From a bacterium (GTDB taxonomy: Bacteria > Zhuqueibacterota > Zhuqueibacteria > Residuimicrobiales > Krinioviventaceae): a DNA stretch of 64,000 nucleotides. Of this stretch, positions 1 through 64,000 are shown piece by piece. Every line of letters starts with the position of its first letter. Positions within the stretch are counted from its first letter, which is position 1. The position numbers were made by a program, and so were the translations under genes. The stretch lies in the NCBI GenBank assembly GCA_029561455.1, contig JAKQIY010000020.1:1-64000 (forward strand), written 5' to 3'. A model generated the notes under the pieces. It had not been told where the DNA came from, did no database searches, and worked only from the letters and a program-made list of their open reading frames with translations.

Positions 1-129
1 TCCTGTTTCCGCATCCAATACTTTACCGGAAATTTTCCCGGTCGTTTGTGCATTGAGTAAAGTACTTGCACAAAACAGTAAAAGTACGAATGTGAGGAGA
101 GCGATCGGTTTTTGCTGTGAACTCTTCAT
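1..129 (-). CDS. TonB-dependent receptor, N-terminal fragment (cut by window edge)
   Basis: Reading leftwards from an ATG at 129, an open frame runs off the left edge after 43 codons. It begins with a signal peptide (MKSS, a hydrophobic stretch, then a probable cleavage after LLNA) and continues QTTGKISGKVLDAETG. That is the opening strand of the carboxypeptidase-regulatory-like domain that precedes the plug of SusC/CirA-like TonB-dependent receptors, and it closely resembles the start of the complete receptor at 60376 (TTGKIAGTITDAENG). The role would be outer-membrane uptake of a ligand, probably an oligosaccharide. Only the first domain is visible, so the receptor class is inferred. Palindromic candidate operators lie upstream at 345-362 and 511-538. 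Confidence 0.75.
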   Translation of the reverse strand, partial: MKSSQQKPIALLTFVLLLFCASTLLNAQTTGKISGKVLDAETG

Positions 130-344
130 AATTACCCTTGATCTCCTTTAACCATTTTTGATGGCGTTTATTTATTTGCAATAATTATTGAAAACCTGTG
201 TATATAAAGTACTTTAAATCTTTTTAAGTAACAAGTATATTAAAATCTGGCAAGTGCATGTTTTGATTTTATGATAAAAGGGGTGTCAACTTTACGCTAC
301 AAAGCATTCAGGTATGTGTCGTTTCGTAATTACCTGCGATATAA

Positions 345-362
345 ATTGTTACCGGTAACAAT
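345..362. promoter_or_regulatory. palindromic LacI/GalR-type operator candidate
   Basis: ATTGTTACCGGTAACAAT is a perfect 18-bp palindrome centred on CCGG. Even-length palindromes with a central CG are typical of LacI/GalR-family operators. It lies 216 bp upstream of the TonB receptor start at 129. A related one-mismatch site (GTGACCGGTAAC) occurs at 2324-2335, upstream of the macrodomain gene. The regulator is not in the window. Confidence 0.45.
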
Positions 363-510
363 GGATATTAGCTAATATTTTTCAAATAGTCAAGTTATTT
401 TAACAAAAATTTTTCATATTTCAAAGAGCACTACCGTCTCTTGTATCCGTGAGTCAGTTATTTTCGCTTCGAGCCTTTAATTAATGATTTATATTGAGGT
501 TAGATGACTA

Positions 511-538
511 TTGTTAACGTTAGTGTTAACGTTAACAA
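511..538. promoter_or_regulatory. tandem TGTTAACGTTA operator candidate
   Basis: Two copies of TGTTAACGTTA start 12 bp apart (512 and 524). The second forms a perfect 14-bp palindrome, TGTTAACGTTAACA, at 524-537. The form again fits a LacI-family operator with central CG. It could serve the TonB receptor that starts at 129. Confidence 0.4.
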
Positions 539-760
539 TTTATTTTAACTAAAAAAATATTAATTGTCAAGTGTTTTTAATTAGGTATTTACTTGAACAG
601 AAAATTTTTTCAGGGAATACTTTTCGGCTTGAATGCTGGTTTGATTGATACTTCTTTGTAACAGAATTGTATAAAATGTGTATGAATGATCGAATGCAGG
701 GTTTGGCGCACACTTGGTGAGCATTATGCGGGACAAACTTGCGCTTGCCCCGCCAAACTA

Positions 761-1726
761 TTACTTGCCCGCAAAAGCGTTAAATTGTTCCTGTAATTCC
801 TCGTTGCTGCGCGGACCTTCATATATGTACACCAGGAACCGGAACAGCGCGCTTTTGCCCGGCTCCAGGGTGAGGTTATAGGGCGCGGGTTCTTCCTCGC
901 CGCGGCCTTTTTGGAATACCGCCTGGCCTAGCGGGTTGGCAGAGAACAAGCCATACGCCCGCGCGTGCCACCAGGTGGGATAATTCACGCTCTGCGGATG
1001 GTTGAATATGGCAATGCCCACGGTTTGATTGTCTTTTTTGCCTTGCAGGGTCACCCATTCGGCGCGGGTTCCCCAAATATCCTTTTCCGTTTCTTTGCCG
1101 GTGGAGCTGCGGTACCTGCTGCCCGTATCCTGTTCTTTCAGCCACTCGGCCACGCGGATGGCGAACATGCCCTCTTTGGTATCGGTAAACACCACGGTGG
1201 TATCGAGCGCGGTGAGGGTGGCGCTAAAATCAAGGTTATATGCGTTTTTGTGCGCGCTAAAGAGCATGGTGCGGTCTTCCTGCAGCAGCGGCTGGTTGTT
1301 GTGATCGTACCAGCGCAGGATCACACTCAGCGTCCCCGTATCGCCGCCCTGCATCTTGACGATCTTTTCGAGGCGGATCTGCGGGGGATAAGTGGTGTTG
1401 TTCCAGAAACCGCTACCGTTCACTTCATCGTAGGTGAAGAACAGCCCGGTATGGTGCGGATGATCCATGCTTTCGCCCTCGACCTTGAGCAGGGGAAAGC
1501 CGCGCGTCACCACGATGCCGCTGGGCGAGGTGAGCGGGAACAGGATCGGTTTGGTGAGGGTGTCGGAATACATGAACGAGGTGGCGCATTTGCCGTCGAT
1601 CATCACGTCGATCTGGGTGCTGCCGGACTGCACGAAATCGACTTTGTTCGGGACTGTGGCTTTGGGCGCGCAGCCGCCGAACAGCAGCAGCGCCGCTAAC
1701 AGGACGAGTAGTGCGAGTTTTTTCAT
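761..1726 (-). CDS. DUF6807 (PmoA-like) family lipoprotein
   Basis: 321 residues. The N-terminus is a lipoprotein signal (hydrophobic stretch ending LLFGGC, lipid-modified Cys19). The body has the marks of the DUF6807/PmoA family: HPHHTGLFFTYDEVNG near residue 90 and FNHPQSVNYPTWWHARAYG near 245, both rich in His and Trp. The family is common in polysaccharide-degrading bacteria, often near sugar hydrolases and oxidoreductases, but its reaction is not established. It starts 2 bp after the macrodomain gene stops, so the two are co-transcribed. GC is higher than in the AT-rich block further right. Confidence 0.8.
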   Translation of the reverse strand: MKKLALLVLLAALLLFGGCAPKATVPNKVDFVQSGSTQIDVMIDGKCATSFMYSDTLTKPILFPLTSPSGIVVTRGFPLLKVEGESMDHPHHTGLFFTYDEVNGSGFWNNTTYPPQIRLEKIVKMQGGDTGTLSVILRWYDHNNQPLLQEDRTMLFSAHKNAYNLDFSATLTALDTTVVFTDTKEGMFAIRVAEWLKEQDTGSRYRSSTGKETEKDIWGTRAEWVTLQGKKDNQTVGIAIFNHPQSVNYPTWWHARAYGLFSANPLGQAVFQKGRGEEEPAPYNLTLEPGKSALFRFLVYIYEGPRSNEELQEQFNAFAGK

Positions 1727-1728
1727 CT

Positions 1729-2262
1729 TTACTTGCTCCCTATATTATTATATGTAGTTGTGAAAATATTAAAAGTAAGTTGATCGTACAGGCAAAAGAT
1801 CACCTGCCGTATGCCGGTTGGGCCGGACAGGTATTCCGTCACCGCGCCGAGCATGACCTGCGCGCAGCGTTCCACCGGGTAGCCGAATATGCCGGTACTG
1901 ATGGCCGGAAAGGCGATGCTGCTCAGTTTATATTCCTCCGCCAGGCGCAGAGAGGCGAGGGTAGCGCTGCGCAGTTTGGCGTCTTCGTTACCGCTGCCCA
2001 TAACCGGGCCGACGGCGTGGATGACGTATTTGGCCTTGAGCTGACCTGCCGGTGTAATAGCCGCGCTGCCGGTGACGACCCTGCCGTGTTTTGCCACCCA
2101 CTCGTTGCTGGCTTGCTGTATTTCCGGTCCGCCCCTGCGACTGATAGCCCCGGCCACGCCGCCGCCGTGTTGCAGGTGTTCGTTGGCGGCATTGACGAGG
2201 GCGTCCACCGCCAGGGTGGTAATATCGCCTTGTATGAGGGTGATGGAGGGTTTTTGAGCCAT
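1729..2262 (-). CDS. macrodomain protein, O-acetyl-ADP-ribose deacetylase-like
   Basis: 177 residues from ATG 2262. A TTG at 2280 is in frame but sits inside a palindrome, and ATG is preferred. The whole protein is one macrodomain. ITLIQGDIT is the first strand, VNAANEHLQHGGGVAGAI holds the conserved Asn and glycine-rich ADP-ribose loop, and FPAISTGIFGYP is the phosphate-binding loop. The family (YmdB/MacroD-like) hydrolyses O-acetyl-ADP-ribose and removes mono-ADP-ribose from proteins in the cytosol. It is first in a two-gene operon with the DUF6807 lipoprotein. The ribosome-binding site is weak. Confidence 0.88.
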   Translation of the reverse strand: MAQKPSITLIQGDITTLAVDALVNAANEHLQHGGGVAGAISRRGGPEIQQASNEWVAKHGRVVTGSAAITPAGQLKAKYVIHAVGPVMGSGNEDAKLRSATLASLRLAEEYKLSSIAFPAISTGIFGYPVERCAQVMLGAVTEYLSGPTGIRQVIFCLYDQLTFNIFTTTYNNIGSK

Positions 2263-2266
2263 ATTC

Positions 2267-2335
2267 TTGAACCGGTTCAAATCGGGTTAAAAATGAATCC
2301 GTTACCTGCGGAAACGCCTTAATGTGACCGGTAAC
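2267..2335. promoter_or_regulatory. two CCGG-centred palindromes upstream of macrodomain gene
   Basis: TTGAACCGGTTCAA (2267-2280) is a perfect 14-bp palindrome touching the start region of the macrodomain gene. GTGACCGGTAAC (2324-2335) is an 11/12 match to the core of the palindrome at 345-362. Both have the central CG of LacI-type operators, which suggests that the macrodomain/DUF6807 operon and the left-edge TonB receptor share a repressor. Confidence 0.35.
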
Positions 2336-2341
2336 GGAGAG

Positions 2342-2961
<620 letters not shown>

Positions 2962-3726
2962 TTATTTTCGTACAATGCCGAATTTATCTATGGGACTTGC
3001 TTCTTTTAATATAATGGGTTCAAGTAATTTAAAAAAGCTTTGAATATTATATTTTTTTAGACTACCCTTTGGATATTCCTGCCTGTATAAACAATGTGCA
3101 ATTATATCTGTTGTTTGAATAAAATAGGAATGTTGTGAATTCCTGATAAATGGATCTTCAACAATATTATCTGTAATACATTGTACTATTCCACCAAATT
3201 TTGAGGGTATGGGATTGAAAACTCTCATTTTCCGTAATAAATACCTTACCAGATTTTCATCTGTTTGATCAGTTATTACTATACCGCTGGATTTTTCATG
3301 TTTTAAATAGTTATCATATCTTTGCAACAATCTGTTCCAGGCTAATTCTGCGTAATTTTTATAACTCCCACTCGGTGTTTTTCCTTTATCAATACATACA
3401 TTGATAATTTTACTTTTACTGAATATTATCGGAATACATGAAATGTAGTAACGCATTAAATCAATTCGTTTTACTTTAAAAATTTTTTTATATGATTCTA
3501 TTTTTTGTATTCGGATTAATTCAGACGCATGTATTTCTTCACGTATACCTAATCCATATTGCTTCTTTATTTCCCGCCTTAACTCTTTTAACCTCTGAAA
3601 ACATAGATTCCAATCTTGTTCGTTTATAATGAGACCGGATAATATAAAATGTTTTGAATTCTCATTACCTTGGATTTCACTTAAAACCCCGGGATCACCA
3701 CTCTCGTCCACATACATAAAATACAT
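2962..3726 (-). CDS. DUF3800 protein, predicted RNase H-like fold
   Basis: 254 residues. The N-terminal YVDESGD (residues 5-11) is the defining motif of DUF3800, and a C-terminal QTTDIIAHCLY supplies the second conserved Asp. The family is thought to adopt an RNase H-like fold with clustered acidic residues, and it is often found near phage-defence and mobile genes; its substrate is unknown. It is the last gene of an AT-rich minus-strand run: GHKL-nuclease fusion, methylase remnant (59 bp upstream), DUF3800. The low GC contrasts with the flanking tRNA and macrodomain genes and suggests transfer. Confidence 0.8.
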   Translation of the reverse strand: MYFMYVDESGDPGVLSEIQGNENSKHFILSGLIINEQDWNLCFQRLKELRREIKKQYGLGIREEIHASELIRIQKIESYKKIFKVKRIDLMRYYISCIPIIFSKSKIINVCIDKGKTPSGSYKNYAELAWNRLLQRYDNYLKHEKSSGIVITDQTDENLVRYLLRKMRVFNPIPSKFGGIVQCITDNIVEDPFIRNSQHSYFIQTTDIIAHCLYRQEYPKGSLKKYNIQSFFKLLEPIILKEASPIDKFGIVRK

Positions 3727-3785
3727 AGTTACACCCCTTAATTTGTTTACTATTCATCGTTATGGGTTTTGTGCATTGTATAACA

Positions 3786-4139
3786 TTATCCTCTTTCAAT
3801 AATCGCAATTTCTTCTTCCGTTAAATCATATAATTGGTAAACCAGGGCGTCGATCTCTTTTTCCCGGGCATCGGCGTCTTTATTCGCTGCTTTTGTTTGG
3901 ATGATCTCATCCACCAGGGTTTCGATTTTTTGCACAAGCAGATGATTCTCAGATGTGATGGGAGGCACTAACAACGGCTCCAATGCTTGAACACTGACAA
4001 TAACATCTCCTGTACCGGTTTTAGGCGCAAGATCGTAAAGCTGTTTATAAGCAACTTTGAAATTCATTACTCCATATAAAAGTAGTGAGTATAAAATATG
4101 CATTAAAATTATTTGCGAATCACTCGGTGTCATTTTCAA
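3786..4139 (-). pseudogene. C-terminal remnant of a type IIG/Eco57I-like DNA methylase
   Basis: 117 codons with no obvious start. The first part (LMHILYSLLLYG...TGTGDVIVSVQALEPLLVPP) fits the end of a TaqI/Eco57I-type target-recognition domain. The tail (KIETLVDEIIQTK...EIDALVYQLYDLTEEEIAIIE) is the characteristic coiled-coil and 'LVYxLYxLTxEEI' ending of type IIG restriction-methylases. The catalytic NPPY methylase part is absent. It is therefore read as a remnant of a restriction-modification gene, 39 bp after the GHKL-nuclease gene. A small stand-alone gene is possible but less likely. Confidence 0.6.
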
Positions 4140-4178
4140 TATTATTATCTTGTCTGTAATTTCATTTGTGCAAAAAAT

Positions 4179-6239
4179 TTATATTGACGGTAAACCTAAT
4201 TTATCAAAAAATGAGCGATTACGTTCTTTTGCCATATTTAATAATCTATCAAACGATAAAACTTCAATATAAGCATTATATGTTTTATGATAACCAAAAT
4301 ATCCTAGTTTATCTGCAGATACTGTCAGGTCAAGAATTTCACAACGTTCTTTTATTGTATCAGTTATATCAGAAATAATATAACAAAAACCAGGAATATT
4401 ACTTGAATCAGGTATTTGTCGCCCTAATTCAGTTTTTGCCCCTCCATTTCTAACTCTTTTAAGATATCCTAATGCTTGTTCAATTGGATCTTTATCTTCT
4501 CCTTGTTTTGCATCATTACGCATTGGTTTTTTTATTTCAATTACAGTTATTGATGCTAAAGGTAAGGATTGACCTTCATTTACTAATAATGGATTCTCAT
4601 AAATATTTAAAGCTAATAAATCAGGTTCTTTTTTTTCTTCAGAATTTGTTATAGGCATTGATTTAATACTTTTATCCGAAGCTAAATAATTATGAAAAGC
4701 TAATCTTTCATCAACCAACCATAAATTACTATCATCAAACATTAGTTCATTACTATTTTTTTGCATAGGCATAATGAGTTTATGGAGGACTTCTTCATTT
4801 AAGTATTTTCCATCTTTCTTTATTTGGATTGATTTTTCTAATAAGTCAAGAATAACTTTTCGATGTGCAACATAGTTTGCTAAATCAGATTTTTTTATAT
4901 CGCTAACTTTTAATAAGTATTCCTCAATGCGTCTAGAATATTCTTCATCATTCTCAAAACAATGTGGCTTCATTAAATCATGACCTTCTGTAAGAAGTTC
5001 ATTCTCGAATACCATAAGGTGTGTATGGAGCTTTAGCTCAAGTTCTTTGTCGGTAATATTAGGGTCTACAATCTTTTCATTCTCAGGAATTCGAGATAAA
5101 ATTGGTCTAAACCTAGGTGCTTTATTAGCTACGAAGTCTGTTAATTTTTTAAGTCCGATTTGTTTGTTTTCAATTAAAAATTTTTCTAAGTATTTAGTAA
5201 TATGTTTAATAGTTTCATTGCGTATTTCAGAAAAAGAGATTTCTTCATCAACAAATAGATCATCAATTGATTCAGAAATGTTAAAACCAATTCTTTCTGA
5301 ATTAACACTTTCAGTTAAATATTCCGAAGTTACAAAGCATAAATAACAAAAACTTTCATCTCCATCTTTTAAAACACCAAATAAACCTGGAATTTTACCA
5401 ACTAAAGATTCTTCTCTGACTACCCTATTAGCGGCACTATAGATTACAGAATGCTTATTTTGGAAAGTAGATCTTAGTTTTATATTCATTAACTCAAAAT
5501 TTCTGGATTTTATTTTATATGGTATCGACTCGGATGCATTAAACATAAAAGACTCATATTCTTTATTCAATAAAATAGTTTCGTCAACATCCATGACTGT
5601 AATGTCTGGGGCTCCTCCACTCCGTAAAAAATACCACAAACAATGCTCTAATAAAGCGTGTGCAATTTTAATGGCTGCTTTTGGTAAATATTTTTCATAT
5701 TCTTTATTAAAAAATTCTAAATTAACAGTGGTTTCAATTACACTGCTTTTTGAATCAATTAGATTATGATTATGTAGATCGTTTTGAATATTAAAATCAA
5801 ATGAACGTTTCTGTATATTATAATTTTCCTTGAATATGCTTATAATGTTTACTTTTTTAAAAGCTTTTAACCAAAGTAATCGTCCAACTCCACGTCCACC
5901 CAATTTAATTTTATAATCAGAATCAAGGGTTTGAAAAGAGTTAAAATTGTCTTCATTAAATCCAATACCATTATCAACAATTTCAAAACCTACAATTTTT
6001 GGTTTTACTGAGTTTTCGGCATTTAATTGAGTAGAGCGTTTAACTTTAATCTTTATATAACCTTCTCCAATATCGATATCGTGTTGTTTTTCAATTCTCT
6101 CATCAATTGCGTGGATTGAATTAATTACGGCTTCAAATAAGGGGAATAAAATATTTGTCTTTGGTAAATTTGTATTTCTAAGACGTCCCTTCAAACTAGT
6201 GTTTAAACTCATATTTTTCTCCACTTCTATAACTTTCAT
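4179..6239 (-). CDS. GHKL ATPase fused to a C-terminal PD-(D/E)xK nuclease
   Basis: 686 residues. The N-terminus holds the Bergerat ATP-binding fold: N box FEAVINSIHA (about 35-44), G1 box DNGIGF (89-94), G2 box GGRGVGR (114-120). The middle is probably the S5/transducer region and a helical linker. At the C-terminus PDLLALN (539-545), then ITVIEIKKP with E568-x-K570, then QALGYL (Q588..Y592) give a full PD-(D/E)xK nuclease signature with the Q-x3-Y motif of RecB/Mrr-like enzymes. GHKL ATPases of the MutL/MORC kind are known in prokaryotic restriction operons. The inferred role is ATP-gated DNA cleavage in defence. AT-rich, upstream of a methylase remnant and DUF3800. An ATG at about 6212 (MSLNTSLKG) is an alternative start. 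Confidence 0.78.
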   Translation of the reverse strand: MKVIEVEKNMSLNTSLKGRLRNTNLPKTNILFPLFEAVINSIHAIDERIEKQHDIDIGEGYIKIKVKRSTQLNAENSVKPKIVGFEIVDNGIGFNEDNFNSFQTLDSDYKIKLGGRGVGRLLWLKAFKKVNIISIFKENYNIQKRSFDFNIQNDLHNHNLIDSKSSVIETTVNLEFFNKEYEKYLPKAAIKIAHALLEHCLWYFLRSGGAPDITVMDVDETILLNKEYESFMFNASESIPYKIKSRNFELMNIKLRSTFQNKHSVIYSAANRVVREESLVGKIPGLFGVLKDGDESFCYLCFVTSEYLTESVNSERIGFNISESIDDLFVDEEISFSEIRNETIKHITKYLEKFLIENKQIGLKKLTDFVANKAPRFRPILSRIPENEKIVDPNITDKELELKLHTHLMVFENELLTEGHDLMKPHCFENDEEYSRRIEEYLLKVSDIKKSDLANYVAHRKVILDLLEKSIQIKKDGKYLNEEVLHKLIMPMQKNSNELMFDDSNLWLVDERLAFHNYLASDKSIKSMPITNSEEKKEPDLLALNIYENPLLVNEGQSLPLASITVIEIKKPMRNDAKQGEDKDPIEQALGYLKRVRNGGAKTELGRQIPDSSNIPGFCYIISDITDTIKERCEILDLTVSADKLGYFGYHKTYNAYIEVLSFDRLLNMAKERNRSFFDKLGLPSI

Positions 6240-6374
6240 CCCAATTTTTAATTTATCAATTTTGGAAATAAAATATTATGTAGTTTTTGAGTTTACGCCC
6301 AATTCTCAATTTCAAAAATAAGCATTACATAACTAAAAACACCGAAACGCCCTTCATTCAACTGGATACAGATG

Positions 6375-6557
6375 TTATACCATCAGTCCTAACACAAAGA
6401 CGAACAGTACTAAACCAGCGATAACAAAGGGGTGAAATGATAAATAAATAGCTAACATTAATAAAACATTAACTAATCCTATTAACATAAATTTAAAAGA
6501 CAAGGAATGTACAATTTTTATAATTATGATTTGATCGTCTTTTCTTAGTTTGCGCAA
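6375..6557 (-). CDS. small hydrophobic protein (doubtful)
   Basis: 60 codons from a TTG. A basic N-terminus (RKLRKDD) is followed by two hydrophobic segments (about 25-42 and 44-60), so a small two-span membrane protein is possible. There is no clear ribosome-binding site and no family I recognise. It lies between the GHKL-nuclease gene and a four-span membrane protein on the same strand. Confidence 0.3.
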   Translation of the reverse strand: MRKLRKDDQIIIIKIVHSLSFKFMLIGLVNVLLMLAIYLSFHPFVIAGLVLFVFVLGLMV

Positions 6558-6677
6558 AAAAATTTTTGATTTAACTCTTTAAAGTCTGCATTGAAATTGC
6601 GATTCTTACTATTTTTTGGGTTTAAATTCTTTAGTACCAATTTTGTGATATATGGACAAAATGATTTGATATTGCTA

Positions 6678-7094
6678 TCAATCAAAAAACGTCCAGAAAG
6701 CTTGCTCCCTCGTAGCATAGAATAGAACAAGTAATAAAGAACTTGCAACACTCCATATAGCCCCTTGAAAAGTAGGTTTAAAATATCTACCAGAACTAGC
6801 AAAGTGAACCAATACACGGAGATAGTTGATACCATATATTGCCAATATAGCAATTATTGAGCCAGTCGGTGAAAAATGACCCCCGATACCAAGCAATTTG
6901 ATTTGTGAAATGACACCATCAGGCATGAATAGAACAACTGCTGAAGCAATCCATATGCATAGTATTATTATGTGCTTTTTTCTTCCTTCAATGTGTTGAA
7001 GTCTAGTGATATCAACGATTTTTTCAATAAGAAGATGCAAACCATATAACATTCCACCAATAATTAGAATAACGAAAAATGCTAAAAACTTCAT
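6678..7094 (-). CDS. four-span membrane protein of unknown function
   Basis: 138 residues with four predicted membrane spans (about 3-25, 42-60, 75-98 and 110-128) separated by short, partly basic loops such as RLQHIEGRKKH. No family is recognised. Upstream of the ATG at 7094, TATGAGGGTG gives a plausible GAGGG ribosome-binding site. It is AT-rich and in line with the GHKL-nuclease gene, but about 440 bp separate the two and the only open frame between them is doubtful. Confidence 0.5.
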   Translation of the reverse strand: MKFLAFFVILIIGGMLYGLHLLIEKIVDITRLQHIEGRKKHIIILCIWIASAVVLFMPDGVISQIKLLGIGGHFSPTGSIIAILAIYGINYLRVLVHFASSGRYFKPTFQGAIWSVASSLLLVLFYATREQAFWTFFD

Positions 7095-7749
7095 AAATAC
7101 ACCCTCATAGTTTTTATGAAAAACGTTCGATTGTTGTAGTACATTCAGCGAAAGCTAATACAAATTGATAAATTTAATTAGATATACTCAACTATCATTG
7201 CATTCATAATAGATAGGTATAACATAGTATTAAACGAGTTTGATAACTAAATATTGAAAGCATAAACATGACACATAATAAAAACAATACAATATATTTC
7301 AAAACTTTTAAAATTATATATTTGTTATTAAAATACGATGGCTTTGATTTTATGTTATACGACTTGTACAACATAACTGAATTTCATTGCAACATAATGT
7401 CAATAGGATTGTAAATACCTTTATCACCTTAGTTTAGCATGTGAGTGTAAATCATGCTAATATTCAAATTTTTGTGTTCCAATAAAAGGAAAAAGTGAGG
7501 TAATGTTCGTAATGATTAATAATAACCCTGATTGTGTACTGACAATTACAATCAGTGCCAAATATTAAATAACAAAAAATTTATATATATTTATAGAAAA
7601 TCTATCCGTCCCAAAAATCCCATATCAACTTTAGATTGATTTGATAATTAATACAATTATACAGAAATATGCAAGAAAAAAATGTGTGAAATGTAAAATT
7701 TTTTAAAGAAAATTGAAATTTCCCCCAATAATTTGTCATCTTACCCTTT
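7095..7749. other. AT-rich intergenic region
   Basis: Very AT-rich and with no credible gene. It contains one copy of a dispersed repeat at 7610-7688. An 88-codon open frame covering 7602-7868 is a shadow of that repeat and of the HTH scrap next to it. Confidence 0.5.
7610..7688. repeat. dispersed repeat, copy 1
   Basis: The stretch from CCCAAAAATCCCATATCAA to ATGCAAGAAAAAAATG recurs with small changes at 19645-19722 and 21580-21660. All three copies have the same orientation and order of blocks (AAAATCC, TAATTAA, ACAATT or AATATAATTT, ATATGCAAGAAAAAAAT). It may be a small non-autonomous element or a conserved non-coding unit. Confidence 0.55.
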
Positions 7750-7875
7750 TTAATAACCCCCAATGCTGTCAATAGCAGTACGGAATACTTTTTCCCAGCG
7801 GTACCAAGTTTGGCGGGAGATATGCAAGTTACGGCACACGACCGAGGCTTTGTCCCCTCGTTTCTCATCTCCTGA
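7750..7875 (-). pseudogene. helix-turn-helix scrap, possibly transposase-derived
   Basis: A 41-codon open stretch between stops, without a start, reads GDKASVVCRNLHISRQTWY followed by RWEKVFRTAIDSIGGY. The pattern (V-C-R-x-L-x-I-S-R-x-T-W-Y-x-W) is that of the helix-turn-helix at the N-terminus of IS3/IS630-type transposases. Nothing else of such an element is visible, so it is a remnant. It lies at the edge of the duplicated Bro-N scraps. Confidence 0.35.
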
Positions 7876-7936
7876 TCAGTAACGAGAGTGGCCAGAAATC
7901 TCCGCTTCCTGTCAGGCAGTTATTTTATTTTTTTAT

Positions 7937-7989
7937 CGTCAGGCGCAGATAATTTCAGCTGGTTAGTGGCGCTCACCAACTCATTTTTT
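7937..7989 (-). repeat. Bro-N motif fragment, copy 1
   Basis: A 53-bp unit (CGTCAGGCGCAG..TCATTTTTT on the plus strand) found three times (7937, 8627, 9332). On the minus strand it encodes [18 protein letters not shown], a hallmark of Bro-N antirepressor-like domains. Here it is followed by stops, so it is a broken piece. Similarity to copy 2 extends rightward-coded for about 55 bp more (7880-7936), encoding DRKRRFLATLVTDQE. Confidence 0.7.
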
Positions 7990-8029
7990 ACCTTTTTACC
8001 CCGCCAACTACTTTAGCAATCAACCTTTT

Positions 8030-8062
8030 CCGCGGCGTCACGAAAATGGCCGCCGGGCGCGG
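8030..8062. repeat. 33-bp GC-rich repeat, copy 1
   Basis: CCGCGGCGTCACGAAAATGG followed by CCGCCGGGCGCGG recurs with five changes at 9930-9962. Both copies are preceded by CAACC. The two copies bracket the DinD and Bro-N/Fic genes. It is richer in GC than its surroundings. Confidence 0.45.
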
Positions 8063-8066
8063 GCTT

Positions 8067-8495
8067 TCAGCCATCGGGCAATTCAGAGGCATAGTCATAG
8101 TATACGGTATTATATTTTGGATATGGTTTTAACGTTGCCGTTATTTCTCTTTCTTCTTCATTCTTTGAGTGTCTTGCATAACCTTCTTTTCTGCTGTCTC
8201 CATTTTGAGCGATTAGATAACAGGCGTAACGGGTAAGTAGTATATCGTCAATTTCATGTAGAGCGCCTTTTCCAGCTTCGATCACCTTCCTGACGTCAGG
8301 AAAGTGATTGGAAATTTCCTCGTCAACATTTGCACAGGATTCTTTTGCTTTGGAAATTACTTTTTCAAAGTTTTCCCATTTACTATATCCTAACAACTTT
8401 TGTAATTCACGAGCGCTCCAGCATTCAATGCCTTTAAATTCACTCGCTGCGGATTCAAATAAACTAAATAAATTTTTGATTTCTTCTGATTTCAT
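8067..8495 (-). pseudogene. truncated DinD-like protein
   Basis: 142 codons. Residues 1-110 match the start of DNA-damage-inducible protein D: ECWSARELQKLLGYSKWENF, then the DVRKVIEAGKGALHEIDDI and LLTRYACYLIAQNGDSRKE blocks. Full-length DinD is about 270-280 residues. After SRKE the family sequence stops and an unrelated tail follows (GYARHSKNEEEREITATLKPYPKYN...). Part of that tail (LKPYPKY) recalls the opening of type I restriction HsdS proteins, but this is weak. Probably a truncated or chimeric gene, possibly still expressed. DinD proteins often accompany restriction systems. Confidence 0.65.
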
Positions 8496-8626
8496 CTTAA
8501 CCCTTTTGGTTGCTCACTATCGCTTTCAATATACCGTCTGTTTTCCCCTTGTTTTCTCTTCTCCTGCTCCTGAACGAGAGTGGTCGGAAATCTCCGCTTC
8601 CGGTCACGCAGTTATTTTATTTTGGT

Positions 8627-8679
8627 CGTCAGGCGCAGCTAATTTCAGTTGGTTAGTGGCGCTCACCAACTCATTTTTT
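8627..8679 (-). repeat. Bro-N motif fragment, copy 2
   Basis: Second copy of the 53-bp unit. On the minus strand it reads [18 protein letters not shown]. It lies directly downstream of the Bro-N/Fic gene and upstream of the truncated DinD gene, and it is joined to the same DRKRRF.TTLV coding scrap (8572-8626) as copy 1. Confidence 0.7.
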
Positions 8680-8687
8680 CCTGTATT

Positions 8688-9569
8688 TCAATTTTCCTCA
8701 TAGTAATAGGAATAATCAATTCCTTTCAGATAAATTTCACGGTTCTGTATTTTGTCGGTCAGGGCGTTTTTCAGCAGTATTTTTAGTTCACTGCTGTTTA
8801 CGGTACTTTTTACCATGGCGTTCAAATAATCTGTTTTACCTATTTTACTCCAGTCCACACATTTTTTCAGGCGTTTTTTCAATATCAAATCCAGCCATAT
8901 CCGGGCGCTTCTGCCGTTGCCTTCCATGAAAGGGTGGGCAACGTTCATTTCCACATATTTTTCTACAATTTCCTCAAAGGTATTTTCAGGCATTGCTTCT
9001 ATATGTTTTAACGTGGCGTCCAAATAAAGGGCAGCGGCAAATTGGAAACCGCCTTTGGAAATGTTCTTTTGCCTGATCTGCCCGGCAAAATCATACAAGC
9101 CGCCGAACAAAAAAGCGTGAATTTGTTGTAACCCTTTGACTGTACCAACCTCGATTTCATCGATCAAAGTACTTTCAAAAAGTGTGTAGGCTTTTTTCTT
9201 GCTTTGGCCGTCGAGGCTGTTGTCACTATATACAAACCAGTCTAAAAATTTCATGGCCCGGTTGTTCGGGAAATGTTTTGCCAAAGCAATAATACCATCA
9301 CTATCCAGGGTGTCGGTGAGGTATTTTTTGCCGTCAGGCGCAGGTAATTTCAGTTGGTTAGTGGCGCTCACCAACTCATTTTTTTCATTTTTGAGTTTTG
9401 TTTTCAGATATTTCCAATAGTTGCGCACTTTGGTATAATCGGCTTCCTGGTTCAAAATACCGACAACATCGACCACGCTAAACCACCACCTGGCGTTTTG
9501 CTCGTCCCATACGGCGCGCACTTGTCGGTCGTCAAAAAAGCGGATAGATATTTTTGTGTTATCGCTCAT
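8688..9569 (-). CDS. Bro-N (antirepressor-like) domain fused to Fic domain
   Basis: 293 residues. Residues 5-110 form a Bro-N/RhuM-like domain ([49 protein letters not shown]), known from phage antirepressors. Residues 125-290 are a Fic domain with inhibitory-loop and flap features and the catalytic [12 protein letters not shown] (212-223), matching HxFx(D/E)GNGRxxR. Fic enzymes transfer AMP or other nucleotides onto protein hydroxyls. The fusion suggests a DNA-targeted or toxin-like modifier, as in RhuM/Fic virulence and conflict proteins. The C-terminal [17 protein letters not shown] is the usual end of this Fic subgroup. It appears intact. Confidence 0.85.
9332..9384 (-). repeat. Bro-N motif unit inside the intact Fic gene, copy 3
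   Basis: The third copy of the 53-bp unit lies inside the coding sequence of the Bro-N/Fic gene (residues about 62-79). It shows where the two scraps at 7937 and 8627 derive from: this gene or a close relative. Confidence 0.75.
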
Positions 9570-9584
9570 TTACCTGAACCATGA

Positions 9585-10218
9585 TTTATTGGATGATCTG
9601 CTTGCCAATTGATTTTTTTAGTGTTTCCTGGTAATTACAAGTAATTTTTGTACCCCTTACTGCCATTACAGTTATTTTGTTTGAAATAAAGACAAGGGGT
9701 CATCGTGAATTATAATACCCTGATAATGCAACAATTAAGATTTTTCATTATGTCGTTAATTATATAAAAAAATAGGGGTAAATGCAAGCAGTAAATATGT
9801 TTTACAGGCGGTAAAGGATGGGGTCGATTAATAAAACAGTAATTTTATAAGTGGATTTATAATCCATACTTTTTTTTGAGCGCTACTAATCCCCGCACTT
9901 TCACCCTCTACAAAAGTAACCAACCATTACCGCGGCATCATGAGAATGGTTGCCGGGTGCGGTCTATCGCCGCGAGACAGGATAGCCCTCCTGGGTGGCA
10001 ATAACCCCTTTATGCCATTTCACATTTCACATTTCACCTTCGGGCACTCAAGCAGACCAGCTTTTTGTACAGCCGGGAATAGCAGAGGGGTTTTCAAAAT
10101 CCAGTTGTTAGGAGATTTCCGAAATGCTGTTTGCAGGGCAATTGAATAACCTGCCGCCTGTAAACCGTGGAAAGTGTCATACCTGCGAACTGCCATTTTT
10201 TATGATATAAGAATACCT
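9585..10218. other. intergenic region
   Basis: No gene is supported. The left half is AT-rich upstream sequence of the Fic gene. The right half contains the second copy of the 33-bp GC-rich repeat (9930-9962) and a short ACATTTC tandem near 10020-10040. A 69-codon plus-strand frame at 9940 has no family resemblance and is not annotated. Confidence 0.45.
9930..9962. repeat. 33-bp GC-rich repeat, copy 2
   Basis: CCGCGGCATCATGAGAATGG followed by TTGCCGGGTGCGG; see copy 1 at 8030-8062. Same orientation. Confidence 0.45.
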
Positions 10219-11916
10219 TTAAAAACTCCACACCCCGTTTATTTTGTTATAAGTACCAGTATTCAATATAAGCAAACCATCGGCAATAAACCAATTGATA
10301 CCGGCATCCTTTATTTGCGAATTAATTTCCTCCCGCTTGTTCATCAACATCCAAATAGATTGTAAATTTTGGCCCGTGAGTATTTGCACGCCTTTTTGTT
10401 CGTTTTGCGGATGCGGCCACGTGGTCATAAAAACCAGGTTATTTCCATAATATACACTGTCGGCTATTATTTTATCCGTTTCTATTTTAACCGGAATGCG
10501 CTGTATAAATTGGGCAAGCCATTTGTTCTCTTGCGGCGGGCCAATCGCAAAAATCCAGTGATTGGCAAGGTCCCTTTGCAGGGCAAGGCTGTCCGGCATT
10601 ATTTCCATGTTATGAAAATACGCATCGTTGTTACGCAAAGTATTGAGGACGTTATTCATTTCAGTGGCTAAATTTCGATCCGGTTCGTTTGTCGGCATAA
10701 TAAACACAATCGGACCACCGTCGGAGAACAGTGTATTGACCGAACCTGAAAACGGCGTTGCATAAAAGTTGGCGTTCAAATCGCTTGCGTCCAGTTCTTT
10801 AAAAACTTTAACAATCTCCGGGTAAAAATCCTTAAAGCGCGGATATTTTTTCCTGTTCTGTTCATACAGGGCGATCCGGTCGCTTAATGCTCCCACATAA
10901 GCAAAGCCAAGCCGTTTATCACTTTCCAGCGCGGCGCTCATTTCTTCCGGATAATCGCGATAAACCAGCCGCTCGGTGACCACCCTGACCAGGTGCTCTT
11001 CGACGCACGAAGACCATGTGCCGTAAGCCTGTTTTCTCATGTTAGCGCTGATCGGAGTATATAGAGATGCATACCTGTCAATCCGTTGCTGGAATCCACC
11101 GATGGACAAATCAATAAACGGATGGCTCAATTCATGAAATACCAAATAACTGTAGGCCTTTGCCACGCCGAGCGATGGAAGCCCGCCCTGGAGACGGCTA
11201 AAGCCGCATACCGCATAAATATCTTGCAGCCCGTTCGCCAGGTTTACATATATCCCGAATCCATGTCCATCATACAACGGCACCAGAATGATATTATAGC
11301 TGTTGCGGATTTCACCGTAAAAGGTTTCCAACACTTTTACATAATCATTATCGCTAATGATACCTGCTTCATTCCGTACAATAGTAGTGTATAGCTCTTT
11401 GTGGGCATTGAAAAAACCGGTAAAATCGGACTGAACGGCAAAATCCCGGAGAAACTGGAAAAAAGTCTCTACATTTTTGTTACCGCCGGTTTCCCGGATA
11501 AGGTACAGTTCAAGGGGGCATATCAGTTGCAGTTCCGGCGGCGCCGAGGCATGCAGTACGAGTTTGGGCAATGCGTCATGGCTAAAACCAAGTTGACGTA
11601 GCGCCGCCAGTTTCTGAACTGCCGGGTGATCGATAAATGGCTGGAAATACGCGAGGACATCCCTGGAATAGGAATAGTCAAGTTTGGTACCAAATTCCTG
11701 CCCGGACTTTTCCTCAGCCAGGAGTTGCACAACAGATAGCAATTCAATACGCGGATCGATGACGATATTTAACCGGTCGATCTCCGCCTGTATCCGGCTG
11801 TCCAGCGTGGTTTGCCATTGCCTTTCCCAATCGGCCGGCAATTCGAATTGACCTGCTTTATTACAACCGATTAAAATTATGAGACAAATTAACAAAAGGA
11901 AGCCGGTTTTTTTCAT
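10219..11916 (-). CDS. DUF4932-type lipoprotein with HELSH motif
   Basis: 565 residues. The lipoprotein signal ends LIILIGC (Cys18). The central part resembles DUF4932, with LVFHELSHPFID at 258-269; HELSH fits the zinc-binding HExxH of metallopeptidases. After residue about 390 a second region (GGPIVFIMPTNEPDRNLATE, WIFAIGPPQENKWL, LVFMTTWPHP) has an alternating strand/helix pattern and no recognised family. The protein is probably anchored in the periplasm or at the cell surface. Proteolytic activity is inferred from the motif alone. It is a single gene with its own spacing on both sides. Confidence 0.7.
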   Translation of the reverse strand: MKKTGFLLLICLIILIGCNKAGQFELPADWERQWQTTLDSRIQAEIDRLNIVIDPRIELLSVVQLLAEEKSGQEFGTKLDYSYSRDVLAYFQPFIDHPAVQKLAALRQLGFSHDALPKLVLHASAPPELQLICPLELYLIRETGGNKNVETFFQFLRDFAVQSDFTGFFNAHKELYTTIVRNEAGIISDNDYVKVLETFYGEIRNSYNIILVPLYDGHGFGIYVNLANGLQDIYAVCGFSRLQGGLPSLGVAKAYSYLVFHELSHPFIDLSIGGFQQRIDRYASLYTPISANMRKQAYGTWSSCVEEHLVRVVTERLVYRDYPEEMSAALESDKRLGFAYVGALSDRIALYEQNRKKYPRFKDFYPEIVKVFKELDASDLNANFYATPFSGSVNTLFSDGGPIVFIMPTNEPDRNLATEMNNVLNTLRNNDAYFHNMEIMPDSLALQRDLANHWIFAIGPPQENKWLAQFIQRIPVKIETDKIIADSVYYGNNLVFMTTWPHPQNEQKGVQILTGQNLQSIWMLMNKREEINSQIKDAGINWFIADGLLILNTGTYNKINGVWSF

Positions 11917-11918
11917 AA

Positions 11919-13024
<1,106 letters not shown>

Positions 13025-13150
13025 CTACAAATATAAGAAAATTTCACAATTAGAACGAATGCAAAAAGTAGATGATATAATGATTGCAGCGCTGAAAAGG
13101 GTTTTAGTAACTTTTTTAAATTGTCAGGTGGTTTTTTACTAAAACAACAC

Positions 13151-13176
13151 GACCCGCGCTTTTTGAGACGCGGGTC
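13151..13176. terminator. hairpin downstream of GAPDH gene
   Basis: GACCCGCG/CGCGGGTC forms an 8-bp GC-rich stem with a 10-nt loop, 35 bp after the GAPDH stop. The U tract in the minus direction is imperfect (GTGTTGTTTT), but the position fits an intrinsic terminator. Confidence 0.6.
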
Positions 13177-13210
13177 GCTTCAAGTATAATTTATGTTTAG
13201 AATTTTAGGA

Positions 13211-14263
13211 TTACAACGCTTTGGCAATTCTTTCCGCCAAATCGGCGGTGCGGCATGAATAACCCCATTCATTGTCGTACCAGGCAATCACTTTGACGAG
13301 ATTGCCGCCGCACACCATGTTGGTAGGCAGGTCGACTATGGCGGAATGCTCATCGCCCTTGAAATCCATTGAAACAATCGGATCGCCATAATCGCCGGTG
13401 GTTACCGCCAGAATGCCCTTTAATTCATTGTTTGCCGCTTTGGTGAATGCGGCGTTCAGCGCATCTTTGGTGGTGGCTTTTTCAACGGTTATGGAAAAGT
13501 CCACTACGGAAACGGTTGGTGTGGGCACGCGCAGGGAAAAGCCGTCGAACTTGCCGGCGAGTTCGGGAATAACCAGACCCAACGCCTTGGTGGCGCCGCT
13601 GGTGGTGGGGATCATATTCAACGCCGCCGCGCGAGCGCGCCGCATCTCTTTTTTGTGGCCCTGATCCAAAATCATCTGGTCGTTGGTGTAGGAGTGGATG
13701 GTAGTCATGACGCCGGCGACAATGCGGAAATTGTCGTGCACGACCTTGGCAACCGGGGCAAGGCAGTTGGTGGTACAGGATGCGTTGGAAATGATATGAT
13801 GTTTTTTGGGATCGTATTTGTTGTCATTCACGCCCAGAACCAGGGTAACATCTTCATTTTTGGCCGGAGCGGAGATGATGACCTTTTTCGCGCCGCCTTT
13901 AGTAATGTGGACATTAGCGCCGGCTTTAGCTTTGGCCGGGTCGCCAATCGCGTCGGTGAAAATGCCGGTCGATTCGATGACAATATCCACACCGAGGTCT
14001 TTCCAGGGTAGAGCGCCCGGGTCTTTTTCCGCAAATACTTTGATCTTTTTGCCGTCTACAACCAGGTCGGCGCCATCGATTTTAATATCCGCATTAAACC
14101 TGCCATAATTGGAATCGAATTTAAGCAGCGAGGCGTTGGTTTTTATGTCGAACAGGTCGTTAATCGCCACAACTTGCAAAGTTTTGGGATAGCGTTCCTG
14201 AATAGCTTTGAATACCTGCCGGCCGATGCGGCCGAAACCGTTGATACCTATTTTTACAGACAT
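13211..14263 (-). CDS. gap: glyceraldehyde-3-phosphate dehydrogenase, NAD-dependent
   Basis: 350 residues, full length. The Rossmann start is [13 protein letters not shown], and AINDL with D36 indicates NAD rather than NADP preference. The active-site block is [13 protein letters not shown] with the catalytic Cys163, and the C-terminal WYDNEWGYS binds NAD. It converts glyceraldehyde-3-phosphate, NAD and phosphate to 1,3-bisphosphoglycerate in glycolysis. AGGAGG upstream of the ATG (TAAAGGAGGATATACC) is a strong ribosome-binding site. It is a stand-alone gene followed by a hairpin. Codon use is of the house type, unlike the AT-rich islands. Confidence 0.97.
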
Positions 14264-14357
14264 GGTATATCCTCCTTTATATGATATACATTTTAGAGCA
14301 ACTATAAGAGTTTATGGATTTATATTTAAACAAATAGCTTGCAAGATTTTGAACGAT

Positions 14358-15461
14358 TTACCTGTTGAGAATATTCTCCTTTATCACCTTGATACATTCG
14401 CCCGGCTCTTCAAAAATGGGACTGTGCGCCGAGTTGCTGAAAGAATAGAATCCTTTTGCAGGAGCGCTGATTTTGTCAAAATACTGTTTGGATAATTGGT
14501 ACGAACAAGTATAATCAAAAGTTCCATGTAAAATATACACGGGAATGGCAAAGGTGGTATTCTCCTGCGCCAGATCGTGCTGCATCATTTCGTTCCACAT
14601 AATGCTGATACCCGAACCGGCTTTGCCTTTCCACAAGTTGATTTTATCGGCCAAGCTGTATTCTTTGAAAAGCAATGAGGGGATAAACAGGCCGGTAACG
14701 ACATTCTTCATATTGTGCATGGTGCCGATGCCGAGGTCGTGCATCGCCAGGTCTCTTATCCTGGTGTATTCTATGGGAACCGGTTCCGTTATAACAACCG
14801 GGTGGCTCTTGAATATTTCATAGTATTTCTGTTTACCGCTATCTTGTGCATACTGTTCCAGAATATAATCGTACGCCAGTTTTTCGGACAGCTTTTGATA
14901 GGTGATTTGCGCCACGCCGATATAGGCCGTATACAGTTCCGGGTAGCGGGCAATGACCTTAACGCCGAGGTAGGTGCCGCCGGAATGCGCCATTAAATAA
15001 ATTTTGTCCTGCGCAAAGCGGCTGCGTAAATAATCAGTCATGGCTTTAGTATCGCTCACCAGGTCGTCGATGGTTACCTTGCGGTCTTTGCCGCCGGCCT
15101 TGCAGGACATGCCCGCGCCGCGCTGCTCCCACCACACCACCGTAAAAATGCTGTCAAGTCCGGTTGGGTATTGCTGCGTGAGGAAATAATCCGGCATGCC
15201 GCCATGCAGGTAGAGCAATACGGGATTGTTAATATCCCGCCCTTTGATGAAAAATCCCAGCTTGCCGCCGTTTACATCGATATAGCCTTTTTCCGCAATG
15301 CTGTTTGCTATGATATTGCCCTGCGCATCGACGAACGGTTGCGGCTTGCCGGGACTGTTGATGATGAGCCATACAAATAACGCGATGAACAGGATTATGA
15401 TTATGCCCACTAGTACCATGAGCGCCGCTCCGATCTTTTTTGCTATTTTACTTTGCCGCAT
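14358..15461 (-). CDS. membrane-anchored alpha/beta hydrolase
   Basis: 367 residues. A membrane anchor (about 11-35) is followed by an alpha/beta-hydrolase domain. The oxyanion motif is LYLHGGMP, WWEQRGAGMS is typical of proline iminopeptidase-like enzymes, the nucleophile is S160 in AHSGGT, the acid is in HGTFDYTC and the His is in FSNSAHSP. The catalytic part probably faces the periplasm. The substrate is unknown; peptidase or esterase activity is possible. Confidence 0.85.
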   Translation of the reverse strand: MRQSKIAKKIGAALMVLVGIIIILFIALFVWLIINSPGKPQPFVDAQGNIIANSIAEKGYIDVNGGKLGFFIKGRDINNPVLLYLHGGMPDYFLTQQYPTGLDSIFTVVWWEQRGAGMSCKAGGKDRKVTIDDLVSDTKAMTDYLRSRFAQDKIYLMAHSGGTYLGVKVIARYPELYTAYIGVAQITYQKLSEKLAYDYILEQYAQDSGKQKYYEIFKSHPVVITEPVPIEYTRIRDLAMHDLGIGTMHNMKNVVTGLFIPSLLFKEYSLADKINLWKGKAGSGISIMWNEMMQHDLAQENTTFAIPVYILHGTFDYTCSYQLSKQYFDKISAPAKGFYSFSNSAHSPIFEEPGECIKVIKENILNR

Positions 15462-15747
15462 TGAAAGTAACCTTGAATTTTGATTTTAATATTCATTTTG
15501 CATACCGTAAAATCCGGGTTTTGCAGAATAGTAATTGTTGCTTAATTTATATTATTGTTTTATGGGAATTCGGAGATAAATATAGTTGAAAAAAAGGAGA
15601 GAGGAAAGAGAAATGAGAGGGGAGTATGAACTAGCATGTATTGAAATAGGAAACAGATATAGCTGTTAATTTCTATTACTGATAGAATGGAATGGAATTA
15701 AGAATGAACGGCCGAGACAATCAATAAAAATATCTTGTTGTTTGATA

Positions 15748-16404
15748 CTATATATAAATTAATGATACTACAGCTAATAAATCATCTACCCAATGCTGAA
15801 TTGCAATTTTGCTAGTTCTTATTTCTTTTGAGTATAATATTTCTGTAGGATAGTTAATATTTGAAATTGCATAAAATGGCAAAACTCGATTATGAAGATT
15901 TGTGATATTTTCCCAATTCAAATGAATACTTGTATTCCGTACTATTTGGAGATGTCTTGGTGTGTCACCTAAAACACTGAGTGCATTTAAAACCTGTATT
16001 TTAATTATATCTACATCAGTGCCTGGTTCAGATAGGTTTGTTGAGATTTTTGTGATACAATCAACATCTCCCCAAGTTGGTTCTTGGTAACTTGCACTAA
16101 TCATTCCACTAGGCGTTTTGCGTTTTCCAATTAAATAGAGGATATAATGAATTGCTTCAAATTCATTCTTACCAGAAAAGCTTGGAACGGAAATTATTTG
16201 CTGTTTTTTCAAATCTTCGCCACCTAGCAGGTAAGCAAGCCAGAAATTCCGCCAAAATCTATTCCAACTTTGCCAAAGAAAATTGATCACACCAGATGCA
16301 AAAATAAAATTTTTTTGAGAATTTTCATTGCAAAGCTTAAAGTAATCAAGACTTTTTTGTGATGTACTATAAATCTTTGAATATTGTTTTGCGATTGAAT
16401 ACAT
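15748..16404 (-). CDS. HEPN-domain protein, predicted RNase, partner of DUF262 protein
   Basis: 218 residues, strongly helical. IVRNTSIHLN contains R156-N-x3-H161, the Rx4-6H signature of HEPN ribonucleases, with Asn after Arg as in active members. The order of helices and the downstream partner gene recall the MAE_28990/RiboL-PSP HEPN groups, but family assignment is not certain. It begins 4 bp after the DUF262 gene stops, so translation is probably coupled. The inferred role is the RNA-cleaving effector of a two-gene abortive-infection or toxin-antitoxin-like cassette. Very AT-rich, unlike the GAPDH region. Confidence 0.6.
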   Translation of the reverse strand: MYSIAKQYSKIYSTSQKSLDYFKLCNENSQKNFIFASGVINFLWQSWNRFWRNFWLAYLLGGEDLKKQQIISVPSFSGKNEFEAIHYILYLIGKRKTPSGMISASYQEPTWGDVDCITKISTNLSEPGTDVDIIKIQVLNALSVLGDTPRHLQIVRNTSIHLNWENITNLHNRVLPFYAISNINYPTEILYSKEIRTSKIAIQHWVDDLLAVVSLIYI

Positions 16405-16408
16405 TTAA

Positions 16409-17479
16409 TTAACTTAACTCATCCATTTTATTTTGCAAAGCCGCAACAATCCATTTATGTCTAATAATACGAGATTCTTTATTACCAGTTGCTCTTTTAT
16501 TTGCTCTTACAAATTGTCTGTATCTACCATTAATATCATCAATATCTACAGCATTAAATAACTCTAAAATATTTTGGGTAGCAATATCTGAATTCAACGC
16601 ATATTCACCAGTTGGTTCAAGTCCATCAATTTCATTAGGATTTATATTTTGAAGCCCCCATTTATTATAAATAAGCGCAGAAAATAATGAGTAAAATGAA
16701 TACATTTTTAGAACTCTCGCATCACAGATAGTATTAAGATTTACTTTTATAAAATCTATAGTATCCGATAACTTTTTTAGAAGTTCAGCTTGATTGTCAA
16801 ATTTTATATTATATTTTTTGTACAAATCATCAATTTTTGATTTAGAACGAGTAATAATACCTGTATCGATAATTTGACATAGTTCTGCTATTAATTCTGT
16901 ATCCTCCATTCTAGAAAGTTGTCTGGTATTTAAAATATTGTATGCTTCGAATAATGGTGAATACAAATTAATAATTTTTAATATAAACCATTTAAATTCT
17001 CCTTGAAAAGTTGCATGCCTTTTTTCTGCTTCATTAAGGGGGAGTGTATATGAGTTTATTCGTCGAAAAATTTCTAATACTTCATCCTCTGTACCGGCAA
17101 TAACAGTATCTACAGAAATTTCATAAGATAAAAACTCTTTTTTTAATTCATCATCTAAATCACTAAAATTACAGCCAACAAATTTATCACTAACTTTTGT
17201 TAATTTTATTCTATCATGAATGAAATCATTTATTGTAGTAAGTCTTTGTTGCCCATCAATTATTTCTCTAATTGATTTCCTTGTTCTTAGATCTACTGTT
17301 TGTCTTATTGTTATTTTGGGAAAAGGGAATCCATTTAGAATTGTGTCAATGAAATAAGACCGTGCATTAGGAGGCCATAGCCCTTTTGATCTTTGATATT
17401 TAGTATTTATTAAAAGTTGTTTTTCATCCATCCAATTACTTATATCTGAAATAATAATTACATTTCTTGTGACTTGCAT
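16409..17479 (-). CDS. DUF262 (ParB/sulfiredoxin-like, GmrS-type) protein
   Basis: 356 residues. The N-terminal domain has YQRSKGLW (28-35), FPFPKI (51-56) and IIDGQQRLTTI (73-83); DGQQR is the hallmark of DUF262, related to ParB/sulfiredoxin NTPases and to the N-terminal part of GmrSD-type modification-dependent enzymes. A second conserved block is RINSYTLPLNEAEKRHA. The C-terminal half is helical and lacks the DUF1524 HNH nuclease often fused in the family, so an effector has to come from a partner: the HEPN protein encoded 4 bp downstream. It probably uses nucleotide binding or hydrolysis to sense invading DNA or control the effector. Confidence 0.85.
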   Translation of the reverse strand: MQVTRNVIIISDISNWMDEKQLLINTKYQRSKGLWPPNARSYFIDTILNGFPFPKITIRQTVDLRTRKSIREIIDGQQRLTTINDFIHDRIKLTKVSDKFVGCNFSDLDDELKKEFLSYEISVDTVIAGTEDEVLEIFRRINSYTLPLNEAEKRHATFQGEFKWFILKIINLYSPLFEAYNILNTRQLSRMEDTELIAELCQIIDTGIITRSKSKIDDLYKKYNIKFDNQAELLKKLSDTIDFIKVNLNTICDARVLKMYSFYSLFSALIYNKWGLQNINPNEIDGLEPTGEYALNSDIATQNILELFNAVDIDDINGRYRQFVRANKRATGNKESRIIRHKWIVAALQNKMDELS

Positions 17480-18062
17480 AAATAATAACTCCCATTTTTC
17501 AATTTAAACTATATAACATTCGGATTCTATGTCGATTTATTTTTTAATCTACTACAAACTATTAATCCCTGTTTTTTAATCTCCTTATTATCTAGAGAAT
17601 TACCTTCATTTTTGCTATTCAATCTCCTGTTGGCTTTCACACCAAACCACTTTATGGCATTATTGACGTCAACGAGATCAATCCGCTGGTCCTGTGCCTC
17701 TCACTTTGCAAGTGTAATAAAGAATGAAATCTACATAAATACACCACTGTTCGCATCTTTGCTCCTTGTTCCAATCTCCTGATTATAACAGGCTTGCAAT
17801 AAATTCTTTAATTTGTAAAACAGGATTTGGAATTCATAGGCATCCATATTCCTAATTGGTGCTTAAGAGCGAGAAACGCACACAACGAAAATTTATCTTC
17901 TTTTAAAGAGACTGCCGAAGCATAAGAATAGTTACTTTTACCATCATTTCTGCTACATTTAGTATCTCAAAATTATTGTCTTTCTTCATACCCTCCACCT
18001 TGATAGTTGAAGTGATGTGTTTTTGATATTCTATTAATTTTTATTTCATTGATTTAAAATAA
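17480..18062. other. intergenic region with one possible coding scrap
   Basis: No complete gene. A 57-codon minus-strand open stretch (17527-17700) lacks a start and reads QRIDLVDVNNAIKWFGVKAN followed by a lysine- and asparagine-rich tail. It is slightly more GC-rich at its upstream end than its surroundings and may be a remnant, but I cannot name it. Confidence 0.3.
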
Positions 18063-19355
18063 TTAGTATGATGGTATTTCTGGAAGTTCACTATAAGTTC
18101 TGGCAACAAACAGATCCGGTCGTTGATTGCGCATTATAGCAACCCCTTTCTCAGTGACTTTTGTATTTACCACTAATACATTTTTAAGAGAATTTATTCT
18201 TATTAGATATTTTAAACTTTGATCGGAAATCTGATTTCCACGCAAATCGAGTGAACGAAGGAATTTGCAATTAATTAGGTATTTTAACCCTTTATCAGTG
18301 ATTTGTGAGTATGTCAATTCGAGATTATAAAGACTTGGGATGCTTGCAAGAAACAACATCCCTTTGTCACTAATAGCAGTAGAGTTCAACGAGAGATGAT
18401 TTAGATCAGGGAAGTTACTTAACAGATTTAGATCATCGTCGACAATTCTGGTATCGTTAAGACTCAACGATGTGAGAAGTTTAAGGCCTATCAAATTATT
18501 CAAACCGCGGCCAGTGATCTTATACCCATCTAACCGTAACAAGCGAAGTAATGGAAGACAACCAAGGTACTTCAAACCCTCGTCAGTTATTTGTATAGCC
18601 TGCTCAAAGTTAGAATTCATAGGTGTACTAAGAACAAGAGCTTCGAGACTAATAAGTTCCCCAATATATTGAAGTATAGAATCGTTGATAGGGGTATCAA
18701 GAAGGTTGAGTCTTTTAAGAGCAGGGAAACGATTAAGATATTGTAATTCCGATTCGGAAATGGTCGAGAGGGGAAAATCTAAGTTCGTGATTTTTAGAAG
18801 ATCAGTATTAGTAAGCTCATTTATTGTTTTTCCAACACCCCAAGCGATTTGTTCACGAATGCTTTCAGGTAGTGTGTTAATTGGTTCAATATCAAGTAGA
18901 CGGGTTGTATTCGTTTCCTTGTGATAGAGTTTGATACCTTCTTCAAGAGATCTTATAAGTTTTTCCAATCCTGCTTCTTTAAAAAGATCAACATACTGGA
19001 AACCCTTAAGCGGTTGGGGAATTTGGCACGGTTCTAAGCGTACAGGAATTAAATAGATATCATCTTCGAGCTTTTCATGCCAGAGTGATAAAGCAATCCT
19101 TATTTCTTTTCGTAGAAAACCACGTTTTGAAACAGAACGCGAGCTAAGAAAGACAAGTACAAAATCAGCATTCTTTAATGCGGTCATGATAGCTCCACTC
19201 CATCTCTGTCCCGGAATGAGATTGTGTTTATCCATCCAGGGTGTATAACCTGCAGTCTGAAGACTCGTAAAGGTTCTCTCTACTAAGTTTTCGTCCTCGC
19301 GTGCATAACTCAAGAATATGTTAGTTTTATTTTCTATCAATTTTCGTGTGTACAT
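18063..19355 (-). CDS. TIR domain fused to leucine-rich repeats
   Basis: 430 residues. Residues 10-140 form a TIR_2-type domain: NIFLSYARED, GYTPWMDKHNLIPGQRW, ADFVLVFLSSRSV and RKEIRIAL, with E84 at the position of the catalytic Glu of NAD-cleaving TIRs. Residues about 170-415 hold eight or nine leucine-rich repeats of about 24 residues (L..L.L..T.I.D.GL.YL). There is no nucleotide-binding domain between them and no signal or membrane segment, so the protein is cytosolic. TIR enzymes act in bacterial anti-phage defence by consuming NAD or making signal nucleotides. The LRRs could sense a ligand; this is inference. Single gene in an AT-rich stretch. Confidence 0.88.
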   Translation of the reverse strand: MYTRKLIENKTNIFLSYAREDENLVERTFTSLQTAGYTPWMDKHNLIPGQRWSGAIMTALKNADFVLVFLSSRSVSKRGFLRKEIRIALSLWHEKLEDDIYLIPVRLEPCQIPQPLKGFQYVDLFKEAGLEKLIRSLEEGIKLYHKETNTTRLLDIEPINTLPESIREQIAWGVGKTINELTNTDLLKITNLDFPLSTISESELQYLNRFPALKRLNLLDTPINDSILQYIGELISLEALVLSTPMNSNFEQAIQITDEGLKYLGCLPLLRLLRLDGYKITGRGLNNLIGLKLLTSLSLNDTRIVDDDLNLLSNFPDLNHLSLNSTAISDKGMLFLASIPSLYNLELTYSQITDKGLKYLINCKFLRSLDLRGNQISDQSLKYLIRINSLKNVLVVNTKVTEKGVAIMRNQRPDLFVARTYSELPEIPSY

Positions 19356-19644
19356 TATATAAAAGAAGTTTGTTCTCTTCAGGCCTAGTTCCCTGAAACT
19401 TGCTTCGGTTATAAAACTAAATTACTTCGATAACTCAAAGCTTTATGCGAGGAGATTTATTAACCAACTTTTCTTATTACAATAACATGATAAGTATGTC
19501 ATATTAGAACTTTACTGTTGTATATCATTAATAAGTCTAAGAATACTTTTACATATTTGATTATGTATGTAAATTATTATTGTCTTTTTAATGATCAGTG
19601 TATAATAATAAATAAAAATGTTTAGAAGTAAAAGCTTTCAGTTT

Positions 19645-19722
19645 AAAAATCCTTAATATATCAAAATAAATATTATAATTAATATAATTTCCAGCAAATA
19701 TGCAAGAAAAAAATATGATTTT
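19645..19722. repeat. dispersed repeat, copy 2
   Basis: AAAAATCCTTAATATATCAA to ATGCAAGAAAAAAATATGA, equivalent to 7610-7688 and 21580-21660. The 3' part (GCAAGAAAAAAATATGATTT) is nearly identical to copy 3. Confidence 0.55.
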
Positions 19723-19765
19723 AATGAAAAAGGGAGAGAATTTATTTCTTACAAGGATTATATTA

Positions 19766-19856
19766 ATGGGTATAGATGCTATGCATTTAATATACCCATA
19801 TTTTCAAAAGTTATTGTTTGCGAAAAGTACATATTTTCGTCCTCATTCGCAAACAA
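19766..19856. repeat. two adjacent inverted repeats
   Basis: ATGGGTATA (19766-19774) pairs with TATACCCAT (19791-19799), and TTGTTTGCGAA (19814-19824) pairs with TTCGCAAACAA (19846-19856). Both are perfect. They follow the minus-strand RQC-like gene and could form its transcript end or a structured RNA; the U tract for a terminator is poor. Confidence 0.45.
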
Positions 19857-19895
19857 AAACTTTATTATGAGGCAACACGCTACTCTGCCATTTAT

Positions 19896-20477
19896 CTATT
19901 TCCCATCATTGAGAGCTTGAATCACGCTATTTATTCGTTGTCGTACTTTATTATAATCGATTTCATACCAGGCTTTTAATATCGGGATATAACGTTTGTC
20001 TTTGGTAGCTTTTAATTTATCTAACAACAAGAGGATCATGTTTCTGTCCCTGTCTTTCAAATAGGTCATATCAAAGCTGGAGCGGCCCTCGTTGAGCATA
20101 GCGTCAAATTCCTGGATAAACTCATCTGTTCTGGTGTCCATTTCGATTTGCCATCCTTTGGGCGCAAAAACCAAAAGCGGCAGGCGATAATCGTATTCTA
20201 TGGCCAGGTAATGATTTAGAATTAGCCAGTCTATTTTGGCGGTAATTGTGTCAATGGATTCTTCTTTAAAATAGCCGTAAACAGGACTGTGATCCAATTT
20301 AAGCTCTATCACCTTTTTATCTTTAGAGCCCTTTAATATTTTGGCGAGCAGATTTCGTCCCCCGGACATGATGAGGTCATCGGCCCCGCGCAGAATGGCT
20401 TTGATTTCCGCCAGGGGCAAGGTTTTAATGCCTTTTGAGTCGAGTTGTACTTCTACTCTTGTTATTCTTTTGCCCAT
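19896..20477 (-). CDS. RQC-minor-1 type DNA-binding protein
   Basis: 193 residues, no signal. The first 110 residues fit the stand-alone RecQ C-terminal (RQC) winged-helix family called RQC-minor-1: LPLAEIKAILRGADDLIMSG, GRNLLAKILKGSKDKKVIEL, SPVYGYF, IDWLILNHYLAIEYDYRLPLL and VFAPKGW. In RecQ helicases this winged helix binds DNA; minor RQC proteins occur without the helicase and have been linked to stress or defence. Residues 120-190 form a helical tail. The start ATG follows a weak AATGAGG site. It sits between the TIR-LRR gene and ordinary hydrolase genes. Confidence 0.72.
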   Translation of the reverse strand: MGKRITRVEVQLDSKGIKTLPLAEIKAILRGADDLIMSGGRNLLAKILKGSKDKKVIELKLDHSPVYGYFKEESIDTITAKIDWLILNHYLAIEYDYRLPLLVFAPKGWQIEMDTRTDEFIQEFDAMLNEGRSSFDMTYLKDRDRNMILLLLDKLKATKDKRYIPILKAWYEIDYNKVRQRINSVIQALNDGK

Positions 20478-20511
20478 TTTACAACCTCATTCTTTATAAC
20501 TCCATCTAACC

Positions 20512-21465
20512 CTATTGCCTGACAAAATCACTGATTATCCGCTTTATTTCATCTTCATGATGCAAAATGAGATGGCCGCCGGTTTCAAACCTAACGAGTT
20601 CGCAGCGCGGTATTTTTGCTGCCAGCAGCCCCGCCCCGGCAATGGGCGGAGCAGGATCGTCGATGGCGTGGATGATCAGCGTTGGTATGATGATCTGTTC
20701 GAAAGGAATGTCGTCATCTATGGACGGATTGGAAATATAGGTATCGAACAAAATACCTTTGGTCCGTTGCGTAATCGGCAAACCGGATAAAAATACCGTA
20801 TCCATCACCTGCTTTTTTTCCGCCGGGGCGAGCGTCTTTAAAATGGATTCTGGAATAAACATTTTCATCATACTTGCGCCGAAGAATTTTACGGTGCACC
20901 AATACAGGTAATCGGAGCCGAACACCGCCTTCATAAAAACTTGCGGCGGCAGCGCTTTAGTATTGCCGGGAACGGCTGAGGAAACCAGGATCAAGCCGCT
21001 GCATTTAGCCGGATAGTCGAGTGCAAAATGGAGCGCAGCCGGGCCGCCGGCCGAATTGCCCATAATAAATACGCTATCAATTTGCAGAAAATTCAACAAC
21101 TCGTTATACACTTTTGCTTGCAATTTTGCCGATGGTTCGACCGGCATTGCGGATTTGAGGTAGCCGAACCTGGAGATATACAGAAAGCGATACCCTTGCC
21201 CCAAATACAGGTCGGCAAGTCCCATGCCCTGGTCGATGCCGCCGATGACGCCATGCGAAATCAATACCGTTGGCCCGGTTCCTGCCAAAACGTATTCCAC
21301 ATCGCCATATTGGGAGGCGTACAGTTGTGATTGTAGATCATGGATTTTTGTGACGCCGGCTTGAAGATCGCTTCTGAATTTAATATAGCTAGCTGTAAAA
21401 GCAACAATGAGAATTATAACGACAACGATTACAATGAAAATCCTTGTTTTTATTTTCATATTCAC
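20512..21465 (-). CDS. membrane-anchored alpha/beta hydrolase
   Basis: 317 residues. One N-terminal membrane segment (8-27) is followed by an alpha/beta-hydrolase fold: LISHGVIGG (oxyanion loop), nucleophile S138 in GNSAGGPA, acid in IHAIDDPAP and His in TGGHLILHH. It is probably an esterase- or lactonase-like enzyme at the periplasmic face, with unknown substrate. It is a distant relative of the hydrolase at 14358. It ends 34 bp before the RQC-like gene starts, so the two may be co-transcribed. Confidence 0.85.
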   Translation of the reverse strand: MNMKIKTRIFIVIVVVIILIVAFTASYIKFRSDLQAGVTKIHDLQSQLYASQYGDVEYVLAGTGPTVLISHGVIGGIDQGMGLADLYLGQGYRFLYISRFGYLKSAMPVEPSAKLQAKVYNELLNFLQIDSVFIMGNSAGGPAALHFALDYPAKCSGLILVSSAVPGNTKALPPQVFMKAVFGSDYLYWCTVKFFGASMMKMFIPESILKTLAPAEKKQVMDTVFLSGLPITQRTKGILFDTYISNPSIDDDIPFEQIIIPTLIIHAIDDPAPPIAGAGLLAAKIPRCELVRFETGGHLILHHEDEIKRIISDFVRQ

Positions 21466-21579
21466 CTGCCTTTAAATTGCCATGCCGGACATTTTAAATT
21501 ATTCTTCTTTGCAAATAATCAATAAAACTGCGCATACCCGTAACTGAAAAAGTGAATATTTGTAAAAACAAATGAGCCG

Positions 21580-21660
21580 CCCAAAAGTCCCATACCAATA
21601 ATGATAACATGTTAATTAAAACAATTTCGCATAAATGTGCAATAAAAAAATATGATTTTA
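21580..21660. repeat. dispersed repeat, copy 3
   Basis: CCCAAAAGTCCCATACCAAT to GCAATAAAAAAATATGATTT; same order of blocks as copies at 7610 and 19645. It directly precedes the tandem 210-bp repeats. Confidence 0.55.
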
Positions 21661-21688
21661 AGGAATGGTAAAAATGATTAATAATGTC

Positions 21689-22101
21689 TAGTCCACCTCT
21701 CCACAACGTAGTTATAAACATAGAAATGTTCGAATTCGTCATTTGCTTGTTTTATCAGGTTATTCGCACAGGTGTGTACGCCACTTACTTTATATCATAC
21801 TGAGGAGCATAGCGACGAAGTATCATTTATTGTAAATATTGTAAGGCAAGATTTCTCGCTACGCTCGAAATGACAAGCGGGGTGGATGCTATAAAGTATA
21901 GTCCACCTCTCCGCAACGTTATCATATAAATAGAAATGTTCGAATTCGTTGTTTGCTTATTTTTACCAGGTTATTCGCACAGGTGTACGCCACTTACTTT
22001 TTGTCATTTCGGGATGTGTAACGTCGAGGAATCATTTTTTGCAAATATTGTAAGGCAAGTTTTCTCGCTGCGCTTGAAATGACAAGTGGGGAGGAGGCTA
22101 T
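21689..22101. repeat. two tandem imperfect 210-bp direct repeats
   Basis: Unit 1 (21689-21898) and unit 2 (21899-22101) start TAGTCCACCTCTCC and share ATAGAAATGTTCGAATTCGT, CAGGTTATTCGCACAGGTGT, ACGCCACTTACTTT and ATATTGTAAGGCAAG. Each ends with a TCTCGCT(A/G)CGCT(C/T)GAAATGAC block. The ending, with its partner half (TCATAC or TCATTTCGGGAT) earlier in the unit, resembles the CGAAATGAC-type intergenic repeats seen in many FCB genomes. A recent tandem duplication is likely. Confidence 0.85.
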
Positions 22102-22205
22102 GTTGAAACAGTTTCAAGCGATATTGACGACACAAGTTTCCTTTCAGATTCAAGTTGGAAATCGATAAAAATGATATACCACTATCATATCTTTTTGCGC
22201 TTTAA

Positions 22206-23681
22206 TCAGTCCTTTTCAAACATTGGTGCAATTTCTTCTATAACCATTGGTACTTTGATATGATCTATGCCATCGTCATTATAATCGGATGCTGTAGTTA
22301 CGATGACCATATTCAGATCTCTTATGACCATAATATACTGTCCGCCGGCGCCAAGCGCTAAAAACATATCGTGTTCGCTCTTGCCCCCATGTACCGGATC
22401 ATGCCACCAGCATTGGTTGCGTTTTGATCTGTACCACCATTGGTATCCATAGTCAAAAAACGGGCTTTCGGCAATATATGGTTTCGTGGATGCTACGATC
22501 CATTCTTTCGGCACGATTTGTTCACCGTTCCAAACCCCGTCGTTTAAAACCAGCAAACCGATTTTAGCCATATCTCGCGGATACAATTCCAGACCGTGGT
22601 CACAAATAATTACACCATTTTCTTTTTCCCAGGCAAATTCCGTAATACCGAGTTTGTTAAACAGAACATCTTGGGCAAATTCATCAGCCTGCCGGTTTTC
22701 AAGGGTATATATTAACCCGCCGAGAAGATTGCTGCATTTACCGCTGTATCTGAATTTTTCTCCCGGCTTTGTTGCCATCGGACTTGCAAGTATGTTTTGT
22801 ATAAAATTATCAGGATCGGGTTCTTCATCACCTTCTTCCTCGCTAAATCCCGCCGTCATAGTTAAAATATGGTGCAGGGTGATGTGCTCTTTTTCCGGTG
22901 TTTTTAAAGAATCATATTGCGAGAAAAAGTTAAAAACCGATTGATCGATATTAGTTTTATTATTACGGTGCAAAGCGATTCCCAACAGCAAGGATGTAAC
23001 ACTTTTGGTGCAAGAGTTAATGCGGTGCAGTTTGGTTTGGTTATAGCCGTAAAAATACTCTTCAAGTACCAGATTCCCGTCTTTGATGATTAATAGTGAT
23101 TCCAGCCGCCCAAATTCTTGTTTCAAAATCCTTTCCAGCAGGTTGTAAACTGCCAATGAATCTTGTGCATATTTAAATATAGAATCCGTTAGCAAATAGT
23201 CATCAATTTGTTCCGGTTGATTATATCTATAGATAATTTGTCCATTAGCATCGGGAATGCGCGGGTGAAATAAACCAATAATATTTTCGTCGGCGCGAAC
23301 AAAATTTAACGGCTCTTCAGTATTATCCTGGAGAATGCCTACTAGTATTTCATTTCTAACATCCAGGGTGCATTTTAAAGTGTCCAAATCCGAATCGAGC
23401 ACAGTAATTCTTTTTGCGATACTATCATATTGTACATTAATAAACTTCCATTCCATTTTTAACACATCATTCCATAAAAACAGAGCTCGGGCTGTAAGAG
23501 TTTTGGTACTATCTCTTTTGATGAGCAAAGCAACTTTTTGTACACCCGGGCCAAACTGAGATGTTGTTGCTTCGGTAGATATCCACAAGCCTTCGATAGT
23601 AGGTGTAGTGTTTGTACTGACACAACTAGTGAAAGTAACCACCAGTAAAACCGTCGCCAGGAATAGTTTTGTGAAATTCAT
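22206..23681 (-). CDS. serine hydrolase lipoprotein, beta-lactamase class C/DD-peptidase fold
   Basis: 491 residues. The lipoprotein signal ends VTFTSC (Cys20). Residues 25-140 form a small beta-rich domain that precedes the enzyme. Residues 170-485 are the beta-lactamase-family domain PF00144: S223-C-T-K226 (SxxK) in INSCTKSVTSLLLG, a YSGKCSN block for the Tyr motif, and HGGKSEHDMFLALGAGGQY near the C-terminus in place of KTG. Such proteins are esterases, D-aminopeptidases or peptidoglycan enzymes more often than true beta-lactamases. It is exposed in the periplasm. Confidence 0.85.
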   Translation of the reverse strand: MNFTKLFLATVLLVVTFTSCVSTNTTPTIEGLWISTEATTSQFGPGVQKVALLIKRDSTKTLTARALFLWNDVLKMEWKFINVQYDSIAKRITVLDSDLDTLKCTLDVRNEILVGILQDNTEEPLNFVRADENIIGLFHPRIPDANGQIIYRYNQPEQIDDYLLTDSIFKYAQDSLAVYNLLERILKQEFGRLESLLIIKDGNLVLEEYFYGYNQTKLHRINSCTKSVTSLLLGIALHRNNKTNIDQSVFNFFSQYDSLKTPEKEHITLHHILTMTAGFSEEEGDEEPDPDNFIQNILASPMATKPGEKFRYSGKCSNLLGGLIYTLENRQADEFAQDVLFNKLGITEFAWEKENGVIICDHGLELYPRDMAKIGLLVLNDGVWNGEQIVPKEWIVASTKPYIAESPFFDYGYQWWYRSKRNQCWWHDPVHGGKSEHDMFLALGAGGQYIMVIRDLNMVIVTTASDYNDDGIDHIKVPMVIEEIAPMFEKD

Positions 23682-23760
23682 CAGTAGGTCCTTTTATATA
23701 GTGATAATCAATCACTTGATATGCGTCAATTGCATTCGGACGTTCAGGAATGAAAGAGAG

Positions 23761-24423
23761 TCATTTTGTACTCACAAATACCTGTTCGGTTGATTCGATT
23801 GTGGCGCCCAGCGTCTTAAATTCGGCTAGTTTTTTCGCCACAACCGCATCTGTTTTACCGGCTATGGCGTCCGATACTACCGTAACGGCATACTTGCGGT
23901 TCAGGGCCGATTGAACGGTTTTATCTACACAGTATTGCGCATCGAGTCCGGTTATATATAAATGACTGATATTATTATCGCGTAGCAGCTTTTCCATAGC
24001 CGGATTCGAGAACGCATCCATGAAATGTTTGGTGAAAATGTTATCATTTATAATGGCAACCCGCTCGTCTATCTCGCTGCCGGGCGAACCTTTTTTCACT
24101 GTGTCATTTAAGAGAAGATTGAAAACCAGTTTATCGTACTCATGTCTTACATACACAACGAGTATGCCTTTGTTACGGCAAGTGTCGACAAGTATATTAA
24201 CATTTTCGATCATATTATCGGTCATGGCAATGTTGAGCGGCGCTTTGCCGTCCGCCTGCGTCAGATCCTTTTGAATGTCGATGACCAGCATGGCGCTCTT
24301 TTCAGCGCCGCTTTTTTCAATTGGAATGCCTTGTGAAACCTGCGCAAGACGCATAAATTCGACCATAATGTACCCGGCGATGAGTATTACCAGGACTGCA
24401 ATAAGTATAAGGATTTTTTTCAT
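23761..24423 (-). CDS. membrane-anchored cysteine hydrolase of the isochorismatase fold
   Basis: 220 residues. An N-terminal membrane helix (4-24) is followed by an isochorismatase-like domain with the full triad: D49 (LVIDIQKDL), K132 (IFTKHFMDAF) and C165 (GLDAQYCVDKTV). The fold includes nicotinamidases and related amidases; the chemistry is amide or ester cleavage through the cysteine. The membrane anchor is unusual for the family and suggests an extracytoplasmic substrate. It lies in line with the serine hydrolase, 79 bp upstream of it. Confidence 0.88.
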   Translation of the reverse strand: MKKILILIAVLVILIAGYIMVEFMRLAQVSQGIPIEKSGAEKSAMLVIDIQKDLTQADGKAPLNIAMTDNMIENVNILVDTCRNKGILVVYVRHEYDKLVFNLLLNDTVKKGSPGSEIDERVAIINDNIFTKHFMDAFSNPAMEKLLRDNNISHLYITGLDAQYCVDKTVQSALNRKYAVTVVSDAIAGKTDAVVAKKLAEFKTLGATIESTEQVFVSTK

Positions 24424-24504
24424 AAAACTCTCTCAAATTAATTAAACCGGATTAACCTCAACCAAACAAATTATAAAGCGAGCAACACAAGTAACAATCA
24501 GAAA

Positions 24505-27500
24505 CTATTTTATTAACGTCATTTTTATTACTGATTTATAATTGCCGGCGGTAAACCTGCATAAATAAATTCCGCTCGATGTTTTGCGCCCGGTTTTGTC
24601 CGTACCACTCCATTTAATAGAATGAGTTCCTGCCTGCATTAAATTATTATCTAACAGCGTCGCAACTTCACGGCCCAACAAATCATAGATTTTGATAGTA
24701 GTTCGCGACGCTTCAGGCAATTGGTATTGTATAGACGTCGTTGGATTAAAAGGATTGGGATAATTGGGTAAAATTGCAAATTCTTTGGGAAGCGCACCGG
24801 TATTGGCAATATTGGAAGCTGAACCCGTGAGCCAATCCTTACATTTTTGAAGAATGGCCAATTGTCCTTGAGTATCGGCAATATCTGTAATATCAAATCC
24901 AAGTAAAACCGCTTTATAATCATTCCGCGCAACAACCACTCCGGCTATATTTCCCTGTGCATCTGTTAATATCGGAGTAGCATTTTTCTTTAATTTTAAG
25001 AATTCGACTTGTGCGCCTTGCTTAATATTTAGCGTTATTCCTGAGAATATCTCATCCGAACTATCTCCGGTTAATTGAGTAACATTAGTAGACGACTTTA
25101 TATAACTGGCGCAAAAATATTGAGACAATATACTATTATCAAATCTGGAAAGCTTTTCAATAAAACCTGCGCCGGTGACCAGGATATTTCCACCTTTGTC
25201 TAAAAAACGTTTTATTTTATACCGCAATAAATAATCGGGCGTTATTTCCGCTGTGTTGATGCTTTCAGCGGAAGGACGCCAAATGGTAAAGTCTTTTATC
25301 CGACAATCATCAAGTTTCATGTAATCGCAGTCTTCGCGATAATAGAAATCCCATAAAACAGTTGGTTGCCCACTTTGCTTACATAGATTTTGAAACACTG
25401 TCAAACTGGAATCGAACTGCGAATTGCCCAGAAGCAGAATTTCGTTATCTTTTATCGAAAATGATTTAGTAGTAAAGGCCAGGGACGTTGAATCGATATC
25501 AATATATCCTAAATTGTTTTCTACACTAGTACGTATTTTATAATCGGCGGGCTCTGGTAGCGTAGTCCATTCTCCCTGAAAAGTAGTATAAATATTGCCG
25601 GAGCCTGTTTGGGTCAAGATTAACGAATCGACAATTGTATTATTTTTAGCATTATAAATAATTATTTTCGATTCTTTAAAACCATTATAGTCGTAGCCTG
25701 TAACATCAAGCACGATCTTGCCGCCTGGAACATTATTTTTCGGTTTAACTCCTAATTCGTTAATATATGTTCCTTTTATCGCCACATCCAATAATTCACT
25801 AGTTTCAATATTATTGTATGATAGAACAACTTTTAAATGACAAGTGTCTTTTTCTATAAAAACAGAAGGCGTTGCAATGTTTACATTAAACGCCGCTGTT
25901 TCATTGGGAAGAATTGAGTCAATTTCATATTCGGAATCAAAAATTTTTGTAGTTCGCCCTTTGACCTGTATTCCGATATTGGTTGCTGCGGCGTTGCCGG
26001 TATTCACAATTGTAATATCGCCAAGCGCCTTGCCCGGTTTACAGGTCATTTCATTGGCATTTAATTTTAAAACCGGCGTGAGGTGTGTTGTAAAGTGTGT
26101 AATTTGCGAAAAAGTTTGTTCCGCGCCTAAATGGTCGATCACTTTAAAATCCACAGAAACATCAATTTCCGCATCGGGAGCAATCCATGTGGCTGAATAA
26201 ACATTATCTCCACTTGCGCCATCGTTATGTGCTCCATCGTCGAAAAGCGTCACAGTTCCTAAAAGTTCTCCGGCGGTATTTTTAAATAGAGCCGAAACGC
26301 CGGTAATTCCATCACGATCCATTATTTTAGCGGTAAGCGTTATCTCTTCAGCAGGATGAACCAGTTCCGGGGAAATAACTAGATTCGAAATCCTGGTAGC
26401 CGCCTGGTTAATAAAAGCCGGAAGCATGGCATATTCGGTCATATTACCGGTTTTATCAACCGCAGTCAGATTGAGATCGACATTATTCGCGAAAAGCGAT
26501 TCATCCAGTTCGGCTTGAAACCAGCCATCGACATTGGTAGTAGCTAAATCAATCCATGCCCCGGAACCGGAAGCTCTGCATTGCATGCCAACCTGCGCCA
26601 GTTCGTCATCGTCGCTAAACTGAACTTTGGCGACAACATTTTCGGGCTGTATATCGGGATTGATGAGTGTATTATTGGTAAGCAATTGAAAATTAGCAAT
26701 ATTGGGCGGCGTAGAGTCCGATTCGGTATTATCGAACTGGGTAGTTAACTGAATATCGCCGGTGGCTTCGCCAAGAGTTATAACATCTTTATAAACAACT
26801 ATTGCTTTATAGAGACCTTCCGTGCCAAGAGTTAGCCGGGATTTATTTAAAGAACCGGATTTATAAAGTTCGGATTGATAGTAGAGTTGATATGAATTTA
26901 TAGTGTTAGAGCTGTTTACATAATAATCTCCCGCTTGATAATAGAATTCGTTCAATGGAATTTCCAGGAATTTACCATTTAAAGCAATTTGTTTTTTGGG
27001 GAAAGCGGGAGCGATACCCGGGCCAAAGTAATTGTAATTTTCTGCCATGGGCAAATATTTAATAAATCCCTGGTCATTTTCAATATGTACAATAGAAATT
27101 GAATTTTCATGAAATGCAATCGCGCCGGAATGCCATACTGTATCATCGGTAGGTGGATTCCCATAAGCAACCATTCCTCCCGGTGTATGGGCTAATTCTA
27201 ACTTTAACCGATAAAATGTGTTTTCCGGCTGTGGATAATAATAAATCCTGTATGCAATTGCCGGATCATAAGGTACATATAAAGGATAATCGGTATATTC
27301 TTCATATACAGAATATTGATCCGGATCGACAATACTATAACGTAAATTAAGCAGGTCAAGGTTATCCGGTAAATAGGCAGGTGGGTTTATATGATAATCA
27401 ATATATTTCATAGAATTTTCATCTATAATAATAGAAAGATTATCATCAACAGCGTTATTTTCAACAGCGTCATAATAAATTTTATTATCATTCATTGCCA

Positions 27501-29676
27501 TACCCTGACATGAAACGAAAAACTCTTCTGCCTGTTCAACCTTGGAAAAATAGACAATATTTGAACCGATCACTTCATACGAATAAGTAATATTGAAGCC
27601 GAGGCCCTCAAAATCAAGTGCAAACATCGACCATGTGTTCATCATGTCAAATTCTTCAATGTTTGGTACATTGTAAAATCCGCATTTATATATTGCTTCT
27701 GCTGGAGAAATACTAACATAACCGGTATCCGGTACGGCAATTTTTTTAATAACAAAGGTAAGTTTGTCGGTTGTTTTAAAAGTTGTAAGCAGGTAATATA
27801 AACCGGTTGGCAAATTTAGTGATAAATCGGAATCTATAGCATAAAATGATTGAGAAAAATTATCTTCCCGGTTTTTGGGAATTTTTATAATTCTCATTTC
27901 CATTGGTAGTTCTGAAAAAGTTACTTTTAATGTTGGTATATGAAGAAGCGAAAACGGCATTGATAAGGTGTCGTTTTCGGATGTGATATCAATCCAGCCC
28001 TCAAAGTTGCTTGGAAAAGAGCTAAATTGGGGAACATTATTGGGATTGAAGCTCATCGTAAATAAAACAGAATCCGACGCGCCGGGTTCCAGGGCGAGAG
28101 CTGTTTTCTCAAGTGAAACATTAATATTAAGGTCCAGATTGTGTCTCAACGTAATAGAATAATTTTGGGTATTGGGGTTGAAATTTTTAAGTGTAAAATA
28201 CTTGCCGGTAGTGAAATTGGCATTTGAAAAATCGGTAATGCCTAAACCAAGCTCGCTTGGGGAAAGCGTTGTGTTGGTTTTTTGCGCTTTTGTAAAATCA
28301 ATAATTCCACATCCCTGTTCATATACATAATTTTCAATTTCCCGGGCAGTTCCACAAATTATGCTTTTTATATCCTGCGGTGACCAGTCGGGATGAGCTT
28401 GCACAAGAAGAGCGGCGATACCGGCGATATAGGGCGAAGCCATTGATGTGCCGGACATTATATCTACTTGCCAGTTCAGAACACTCGATTTAATGTTTAA
28501 TCCAGGCGCCAAGACATCCGGTTTTATGTGTTCATTATTTGCGGTTGGGCCTTTTGAGGAAAAATAAGCAAGTTGCATTGATTCTAACTCGCATGCGCCA
28601 ACGGTAATCGCGTAATCGGCAGAAGCGGGCGAACCAACGCTTTGATAACCGTTCATTCCATCGTTACCGGCAGCAACAACGCAAATCACACCCATTTTAA
28701 CAGCATTATTCACCGCCTGGCAAAGCGGATCATCAGGAGAACCGGAGCCGCCCATGCTCATATTGATTACATCAACCGCATCGTCTGTTGCAGGATCGTC
28801 ATCTGGATCGACGGCAGCTTCTATACCGGCAATTAATGTCGAGTAGCTGCCGCTTCCATTAACATCCAATACTTTAAAAGCCATCAATTTTGCGGCGGGA
28901 GCAACTCCATGCCAGTCATCGCCAACGCCGGCAGCAATACCGGCTACATGAGTTCCATGCCCGTGATCGTCGATTGGATCAGTATCCAGATTGATAAAAT
29001 CATACCCGCCAATCACCTTATAATCTTTACCCATACCCCCGCCAAGAGCGGGGTTAGTATAATCAATACCCGTATCGAGAATGCCAATAATAATGTTGTT
29101 ACCTGATAAATCTGTGCGTTTGTGCAAATCAGTAAGGTTAGGAGCGCCTGAACCGCTTTGTTCAATCGCTTTCACTTCTTTGTCGTAATACAGGTTTCGG
29201 ACTTTATCCAGCTTTTGTATTTCATTAAGCATACACCGGGGAACTGTGAGTGCAATTCCATTAAAGCAGCGCTGATATCTGAATTTTATTTTCGGTGTTT
29301 GTAGAGTAACATTGGTATACTGCGTTGCCATGTTGTTATAAATATCTTGAATTTGCGCTTCAACGGACGATTGTTCAGCGTTTATCTGCATCATTGAACT
29401 GCTCCGGCTGTTTTTTTTTAATGATAAAGCCGCCGGATTTTTCAATTGCACAATTACATCAACAGCAGTGTCCTGGGACAGGTCTATTTCCGTTATAACG
29501 CCATTGTTGTTACAACGTACAAGTTGGGATGACTGTAACTTGCGATACTTGTTTGCATCGTCTGTTTTAGATAATAAATCTCCAAAATGATTGTTAGCGG
29601 CAGCATGACTAGTTGAGATTATTAACATCAGAGCATATACTGGAAGGAGAAATTTAATTTTGTAATTCATTATCAT
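24505..29676 (-). CDS. giant secreted subtilisin-like (S8) protease with type IX sorting domain
   Basis: 1723 residues. Signal peptide 1-26, then an inhibitor I9-like propeptide (about 70-165). The peptidase S8 domain has the triad D201 (GILDTGIDYT), H240 (HGHGTHVAG) and S411 (SGTSMASPYIAG). A long beta-rich middle (480-1330) includes Ig-like repeats (TRISNLVISPELVHPAEEIT). Residues about 1440-1620 have an alternating fold ending AQGNIAGVVVARNDYKAVLL that recalls the gingipain/M6-type C-terminal region. The last 85 residues form the type IX secretion tail (NYPNPFNPTTSIQYQLPEA...GIYLCRFTAG). It degrades proteins outside the cell. Confidence 0.93.
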   Translation of the reverse strand: MIMNYKIKFLLPVYALMLIISTSHAAANNHFGDLLSKTDDANKYRKLQSSQLVRCNNNGVITEIDLSQDTAVDVIVQLKNPAALSLKKNSRSSSMMQINAEQSSVEAQIQDIYNNMATQYTNVTLQTPKIKFRYQRCFNGIALTVPRCMLNEIQKLDKVRNLYYDKEVKAIEQSGSGAPNLTDLHKRTDLSGNNIIIGILDTGIDYTNPALGGGMGKDYKVIGGYDFINLDTDPIDDHGHGTHVAGIAAGVGDDWHGVAPAAKLMAFKVLDVNGSGSYSTLIAGIEAAVDPDDDPATDDAVDVINMSMGGSGSPDDPLCQAVNNAVKMGVICVVAAGNDGMNGYQSVGSPASADYAITVGACELESMQLAYFSSKGPTANNEHIKPDVLAPGLNIKSSVLNWQVDIMSGTSMASPYIAGIAALLVQAHPDWSPQDIKSIICGTAREIENYVYEQGCGIIDFTKAQKTNTTLSPSELGLGITDFSNANFTTGKYFTLKNFNPNTQNYSITLRHNLDLNINVSLEKTALALEPGASDSVLFTMSFNPNNVPQFSSFPSNFEGWIDITSENDTLSMPFSLLHIPTLKVTFSELPMEMRIIKIPKNREDNFSQSFYAIDSDLSLNLPTGLYYLLTTFKTTDKLTFVIKKIAVPDTGYVSISPAEAIYKCGFYNVPNIEEFDMMNTWSMFALDFEGLGFNITYSYEVIGSNIVYFSKVEQAEEFFVSCQGMAMNDNKIYYDAVENNAVDDNLSIIIDENSMKYIDYHINPPAYLPDNLDLLNLRYSIVDPDQYSVYEEYTDYPLYVPYDPAIAYRIYYYPQPENTFYRLKLELAHTPGGMVAYGNPPTDDTVWHSGAIAFHENSISIVHIENDQGFIKYLPMAENYNYFGPGIAPAFPKKQIALNGKFLEIPLNEFYYQAGDYYVNSSNTINSYQLYYQSELYKSGSLNKSRLTLGTEGLYKAIVVYKDVITLGEATGDIQLTTQFDNTESDSTPPNIANFQLLTNNTLINPDIQPENVVAKVQFSDDDELAQVGMQCRASGSGAWIDLATTNVDGWFQAELDESLFANNVDLNLTAVDKTGNMTEYAMLPAFINQAATRISNLVISPELVHPAEEITLTAKIMDRDGITGVSALFKNTAGELLGTVTLFDDGAHNDGASGDNVYSATWIAPDAEIDVSVDFKVIDHLGAEQTFSQITHFTTHLTPVLKLNANEMTCKPGKALGDITIVNTGNAAATNIGIQVKGRTTKIFDSEYEIDSILPNETAAFNVNIATPSVFIEKDTCHLKVVLSYNNIETSELLDVAIKGTYINELGVKPKNNVPGGKIVLDVTGYDYNGFKESKIIIYNAKNNTIVDSLILTQTGSGNIYTTFQGEWTTLPEPADYKIRTSVENNLGYIDIDSTSLAFTTKSFSIKDNEILLLGNSQFDSSLTVFQNLCKQSGQPTVLWDFYYREDCDYMKLDDCRIKDFTIWRPSAESINTAEITPDYLLRYKIKRFLDKGGNILVTGAGFIEKLSRFDNSILSQYFCASYIKSSTNVTQLTGDSSDEIFSGITLNIKQGAQVEFLKLKKNATPILTDAQGNIAGVVVARNDYKAVLLGFDITDIADTQGQLAILQKCKDWLTGSASNIANTGALPKEFAILPNYPNPFNPTTSIQYQLPEASRTTIKIYDLLGREVATLLDNNLMQAGTHSIKWSGTDKTGRKTSSGIYLCRFTAGNYKSVIKMTLIK

Positions 29677-29789
29677 TCTTTCTGCAAATCATTGCTAATA
29701 TTTAATTAAAATTATATTAACGAAACCGGAGTTTCCTGTGTATTTTGTTCCTGTGGGGGCAATTAATAACAAAAATTTATAAATGTTTG

Positions 29790-31292
29790 TTATGCAATAG
29801 TCGTTACAAATTTTCTCTTATCGCGCTTGCACAGCAATTGTACAAGCTGCCGACCGGAGAGAGCGGAGGTTACCGTCCCGGCAAAGGGACGGGTCCATTG
29901 GCCCACCATGTGGAAATTGGTAAGACCCGGCAGGCTGTGCAACACGGTCTGCTTTTGCATGTTTTCCGGGGTAATGTACCAGCCGTCCGGCGAGCCCTGC
30001 CAGTTGCCGGTATAGCGGACATACGTATGCGGGGTTGGCACATCCACAACCTCGACCTGCGCGGCAAAGCCCGGCCAGTGCTTGTCCAGTTCGGCAACGG
30101 TAAAATCGGCAATGCGCTGCTTTTCCGCCTCGTAGCGGGGGCGATCCTGCGCCAGTTCCTGCCAGTAAGCGTATTGGGTGGCGTACCATACTTCTACTGC
30201 CGATTTGCCCACCGGGGCCATACTCGGATCGAAACCGTGATGCAGGAAACACAGCCACTTGTGCTCCTGTCCCGCTATGGTAATGGGCTTTTGCAGTTCC
30301 CAGATCATGCGATGCGGTTCCTGGGACATATCCCGATTAACGCCAATCGCCACATGCACCATAGGCAGAACCGGCAGCCAGGTGTTGTACATATCTCTGA
30401 TTTCATCATTCATGTAACGGCCGCAGAGAATGTCAAAAATCAGCGTATGGCCGTCGCCCGCCCACACTACAATGTCGGCGCGGTACTCACTGCCGTCCTC
30501 CAGGCGCACGCCGACAGCCTGGTCGTTTTCGATGATCACATCTTTAACTTTACTTTTATATTGGATTTCACCGCCGAGTTTTTGCATGTAATCGGCTATA
30601 CCTTTGCAAACTTGCAGCGAGCCGCCCAGGGGCGCCCCGGCGCCGCGCACTGAAGAATTGATGAATCCGGCCAGTCCGGCCATGGGGAACCGCCGCATCG
30701 GCCAGCCCGGCGAATCGATCATAAACCGTACGGCAGTGCGCAAAAAGGGGTTCTGGAATTGTTCTGCGAATTCCTGAATGGTCTTGTTGCCGTACTTGCG
30801 GAAAGTGCCTAACAGCGGCAATACGTTCCATAACATTTTAAGGGTATCGAAAAAGTTGGTCATCTCGGATGGTTTTAACGGCATGGCGTTCATCATATCC
30901 CGGCCGGCAATCAGGCGGACGAACTCTTTGCTGAGTTTGGCGTCGGCGGGGGACAAGGCCAGCATTTGTTCAAGCAGGCGTTTGGGATCGGTGCAAAAAT
31001 TCAGGTGTTTGTCGCCGCTCTCGATGCGTACCATTTCATTATGATAGTGAAATGCCCGGTCCTTAACCACGCCCAGTTCCTGCCACATTTTGTGTATCGG
31101 CCCGCCTTTGGAGCCGGTGAGCATGTGCATGCTGATATCGAATGTATAACCCTGACGTTTCCAGGCGGTACACAGACCGCCGGGTTTTTTGTGCATTTCC
31201 AGGATAGTGGTTTTATAACCATTCATGCGAGCATAAACGCCGGTCGATAAACCGGCAATTCCCGCGCCGACAATAATGATGCTTTTTCCCAT
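29790..31292 (-). CDS. phytoene desaturase/carotenoid isomerase-like FAD oxidoreductase
   Basis: 500 residues. The dinucleotide fold has GAGIAG (9-14) and LEMHKKPGGLCTAW after it. The PGGLC motif, the mid-protein FINSSVRGAGAPLGGSLQVC and the C-terminal QWTRPFAGTVTSALSGRQLV match the NAD(P)/FAD-dependent family that includes phytoene desaturases (CrtI) and carotenoid isomerases (CrtISO). No other carotenoid gene is nearby, so the substrate is open; lipid or retinol-like saturases belong here too. It is cytosolic or membrane-associated, with a good AGGAG site before the ATG. Confidence 0.85.
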   Translation of the reverse strand: MGKSIIIVGAGIAGLSTGVYARMNGYKTTILEMHKKPGGLCTAWKRQGYTFDISMHMLTGSKGGPIHKMWQELGVVKDRAFHYHNEMVRIESGDKHLNFCTDPKRLLEQMLALSPADAKLSKEFVRLIAGRDMMNAMPLKPSEMTNFFDTLKMLWNVLPLLGTFRKYGNKTIQEFAEQFQNPFLRTAVRFMIDSPGWPMRRFPMAGLAGFINSSVRGAGAPLGGSLQVCKGIADYMQKLGGEIQYKSKVKDVIIENDQAVGVRLEDGSEYRADIVVWAGDGHTLIFDILCGRYMNDEIRDMYNTWLPVLPMVHVAIGVNRDMSQEPHRMIWELQKPITIAGQEHKWLCFLHHGFDPSMAPVGKSAVEVWYATQYAYWQELAQDRPRYEAEKQRIADFTVAELDKHWPGFAAQVEVVDVPTPHTYVRYTGNWQGSPDGWYITPENMQKQTVLHSLPGLTNFHMVGQWTRPFAGTVTSALSGRQLVQLLCKRDKRKFVTTIA

Positions 31293-31544
31293 GTTTTACT
31301 CCTGTAAATGGTTCATAACACAGACCGGAACTGTTATCCGTTTCTCATATATCAAAAAGAAACAATATTTGCGTTTTTACTTTATTTGGTAAAATAGGTA
31401 TTATTAACAATTTCTGCAATTAAAATACTCTGGTTATATTCCCCGGTAGTTAGTTTATTAAAATTTTGTTAAAGTATCTATCCTGTTTCTCGTTTGACTT
31501 TTATTTTTTCAAATCAGGTGTTAACCCATTCTAATTCTCAATGT

Positions 31545-31584
31545 TGATAACTGATAGCTGATGGCTGATAACTGATAGCTGATT
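31545..31584. repeat. short CTGATA tandem repeat
   Basis: (G)CTGATAACTGATAGCTGATGG-like units repeat about four times just beyond the response-regulator stop. A similar ACAACTGATAGCTGACAACT array occurs at 41549-41580. Low-complexity intergenic sequence with no assigned role. Confidence 0.6.
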
Positions 31585-31585
31585 A

Positions 31586-32323
31586 CTACTTTTTCAATCC
31601 CAGCGCTTTATCCAGTCCGTCTGCATAGTTCTTGCCAATGGGTAAAATTTTACGGGCGATTTCCAGGGAATTGCCTTCCAGGGAGTGGATTTTTTTAATA
31701 GCTACAATATAGGATTTGTGTATACGCACAAAGCGGTCTTTGGGCAGCCGCTCTTCAAGTTCCTTTAACGAGGCCAGTGCGGTGATCTGTTGGGTTTTGG
31801 TATAGAATGTTACGTACGCTTTTTGCCCCTCGATATAGATAAGGTCGTCATAGTTGATCAGGTAATACTTGCGATCCGCCCGCACCATCAGGCAGTCGTC
31901 ATGCAACTGTGGTTGGTGCGGCAATTCAACAGGCGTGGTAACTGATTCATTTACCGGTCGCTTTTTCTCGATCAGTTCCATTACCTTGTTCACCGCCTTG
32001 ACAAAGCGTTCAAACGGGAACGGTTTAAGCAGGTAATCGGTTACGTTCAGTTCATAGCCTTCCAGGGCGTACTCTTTATATGCAGTAGTCAATATGATAT
32101 AGGGTTTATGTTCCAGCGATCTGATAAAGTCAATACCACTGATGTCCGGCATTTGAATATCAAGAAATAAAAGATCGATTTCATTATTTTTCAGCAGTTC
32201 TATCGCTTTGAGCGGAGAATTGAAATCTCCGGCCAGTTCCAGAAAGGGAATTTTCCCGACATAATCTTTTAAATATTGGCGAGCCAGAAACTCGTCATCG
32301 ATAATTGCGCAGCGTATTTTCAT
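31586..32323 (-). CDS. LytTR-type response regulator
   Basis: 245 residues. Receiver domain 1-120 has acidic D9/D10, phospho-acceptor D55 (LLFLDIQMPD) and the TTAYKEYA switch, and then K103-type LLKPFPFERF. The LytTR DNA-binding domain (about 140-240) has the strand FVRIHKSYIVAIKKIHSLEG. It binds direct repeats upstream of target genes after phosphorylation. Its ATG overlaps the kinase stop by 4 bp (ATGA), which indicates translational coupling. Confidence 0.93.
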   Translation of the reverse strand: MKIRCAIIDDEFLARQYLKDYVGKIPFLELAGDFNSPLKAIELLKNNEIDLLFLDIQMPDISGIDFIRSLEHKPYIILTTAYKEYALEGYELNVTDYLLKPFPFERFVKAVNKVMELIEKKRPVNESVTTPVELPHQPQLHDDCLMVRADRKYYLINYDDLIYIEGQKAYVTFYTKTQQITALASLKELEERLPKDRFVRIHKSYIVAIKKIHSLEGNSLEIARKILPIGKNYADGLDKALGLKK

Positions 32324-33348
32324 TTTAATGTCAGAGTTAATTTAACCTTAAATTCATTGGATTCTTCCCGGATATCCAGAGCATATTTTTGCGGGAAAAT
32401 GATCTCTAACCGTTTTTTAACGTTTTCGATACCGGTGCCGGCGCCGGGTTTGTGACGCCCGGTAACAGGTATAGAGTTGGTTATCGAGAACAAGAGTTCA
32501 TCCGGCCCGGTAGACAGATTTATTTTAATAAAGGCATCTGGATTTTCTTCGACCTTGCTGTATTTGCAACTGTTCTCAATAAACGGTATAAACAACATGG
32601 GAGCTATCAAAATTTCCTGCTCGGCATGACTGTAATCAAAGGTGATATTTTGTTCCAGAGGTGATTTCATTTGCTGAAAGGCAATATAACTTTCAATATA
32701 TTCAATTTCGGACTTTAAGGTTACTTTTTCGTTGGCACATTCCTCTATGACATAGCGAAGCATCTGCGACAGTTTCAACACACTGGCCGGCGCCTTGGGA
32801 GATTTCATATAAGTGAGTGAATAAATATTATTCAGCGCGTTAAAAATGAAATGGGGATTGATTTGCGCTTTTAATAACTTTAGTTCCGTATTCAGTTTTT
32901 CGGCTATGATCTGTTGGGTCTGTTCTGCCTGTTGACGTATACGCCCCTGCATCCTGAACAGCGTGCTGACTATATCGATAAACAACAACCAGAAAAAATA
33001 ACGCATCAGAATCATCATGAGTTGTTGAATATTCAATGGGAACTGGGGCATTAACAGTTTGGAAAAGTATTGATAATCCACCCAGGTTTGGCAAACTGTA
33101 ACTAGTATTATAAAAGCTGTGCTAACCGCAAAGAAACGGGTATTGTTGGAAAGAGAAAAAAAACGCGGAAACAATACCAGCGAATTAATATAAAAGACCA
33201 GTACCTGGAAAAACAACATAAAAATTGCAGAGAAAATGACTATTTTTAGAGGCATAAAAAAGAATGTAAAACCGACATTGATCCCCGATATGATCAGCCA
33301 GAATAAAAAATGCAGTGAAATACGTTTTAATATTTTTATATTTAGCAT
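32320..33348 (-). CDS. LytS/YpdA-family sensor histidine kinase
   Basis: 342 residues. Four membrane spans (about 10-32, 38-60, 72-92 and 110-130) have no large periplasmic sensor domain. A short coiled coil (132-160) leads to the His_kinase domain with phospho-acceptor H166 in INPHFIFNALNNIY. The ATPase domain has IPFIENSCKY and the G box GAGTGIENVKKRL. The signal is unknown and is probably sensed in the membrane. It forms an operon with the LytTR regulator and diverges from the secreted-protein and export operons to the right. Confidence 0.93.
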   Translation of the reverse strand: MLNIKILKRISLHFLFWLIISGINVGFTFFFMPLKIVIFSAIFMLFFQVLVFYINSLVLFPRFFSLSNNTRFFAVSTAFIILVTVCQTWVDYQYFSKLLMPQFPLNIQQLMMILMRYFFWLLFIDIVSTLFRMQGRIRQQAEQTQQIIAEKLNTELKLLKAQINPHFIFNALNNIYSLTYMKSPKAPASVLKLSQMLRYVIEECANEKVTLKSEIEYIESYIAFQQMKSPLEQNITFDYSHAEQEILIAPMLFIPFIENSCKYSKVEENPDAFIKINLSTGPDELLFSITNSIPVTGRHKPGAGTGIENVKKRLEIIFPQKYALDIREESNEFKVKLTLTLK

Positions 33349-33806
33349 GGTTTTTTTCTTTGATGCACAGCTAATATGAGCACCGATAATGCGATCTTTA
33401 AAAAATTGTTATATATGAAAATTTAAACATTTTCTCATGAATCCCAAAGTAAAATAAACCAAGCTGTTATTTCCCTTAATCAACAAACCGAAATTATGAA
33501 TAATATTCGGATTATTATTGATTCACTATTAGTGATTATTGGTTTAAATAATAACTGCATTGGTTCAAAAAAAGTAATAGCTGTTACAAACATTATCTAT
33601 TTTTTAACTGCTTGTAAAAGTACAAGCAAATGCTGTTGTTGCGACATTGCCGGTGCTGTTTATTCCTGAATATGAAAACAGGAGATGGTTAAAATTCGAC
33701 ACAACAAGTATTTAAGGAGCATACATCCGGCAATGCGTTTATTATCGACAATTATTTTAAATATTTGCACTGTATACTAATAAACATGTAAAGGAAGGAA
33801 AAACCA
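33349..33806. other. divergent promoter region
   Basis: 458 AT-rich bases separate the kinase gene (minus) from the secreted-protein gene (plus). Promoters for both must lie here. It is the point where gene direction in the window switches. I found no DnaA boxes and no clear LytTR direct repeat. Confidence 0.4.
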
Positions 33807-34460
33807 ATGAAACGAATTATGCAATATGTGTTGATTGCTGCATTGATGTTTGTTACTGCTGGTTTTGCATCCGAATTGGATGGCGCCTGGAAAGGAAAAA
33901 TTGAGGGGCCCGACGGCGCCATGGAGTTGGTATTTACTTTTAAAGTTGATGGCAATACCATGACAGGTACAGTGAGCGGCCCGATGGGCGAAGCCCCAAT
34001 CAGTAACGGCAAAGTTGAAGGTTCGTCCTTCTCTTTTGATACTGATGGCGGCGGAATGACAATCAGCCATACCGGGACTATTGCAGGAGACAAGCTAACA
34101 ATCAGCGCCGTGCAATTTGCCATGGAATTTACTTGTGAGCGAGTCGGCAATACCGGCGCCGGTGCGGCAGATATAAATGGCCGCTGGGGCGGCGCAATGG
34201 CCGGTCCTGATGGTGGTGGTACAGATATATTTTTCACTTTTAAAGTGGAAAATGGCAGTTTAAGCGGTACTGTTGAAAGCCCGATGGGTGAAATACCCCT
34301 GACCAATACAAAAATTTCCGGCAGCGAGTTTTCTTTCGATGCCGATGCCGGTGGTATGACCATTTCGCATAAATGCAAGCTTGTAAATGATACAATTGTC
34401 ATGAAGTATTCCGGTTTTGGCGATGAAAGTGAATTGATTTTGAAAAGAACTGCAAAATAA
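33807..34460 (+). CDS. secreted protein with two tandem beta-rich domains
   Basis: 217 residues. The signal peptide is cleaved near VTAGFA. The rest is two repeats of about 95 residues: ELDGAWKGKIEGPDGAMELV..TFKVDGNTMTGTVSGPMGE and INGRWGGAMAGPDGGGTDIF..TFKVENGSLSGTVESPMGE. Both continue with (F/S)SFD.D.GGMTISH. The pattern of short beta-strands ending in a K/E-rich strand is lipocalin-like. This repeat type is often found, single or fused, in secreted proteins of this superphylum without known function. Codons and GC are of the house type. It ends at a strong terminator. Confidence 0.8.
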   Translation: MKRIMQYVLIAALMFVTAGFASELDGAWKGKIEGPDGAMELVFTFKVDGNTMTGTVSGPMGEAPISNGKVEGSSFSFDTDGGGMTISHTGTIAGDKLTISAVQFAMEFTCERVGNTGAGAADINGRWGGAMAGPDGGGTDIFFTFKVENGSLSGTVESPMGEIPLTNTKISGSEFSFDADAGGMTISHKCKLVNDTIVMKYSGFGDESELILKRTAK

Positions 34461-34490
34461 TAACTAGATAAAGACATAAATCGCATACAA

Positions 34491-34545
34491 AACAAACCCG
34501 GTTTTCCCAGTTATGGTCCTCGTCCGGGAAACCGGGTTTTGTTTT
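34491..34545 (+). terminator. strong intrinsic terminator
   Basis: AACAAACCCGGTTTTCCC pairs with GGGAAACCGGGTTTTGTT over 18 nt around a loop of about 16 nt, and the plus strand ends in TTTTGTTTTG. It separates the two-domain secreted protein from the GH26 gene, so the latter needs its own promoter or read-through. Confidence 0.85.
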
Positions 34546-34562
34546 GATGATTTATCAATTCT

Positions 34563-36137
34563 ATGAGAGAAAAAATGAATTTCAAATATATCCTTGTTTT
34601 TGCAATGTTGTTGTTGACGTCAGCGCTTATTGCGACTACAGATATTATCAAACCGGTTACTCCCAACGCCTCGGCAGAAGCAACGGCCTTGCTGAAATTC
34701 TTTTACGATATCTCCGGCAAGTATACATTGACCGGGCAGCACAATTTTCCCGCTACCAAATCTAAAAACAGCGAGTTTTATGGACGCTATCTGGGTAAAA
34801 ATCCGGTTATATTCAGTTCGGATTTTGGCTTTGCCGCTGATGGAGATAAAGACTCATACCTGGTACGTCCCGATATTGTAAAGGAAGCGATAAAACAGCA
34901 CCAGGCCGGGGCGCTGGTCGCTTTATGCTGGCATGCCGTGCCCCCAACTGCTGATGAACCGGTTACCTTTCAGCCTGTGCCGGGCAGCGCATCAACCGGC
35001 AGCCTGGCAAGCGTGCAGGGCAGGTTAACAGATGAGCAGTTCAAAGAACTGTTAACCCCCGGTACCGCTATAAATAAACAATGGTGTAAACAAGTAGATA
35101 CTATTGCGGGGTTTTTAAAGCAACTGGAAAAAGCACATGTACCGGTACTATGGCGTCCGTATCATGAAATGAATGGCGACTGGTTCTGGTGGGGTGGACG
35201 CGTTGGTGAACTTGCCACCAAAAAGTTATATATACAATTATACAAACGTCTTGTGGAACATCATAAACTATCCAATTTAATCTGGGTGTGGAGTGTTGAC
35301 CGTCCCAACAAAGACAAGCCGCAAATGAATTTTGCGAACTTTTTCCCCGGTGAAAAGTATGTGGATGTATTGGCCTTGGATGTTTACGGCAGCGATTTTA
35401 ACCAGGCTTATTATGACAGTTTGAACAAACTCTCTAACGGTAAACCGATGGTGTTGGGTGAAGTTGGCAATCCGCCCAGCCTGGAAATTTTACAAGCGCA
35501 ACCGCGCTGGTCTTACTGGGTTATATGGGCAGGTATGGTGCGTAATACAAACAAACAGGAACATATCAAGTTATTGCAAGATCCGCGTATGCTGGTCGTG
35601 GAAAAGCAGTCTTATTGGGATGCTGCCGCAGCTTATCACCAGGCGTGTGGTTTTAAGGAGCCGGAGCAATTGTGGATCAAGCCGGCAGTTTTTAAAATGG
35701 CCGATTTTTCCGGGCAATGGCTGTTAAATGAAGAAAAAAGTAAATTTGGAACCATGGGCGCCGGTTTTTCACCGTATAAACTGACTATAACCCAAAGTAC
35801 CGTCGAGTTGACTGCCGAACGCGCCACGATGGTCGAGTACGACGATGATACTATTACTATGGAAACAATAAAGTTTGACGGCTCGGAATCCATATCCAAT
35901 AGCGGCTTTATGGGCGCGCCGCGTAGTTTGACTGCGCGCTGGTCGGCGCTGGGCGATACCTTGTTCATTAAATCTTCCATGTCTATCGGCCAGGGCGACC
36001 GGGCCATGAAAATGGAATCATCCGAAGTTTGGACTATCGGGGGAGACGGCAGAATCCTGTCCATTAAGCAAACCTCGGGCGGCCCTTGGGGAAAACAGGA
36101 ATCACTATCAAGTTACGAAAAAACCTGTTTAAAATAA
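34563..36137 (+). CDS. GH26 glycoside hydrolase (beta-mannanase type) with extra C-terminal beta domain
   Basis: 524 residues; an ATG at 34575 (MNFKYIL) is an alternative start. Signal peptide, then a GH26 TIM barrel (residues 35-365). The acid/base is E202 in WRPYHEMNGDWFWWG and the nucleophile is E300 in MVLGEVGNPP; both are GH26 signatures. The likely substrate is beta-1,4-mannan, though xylanases also occur. Residues 375-524 form a separate beta-rich module (DFSGQWLLNEEKSKFG.., SLTARWSALGDTLFIKSS.., EVWTIGGDGRILSIKQ) that resembles the whole of the next secreted protein. The enzyme acts in the periplasm or outside the cell. Confidence 0.92.
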   Translation: MREKMNFKYILVFAMLLLTSALIATTDIIKPVTPNASAEATALLKFFYDISGKYTLTGQHNFPATKSKNSEFYGRYLGKNPVIFSSDFGFAADGDKDSYLVRPDIVKEAIKQHQAGALVALCWHAVPPTADEPVTFQPVPGSASTGSLASVQGRLTDEQFKELLTPGTAINKQWCKQVDTIAGFLKQLEKAHVPVLWRPYHEMNGDWFWWGGRVGELATKKLYIQLYKRLVEHHKLSNLIWVWSVDRPNKDKPQMNFANFFPGEKYVDVLALDVYGSDFNQAYYDSLNKLSNGKPMVLGEVGNPPSLEILQAQPRWSYWVIWAGMVRNTNKQEHIKLLQDPRMLVVEKQSYWDAAAAYHQACGFKEPEQLWIKPAVFKMADFSGQWLLNEEKSKFGTMGAGFSPYKLTITQSTVELTAERATMVEYDDDTITMETIKFDGSESISNSGFMGAPRSLTARWSALGDTLFIKSSMSIGQGDRAMKMESSEVWTIGGDGRILSIKQTSGGPWGKQESLSSYEKTCLK

Positions 36138-36206
36138 AAATTTTAAGGAATAAATCAGTGTTGACAATAGTCTAACAACCAAGAATTAAAACGAAAGGAA
36201 CTTATC

Positions 36207-36710
36207 ATGAATAAGCAAACTATCCTTGTCATCAGCTTAGCTCTGGTCATTTTGACTGCCGGAATTCTTTTTGCCGGCAAAACCGCAGATTTTACAGCGA
36301 CGTGGGTTCTCGATGAATCCAAACTCCCGCAAACTGATGGCCCAGGCATGGCAGCTCAGAAACTGGTTATTAAACAGGAAGAAAACGCTTTAAGTGTCGA
36401 CCGGTTCATGTCCAACCCGATGATGGGTGATTTTACCATGACTGAAAAAATGACGCTTGACGGCATTAAAACCGAAGCCGACACTGATTTTGGCCACAGA
36501 ACCACAATAGCCACCTGGTCGGAAGATGGTAAAATATTGACAATCAATTCCACTGTTTTGATGAACTGGGATGGCAATGAAATGGAAATGAAAATTAAAG
36601 AAGTATGGACGCTGGAAAACGACGGTGCGGTGTTGAAATTAAATTCTACTTTCCCCTCGATGGATGGCGGAGAAATGAATTCAACCGTATTTTATAACAA
36701 GAGTAAATAG
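36207..36710 (+). CDS. small secreted beta-rich protein
   Basis: 167 residues. Signal peptide MNKQTILVISLALVILTAG.. cleaved after FAGKTA or nearby. The body (DFTATWVLDESKLPQ, KLVIKQEENALSVDR, TTIATWSEDGKILTINSTV, EVWTLENDGAVLKLNS) aligns strand by strand with the C-terminal module of the GH26 enzyme just upstream. It sits 34 bp before the MacA-like gene start and is probably its operon leader. No enzyme motif is visible, and a ligand-binding or chaperone-like role is only a guess. Confidence 0.78.
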   Translation: MNKQTILVISLALVILTAGILFAGKTADFTATWVLDESKLPQTDGPGMAAQKLVIKQEENALSVDRFMSNPMMGDFTMTEKMTLDGIKTEADTDFGHRTTIATWSEDGKILTINSTVLMNWDGNEMEMKIKEVWTLENDGAVLKLNSTFPSMDGGEMNSTVFYNKSK

Positions 36711-36744
36711 TTCGATTGCGATTTTGTCAAGACAGGAGTTAGCA

Positions 36745-38085
36745 TTGAAGTTCTTAAAGAAAATTATCATTCCCATTGTCATTCTTTTAGCTATAATAGC
36801 TGTAGGATTGTTTTTCCTTAAAAAAGATAAAAAGAATGAAACGACCTATACCTATGCAGAAATAACCCGCGGCGATATTGAAAATACGGTTGATGCTACG
36901 GGAACAATCGAGCCGGTAACAACGGTTCAGGTCGGTACCCAGGTTTCGGGAATTATCGATAAAATTTATGTTGATTTTAATGACCGGGTGACCAAAAATC
37001 AACTTATGGCTGTTATCGATACCACCATTTTATCAGTACAGGTTCGGGATGCCAAGGCAAATCTTCTCAGCAGCCAGGCGCAGTACGATCAGGCTAAATA
37101 TAATTTTGAGCGTACCGAGCAGTTGTACAAACAAAATCTGCTTTCCGAACTGGAATATATCCAGGCAAAGAGTTCTTATCAATCGGCGCAGGCTTCGTTA
37201 ATGTCTTCGAATAACAATCTGAAACGGGCGGAGCAAAACATGCGTTATGCTTTTATCCGTTCACCGATAAACGGTACGGTCATTTACCGGGAGGTCGAGG
37301 AAGGTCAAACCGTGGCTTCAAGTTTTCAGACGCCCGAAATGTTCCTGATTGCCGAAGATTTGTCGAAAATGGAAATCCATGCCCTGATCGATGAAAGTGA
37401 AATTGGCCTGATTAAAGTTGGACAAAGCGTCGAGTTTGAAGTTCAGGCGCATGATAAAAAGAAATTTACCGGCGTCGTGCGTCAGGTTTGGCTGCAACCG
37501 GAAGAGGTGCAGAACGTTGTCAATTATACTGTTGTTGTCGATGCAGAGAACCCGGATGGATTGTTGTTACCGGGAATGACAGCCTCGCTTGTATTTATTG
37601 TGGAATTAAAGAAAGACGTTCTGCTGGCGCCGCTTGCTGCCACCCGCTTGCAACCGACCGTTAAAATGATGGAGTCCATGTTCGCCAACATGCAGAAACG
37701 TTTTGGCAATATGAAGGATTCGACCGGCGCTCCCGGAGGTCAGGCCAGGGGCACAAACGGCGCTGGCGGCCGGACGATGGGCGGCGGTATGATGGGGAGC
37801 GGAATGCCCGGTATGGGCGCCGGAATGGGAATGATGAACGGCAATGGAAATGGTAACAGTAATTTTGCTTTTCTTTGGTATTTTGACAAGGATAAAGAGT
37901 TACAATCCATGCCGGTGAAAACCGGTTCCAATGATGGGAAAAATGTTGAAATATCACCTTTAATGCCCGGTATGCAAATTGAACCGGGAATGCAAATCAT
38001 TTCCGCCATTACCTCTACAGAACCGACTTTTTCATCACAAAATACACGTATGCCTGGCCCGCCCCGTGGCTTTAGACCATTTTAG
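36745..38085 (+). CDS. macA: MacA-like periplasmic adaptor of an ABC efflux system
   Basis: 446 residues from a TTG at 36745, preceded 6 bp upstream by AGGAG; an in-frame TTG at 36724 is less likely. One membrane anchor (4-26), lipoyl-like halves (TVQVGTQVSGIIDKIYVDFN and FIRSPINGTVIYREVEEGQT), an alpha-helical hairpin (95-175) and beta-barrel domains. It joins the inner-membrane MacB pair to TolC. Odd feature: a Gly/Met/Asn-rich insert at about 309-373 (TMGGGMMGSGMPGMGAGMG) in the membrane-proximal domain, absent from typical MacA. Such Met-rich stretches can bind copper or silver; this is inference. Confidence 0.9.
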   Translation: MKFLKKIIIPIVILLAIIAVGLFFLKKDKKNETTYTYAEITRGDIENTVDATGTIEPVTTVQVGTQVSGIIDKIYVDFNDRVTKNQLMAVIDTTILSVQVRDAKANLLSSQAQYDQAKYNFERTEQLYKQNLLSELEYIQAKSSYQSAQASLMSSNNNLKRAEQNMRYAFIRSPINGTVIYREVEEGQTVASSFQTPEMFLIAEDLSKMEIHALIDESEIGLIKVGQSVEFEVQAHDKKKFTGVVRQVWLQPEEVQNVVNYTVVVDAENPDGLLLPGMTASLVFIVELKKDVLLAPLAATRLQPTVKMMESMFANMQKRFGNMKDSTGAPGGQARGTNGAGGRTMGGGMMGSGMPGMGAGMGMMNGNGNGNSNFAFLWYFDKDKELQSMPVKTGSNDGKNVEISPLMPGMQIEPGMQIISAITSTEPTFSSQNTRMPGPPRGFRPF

Positions 38086-38153
38086 ATACAGGCAGAATAA
38101 TTCAGGAAAATTAATCTAAAATGCAGGTGTACACTTGAGAGTAGAAAATTAGA

Positions 38154-38906
38154 ATGAAACCAGTCATTGAAATTAAAGAAATAAAAAAGACCTATCATGT
38201 TGGCGAAATCCAGGTTCATGCTTTACGCGGAGTGGATTTGACCGTAAATTCCGGTGAGTTTATTGCGATTATGGGCGCATCCGGTTCCGGCAAATCCACC
38301 CTGATGAATTTAATCGGCTGCCTGGATGAACCTACTTCGGGGCGCTATTATCTTGACGGCATCGACGTCAGTTCGATGCCCAGAGATGAGTATGCCAATA
38401 TTCGTAACCAGAAAATCGGCTTTGTCTTCCAGGGCTTTAATCTACTGCCCCGCACTACCGCCCTGGAAAATGTAGAATTACCGCTTTTTTATGACCGGAC
38501 GCACCGTATTAAAAATCATCAGCAAGCTGCCAGGGATGCCCTGGAAATTGTTGGTTTGGGACATCGTTTGACGAGCGTTCCTAATCAACTGTCCGGTGGG
38601 CAGCAGCAGCGCGTGGCTATTGCCCGCGCCCTGGTCAACAAGCCGAGTATTATTTTGGCCGATGAACCCACCGGCAACCTAGATAGTCATACCTCGGTAG
38701 AGGTGATGTCGGTGTTTCAGGAATTGAATGACCAGGGTATTACGATTATCCTGGTTACTCATGAGGAAGATATTTCTACGTATGCAAAAAGAATTGTTGA
38801 AATGCGGGACGGGCGTATCCGCAAAGACCACCCGGTGGAGCAACGGCTCGATGCCAAAACGGTGCTGGCAACGCTAAAGGAGGACGCTGATGATGAAGCA
38901 AATTAA
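38154..38906 (+). CDS. macB: MacB/LolD-type ABC transporter ATPase
   Basis: 250 residues. Walker [10 protein letters not shown] (41-49), Q loop [10 protein letters not shown], signature [15 protein letters not shown], Walker [14 protein letters not shown] and H loop VTHEED, all intact. Split from its permease, unlike E. coli MacB in which both are one chain. It powers mechanotransmission in the MacAB-TolC machine. The permease gene starts inside its last codons (overlap 17 bp). Confidence 0.95.
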
Positions 38907-40113
38907 AAATCTGTTAAAAGCTTCTTTTAAAAGCATTATGAAAAACCGTATGCGTAGCCTGCTGACCTCACTTGGCATTATTATTGGCGTCAGCGCGGTT
39001 ATTGTTATGGTTGGCATCGGCGCCGGTTCGCAAAAAAGAATAGCCGATGAAATCAGTTCTATGGGCAGTAATATGATCATTGTCTTTCCGTCTTTTAGCC
39101 AAAGAGGCGGGGTGAGTCGTGGCGCCGGCAGTTTTAACCGCTTTACTATGGATGACGTTAAAGCCATTCGTGAAGAAGCTACCCAAATAAAGTCGGTTTC
39201 GGCTGTAGTTATGGCGTCGGGACAGATTATCGGCAACGGTAATAACTGGAGTTGCCAGATCCAGGGCGTCGATCCGGAATACCTCGATATTCGCGGCCTG
39301 GAACTGAAATCCGGTGAGTTCTTTACGGAAAAAGATAATCGCACCTGTAAAAAAGTTGTTGTTCTCGGTCAAACAGTTGTGGAAAATATTTTTGGCGATA
39401 TGGACCCGATTGGACAAAAAATCCGCATCCGTAATACACCCTTTACAGTGATTGGCGTTCTCAGGGAAAAAGGGCAGGATGGACGCGGCCAGGATCAGGA
39501 TGATATTGCTTATGCTCCATCCCTCACCGTATTATACCGGCTCAAAGGCGACCGGTTTATCAACTCTATCAACGCCAGTTCCACTACCCTGGAGTCGATA
39601 GACAAAGCCCAGGAAGAAATTTCTGTTATTCTGCGCCGTGAACATAAAATCGATTACGGCGAGGAAGATGACTTTATGGTCGCTAACCAGACCGAGATTA
39701 CGGAAATGGCTTCCGAGACCTCCCGCATCATGACCATGCTGCTGGGCGCGGTAGCCGCGGTTTCACTCATCGTCGGCGGCATCGGTATTATGAATATTAT
39801 GCTGGTATCGGTTACCGAACGCACCCGCGAAATCGGCATTCGCATGTCGGTGGGCGCGCGCAGTCACGATATTCTCACCCAATTTTTGCTCGAATCGGTG
39901 GTGTTGTCTTTATCGGGCGGTATTATCGGCATCTTGCTCTCGGTGGTCATTGCTATTATCCTGAATAGCTGGACTTCGATCAATACCCTCATCCAGCCGG
40001 TCATTGTGATCATTTCATTTACTTTTTCCGGCGCGGTAGGGATATTTTTCGGTTTTTACCCGGCTGTTAAAGCATCGAAACTCAATCCTATCGAAGCGCT
40101 GCGCTATGAATAA
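38890..40113 (+). CDS. macB: MacB-type (FtsX family) permease
   Basis: 407 residues. One N-terminal membrane span (about 20-45; [21 protein letters not shown]), a large periplasmic domain (45-280) and three C-terminal spans within the FtsX domain ([52 protein letters not shown]). The closing motif [11 protein letters not shown] is characteristic. An AGGAGG site inside the upstream ATPase gene serves the ATG at 38890 or 38893. Confidence 0.95.
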
Positions 40114-40154
40114 AATTTTTTTATTACCGGTTTATATGGATTTTTGAGGAAAAT

Positions 40155-41396
40155 ATGAAAAAGATATTAACACTGTTGTTTACATTTGTTATGACTACAA
40201 TTGGCATGACCGAAACCCTGAGCCTGGAGCAATGTGTGCAACTGGCTATGGCAAATAACCCAGATCTCAAGAAAAGCGAGTTCGCCTTGCGGCAATCGGA
40301 AATTTCCACCAACAAAGCGTGGTCATCGCTGTCGCCGGGAGTTTCGGCTAACGCTTCCACGTCCAACAGCGGCCCGGTCGTTTCCGATATGCAGGATGAC
40401 TGGAACTGGTCGATGGGCGCCAGCGTGAGTCAGCAGTTCTATAACCCCGGCATGTATTCCCGCATCAAGCTGGCCCGCCGCCAGGAACTGTCCTCAAAAT
40501 ATTCGCTCGGTAACCAGGAAGACCAGTTGCGCTATACGGTGGAAAATATCTATTTTCAAATCCTCTCTTCCGATACGCTGATTGGCGTTTACCTGGCTAA
40601 TATCAAGCTCTCGGATGAACAGATTAGAAAAATGAGCGAAATGGTCAAAGTCGGCTTTAGGCGGGAATCGGACTTGCTCAAATCGCAAGTGCAGCGCGGT
40701 TCGTTTGAAACCCAATATGTCCGCGAAATGGAAAGCCTGGCTTCGGCCAAACGGTCTCTGAATATTTTAATGGGACGCGATCCGAATTTTGAGTTTGATG
40801 TTACGCCCGTTGCCGTTCACCAGGTAGATGTTCCTGATTTTGAAACTGCCTATACTATGATGCTGGAAAAAAATCCTTCGGTACAACGTATAAAAAACCA
40901 GGTCGATGTGCAAAAAGTAGCGCTCAATATTTCCAGGGAAGCATACCTGCCATCGCTGTCCGGTTCGTATTCTTATAATAAGCAGAACGGCATGATGGGC
41001 GGGCCGTCCACTTCCAGTGACAACGTCAGCCTGCGGGTGAGCATGGATATATTCGACGGTTTTTCCAAGCATCAGAATATTCAGCAGAGCAAACTGAGCC
41101 TGCAGGAGGCGCAACTCGATTATGAAGCCTACCTGCGCGATATGGATGAGGAACTGTCCAACCGCTACAAATCCCTGGAAACGCAAAACAAGTTGATCGC
41201 CATCCACGAAACCAGTCTCGCTTCGGCGCGTCAGGATTATAAAGTGGTGTCGCAGCAATATGCGGCGGGACTCTCTTCCATTCTCGATCTGATGGATTCG
41301 CAGGTCTCGTTACTGCAATCCGAAACCAACCTGTTGAACGATCTGTATACCCGTAAACAGATCGAAGCGAATATCAGGAGAATTTGCGGGATTTAA
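40155..41396 (+). CDS. tolC: TolC-family outer-membrane efflux protein
   Basis: 413 residues. Signal peptide (cleaved near IGMTET), then the two OEP repeats with LSLEQCVQLAMANNPDLKKSE and a second half containing AYTMMLEKNPSVQRIKNQVD, LRVSMDIFDGFSKHQNIQQS and QYAAGLSSILDLMDSQVSL. Predicted long coiled-coil helices and short beta strands of a trimeric exit duct. It is last in the operon macA-ATPase-permease-tolC and followed by a strong terminator. Confidence 0.93.
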   Translation: MKKILTLLFTFVMTTIGMTETLSLEQCVQLAMANNPDLKKSEFALRQSEISTNKAWSSLSPGVSANASTSNSGPVVSDMQDDWNWSMGASVSQQFYNPGMYSRIKLARRQELSSKYSLGNQEDQLRYTVENIYFQILSSDTLIGVYLANIKLSDEQIRKMSEMVKVGFRRESDLLKSQVQRGSFETQYVREMESLASAKRSLNILMGRDPNFEFDVTPVAVHQVDVPDFETAYTMMLEKNPSVQRIKNQVDVQKVALNISREAYLPSLSGSYSYNKQNGMMGGPSTSSDNVSLRVSMDIFDGFSKHQNIQQSKLSLQEAQLDYEAYLRDMDEELSNRYKSLETQNKLIAIHETSLASARQDYKVVSQQYAAGLSSILDLMDSQVSLLQSETNLLNDLYTRKQIEANIRRICGI

Positions 41397-41426
41397 GAGT
41401 AAATGAGGGGGAGTGAAGATGAGACA

Positions 41427-41460
41427 ACAAAAACCCTTGCCATGGCAGGGGTTTTTGTTT
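41427..41460 (+). terminator. strong intrinsic terminator of the export operon
   Basis: AACAAAAACCCTTGCCATGGCAGGGGTTTTTGTTT forms a near-perfect hairpin (stem of about 15 bp) ending in TTTTTGTTTG, 31 bp after the tolC-like stop. Confidence 0.88.
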
Positions 41461-41652
41461 GTATGCCTTGTTTGCCAAATAAATATGTAATTGTTCCACC
41501 TTTTCACTTTTTACCTTTTTAATCTAACTATTATAAAGTCATTATAACAAGCTGACAACTGATAGCTGACAACTGACAACTAACCAACTTTTCCTTGACT
41601 TTCACCCCCCAATTTTAAATATTACCACTAGCAATATTACACCGGAAAAACG

Positions 41653-42513
41653 ATGAAAGTAAATTCGTTAAAATCTTTCCCCATACGCGGCTGGTATGGT
41701 CTGGCGCTGATATTCTGCGGCTGGCTGGGTAACTGGCTGCTGCCGGGTCTGCGCTCGCACCTGTTTTTCTTTCCACTGTGGCTGGGCTTTTGCCTGGCAG
41801 TCGATGCCCTGGTGTTCCTGCGCAAGGGCTCGTCGCTGTACAGACGCAGCAGAAAAAAGTATGTGGGACTGTTTCTGGTCTCGGCCCCGGCATGGTGGTT
41901 GTTCGAACTCATCAACGCCCGCACCATGAACTGGCTGTACGAGGGTAGAGAGTTTTTTGCGGACTGGCAATACGCCCTGTTTGCCACTCTCAGCTTTTCC
42001 ACGGTCATTCCCGCGGTGTTCGGCACGGCGGAACTGGCTTCCACTTTTAAATGGCTGCAAAAGCTGCGGCCCGGCCCTCGCGTTACCCCATCGCAACGGG
42101 TGTTGACCGGATTTTTCATTTCCGGCTGGGTTATGCTGGCGTTACTATTGTTGTGGCCGCGTTATTTTTTTGTGCTGGTCTGGCTGTCCGTTTGGTTCAT
42201 TTTAGAACCGGTGAACAATTGGCTGCATCATCGCAGCATACTGTCCTTTACTGCGCAGGACAACTGGCGGCCGGTTTTGTCTTTGTGGACGGGCTGCCTG
42301 CTGTGCGGCTGGTTCTGGGAAATGTGGAATTTCTATTCCTGGCCGAAATGGGTGTACCATGTGCCGTTTGTCAGTTTTTGGCGTATATTCGAAATGCCGT
42401 TGTTGGGCTACCTGGGATATATACCGTTCTCGCTGGAACTGTTTGCATTTTATCACCTGGTTACGGGATTGCTCAGCCGCTCCGGAAAAGAGGAGTATTT
42501 ACAATTGTTGTAA
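41653..42513 (+). CDS. multi-span membrane protein of unknown function
   Basis: 286 residues with about eight membrane spans and very many Trp and Phe (WLGNWLLPGL, WWLFELINARTMNWLYEG, WFWEMWNFYSWPKWVYH). The EMWNFYSWPKW and WWLFELIN blocks contain conserved-looking acidic residues within membrane segments. I do not recognise a named family; similar proteins are annotated only as hypothetical integral membrane proteins. It is followed by another membrane protein gene on the same strand. Confidence 0.7.
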   Translation: MKVNSLKSFPIRGWYGLALIFCGWLGNWLLPGLRSHLFFFPLWLGFCLAVDALVFLRKGSSLYRRSRKKYVGLFLVSAPAWWLFELINARTMNWLYEGREFFADWQYALFATLSFSTVIPAVFGTAELASTFKWLQKLRPGPRVTPSQRVLTGFFISGWVMLALLLLWPRYFFVLVWLSVWFILEPVNNWLHHRSILSFTAQDNWRPVLSLWTGCLLCGWFWEMWNFYSWPKWVYHVPFVSFWRIFEMPLLGYLGYIPFSLELFAFYHLVTGLLSRSGKEEYLQLL

Positions 42514-42602
42514 ATTCATTTCAGTCGATATTTGATGTTATTTAAAAAAGCTGTATATTGATTAACCTAATATTTTCAAGTAATTTTTATATGGAGACCC
42601 TG

Positions 42603-43142
42603 ATGTTATTTCTATCCTTGTTCGCCGGGATATTGTTATTGTTTTTAGGGCGCCGGTTCTTTTGGTTGTTTGTGGCGCTGGTGGGTTTTTTAGCGGGATT
42701 CAGCGCTGCCGGTAATTTTTTCAATTTTAACAATCCCTTACTGGAATTATTGTTGGGGGTAGGATTCGGTATCGTCGGGGCGCTGCTTGCTCTGTTTCTG
42801 CAGCACTTTGCAGTCCTCATATTTGGGTTTGTCGCCGGCTGGTATTGCACCCAATCCCTGCTGCTGATGTTTGGCCTGGGCAATATGCACAACCTGTGGC
42901 TGCCGGCGCTGATTGGCGGAATAATCGCCATGATCCTGCTTTCAGTCACATTTGAATATGCCCTGATCATCCTGTCCGCCGTCATTGGCGCGTATGCCAT
43001 TGTTGATACCGATATTTTCCCGGCGCAATATCAAGTCATCATCTTTGCCGTACTGGTAATAATTGGCGTATTGTTCCAGTTCAAAGATCTAACCCATAAA
43101 CCCCGCCCGGTTAAAGCCAAACACAGGAAATCCAGCCATTAA
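42603..43142 (+). CDS. DUF4203/TMEM198-like membrane protein
   Basis: 179 residues from ATG 42603, chosen because GGAG lies 6 bp before it (an upstream in-frame ATG at 42591 and a TTG at 42558 lack a site). Six or seven short spans rich in Gly (FLGRRFFWLFVALVGFLAG, GVGFGIVGALLALFLQHFAV, LIGGIIAMILLSV) match the DUF4203/TMEM198 type, and a basic tail (RPVKAKHRKSS) ends in the cytosol. Function unknown. Confidence 0.7.
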   Translation: MLFLSLFAGILLLFLGRRFFWLFVALVGFLAGFSAAGNFFNFNNPLLELLLGVGFGIVGALLALFLQHFAVLIFGFVAGWYCTQSLLLMFGLGNMHNLWLPALIGGIIAMILLSVTFEYALIILSAVIGAYAIVDTDIFPAQYQVIIFAVLVIIGVLFQFKDLTHKPRPVKAKHRKSSH

Positions 43143-43401
43143 TTTCCACGGCATACTTTTTGATAATCGGAAGTAACATATTTGTTTGACTTGAAATGTA
43201 AATCAGGCTCCTCTTTGCTTGCATCTGATAAATTATTGATAATTATATGTTTAATTATTGTCTCGATAAAAAATATCTATAATAAATCCCGCAACGGGAT
43301 TAATTCTATTCTTTTCCCGGTTTAATATACCTGTTAGACAGATATTTTTACCGGTCAGGCAATAAATGAATTTAATATTATTTTAACGCATACAGGCTAT
43401 T

Positions 43402-44814
43402 ATGTTATTTAATTCCAGCACATTCTTTATATTTTTACCTATTGTATTTATTTTGTACTGGTTTGTTACCAACCGGCATTTGCGCATGCAAAATTTTCTG
43501 GTACTGGTTGCCAGTTATGTTTTTTATGGCTGGTGGGACTGGCGGTTTTTATCCCTGGTGATATTCAGTTCCCTGGTCGATTACTTTATCGGCAGACGAT
43601 TACAGCATACGGAACAGACCGCAAAAAGAAAATTTTTGCTGTTGGTGAGCTTGTTAATTAACCTGGGATTATTGGGTACATTCAAATATTTTAACTTTTT
43701 TGTCGAATCATGGAACAGCGCCTGGCAAACGTTGGGCGTACACATGAATTTGTCTACCTTGAAAATTATCCTGCCCGTTGGTATTAGTTTTTATACGTTT
43801 CAAACCCTCAGTTATACTATTGATGTTTATCGTAAAAGAATGGAGCCGACGCGCGATATTATCGCTTTTTTAGCGTTTGTCAGCTTTTTCCCGCAACTGG
43901 TGGCCGGGCCTATAGAACGCGCCTCAAACCTGTTACCGCAGTTTTTTAAGAAACGGCATATCAATAGCCAGGATTTGATCTTTGGCAGCCGTAAAATCCT
44001 CTGGGGTTTGTTTAAAAAAGTGGTGGTAGCCGATAACATGTCACCCTATATAGAACAGGTGTTTAACAATCCTGGTCACTACCAGGGCATGACCATCTTT
44101 TTTGCGGTAATTTTCTTTGCCATTCAGATTTATTGTGATTTTAGCGGTTACTCCGATATTGCCATCGGCACCGCCCGCTATTTTGGATTCACCCTGATGA
44201 CCAATTTCCGCATGCCTTATTTTTCCAGGTCGATCAAGGAATTCTGGAGCCGTTGGCACATATCGCTTTCCACCTGGTTCCGTGATTATGTGTATATCCC
44301 CTTAGGCGGCAATCGCGGCAGCCTGGCAAAATGGCAGCGCAACCTGTTGATCACTTTTGTTGTTTCCGGCTTTTGGCATGGCGCCAATTGGACCTTCCTG
44401 TTATGGGGGTTCATTCATGGCTTTTTCAATTCCCTGGAGGCGCTGGCAACCCGGTTCAATGTCAATATTTTAAAATCTTCCGGGATACTGGCTATTTTCT
44501 ATACTTTTATTGTTGTCTGTTTCAGTTGGATCTTTTTCCGCGCCGCCAGCATGCATGATGCATTGATCATTATCCAGAGTTCCCTGCAGCCTGTTTTCAT
44601 GCCGGCATTCATTTTAGGACCCTATCGTTTTCTGGTTACAGTTTTTATTGCCCTGGTAATTTTTAGCATCGAATTTGGTTATCAGTTCAATTCCGTCCGC
44701 CAGATATACCATACACAACGCTGGTACCGCTGGGCGTTTGATTATAGCCTGGTGATCATGATCATTTTATTCGGCCAGGCGACCAGTTCGGAATTTATTT
44801 ATTTTCAGTTTTAA
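43402..44814 (+). CDS. MBOAT-family membrane O-acyltransferase (AlgI-like)
   Basis: 470 residues, about ten membrane spans. Diagnostic AlgI-type blocks: VSFFPQLVAGPIERA, IYCDFSGYSDIAIGTAR, FWSRWHISLSTWFRDYVYIP, LGGNRG, and FVVSGFWHGANWTFLLWG with the catalytic His. It moves an acyl group, normally acetyl, across the membrane onto an exported polysaccharide or teichoic-acid-like polymer. It pairs with the SGNH gene 77 bp downstream, as AlgI does with AlgJ/AlgX. Confidence 0.93.
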   Translation: MLFNSSTFFIFLPIVFILYWFVTNRHLRMQNFLVLVASYVFYGWWDWRFLSLVIFSSLVDYFIGRRLQHTEQTAKRKFLLLVSLLINLGLLGTFKYFNFFVESWNSAWQTLGVHMNLSTLKIILPVGISFYTFQTLSYTIDVYRKRMEPTRDIIAFLAFVSFFPQLVAGPIERASNLLPQFFKKRHINSQDLIFGSRKILWGLFKKVVVADNMSPYIEQVFNNPGHYQGMTIFFAVIFFAIQIYCDFSGYSDIAIGTARYFGFTLMTNFRMPYFSRSIKEFWSRWHISLSTWFRDYVYIPLGGNRGSLAKWQRNLLITFVVSGFWHGANWTFLLWGFIHGFFNSLEALATRFNVNILKSSGILAIFYTFIVVCFSWIFFRAASMHDALIIIQSSLQPVFMPAFILGPYRFLVTVFIALVIFSIEFGYQFNSVRQIYHTQRWYRWAFDYSLVIMIILFGQATSSEFIYFQF

Positions 44815-44903
44815 GCAAATAATATTAAATTTTAAACATTCGGCATTTTTTATTATATACAACAAGGAAGGTAAAGCGGGCTGAACCCGTCTTGATACAG
44901 GAT

Positions 44904-45839
44904 ATGATCAAACGATTGTTAATATACATCGGCTTATTGGCGGCGATCATTTATTTATCCGGCAAAGCGTTAGAGTATGCTGCTTTTGCTGTTGATCCCA
45001 ATGAACCCAAAGTCCGGCAGATCATGGAAATGCGCGATCAGAATTACGATGTGATGATTATGGGTAATTCCATTGCCATGCAGGGCATCAATCCTCAGGT
45101 ACTCGATTCCCTGCTTGGTTCAAATAGTTATAATTTTGCAGTCGGCGGGGCTTCGATGGTCGAATGTGAAATGTTTCTGCGGCATTATTTAATTCACAAT
45201 AGCAAACCCCGCCTGATCATAATTGGCATGTTTGTCAATGATGAAGCGCAGAGCGACCGGTTACGGCCAACAGTTTATCTCAGCCTGGAGCCGGAAATAA
45301 AAAAGGCTTATGCGCAATATTTAAAGCAGCACAAGGTGAAAAGAGAGTTATCCCTTGAATTATATAATAGAATAACCCTGTTCCGTTATCGCAATACTCT
45401 GGAACATGTTATTAAATATATGGTTGATCGGGGAGAGCGGGATTTTCAAATTCACAAAGGTTTTGTTTATGTTACTCAAGTCGGGGTTATACCGGACTCT
45501 CTGCGTCAACATCGGGCTGGTTTGAACCGCCATGCTCTTGTATCATATCATGAATACTGCGCCGCCCAGGGGATACCGGTTTTATATATCGAATTACCCA
45601 ATTCCGATGTTTATAATGCCTGTACATTAGGCAGGGAACCGGTTTTGGAGGAAATAAATGAGATCATTGACCGACCTGTGATAAGCTTTAATAATTATGA
45701 TCCCCGACTTTATCCGCCGGAACTGTGGCTGGGATTTAATCATTTTAACCTGCAGGGTGCGAATAAGTTTACTGCCATATTGGCCGCGCAACTGGGCGAT
45801 GAAATCAGGAGATTGTTGAGTCAGGGAAAGATTAATTAA
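44904..45839 (+). CDS. SGNH-hydrolase-like membrane-anchored protein, partner of MBOAT
   Basis: 311 residues from ATG 44904; an in-frame TTG at 44892 is the alternative. One N-terminal membrane helix is followed by an SGNH fold: VMIMGNSIAMQGINP (GDS-like block with the nucleophile Ser), IIIGMFVNDEAQ (block with conserved Asn/Asp) and GFNHFNLQGANKF (DxxH-like block). It probably receives the acyl group moved by the MBOAT protein and passes it to the polymer. A small GCGGG/CCCGT hairpin precedes the start. Confidence 0.75.
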   Translation: MIKRLLIYIGLLAAIIYLSGKALEYAAFAVDPNEPKVRQIMEMRDQNYDVMIMGNSIAMQGINPQVLDSLLGSNSYNFAVGGASMVECEMFLRHYLIHNSKPRLIIIGMFVNDEAQSDRLRPTVYLSLEPEIKKAYAQYLKQHKVKRELSLELYNRITLFRYRNTLEHVIKYMVDRGERDFQIHKGFVYVTQVGVIPDSLRQHRAGLNRHALVSYHEYCAAQGIPVLYIELPNSDVYNACTLGREPVLEEINEIIDRPVISFNNYDPRLYPPELWLGFNHFNLQGANKFTAILAAQLGDEIRRLLSQGKIN

Positions 45840-46004
45840 TGCTGGTTTATTTCCAGGTAATAAATTTGTATTACTCTTCCAGTCGGGCTTTAACAGACAT
45901 TTATCTTGTTGCCGTTACACCTGATTAAAAAAATCCTGAATTAAAAATTTGTAAATTATTATATTATTTATTATTGTTATAGATAATAAAATTCAGGAGT
46001 TTAT

Positions 46005-46463
46005 ATGAAATTATCAAGCGCTGCATTTACAGAAGGAGGGATGATTCCATCCAAATTTACCTGTGATGGTGTGAACGTCTCTCCGTCGCTGGCTTGGGAG
46101 GGCGCTCCTGTCAATACCAAAACCTTGGCATTAATAGTAGACGATCCAGACGCCCCCGCCGGTATCTGGGTACATTGGGTGTTGTTTAATATTCCCCCAC
46201 AAACACAAAATTTATCCGAGAATGTTCCTCATGATAAAGTGTTAGTAAATGGTGCCAGCCAGGGCATAAATGACTTTCGCAAATTCGGCTATGGCGGTCC
46301 TTGTCCGCCTGGCGGTACGCACCGCTATTATTTCAAACTGTATGCGTTGGATACAACCCTGAAACTTGCTCCCGGCAGCAGCAACCGAGACCTGGTGAAT
46401 GCCATGAGAGGCCACATTCTTGCCGAGGCGCAATTAATGGGCAAGTATAAACGATCAAGATAA
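46005..46463 (+). CDS. PEBP family (YbhB/YbcL) protein
   Basis: 152 residues, no signal. The family blocks are PSKFTCDGVNVSPSLAW, IVDDPDAPAGIWVHWVLFNI and GYGGPCPPGGTHRYYFKLYA, which line the phosphate/anion-binding pocket. Bacterial YbhB/YbcL proteins have no settled function. AATTCAGGAG precedes the ATG. Single gene. Confidence 0.93.
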   Translation: MKLSSAAFTEGGMIPSKFTCDGVNVSPSLAWEGAPVNTKTLALIVDDPDAPAGIWVHWVLFNIPPQTQNLSENVPHDKVLVNGASQGINDFRKFGYGGPCPPGGTHRYYFKLYALDTTLKLAPGSSNRDLVNAMRGHILAEAQLMGKYKRSR

Positions 46464-46493
46464 TTCACCGACTAATAAACCCGGAGCGCTTGA

Positions 46494-47150
46494 ATGATCC
46501 ATCGTGATTACATAATGCGGCTGATTGAACAAATGATTGCAGTGCTGGCCCGTATCCTGTTCAACAAGGAAATCCGCAATTATGACCAGGCTTTGGTGGA
46601 AATTGATAATGCCCTTAAAGCCATGTTCGGCTGGGGAACAGATTTTACTACTACCTTGAGCGCCGGCGATCTGTTAGCCCGCCTGGAAACTGTGGAAGGG
46701 CAGTATTGGGAAAAGTGTTTGGTCGCCGCGGAATTGATCAATGAAGAAGCGCAGGTGTTTGCGCTTAAAAACGGGCACTCGCCAATGATCACGGATCTTT
46801 ATTACAAAGCGTTTATCTTTTATTTTAACGCTGTGCAAAATGCCGGGGATTATCCTGTCGGCCCATACAAGTATAAACTGGAACAGTTAGCCGCCCTATT
46901 AGCCCAGGAAGACCTGCCGGAACACAAAAGCCGGTTGTGTGAGTATTATGAATGGTGCGGCAATTATGCCCGTGCCGAGGATATCTTTTTTGAATTACTG
47001 GAAACCGACCGCGCCTCTATAATACCGCACCTTAATGCCTTTTATCAGCGCTTACTGACAAAATCCGACGCGCAACTGGTGAAAGGCAATCTACCCCGCC
47101 ACGAGGTGCAGGATGGAATTCTTGAATTAAAAGCACTAAAACGGAAATAA
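46494..47150 (+). CDS. DUF6483-like helical protein
   Basis: 218 residues, all helical, with TPR-like pairs in the second half (YYEWCGNYARAEDIFFELLE). The opening IHRDYIMRLIEQMIAVLARI is typical of the DUF6483 family, in which an N-terminal helix-rich domain is followed by a short TPR solenoid. Cytosolic; function unknown. Confidence 0.65.
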   Translation: MIHRDYIMRLIEQMIAVLARILFNKEIRNYDQALVEIDNALKAMFGWGTDFTTTLSAGDLLARLETVEGQYWEKCLVAAELINEEAQVFALKNGHSPMITDLYYKAFIFYFNAVQNAGDYPVGPYKYKLEQLAALLAQEDLPEHKSRLCEYYEWCGNYARAEDIFFELLETDRASIIPHLNAFYQRLLTKSDAQLVKGNLPRHEVQDGILELKALKRK

Positions 47151-47292
47151 CTGTTATCCCTTTTTTAATTACCCGACAACGCTGTTTTGAATCCATGAAT
47201 CTATCCGGTTTGTAAATTGTAATTATTATAATTACGGATAATTCCAGGCGATTGTACGGGTGAGTTGCTTTTGTCCAATACAAGGAGGCGTT

Positions 47293-47655
47293 ATGCATCC
47301 TCATATCAACTCGACCGAATTTGGTTATATCACCATAAATAATACCACCTATCCATACGATGTGTATATTCTGGCCGACGGCGCTGTGGAAAAGCGTCAG
47401 AAAAAATTATCCAAACAGATCTATGGAACGTCGCACACAATTTCACGTGATGAAATTAAGTATATCTACCGTGAAGGCGTTCATGAATTGATCATCGGCA
47501 GTGGTCAATATGGCGCAGCCCAACTGGCTGGGGATGCAGCTGCATTTTTACATCAGCATAAATGCACTGTCCGGCTTATGCCGACCCCTGAGGCGATCAC
47601 TGTCTGGAACCAGACCGAAGGTAAGGTTATCGCACTTTTTCATGTTACTTGTTAA
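47293..47655 (+). CDS. Mth938-like domain protein
   Basis: 120 residues from ATG 47293, with AAGGAGG 4 bp before it; an in-frame start further upstream has no site. INSTEFGYITINNTTYPYDV, IYREGVHELIIGSGQYGA and HKCTVRLMPTPEAITVWNQ are the three blocks of the small MTH938/AAMDC family, which has a compact alpha/beta fold and is of uncertain function. Confidence 0.85.
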   Translation: MHPHINSTEFGYITINNTTYPYDVYILADGAVEKRQKKLSKQIYGTSHTISRDEIKYIYREGVHELIIGSGQYGAAQLAGDAAAFLHQHKCTVRLMPTPEAITVWNQTEGKVIALFHVTC

Positions 47656-47942
47656 CGTATACTAAATTTCAGAAAAATAATCCTGATCTTATATTCAATT
47701 GCATCTTCTGCACGACATTATTATAAAGCGCTCTGGAAAGCAGTCTTTACAGACATTGATACGGCTGTATAATGAAATTTTACGTATTTAACTCGTTTAG
47801 CGTGGATTTCATTTGTAAAAAACCAGTTAAAAAAGTTGACTAAAAGTGACAATTGCATTAAATTTTGTTATAAGAAATATTTAATCACGTCCTTTTTGAC
47901 TTGGTTTTTGCATCGACAGGTTAGTCTAAAACAGGATAAACG

Positions 47943-49109
47943 ATGTTGCATAAAGGTTTATTCGTCTGGCAATTAGTTTATATTGTATTTCAATCTATTA
48001 ACTTGTATGGAATAGATAAGGATATGCCGCAGAAAGAAAGTAAAATACTGTTCGCCGATAAATTAGACGGCAACACACATAAAGGGTGGATTGTGCCCCC
48101 GGCAGATTATGTAAAGCATCCTGAATTCGGGATGGTGTATTATATTAAACCGCAAATTCCACCGCTTAAAAGTATGCCGCACGTTGGGAATGGTTCCTGG
48201 CGTTGTTACCGCGTTGAACTCGAAGCGTTGCCGGCCGGTCTGGGAATGGGGTTTTTCGGCCTGGATTTTCATGTGCAGGATAACGGCGCCTGTAGTAATA
48301 TGCACTTTTCCGATGCTGCTGCCGATCATCAGGAAATACTCCAGTCCGCTGTGCGCTGGAATACCGCCAATACAGCGTGGAAGCTGATGCCATTGAGCCA
48401 GCGCCGTCCGGTGTTTAAAAAGAACAAATGGATTTCGCTGCGGGTGGATGTGGGAGAGGGGTTAGCTAATGTCTATGTTGATAGTGATACCCTGCCCGTA
48501 TATACAATTTATGACCTGCCGTTTACCGGCGGCGGCATCCGTTTCTTTAGTTATGGCGGTTCCGCATATATCCGCAACCTGGTGGTTACAGAGCTCGACA
48601 ACATGGAAGTTACCCCCCTGCTGGCTGATGACTGGCAGCCATACCGGGATGTTGGAGTTTTACGTAACTGGTATGTGTCATCTCTGCTGCCGATTGATTT
48701 TGGGTCACAATCCCAAATTCCACAACTGGCGGAAGCTGAAATAGGCTGGTGCGAGGTTAGCGCCGATGACAGGGGCATTGTCAACATATCGGCGCTCTTT
48801 CCGGATAATAATGACAAAGCAGTTGTTTATGCCCGCACTACTATACATTCTGCGGACAATGTTACCCGCCGCTGTAAGTACAGTTATACCGACCAGATGT
48901 CGATCTGGTGCAACGGTCAATTGGTTGTTACCGCTAAACCGCGCGGCTGGGCCGATCCCGGCAGGGGAGAGGCCGATGGCTGGGGCAGGATTATACCGGA
49001 TCAATTTGAAACGTCAATAGAGCTATTACCTGGCGATAATGTCTTGTTGCTGCGCCTGCAAGTCAATGAACCACAATTCGGCAGCGGTTTTTGGTTTCGA
49101 TTACAATAG
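47943..49109 (+). CDS. secreted DUF1080/3-keto-disaccharide hydrolase-like protein
   Basis: 388 residues. Signal peptide (hydrophobic 5-22). The first part (KILFADKLDGNTHKGWIVPP..., KNKWISLRVDVGEGLANVYV, GGGIRFFSYGGSAYIRNLVV) has the concanavalin-like strands and the closing 'IRNLxV' of DUF1080 domains. The second half (about 235-388) is another beta-sandwich with DQMSIWCNGQLVV and LLPGDNVLLLRLQV, as in galactose-binding domains. It is likely to bind or cleave a sugar; catalysis is not shown by any motif I can confirm. Confidence 0.65.
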   Translation: MLHKGLFVWQLVYIVFQSINLYGIDKDMPQKESKILFADKLDGNTHKGWIVPPADYVKHPEFGMVYYIKPQIPPLKSMPHVGNGSWRCYRVELEALPAGLGMGFFGLDFHVQDNGACSNMHFSDAAADHQEILQSAVRWNTANTAWKLMPLSQRRPVFKKNKWISLRVDVGEGLANVYVDSDTLPVYTIYDLPFTGGGIRFFSYGGSAYIRNLVVTELDNMEVTPLLADDWQPYRDVGVLRNWYVSSLLPIDFGSQSQIPQLAEAEIGWCEVSADDRGIVNISALFPDNNDKAVVYARTTIHSADNVTRRCKYSYTDQMSIWCNGQLVVTAKPRGWADPGRGEADGWGRIIPDQFETSIELLPGDNVLLLRLQVNEPQFGSGFWFRLQ

Positions 49110-49579
49110 TAGCTATTAATGGGACAGGTACGCAAATTTTGCGCACCCGCGATTTTTTTGCGTAGTTGTATTCTTTATTTTTAATTCCGCACTTGTATGT
49201 AAATTATTGATTAACAATTATTTGAAATGCCTTGAAAATCCTGGCATCAGTTTTGAATTACTGCTGATACCCGGTATACCTGTTTTTCAGCAGGATCGCC
49301 CGTCTCGCTCAAAAATTATTGTATACCGGGAATTCTCCCTTTTTCAAATATCATCAAAATCTGTAAATATTGTAAAACCATTCTTTTTAACGCTGGCGGT
49401 AAAAGTAACGAGTTGTTGGTTTTTATATGCTTTAATATGCGAAAATATACATATTAATAAAATTTTATTTGCAAATTATTTTAAAATATTATAATTTAAG
49501 AAATCCGGGGTGCCAGGATTAACGTATTTCAGGTATAACTTGCCCTCCGGGTAACGTTAACTCTAACGGGGAGGTTGCT
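49110..49579. other. intergenic region upstream of the lipoprotein operon
   Basis: 470 bp, AT-rich. It has a perfect 10-bp inverted repeat CCCGGTATAC (49270-49279)/GTATACCGGG (49321-49330) and a hairpin near the ribosome-binding site of the first lipoprotein gene. A plus-strand frame at 49207-49494 has no signal or family features and is rejected. Confidence 0.45.
49543..49574 (+). promoter_or_regulatory. hairpin that may mask the ribosome-binding site of the lipoprotein operon
   Basis: CCTCC (49544-49548) can pair with GGAGG (49570-49574), the ribosome-binding site 5 bp before ATG 49580, around a 21-nt loop containing AACGTTAAC. If formed, it would hold translation of the first lipoprotein down. 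Only the sequence complementarity is seen. Confidence 0.35.
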
Positions 49580-50041
49580 ATGAGCGCTTTTCGTTATATT
49601 TTGTATGCAGCGTTGATCGCCGCTTTTTTGACGATTGCCTGTAAAAAGGACTATGCGACGGATAATCTGCACAGAGGTGCCAATATCCAGTACATACGCT
49701 TTACTGAAAACAATTGCCTGGAAACGTATGGCCTTGGCAAAACGTTAACGACCGACTATCGTGTAACGGGGTATGAGCTAAATGATAATGAACTCACTTT
49801 ACACATCCTTTATAAAGCCAATTGTTGCCCCGAATTTGCCGATCAGGTTACTATTATTGGCAACACGGTGGACATTGCCCTTGATGCTAACGACGCCGGT
49901 TGTTACTGTGAGTGCAACTTTATAAATGATTTTACTTTTCTCTATTACGGTAACGGCGCTATGCGGGTTATTTTCCGGCTCAGGGATATTGGCCAATCCG
50001 TTTATACGACCCATATCGATACCCTGCTAAACATTCAATAA
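49580..50041 (+). CDS. tandem lipoprotein family, member 1
   Basis: 153 residues. The lipoprotein signal ends AFLTIAC (Cys21) and is followed by KKD, which suggests inner-membrane or periplasmic retention rules that are not known for this phylum. The mature part follows a pattern shared by five consecutive genes: IQYIRFTENNC, a short variable stretch, ELTLHILYKANCCPEFAD, a variable stretch, CYCECNFINDFTFLYYG, MRVIFRL and IDTLLNI near the end. Cys appear as NNC, NCC and CxCxC, which could make disulfides or bind metal. No known family is recognised. It is first in a six-gene operon. Confidence 0.8.
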   Translation: MSAFRYILYAALIAAFLTIACKKDYATDNLHRGANIQYIRFTENNCLETYGLGKTLTTDYRVTGYELNDNELTLHILYKANCCPEFADQVTIIGNTVDIALDANDAGCYCECNFINDFTFLYYGNGAMRVIFRLRDIGQSVYTTHIDTLLNIQ

Positions 50042-50086
50042 ACAGACAATCAGTGGCTTGTAAACTCTATAACCGGGAGGATTATT

Positions 50087-50560
50087 ATGAGACGATTTTA
50101 TGTATTATTTGTGGTAGTGATGTGGATTGTATTACTTTCCTGCTTTGACAAACATGGCATGTATGTACCCGATAATGACGATTCGCTGCGATTTCTGTCT
50201 TTTACCGATAATCAATGCCAGGGGGAGCTGGCAAGTCTGGCTAAAGCATTGACCGGTCATGTATATATAATGGATCATTGCAAGAATGGCGATACATTAA
50301 CAATGAGAATTCATTATTCCGCCAACTGTTACCCTGGTTTTGTCAACGATGCTACTGTCGGTACGGATAGTATAGTTATTGCAATTGCAGATACAATCAG
50401 AGGCGCCCTGTGTATGTGCGAATATGAAAATGATTATCAATTTTTTTACCCCTATTACGGTAATGTGCGGGTCATCTTTAAATGGTGGGATATACATCAC
50501 GAGTTTACAGAAACATATATGGATACAACAATCCAGGTCGGTAAAGCAAGGGATAATTGA
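50087..50560 (+). CDS. tandem lipoprotein family, member 2
   Basis: 157 residues. Lipobox VLLSC (Cys19). Family pattern: RFLSFTDNQCQGELASLAKA, DTLTMRIHYSANCYPGFVND, LCMCEYENDYQFFYPY, VRVIFKWWDI and YMDTTIQV. One Cys of the NCC pair is replaced by Tyr (NCYP). GGGAGG lies 6 bp before the ATG. It begins 45 bp after member 1. Confidence 0.8.
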   Translation: MRRFYVLFVVVMWIVLLSCFDKHGMYVPDNDDSLRFLSFTDNQCQGELASLAKALTGHVYIMDHCKNGDTLTMRIHYSANCYPGFVNDATVGTDSIVIAIADTIRGALCMCEYENDYQFFYPYYGNVRVIFKWWDIHHEFTETYMDTTIQVGKARDN

Positions 50561-50587
50561 GTACATTTCCGTTTAGTGAGGGTGTAT

Positions 50588-51052
50588 ATGCTGAAACCAT
50601 TAATAATATTAATTGTCATTTGTTTGACAGTCTCGGTTTATTATTGTAAGGATAACCACGATCCGCTTCAACCCAATACCTTAAATCCTGAACCACGCTA
50701 TCTGTCATTCGTTGATAATCCATGCCAGGGGCATCCCGGCAGCCTGGACAAAGCCATGAGCGATGATGCACGATTGGTGCAATATTTTCGTAAAGGCGAT
50801 ACTCTCACTTTGCAACTCCATTTTATCGCTAATTGCTGCCCCGCTTTTGTCGACAGCGCAGCGGTGAGCAAGGGTAATATTGTTATCTCGCTTGCCGATT
50901 CGCTGGGTAATTGCGACTGTATGTGTGATTACACTGATGATTTTAATTTCCTTTATCCATACGACGACGATGTGCATCTGGTTTTTCAGTGGTGGTATTT
51001 ACGAGCCGGACAGTTCTCTACGGCGCTGGATACAACGATTGTGATCATTTGA
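50588..51052 (+). CDS. tandem lipoprotein family, member 3
   Basis: 154 residues from ATG 50588 (an in-frame GTG at 50576 overlaps the GAGGGTG ribosome-binding site). Signal ending SVYYC (lipid Cys). Family pattern: RYLSFVDNPCQGHPGSLDKA, DTLTLQLHFIANCCPAFVDS, CDCMCDYTDDFNFLYPY, VHLVFQWWYL and ALDTTIVI. Its NCC/CDCMC cysteines are complete. Confidence 0.8.
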   Translation: MLKPLIILIVICLTVSVYYCKDNHDPLQPNTLNPEPRYLSFVDNPCQGHPGSLDKAMSDDARLVQYFRKGDTLTLQLHFIANCCPAFVDSAAVSKGNIVISLADSLGNCDCMCDYTDDFNFLYPYDDDVHLVFQWWYLRAGQFSTALDTTIVII

Positions 51053-51113
51053 TGAGAGCTGTTGAAATAAAAAGTCGGGAGTTGTGGTCTTTTTATTCAT
51101 TCAGGAGGATGGA

Positions 51114-51584
51114 ATGAAATATTTTTATCTGTTGTTACTGATTGTATGTATTACCTGTTTTATATTCAATTCCTGCAACAAAGATGATGAGCCTACTCAG
51201 GCGGGATTATCGACCCTGGATAAACCGGTTTACCTCTCTTTTATCAACCGCAATTGCCAGGGCAATGAGAGGGGACTGGATAAATCGTTGAGCGATGATT
51301 TTTATTTGAAAGAATATACCGTTTATAAAGATACCTTAATCCTGCGTTTTCGTTACCCGGCCAATTGTTGCCCGGCTTTTGTCGATAGCGCAGCGGTAGC
51401 GGACGGCACGATCATCATTGCTTTAAGCGATACCCTGAACGGCTGCCGGTGTATGTGCGATTATGAAAATGACTTTGTCTTTCTGTATAAACATAAAGGC
51501 GATCTGCATGTCATATTCAAATGGTGGCATATAAACTCCGATGAGTTTATTACCCAGGTTGATACTTTTATTCTGATCAATTAA
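51114..51584 (+). CDS. tandem lipoprotein family, member 4
   Basis: 156 residues from ATG 51114, with AGGAGG 5 bp before it. Lipobox ending FIFNSC. Family pattern: VYLSFINRNCQGNERGLDKS, DTLILRFRYPANCCPAFVDS, CRCMCDYENDFVFLYKH, LHVIFKWWHI and QVDTFILI. Members 3 and 4 share ANCCPAFVDSAAV exactly, so they are probably the most recent duplicates. Confidence 0.8.
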   Translation: MKYFYLLLLIVCITCFIFNSCNKDDEPTQAGLSTLDKPVYLSFINRNCQGNERGLDKSLSDDFYLKEYTVYKDTLILRFRYPANCCPAFVDSAAVADGTIIIALSDTLNGCRCMCDYENDFVFLYKHKGDLHVIFKWWHINSDEFITQVDTFILIN

Positions 51585-51630
51585 TAATATAATAATGTCA
51601 TCAATACTATTAATTAACAGGTAGTTGAAA

Positions 51631-52107
51631 ATGAAAACTAATTTTATACTTGCCTGTTTGCTTTTATGTACGGTATTTTTGCTGGTCTATTGCCATGAAC
51701 AATACCAACCGGTGAGCGTCGGGCAATGGGAGCCGCCGCAGCCGGTACGCTATCTCTCTTTTACTCACTATCCCTGGAACACCGAGGTTCCCGCCCTGGG
51801 TAAATCATTAGCCCATGGCGTTCAACTGGAAAATTTTCAGCTTGAAAAGGATACCCTTACTTTGCGATTACAATTATATGCGCGGGTTAGCGCCCAATTT
51901 ATTGATAGTGTGGCAATTAAAGATAATTGTTTAACTCTAATATTAGCTGATACAGTTTTGGGAGCGCGTTATTATAACTACTCTCAAGGTGATTTTAAAT
52001 TCCTCTACCCTTACGGAAAAAGCGCGGTGCGGGTAATTTTCAAATGGCGGAATTACCCGGACTATACATTTAAAACGCCGCTGGATACGATCATTCAGAT
52101 ATATTAA
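51631..52107 (+). CDS. tandem lipoprotein family, member 5, without the cysteines
   Basis: 158 residues from ATG 51631. Signal ending LLVYC. It keeps the family frame (RYLSFTHYPW, DTLTLRLQLYA, AQFIDSVAI, DFKFLYPYG, VRVIFKWRNY, PLDTIIQI) but every Cys of the mature domain is lost: NCCP is replaced by RVSA and CxCMC by ARYYNY. The domain thus does not need the cysteines to be kept, or this copy has a new role. It ends 10 bp before the CAP gene. Confidence 0.8.
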   Translation: MKTNFILACLLLCTVFLLVYCHEQYQPVSVGQWEPPQPVRYLSFTHYPWNTEVPALGKSLAHGVQLENFQLEKDTLTLRLQLYARVSAQFIDSVAIKDNCLTLILADTVLGARYYNYSQGDFKFLYPYGKSAVRVIFKWRNYPDYTFKTPLDTIIQIY

Positions 52108-52117
52108 TGGATAAATT

Positions 52118-52768
52118 ATGTATAAATCTTTATTCCTGCTATTTCTCTTCTTATTGGTAGCCTGTTTACCATACCACGCCGCCAACCAGGTAGCGCCCAC
52201 TATGAGCGATAATTCTGCAGTATCACCCGGCGATGTTCTTCAGGAAATTAACGCGGCACGAACGAATCCCCGGCAATACGCCGTTTATTTGGAACAATTG
52301 CGGCCATTATACAAGGGTAAATACCTGACCAAGCCGGGTCAGGTCACTCTGGTAACCAAAGAAGGCGCTCAAGCCCTGGAAGAGGCGATCCGCTTTTTAA
52401 AATCCACCACAGCAGTCCCATCACTGACACTTTCAACTGCTATGAGCCGCGCCGCCCTCGATCATGTGCAGGAGCAAGGCTGGAATGGCAAAACCGGACA
52501 CCAGGGCAAGGGCGGCAGTACCCCGGACAAGCGTTTGGCCCGTTATGGCGCCTGGCAGCACACCATAGGCGAAAATATCTCTTATGGCAGTGAAACTGCC
52601 CGCGATATTATCATCGACCTGCTGATCGATGACGGCGTTCCTGACCGGGGGCACCGCGCCAATATTTTTAATGCCGATTACAAAGTAACCGGTATTGCTT
52701 ATGGCCCGCATAGCCGTTATGGCTCTATTTGTGTAATATTATTTGCCGGCGGTTTTGTGGATAAATGA
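52118..52768 (+). CDS. CAP-domain (SCP/PR-1) lipoprotein
   Basis: 216 residues. Lipobox LLVAC. The CAP domain (about 38-210) shows the usual blocks: DVLQEINAARTNPRQYA, LSTAMSRAALDHVQEQG, GHQGKGG (H of the cavity), GENISYG (E of the cavity), DRGHRANIFNADYKVTGIAY and ICVILFAGGF. Bacterial CAP proteins are extracytoplasmic and variously bind lipids or cell-wall components. It starts 10 bp after lipoprotein 5, so it belongs to that operon. Confidence 0.9.
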   Translation: MYKSLFLLFLFLLVACLPYHAANQVAPTMSDNSAVSPGDVLQEINAARTNPRQYAVYLEQLRPLYKGKYLTKPGQVTLVTKEGAQALEEAIRFLKSTTAVPSLTLSTAMSRAALDHVQEQGWNGKTGHQGKGGSTPDKRLARYGAWQHTIGENISYGSETARDIIIDLLIDDGVPDRGHRANIFNADYKVTGIAYGPHSRYGSICVILFAGGFVDK

Positions 52769-52960
52769 TCCATGAAATACTCACAACCACAATCTAAACA
52801 TCATTGTAGAATAACCACATTTGAATTCTAAATCACCATTTTTCATTAATGTTACGAAAATACACTTGCTTATCATAATTGTTTTTTTTATTATACATGA
52901 TATTGTATCTTGTCGTTTTTAATAATTCATTTATAATAATCAACTTATCAGGAGCAGATT

Positions 52961-54982
52961 ATGACTATAAAACGCAATAAAATAACATTCCTGGTTTTAC
53001 TTGCAGGTTTTATACTCGCACTGCACATATCCCAGGCCGGTTCCGCCGAGACTTTTTGTAATCCCCTGGATTTGAACTACCGGTTTATGAGCGATGCTGC
53101 CGATGCCCGCGAAGCGGCCGACCCGGTTATCGTTTTGTTTAAAGACGATTATTACCTGTTTGCTTCCCGTAGCGGCGGTTACTGGTATTCTAACGATATG
53201 CGCTCCTGGAATTTCGTGGTTATTCCCACATCTGCGCTGCCCATTATTGAAACTTATGCTCCGGCAGTATTTGTAATCGGCGATACCATGTATTACACCG
53301 CCAGCGTAGCCGGGCGATTATATAAATCTGCCGATCCCAAAGGCGGCGTATGGATTAAAGGCGATAAACTGAAAAGTTATGGCGATCCGGCGCTGTTCCT
53401 GGACGATGACGGCCGGGTCTTTATGTATCATGGTTTGTCCAATGTAACGCCTACCTGGGTTGTTGAACTGCGGCCGGACAGCCTGTTTGTGGAAAAGGGC
53501 GCGCAAGATACTATCGTCACCAACAATGCCGCCACGCATGGCTGGGAAAGACGCGGTGACGATAACTTGCTGGATGAACAACCCTGGATTGAGGGATCGT
53601 GGATGAATAAACATAACGGCATCTATTATTTGCAATATGCTGCTCCGGGCACTGAATTCAAAACCTATGCCGATGGTATTTATACCGCTACCGATCCGCT
53701 TGGTCCTTATAGCTATGCCAGCTATAGTCCTTTTTCTTTTAAACCCACCGGTTTTATTACCGGTGCAGGACACGGCAGCACCTTCCGGGATAAAGAAGGC
53801 CGTTACTGGCGGATCGTTACCTCGGTGATTTCTATTAAACACATGTTTGAACGCCGTCTTAGCCTTTACCCGGTGGGATTCGACACCGACAATGTCATTC
53901 ATACCAATACCGCCTTTGGCGATTATCCCCAGTTTTATCCGGGTGTGAAGGAAACGCCGGAAACCGATAATTTTGCCGGTTTTATGCTGCTTTCCCGTCT
54001 CAAAGAAGCGCAATGTTCTTCGGTATTAAAAGGATACAGCTTGAAGAATGCCGTCGATAATGATATTAAAACATATTGGTGCGCCGAAACCGGTAATGCC
54101 GGCGAATGGATGCAGCTTGATCTGGGTAAGGTGTGCCATATTCAGGCGATCCAGGTAAACCTGGGCGAGCATGGCACTACTCCAAAACTAGTGCGGGGAC
54201 GTACGGTTCAGGTTTATGAACAATACCATGTCGATGTTTCGAACGACGGTGTGGAATGGCAAACCATTATTGATAAAAGCGAAAATTTGCAGGATATTCC
54301 GCATTATTACACCGAGATTGACCCGGCGGTCGATGCCCGTTTTGTGCGCATCGTTAATGTATTCACTCCGGGCGAGGGTAAATTTGCAGTTCGTGATCTG
54401 CGTGTTTTCGGCAACTCTGCACAAGCGATGTACACTCCCATCACCGATTTCACCGTCGAGCGCAGCGAAGCCGATGGCCGCGACGCCGTTATCCGCTGGA
54501 ATCCGGTGGAAAACAGCGACGGCTATATTATTCGTTTTGGCACAGCTCCCACTAAATTATATAACAATTATATGGTTTATGACGCCGATAGTGTTGCCAT
54601 ACACAGCCTGAATCATGGCGTTGAATACTTTTTCTCAGTTGAGGCATTTGACAGCGGCACCGATTATTATTATGGTAATTACCCTGATAATGTTCAGGCT
54701 CCGTTGCTCAAGCCGGCGTCAAAATTTGAGTTGGAGCAGAATTATCCAAACCCTTTTAATCCGGTAACGAATATTACCTGGTCGTTACCGGCAGCCGGGG
54801 ATGTTACTGTGCAGGTTTTTAACTTGCTGGGTGAATTGGTTTATGAAAATACTTTTGCCCGGCAAAGCGCCGGCGTCCATCACCTGGCTTTTGATTGTAG
54901 CGGTTTAGCCAGCGGAATATATATTTACCGTGTTAAATCCGGCGCCTTTATGCAGCAAAAGAAAATGATGCTTTTAAAGTAA
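52961..54982 (+). CDS. GH43 glycosidase with CBM32-like and FN3 domains and type IX sorting tail
   Basis: 673 residues. Signal peptide 1-29. Five-bladed propeller of GH43 (33-340) with base D54 (REAADPVIVLF), pKa modulator D142 (YGDPALFLDDDG) and acid E211 (WIEGSWMNK). A discoidin/F5-8C-like domain (about 345-485; AVDNDIKTYWCAETGNAGEW) probably binds sugar. An FN3 domain (490-580) precedes the tail FELEQNYPNPFNP...GIYIYRVKSG. It is exported and displayed or released; arabinose- or xylose-containing hemicellulose is the probable substrate. Confidence 0.92.
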   Translation: MTIKRNKITFLVLLAGFILALHISQAGSAETFCNPLDLNYRFMSDAADAREAADPVIVLFKDDYYLFASRSGGYWYSNDMRSWNFVVIPTSALPIIETYAPAVFVIGDTMYYTASVAGRLYKSADPKGGVWIKGDKLKSYGDPALFLDDDGRVFMYHGLSNVTPTWVVELRPDSLFVEKGAQDTIVTNNAATHGWERRGDDNLLDEQPWIEGSWMNKHNGIYYLQYAAPGTEFKTYADGIYTATDPLGPYSYASYSPFSFKPTGFITGAGHGSTFRDKEGRYWRIVTSVISIKHMFERRLSLYPVGFDTDNVIHTNTAFGDYPQFYPGVKETPETDNFAGFMLLSRLKEAQCSSVLKGYSLKNAVDNDIKTYWCAETGNAGEWMQLDLGKVCHIQAIQVNLGEHGTTPKLVRGRTVQVYEQYHVDVSNDGVEWQTIIDKSENLQDIPHYYTEIDPAVDARFVRIVNVFTPGEGKFAVRDLRVFGNSAQAMYTPITDFTVERSEADGRDAVIRWNPVENSDGYIIRFGTAPTKLYNNYMVYDADSVAIHSLNHGVEYFFSVEAFDSGTDYYYGNYPDNVQAPLLKPASKFELEQNYPNPFNPVTNITWSLPAAGDVTVQVFNLLGELVYENTFARQSAGVHHLAFDCSGLASGIYIYRVKSGAFMQQKKMMLLK

Positions 54983-55041
54983 CCATATCATTTTTACGTA
55001 ATAAAAGATAATTATCAAGTATTAAAAAATGAGGTCGAGTT

Positions 55042-56598
55042 ATGAACAAATTTTTGCAACTAGTTACCCTGTTATGTTTTGTAATGTTTATTACCGTTGC
55101 CTTAGCCGGTGAAACCACAAACCGGATCATCGTGAATGCCGATTTGGGCAAGGAACAGATCAGTAAGCATATTTATGGACACTTTGCCGAACATCTTGGT
55201 AATTGTATTTATGGCGGTTTCTGGGTAGGAGAGGACTCGCCGATACCTAATACCCGTGGTATTCGCAATGATGTGTTAGAAGCAATGCGCGAGATCAAAC
55301 CCCCGGTCATCCGCTGGCCAGGCGGCTGTTTTGCCGATACATACCATTGGAAAGATGGTATCGGCCCCCGCGCCAATCGTCCGTCCATCATCAATACCAA
55401 TTGGGGTGGTGTAACTGAAGATAACAGCTTTGGTACTCACGAATTTCTAGATCTTTGTGAATTGCTGGAATGTGAACCCTATATTTGTGTCAATGTCGGC
55501 AGTGGCACAGTTCAGGAAGCTGCCGAATGGGTGGAATATATCAATTCGGATGCTGTAAGTCCGATGACCGAATTACGTAAAAAGAACGGTCGTGAAAAAC
55601 CTTGGAATGTAAAATACTGGGCGGTAGGTAATGAAAGCTGGGGCTGCGGCGGCAATATGACTCCCGAATATTATGCCGATCAGTTCAAGCGTTACGCCAC
55701 TTATATGAATGCTGGCAGGTTATACAAGGTTGCCAGTGGCGGCACCGACCCGGATTTTGCCTGGACCCGCACTGTTATGCAAAAAACACAAGCGTATCCC
55801 AATTTGATCCAGGGCTACTCCTTTCACTATTATTCTTTTTGTCGTGGTTGGAACGATAAGAGTTCCGCCATTCAGTTTAATGAAAATGACTGGTTCAACA
55901 CCATGAAGGTAACCTGGGTGGTTGATGAACGGTTGCGGCAGCACAGCAGTATCATGGATGAATTTGATCCGAACAATCGCATCGGTTTGATTGCCGACGA
56001 ATGGGGCAACTGGTTTTGGGTTGAACCCGGCACCAATCCCGGCTTTTTATACCAGCAAAACACGGTTCGTGATGCGGTAACTGCGGCTCTCTATCTGAAT
56101 ATATTTAACAATCAATGCCGCCGGGTAAAAATGGCCAATATTGCTCAGACCATTAATGTTTTACAAGCCATGCTGTTGACCAAAGACAACCAGATAGTCA
56201 AAACCCCCACTTTTTACGTGTTCAAAATGTTTAAAGTACACCAGGACGCCACCATGCTGCCTCTAGATATTCAATGTGAGGATTACAAATTCGAAAAAGA
56301 GCAAGTTCCGGCAGTCAGCGCTTCCGCTTCACGCGATGCGCAGGGTAAGGTTCATATCTCCCTGGCAAATATGAATCCCAATAAAAACATTGAATTATCG
56401 ATAGATGTGCGCGGCGCTGCTAAATTTGCCAAATCTGCCGGAGAAATTATTACCGGCCCGGCTATGAATTCCTATAATGATTTCGGCAAACCGGAGCAGG
56501 TTAATATTCAGGCATTCAAGGATTTCAAAATTAAAGATAATTCTCTTGTTATAAATTTACCGTCCAAATCTGTTGTTACCCTGGAATTAAGTAATTAA
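55042..56598 (+). CDS. abfA: GH51 alpha-L-arabinofuranosidase
   Basis: 518 residues, full length. Signal peptide (cleaved near ALAGE), so it acts outside the cytosol, unlike many GH51 enzymes. Acid/base E198 in WAVGNESWGCGG; nucleophile E320 in IADEWGNWF; RWPGGCFADTYHWKDGIGPR is the classic GH51 block. It removes arabinofuranosyl side chains from arabinoxylan or arabinan. It lies 59 bp after the GH43 gene and probably shares its transcript. A terminator follows. Confidence 0.95.
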   Translation: MNKFLQLVTLLCFVMFITVALAGETTNRIIVNADLGKEQISKHIYGHFAEHLGNCIYGGFWVGEDSPIPNTRGIRNDVLEAMREIKPPVIRWPGGCFADTYHWKDGIGPRANRPSIINTNWGGVTEDNSFGTHEFLDLCELLECEPYICVNVGSGTVQEAAEWVEYINSDAVSPMTELRKKNGREKPWNVKYWAVGNESWGCGGNMTPEYYADQFKRYATYMNAGRLYKVASGGTDPDFAWTRTVMQKTQAYPNLIQGYSFHYYSFCRGWNDKSSAIQFNENDWFNTMKVTWVVDERLRQHSSIMDEFDPNNRIGLIADEWGNWFWVEPGTNPGFLYQQNTVRDAVTAALYLNIFNNQCRRVKMANIAQTINVLQAMLLTKDNQIVKTPTFYVFKMFKVHQDATMLPLDIQCEDYKFEKEQVPAVSASASRDAQGKVHISLANMNPNKNIELSIDVRGAAKFAKSAGEIITGPAMNSYNDFGKPEQVNIQAFKDFKIKDNSLVINLPSKSVVTLELSN

Positions 56599-56609
56599 TC
56601 AAATTTACG

Positions 56610-56648
56610 GGGAGTGATTCTGTTACAGGAATTACTCCCTTTTTTTTC
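56610..56648 (+). terminator. intrinsic terminator after GH51 gene
   Basis: GGGAGTGATTC pairs with GAATTACTCCC around TGTTACAG, followed by TTTTTTTT. It ends the GH43-GH51 transcript. Confidence 0.88.
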
Positions 56649-56698
56649 CCCGATTAATTTTTATTGTTATTAAACCAATGTTGTAATAAATTATATCT

Positions 56699-58582
56699 AT
56701 GAATAGATATATATTACAAATTTTAATAACCGTTTTTTCCCTTATTTCATGCGCACTCAATAAAACAACCCGGGATGGCGGACCGGATGCCCTGACCGAA
56801 ATGGCCCGATTGGCTGTGGACCTGGATTCGCTTACATTAGCTCAAAATACACAGATCACACAACAATTATCCGCATTATTCAAGCGTTATATTCATAAAA
56901 ATGACCTGCTGAACCCTGGTTACAGTCTGGAAAGTTTAACTGATCGCCTTGAAAAAACCTGGCCATTAGACAGTATGTTCTTATTTGCTTCGGCATTCCC
57001 CTGGCAGGATAGTATAGGGATTGCTTTCCGGGAATTGCGATTTCGTACCCTGGCTGCCGTTCAGGAAAGAATGGAAAAACTCTATCGCAACGATGAAGAC
57101 TTTACCCGGCTGCAAACCCTTAAGAATGAAATTGATAACGGTGATAAAAAGGCTGTTGACGATTATAATTCGACCCTGGAAAGATTTGAGAAACATGGTG
57201 ATTTTACTTTTAAAGAAAAAGTATCCTGGTTGTTAATTATCACCCAATACCAGGAACAATGCGGACGCCTGAAAACGGCTTGTTTAAATGAATTGATCGA
57301 TCTGTTACCGGAGCTTGAATCTGCATCTGTTCGCAAACAATGCTGGCAGGCAATTGCCGGCATGCTGGCAATAACCGATGTACTCCGCTCGGAATATAGT
57401 TATGCGCCGTTTCAACGCAGCGCCAGGGGTATTTTTATTGAAAAGGGCGTTCTGGTCAATACTCTGGCGTTTCGTAAAAATGCCGAGACCGATCCGGTAA
57501 ATATAAAACTGGCCCAACACATTCTGAATAAAGTACAAGATCAAACCAGCGCAAAACCGGATCGCGAATTTTTAGAGCGGGTTAAAGAATCACAGGCTTC
57601 CCGCGCTTTAATGCGGCAACAAATCCGTGATTATACGGTCGATTCCGATAGTGCAATTTATGAAACAGATACTTTAAAAGCGGCATACTGGTTTAAACGG
57701 GGGTATGAATCTATTGATCCGGATGAGCAAATTGCTTTTTACAGTAAAGCCATTCTTCTGGATGGCAAAATGGCAACGGCTTTAAATAATCGCGGTAATG
57801 TGTTGCAAAGCCTGCATAATGACAGTCTTGCAATAATAGACTATACCACTGCTTTAAGTATTGATCCCACTTATGGGCCGGCCTTTCTTAACCGGGGCAA
57901 TAGTTACCAAAATATAGGTGATTTTACTCGGGCTCTGCGCGATTATGATTCTGCTATCATGTTTTCGCCGGATAATATTAAATGTTATTATTACAGGGCG
58001 CATTGTAACCGTAATTTGGGTGAATATGAAGCGGCAATTTCCGATTATAAACGCGTTTCTGAAGCGAGTTCTGATCCTGAAATAATAGCAATGTCTTTTT
58101 ATTATTGTGGTTATTGTTTTAGCCGTATGCAAAATATTCAGCAAGCACTAGTTGAATATAAAAAAGCGCTGGAATTAAAACCTGCATTATCGATTGTTCA
58201 TCTGCATTGCGGCGATCTGTATCGGCAGGAAAAGGATTTTAGCAATGCCATTTCTGAATATGACCAGGCGCTTAATGCCGATGCCCAAAATATAAATGCA
58301 TTATATAACCGGGGTATTTGTTACAAAAATATTTCAAACTGGGATGCTGCCAAAGAGGATTTTCTTGCCATTACCAGAATTGACCCGAATCAGGCTGATG
58401 CCTGGTATTACCTGGGGTCAGTTTACTGGGAACAACGACAGTGGAACCAGGTAATCAATGCCTGGGAAAAATGTCTTGCCATCAACCCGGAACATTCTTT
58501 AGCCCGTGAATGGCTTCCACAAGCCCGGCAGTATACGCAAAAACGCACCCGTAAAATCACTATTCAAAAAACCATAGAGTAG
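56699..58582 (+). CDS. TPR-repeat lipoprotein
   Basis: 627 residues. Signal ending SLISC (lipid Cys18). The N-terminal half (30-320) is helical and unassigned. Residues about 335-610 hold seven or eight tetratricopeptide repeats (ALNNRGNVLQSLHNDSLAII, AFLNRGNSYQNIGDFTRALR, ALYNRGICYKNISNWDAAKE, AWYYLGSVYWEQRQWNQVIN). A scaffold or assembly function in the periplasm is likely. The tail is very basic (QKRTRKITIQK). It has its own promoter region after the GH51 terminator. Confidence 0.85.
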   Translation: MNRYILQILITVFSLISCALNKTTRDGGPDALTEMARLAVDLDSLTLAQNTQITQQLSALFKRYIHKNDLLNPGYSLESLTDRLEKTWPLDSMFLFASAFPWQDSIGIAFRELRFRTLAAVQERMEKLYRNDEDFTRLQTLKNEIDNGDKKAVDDYNSTLERFEKHGDFTFKEKVSWLLIITQYQEQCGRLKTACLNELIDLLPELESASVRKQCWQAIAGMLAITDVLRSEYSYAPFQRSARGIFIEKGVLVNTLAFRKNAETDPVNIKLAQHILNKVQDQTSAKPDREFLERVKESQASRALMRQQIRDYTVDSDSAIYETDTLKAAYWFKRGYESIDPDEQIAFYSKAILLDGKMATALNNRGNVLQSLHNDSLAIIDYTTALSIDPTYGPAFLNRGNSYQNIGDFTRALRDYDSAIMFSPDNIKCYYYRAHCNRNLGEYEAAISDYKRVSEASSDPEIIAMSFYYCGYCFSRMQNIQQALVEYKKALELKPALSIVHLHCGDLYRQEKDFSNAISEYDQALNADAQNINALYNRGICYKNISNWDAAKEDFLAITRIDPNQADAWYYLGSVYWEQRQWNQVINAWEKCLAINPEHSLAREWLPQARQYTQKRTRKITIQKTIE

Positions 58583-58592
58583 ACAAGTTTTA

Positions 58593-59819
58593 TTACCAAA
58601 GGGGCGTTTCCGGTTTTATTTCATAAACGGAATCGATTTCAGTTTTATAAGCTGTACGGTTATAACCGCTGGCTTTAAAGAATATTTCAAAATATTCCGG
58701 TACGTGGTGATATTTTTTTATAAACAATTCTTCCAGTTCTGCCAGGCTTTTGGGGTCGGTAAAATATTTAATTATACCGATTGTTCCGGTATCATGAAAA
58801 CTGGTAAAAATGAAGATTATAGTTTTGTCCGGCCCGGGTATTTTTCTGACGATGCCATAATCCGTATGGTAGTCATTGGGGTTGCTTCTATCTATATATT
58901 CTTTAAAATCATTACTGTTTTTATCTTTGATAATTAATTTATTGGGATAAACAGTATATGAAAAATTTGAATTACTGAACATTTTCCCAAAGGCGCCGAG
59001 AGTGTGAAATGAGCCGACAAAGATAGAATTGTAATTTTTTATATCTGTGGCTGTAACCGAGGATGTATATTTGGGTATATAATCAATATCCAGTTTATTA
59101 AAAACATATAAAAGATCAATAAACGGCCAAATGCTGTTTTTGGGAAAGAGCGGGTATGGCAGTTCCCAACTGTCAATAAGTTCCGGATGATCTTTGCGAT
59201 AATTATTGAAATCCTCCAATGAATTGATATCGTCCCTGCGCAAAAGTGTACGGTCGGTCGGAGACATGGCATGCTGTACAAAGAAGAAATGATCGCCAAG
59301 CACGACCATCTTTTCTTTGGGCGAAGTAAAAAAGTCTGACCAGATAGCCTGTTTGACAAGTGATAGTGATTGTTCTCTGTTTGTATTACTTTTCTTCAGC
59401 AACTGGAGCAAAATACCGTTGCTAAGCAAAAGAAGAACCAGTAGAGTGGTAATAATTATTTTGTATTGTTTTATTGTACTGCTGTCACCTTGTGAATTAG
59501 CTTGTGAGAAACTAATCTCATAATGGCCGCGGGGGATATGAATTCGTAGTTTTTCCGCTTTCCCTTCTTTGTTGTAATAACTTTCCAGCTTTTTGCGCAA
59601 GTTGTAAATATGCACCCGGACAATTGTGTCCTGCGTGGAATTATAATCTGTCCCTTTATTAAAGAATTCCAGGGCGATCGTATATTCTTTCAGAGATCGA
59701 TTCTCTATCGAAGCATTGACCAGGTAAATCAAGAGTTTCTGGTATACCTGTGAATTGGCAAATTCCTCGCTTTTAATGATTCGATCTAAAATTTCTTTTT
59801 TTGTATTGTTATTTATCAT
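58593..59819 (-). CDS. membrane-bound winged-helix regulator
   Basis: 408 residues. Residues 10-105 form the winged-helix domain common in FCB/Acidobacteria one-component regulators: EFANSQVYQKLLIYLVNASI, KEYTIALEFFNKGTDYNSTQ, DTIVRVHIYNLRKKLESYY and IHIPRGHYEISF. A single membrane span (119-140) follows, then a 260-residue extracytoplasmic part with several DxxxY/W blocks (FHTLGAFGKMF, FTSFHDTGTIGIIKYFT) of no recognised family. It probably senses a signal outside and controls genes at the DNA from the membrane (CadC-like). It diverges from the TonB receptor gene, and candidate operator pairs lie between them. Confidence 0.82.
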   Translation of the reverse strand: MINNNTKKEILDRIIKSEEFANSQVYQKLLIYLVNASIENRSLKEYTIALEFFNKGTDYNSTQDTIVRVHIYNLRKKLESYYNKEGKAEKLRIHIPRGHYEISFSQANSQGDSSTIKQYKIIITTLLVLLLLSNGILLQLLKKSNTNREQSLSLVKQAIWSDFFTSPKEKMVVLGDHFFFVQHAMSPTDRTLLRRDDINSLEDFNNYRKDHPELIDSWELPYPLFPKNSIWPFIDLLYVFNKLDIDYIPKYTSSVTATDIKNYNSIFVGSFHTLGAFGKMFSNSNFSYTVYPNKLIIKDKNSNDFKEYIDRSNPNDYHTDYGIVRKIPGPDKTIIFIFTSFHDTGTIGIIKYFTDPKSLAELEELFIKKYHHVPEYFEIFFKASGYNRTAYKTEIDSVYEIKPETPLW

Positions 59820-60375
59820 ATTTTTTCATATACTAGATTTAGGACCATTCCATTGCCTGAGTAAATATGAACCGGGAAACCTCTACACGATTCTTTTATT
59901 ATTGTTCGTACTTGTTAAAAAACGAGTTGAATTTTAACATGTTAAATTTATTTAGAAAAAAATATCTTAAAAATAATTACTGTTTTCTGTGAGATATATT
60001 ATATAACATTTTAGCAATTAAACAAGTTTTTTCTGAAAAATTTTAGAGTTCCAGTTTAACATGTGAAAAACGGTTAAATTCACTATTATTCACTTTATTA
60101 TATCCTCAATAATTAGTATTATATTTTTATTTAATAATAAATTAGTATAAAGCTGTTATCTTTTAATTGATATACCGGTCGTTCAATACTAATTAATTAT
60201 AGCGATCTGACCCAAACTTAATCCTGTCGACAAGCACAAAGAAAATTTTACGTTAATTTATCTTACGGCAATTCCCTGAACCACTGTTGTTTTTTATTTT
60301 ATATCAACACATATACTATACAATAGATAAGCAAATAAAAAACCTAATCATAAAACCAACAATCGAGGAAAACCT
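59820..60375. other. divergent regulatory region
   Basis: 556 AT-rich bases between the membrane-bound regulator (minus) and the TonB receptor (plus). Two near-identical palindromes at 59934 and 60055 are listed separately. AATCGAGGAAAACCT before ATG 60376 contains the ribosome-binding site GAGGA. No small gene is seen. Confidence 0.5.
59934..60068. promoter_or_regulatory. paired palindromic operator candidates
   Basis: TTTAACATGTTAAA (59934-59947) is a perfect 14-bp palindrome. TTTAACATGTGAAA (60055-60068) matches it at 13 of 14 positions, exactly 121 bp away. The pair lies between divergent regulator and TonB receptor genes and is a good candidate binding site for the winged-helix protein or another repressor. 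Confidence 0.5.
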
Positions 60376-63300
60376 ATGACACACAAAAGATTTTCTGTCA
60401 TATCTTTTGCTATGTTTATGGTAATGTTTCTGGTCTGTTCTCTATGGGCCGGCACCACAGGTAAAATTGCCGGTACCATCACAGATGCAGAGAATGGCGA
60501 TCCATTACCGGGAGCAAATATTGTCGTTCGGGGCACTAACCTGGGAAGCGCTGCCGATATAAACGGTAATTTTACTGTATTACATGTCCCGCCAGGTACT
60601 TATACAGTTGATGTTACTGTAATCGGTTATTCCAAAATGACTGTTAATGATGTTCGCGTATTGATAGATCAAACCTTCCGGTTGAATGTAGATATGAAAA
60701 TGGAAGTGCTTGAAGGCGAAGCCGTTACTATTGTAGCGGAGAGAAACGCCCTGCGCGAAGATGTTTCGACCAGTGTGGTTGCGGTTTCTGCGGATGAAGT
60801 GCAGGAACTGCCGGTAGCCAGTGTTCAGAGTGTCGTTGGGTTACAGGCTGGTGTGCAGGGTTACCTTGAAATTCGCGGCGGCGGCGCTGATGAAGCATTG
60901 TTTTTAATGGACGGTGTTACCTTGCGCGATCCGCGCAACAACCAGCCGGTTTCCGGTTTGGCTCTTAGTGCCATCAAGGAAATCTCTATTGAACGCGGTG
61001 GTTTTAATGCAGAATATGGACAAGTGCGTTCCGGTATTATCAATGTAGTTACCCGTGAAGGCAGTAAAGCTTCTTATGCCGGCAATATTGAATTCAAATA
61101 CAGCCCTCCCGGCAAAAAACATTTTGGCATTTCCCCATTTGACCGTAACTCGATGTGGATGCGCCCATATCTGGATAATGATGTTTGCTGGACCGGTACT
61201 AAAAACGGCGCCTGGGATGTTTATACCCAGGCACAGTACCCGTTTTTCCGGGGTTGGAATGCCGTATCCCAGGAACTGATGACGGATAACAATCCCAATA
61301 ACGATCTTTCCCCAATGGCGGCCCAGCAGGTATACTTGTGGGAAGCGCGCAAACAGCCTGCTTATGACCAGCCGGATTATAATGTGGACGCCGGATTTGG
61401 CGGCCCGGTTCCGGTGATTGGTAAATATCTGGGTGATTTGCGCTTTTTCACTTCTTACCGTCGTTACCGGGAAATGCTGGTTGTCCCCCTCACCCGGGAA
61501 GACTATGTTGATAATGATTGGACCATGAAAGTCACCTCGGATATAACACCCTCTATGAAACTGATGGTTTCCGGTATGGTTGGCAAGATGTATACCATGC
61601 AACAAAATTGGTCAAGTTATTATATACGCGATGGGAATACTATTGCAAGTGTAATAGGCGGCACTGACGGTATTTTATTTGGCACCGGCTTTTTCAGCCT
61701 GGCCGATATTGGCCATAAAAACGTTTCCGCCAAATTGACCCATACACTTTCTCCCAAAATGTTTTACGAACTCTCTCTGGAACATTTCCGGCGCGATTAT
61801 TACTCTCGTCCCCCGGAAGCACGGGATACTGCTACTTTATATGAAGTGGTGCCGGATTATTGGGTTGATGAGGCGCCATTCGGATATTTATACGACAGTA
61901 AAAACGGTATTGCCGGTATGCTTTTGGGCGGTACCAGTTGCAAGCGGCGTGATAATACCGTTGTTTCCGCAACTACCTTCAAGGCGGATGTGACTAACCA
62001 GGTAAACTATTATAATCTGGTCAAAGCCGGGGCAGAGTTTGTTTATAATGACCTCGATTTTGATTATGGCGAAATGGCAAACTTTGAAAAAAATAATTAT
62101 CTCCAGCGGGTACAAATGCGGGTCTTTCCGATCCGAGCGGCCATGTATGTGCAGGACAAGCTGGAAACCAAGGGTTTTATCATGAACCTGGGATTGCGTC
62201 TGGATTACAGCAACTCTAATACGGAATGGTGGGATGTCGATCCTTATAATCAAAAATTCTTCTCTTCGAAATATAATGAGAATCTTGATTTTACAATGGC
62301 TAAATCAACGCCGCAATGGCAACTGAGCCCGCGGCTCGGCATTTCGCATCCGATCACTGAAAATTCCAAATTGTTCTTCAATTATGGTCATTTTAAGCAA
62401 ATGCCCTCTTATGAAAATTTATTCCGCATTGGCCGCGCCTCGGACCGGAGTATGTCGCTTTTCGGCGATCCGAACCTCACCCTGGCGAAAACTGTCTCTT
62501 ATGAATTGGGTTACGACCATATTCTGTTCAATGATTTTACATTGCAGATGGCGGCTTTTTACCATGATATTTTCGATCAGCAAAATACTACCCAGTATAC
62601 CTCGGTAAGCGGAATTGTGTATAATAAAACCACCAGTAACAGTTATGAAGATATCCGCGGTTTTGAATTAACACTCCGTAAAAACCGTGGTTTGTGGTGG
62701 AGCTTTTTTGCTAACTATACTTACCAGGTCACCACGTCCGGTCATTTTGACCGCGGCAGAGTGTATGAAGATTATACACAGCAAAAGTTATATGACGAAG
62801 CGACGATCAATCTTTACCAGGAGAGACCGATCCCCAGCCCCTATGCCCGGTTAAACCTCACCCTGTATACCCCGGATAAATTCGGCCCGGTCGTTGGCGG
62901 TATATATCCCATCGGTGGATATACAGCTAATATATTGTTAAACTGGCAGGCCGGTCCCTGGACTACCCATCCGGCGACTAATCAGTCTTTAAAGGTTAGC
63001 AATAATGTGAAAACTGTCGACTTTTTCGATTCAGTTTTACGTTTCGGTAAAACGATTGATTTCGGCAAATTCAGCGTACAGGGATTTGTGGATATAGAAA
63101 ACCTCTTTAATTACCGCAGAATGTCGTTAAGCAATTTTGGCGCGTATGGCGATGACTATAATGATTATGTTAAAAGTCTGCATCTCCCTGAAAGCGATAC
63201 TTATGAAAGTATTCCCGGCGACGATAAAATCGGCACCTACCGGGAGGACAATATCAAATATCAACCCATATTCCTTTGGGGTCAGATCGATTATCAGAAT

Positions 63301-63513
63301 GACAAAGGCGATGCGGGCGTAATTTATTATGAAAAAAGCACCAGTAAATACGTGGAATATGTGAATGACCAGTGGGTCGATGTCGGCAAGACAAGATTGA
63401 AAAAGATATTGGACGATAAAGCTTATATCGATATGCCGAATATGACTTCCTTTACGTTTTTTAATCCCCGTCAAATATTCTTTGGCATTCGTCTGACATT
63501 CGATTTGAAATAG
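60376..63513 (+). CDS. TonB-dependent outer-membrane receptor
   Basis: 1045 residues. Signal peptide (cleaved near SLWAG), then a carboxypeptidase-regulatory-like domain (26-110; GTTGKIAGTITDAENGDPLP), a plug domain (115-240; LPVASVQSVVGLQAGVQGYL, IRGGGADEALFLMDGVTL, SIERGGFNAEYGQVRSGIIN) and a 22-strand barrel (250-1045) ending in an aromatic-rich strand (FGIRLTFDLK). It imports bulky ligands with energy from TonB. No SusD-like gene is seen immediately after it; instead a secreted protein of unknown type begins 23 bp later. Confidence 0.95.
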   Translation: MTHKRFSVISFAMFMVMFLVCSLWAGTTGKIAGTITDAENGDPLPGANIVVRGTNLGSAADINGNFTVLHVPPGTYTVDVTVIGYSKMTVNDVRVLIDQTFRLNVDMKMEVLEGEAVTIVAERNALREDVSTSVVAVSADEVQELPVASVQSVVGLQAGVQGYLEIRGGGADEALFLMDGVTLRDPRNNQPVSGLALSAIKEISIERGGFNAEYGQVRSGIINVVTREGSKASYAGNIEFKYSPPGKKHFGISPFDRNSMWMRPYLDNDVCWTGTKNGAWDVYTQAQYPFFRGWNAVSQELMTDNNPNNDLSPMAAQQVYLWEARKQPAYDQPDYNVDAGFGGPVPVIGKYLGDLRFFTSYRRYREMLVVPLTREDYVDNDWTMKVTSDITPSMKLMVSGMVGKMYTMQQNWSSYYIRDGNTIASVIGGTDGILFGTGFFSLADIGHKNVSAKLTHTLSPKMFYELSLEHFRRDYYSRPPEARDTATLYEVVPDYWVDEAPFGYLYDSKNGIAGMLLGGTSCKRRDNTVVSATTFKADVTNQVNYYNLVKAGAEFVYNDLDFDYGEMANFEKNNYLQRVQMRVFPIRAAMYVQDKLETKGFIMNLGLRLDYSNSNTEWWDVDPYNQKFFSSKYNENLDFTMAKSTPQWQLSPRLGISHPITENSKLFFNYGHFKQMPSYENLFRIGRASDRSMSLFGDPNLTLAKTVSYELGYDHILFNDFTLQMAAFYHDIFDQQNTTQYTSVSGIVYNKTTSNSYEDIRGFELTLRKNRGLWWSFFANYTYQVTTSGHFDRGRVYEDYTQQKLYDEATINLYQERPIPSPYARLNLTLYTPDKFGPVVGGIYPIGGYTANILLNWQAGPWTTHPATNQSLKVSNNVKTVDFFDSVLRFGKTIDFGKFSVQGFVDIENLFNYRRMSLSNFGAYGDDYNDYVKSLHLPESDTYESIPGDDKIGTYREDNIKYQPIFLWGQIDYQNDKGDAGVIYYEKSTSKYVEYVNDQWVDVGKTRLKKILDDKAYIDMPNMTSFTFFNPRQIFFGIRLTFDLK

Positions 63514-63536
63514 TGCAAAAGGAGTGAGGATAACCT

Positions 63537-64000
63537 ATGAAATATTCAAACATTAAAATAAAAGTATCGTGGCTGCACCTCCTGGCAGTTATTACGATTG
63601 TTGGACTGGCGCAATCTTTATATGCCCAGAAATCCGGCGAAATGAAATGGCTGCGGGTTAATTCACTGCATACCTTTTTTTCGGAGCAGGGTTCCGAAAC
63701 CGAAGGCGGCTATGACGATTTAAGTATCTATTTTTCCTGGCCAGCTGAGTATGGGTTGCGGCAAACAACCATGCGCTCACGCGGTGTTATGATCGGCTGC
63801 GAAAAATTTTACGATTCCAAAATGAAGCGGGAATATTCGCCGATGGTGGTTAACATCGGACCTAAACCCACTACATTTCAACAATTTGTTGTCTTTAATC
63901 CATTGCCTGGCGATTTTCAGTTAATTGGTAAAACTCGTCATCCGAGCGTTGTAGTCGATGATGAAGTAGCTACTGTTAATGATTTGTATGATGTGTTGGA
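63537..64000 (+). CDS. secreted protein, N-terminal part (cut by window edge)
   Basis: The frame starts at ATG 63537 behind an AAAAGGAGTGAGG site and stays open to the right edge (154 codons). A long signal peptide (cleaved near AQSLYA) is followed by KSGEMKWLRVNSLHTFFSEQ, GSETEGGYDDLSIYFSWPAE, MIGCEKFYDSKM and FQQFVVFNPLP. No domain is recognised from this part. In this superphylum such genes after TonB receptors often encode large surface proteins; the ending is outside the window. Confidence 0.75.
   Translation, partial: MKYSNIKIKVSWLHLLAVITIVGLAQSLYAQKSGEMKWLRVNSLHTFFSEQGSETEGGYDDLSIYFSWPAEYGLRQTTMRSRGVMIGCEKFYDSKMKREYSPMVVNIGPKPTTFQQFVVFNPLPGDFQLIGKTRHPSVVVDDEVATVNDLYDVL

Follow-up and report, generated by a model that had tools for sequence, protein, structure and literature searches.

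What do five consecutive genes for small, similar lipoproteins do in the genome of a candidate division KSB1 bacterium, and do they work together with the CAP-domain gene that follows them? We addressed this question within a stretch of 64,000 nucleotides, called the window here, by comparing the five proteins with one another, with sequence and structure libraries, and with related genomes.

Layout and paralogy of the array

The five array genes are intact and are separated by intergenic gaps of 45, 27, 61 and 46 bp, with a further 10 bp between the last of them and the CAP gene (Table 1). An earlier note on this DNA had described exactly this arrangement of five consecutive genes of 153 to 158 codons, and its layout proved correct to the base. 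Most start codons are preceded by a purine-rich ribosome-binding stretch. Over their full length, the five proteins share 26 to 44% pairwise identity. With gene 4 as single query against the genome, the other four were recovered at E-values of 3e-44 to 2e-19 and the next best match scored 0.19, so the paralogy of the five is far beyond chance. The membership of gene 5 rests on this overall similarity (2e-19 in the gene 4 search) and not on cysteines.

Table 1. Coordinates of the array genes, the CAP gene and the TPR lipoprotein gene in the window
Feature	Position	Strand	Length	Remarks
Paralogue 1 (W1)	49580..50041	+	153 codons/aa	All six motif cysteines present
Paralogue 2 (W2)	50087..50560	+	157 codons/aa	Covarying Cys pair absent (NCY / ALCMC)
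Paralogue 3 (W3)	50588..51052	+	154 codons/aa	Counted from ATG; GTG 12 bp upstream is a possible start
Paralogue 4 (W4)	51114..51584	+	156 codons/aa	Structure modelled, all-beta
Paralogue 5 (W5)	51631..52107	+	158 codons/aa	Lacks all six motif cysteines; lipobox Cys kept
CAP-domain lipoprotein	52118..52768	+	216 aa	Pfam PF00188
TPR lipoprotein	56699..58582	+		Older neighbour of CAP

Library searches and relatives within KSB1

The array proteins and their relatives matched no family in Pfam or NCBIfam. When Pfam was searched up to E = 10 with genes 1 to 5, the only match was an unrelated one for gene 4. Nothing significant was found in a sequence search of the PDB, a plasmid search gave no match, and the literature yielded no paper on a family with the NCC/CxCxC pattern. 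The earlier note had recognised no known family, and this holds for Pfam, NCBIfam and the PDB.

Of 60 related genomes scanned with a profile of the five proteins, 7 contained relatives, and an enlarged profile placed the family in 10 of 82 KSB1 genomes. Similar arrays do exist in relatives. In a sister species of the same genus (G001; JAFGSB010000162.1, L028) three tandem copies are followed by CAP, and in another KSB1 genome (G072; JABMRT010000094.1, L029) two copies lie in tandem with no CAP behind them. The absence of such arrays from relatives, which the earlier note had named as evidence against its own reading, is thus not what was found. A third genome (G019; L023:5198-18737) has two copies that are nearly identical and lie 13 kb from each other, separated by an IS21-like transposase pair. 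Most of the remaining genomes have one copy each. In two KSB1 families a gene for an S33-type alpha/beta hydrolase lies directly upstream of members (L029:4958-5971 and L056:5274-6311). This hydrolase was rejected as a linked partner, as it was found upstream in two of the ten KSB1 genomes (G072 and G078).

In the tree, W1 clusters with its first-position counterpart from the sister array, within a clade supported at 78. The pairs W3/W4 (support 82) and S2/S3 (support 78) represent duplications that apparently post-date the split of the species, so the array grew in both lineages. Growth by repeated tandem duplication, as had been suggested, is supported, and the five genes are most likely a lineage-specific tandem expansion at the level of the genus. 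The suggestion that this divergence reflects diversifying selection did not find support. In every pair dN was below dS, with synonymous sites so saturated that neither the strength nor the kind of selection is measurable, and the identity of the first array gene to its sister orthologue (41%) resembles that of the TPR protein (37%) and lies below that of CAP (65%).

Lipidation and the cysteine framework

A lipobox Cys was found in all 57 sequences that cover the site, as expected of bacterial lipoproteins, and in all five array proteins. Several family members have an atypical residue, Tyr or Phe, just before it; among these are genes 3 and 5 of the array, with an unusual Tyr at -1. The surface or periplasmic placement proposed earlier is supported as extracytoplasmic, and we infer that the array proteins are lipid-anchored in the outer membrane.

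After the signal peptide with its lipidation-type Cys and a short linker comes a domain of about 110 residues with the pattern C..NCC..CxCxC. The shared motifs listed in the earlier note stand as a consensus for the first four genes, with deviations such as RFTENNC and CYCECNF in gene 1 and NCYP and ALCMC, which lack two of the six motif cysteines, in gene 2. They do not extend to the cysteines of gene 5, where the motif sites read PW, ARVSA and ARYYN. Accordingly, the core pattern C..NC..CxC together with a profile match was found in genes 1 to 4 and not in gene 5.

Two of the motif cysteines, the second of NCC and the first of CxCxC, come and go together. Among 105 distinct domains in which both positions could be read, duplicates having been removed, 78 have both, 27 have neither and none is discordant; an alignment-free recount of the same pair gave 78, 25 and 0. 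Wherever both positions were read, gains and losses of the two share branches of the tree, with about seven losses, a count that is approximate because the deep tree is poorly resolved. Such strict covariation is expected of two residues bonded to each other, and an optional disulfide between them, C86 and C111 in gene 4, is strongly indicated by the sequences. The other four motif cysteines are 91 to 97% conserved across the family, near-invariant except in gene 5, and would form the core cross-links (C48, C85, C113 and C115 in gene 4 numbering). Since the lipobox Cys was kept in gene 5 while the six of the motif all disappeared, it has a separate role, presumably lipidation. Not every copy needs the cysteine framework, as gene 5 illustrates.

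A domain family beyond KSB1

A profile built from KSB1 sequences only (A4) matched proteins of other phyla at 1e-22 and 2e-21. Profile searches placed the domain in at least four further phylum-level groups, or at least five including KSB1, with members in 82 of 132 genomes of one outside group, 25 of 199 of another, and in small groups. Because the link across phyla runs via intermediate sequences, independently aligned profiles were compared. In hhalign the array clade matched three outside sets, one of which includes KSB1 members of the NCCPDSNRF type, with probabilities of 98.1, 97.1 and 97.6% (E-values 8.7e-14, 7.3e-11 and 3.4e-12), while column-shuffled and reversed controls did not exceed 1.5% probability.

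Members outside KSB1 include lipoproteins (L065, L075, L124) and dockerin-type proteins (L071, L103); in L088 the domain stands ahead of a Por-type sorting tail, and 23 loci have two or three domains per ORF. The dockerin-bearing and Por-tailed secreted proteins (L071, L088, L099, L103) have the cysteine framework and the covarying pair in common with the array, are likewise extracytoplasmic, and also tend to occur in tandem. They differ in that the domain is frequently part of a larger secreted protein, in some cases with extra C-terminal cysteines, whereas each copy in the array is a lipoprotein with a single domain, whose C-terminal strand carries DT..I.

Families of small lipoproteins in tandem are common, and the array is ordinary in kind; it leads, however, to an unnamed and widespread domain family. 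This cross-phylum family, found in the majority of the genomes sampled from one phylum-level group, is the main gain of the analysis. A named profile with the predicted disulfide pattern would annotate many secreted proteins now called hypothetical and would open their function to structure and binding assays.

The CAP gene and its neighbours

The sixth gene encodes a CAP-domain lipoprotein of the CAP superfamily (SCP/PR-1), with a Pfam match at 6e-12 and 46.9 bits against a cut-off of 21.1, and is the sole CAP gene of the assembly. Among NCBIfam families, its best partial match is DalA (NF052539), a divisome-associated lipoprotein, which binds peptidoglycan (PMC10470522). Identity with DalA was rejected, since the score of 34.3 bits is far under the equivalog cut-off of 200 and the partner genes differ.

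Behind the sister array lies a CAP orthologue that is 65% identical and whose start overlaps the preceding stop by 1 bp, against the 10 bp of the window. In this genus CAP is probably co-transcribed with the array, and its tight coupling in both species could be a real functional link. Outside the genus the picture differs. This CAP subfamily is present in 5 of 82 KSB1 genomes, only two of which, both of this genus, have the array alongside, and 8 of the 10 KSB1 genomes with the NCC/CxCxC domain lack it. We therefore reject CAP as a general partner of the array: the linkage that had been proposed as a check was confirmed in both species of the genus, and elsewhere CAP adjoins a TPR gene with no array.

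The CAP gene directly adjoins a homologous TPR lipoprotein gene in G001 and in G046, the latter a genome without the array, and G040 encodes a fusion of a CAP domain with a different TPR protein. In the window, two arabinosidase genes (52961-56598), namely one for a GH43 protein with F5/8 C and a Por-type tail and one for an alpha-L-arabinofuranosidase, separate CAP from the TPR gene. Given the adjacency of CAP and TPR elsewhere, we read CAP as a component of a CAP-TPR unit, with the array placed in front of it in this genus; it more probably works with the TPR lipoprotein encoded downstream, in an envelope or cell-wall related role. A macro-domain-like (ADP-ribose) gene lies directly upstream of CAP in G046 (L052:5952-6485), and a gene akin to it is found at 1729-2280 of the window, about 50 kb from CAP.

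Predicted structure

Gene 4 was modelled with AlphaFold2, using as input only sequences from the window and from loci of relatives. The model is all-beta, with eight strands in the full protein and seven in the trimmed domain and a core pLDDT of about 78 to 93, and the array domain is thus predicted to be an all-beta sandwich. Foldseek found no significant match in the PDB (best E-value 0.015 for the full model and 1.9 for the trimmed one). The top credible matches of the full model, 3k0y (E 0.015), 3qwn (0.075) and 3k6o (0.5), are NigD-like or related lipoproteins of Bacteroides or Parabacteroides. These are beta-strand-rich lipoproteins like the array proteins, but the TM-scores were 0.27 to 0.32 with an rmsd of 6 to 13 Å, the matches were gone with the trimmed model, and there was no match in sequence. 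We rejected membership of the NigD family on the sequence comparison.

Proposed function of the array

Our preferred reading, held tentatively at a little under an even chance, is that the array is a genus-level expansion of an uncatalogued, outer-membrane-anchored binding domain, with CAP belonging mainly with TPR. Secreted proteins use the domain as a module, and by analogy the array proteins may be small lipid-anchored binding modules for adhesion or ligand capture. Tandem copies would then vary the binding face or raise the dosage, and the repeated domains of the dockerin and Por-secreted relatives may do likewise. The earlier interpretation is retained here as regards an uncatalogued extracytoplasmic family of paralogues; its diversifying selection and a CAP link beyond the genus are not.

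The array proteins might instead be immunity or inhibitor lipoproteins, each copy neutralising a different toxin or lytic enzyme in the manner of NigD-like or lysozyme-inhibitor-like proteins. Tandem, small and divergent paralogues would fit this role, and the best credible fold matches of the full-length model point the same way. We consider it unlikely, however, given the poor superposition of those matches and their loss on trimming, the lack of any NigD Pfam match at E ≤ 10, and the fact that no toxin or bacteriocin gene was recognised beside the arrays seen; many relatives, moreover, are modules in large secreted proteins, unlike immunity proteins. Ranked below this is a single periplasmic complex of array, CAP and TPR lipoproteins that acts on the cell wall. 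In each of the two species of the genus the array sits immediately before CAP, which speaks for such a complex, as does the peptidoglycan binding of DalA, yet the similarity to DalA is remote (34 against 200 bits), three of the five KSB1 genomes with this CAP do not have the array alongside, most KSB1 genomes with the domain do without this CAP, and G046 pairs CAP with TPR in the array's absence.

Lower again in our estimate, and distinctly improbable, is the broader view of the family as a cross-phylum, disulfide-stabilised beta-sandwich module for surface recognition, an immunoglobulin-like bacterial repertoire, in which the copies of this genus would be separately anchored receptors and gene 5 would need no disulfides. 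We give least credence to metal or redox proteins, in which the C..NC..CxC cysteines would be ligands of copper or zinc or would switch between the thiol and disulfide states. The high conservation of four cysteines and the CxC pair are in keeping with that role, but the fifth and sixth are only ever lost together, as expected of a structural disulfide, members were not seen to adjoin any metal or redox gene, and gene 5 is still an intact gene after losing all six.

Other genes in the window

Two further loci of the window were recorded as possible defence genes. The gene at 18063-19355 encodes a TIR-like domain followed by leucine-rich repeats, and at 2962-6239 a DUF3800-like gene adjoins a GHKL-ATPase-like gene (686 aa), a possible defence pair.
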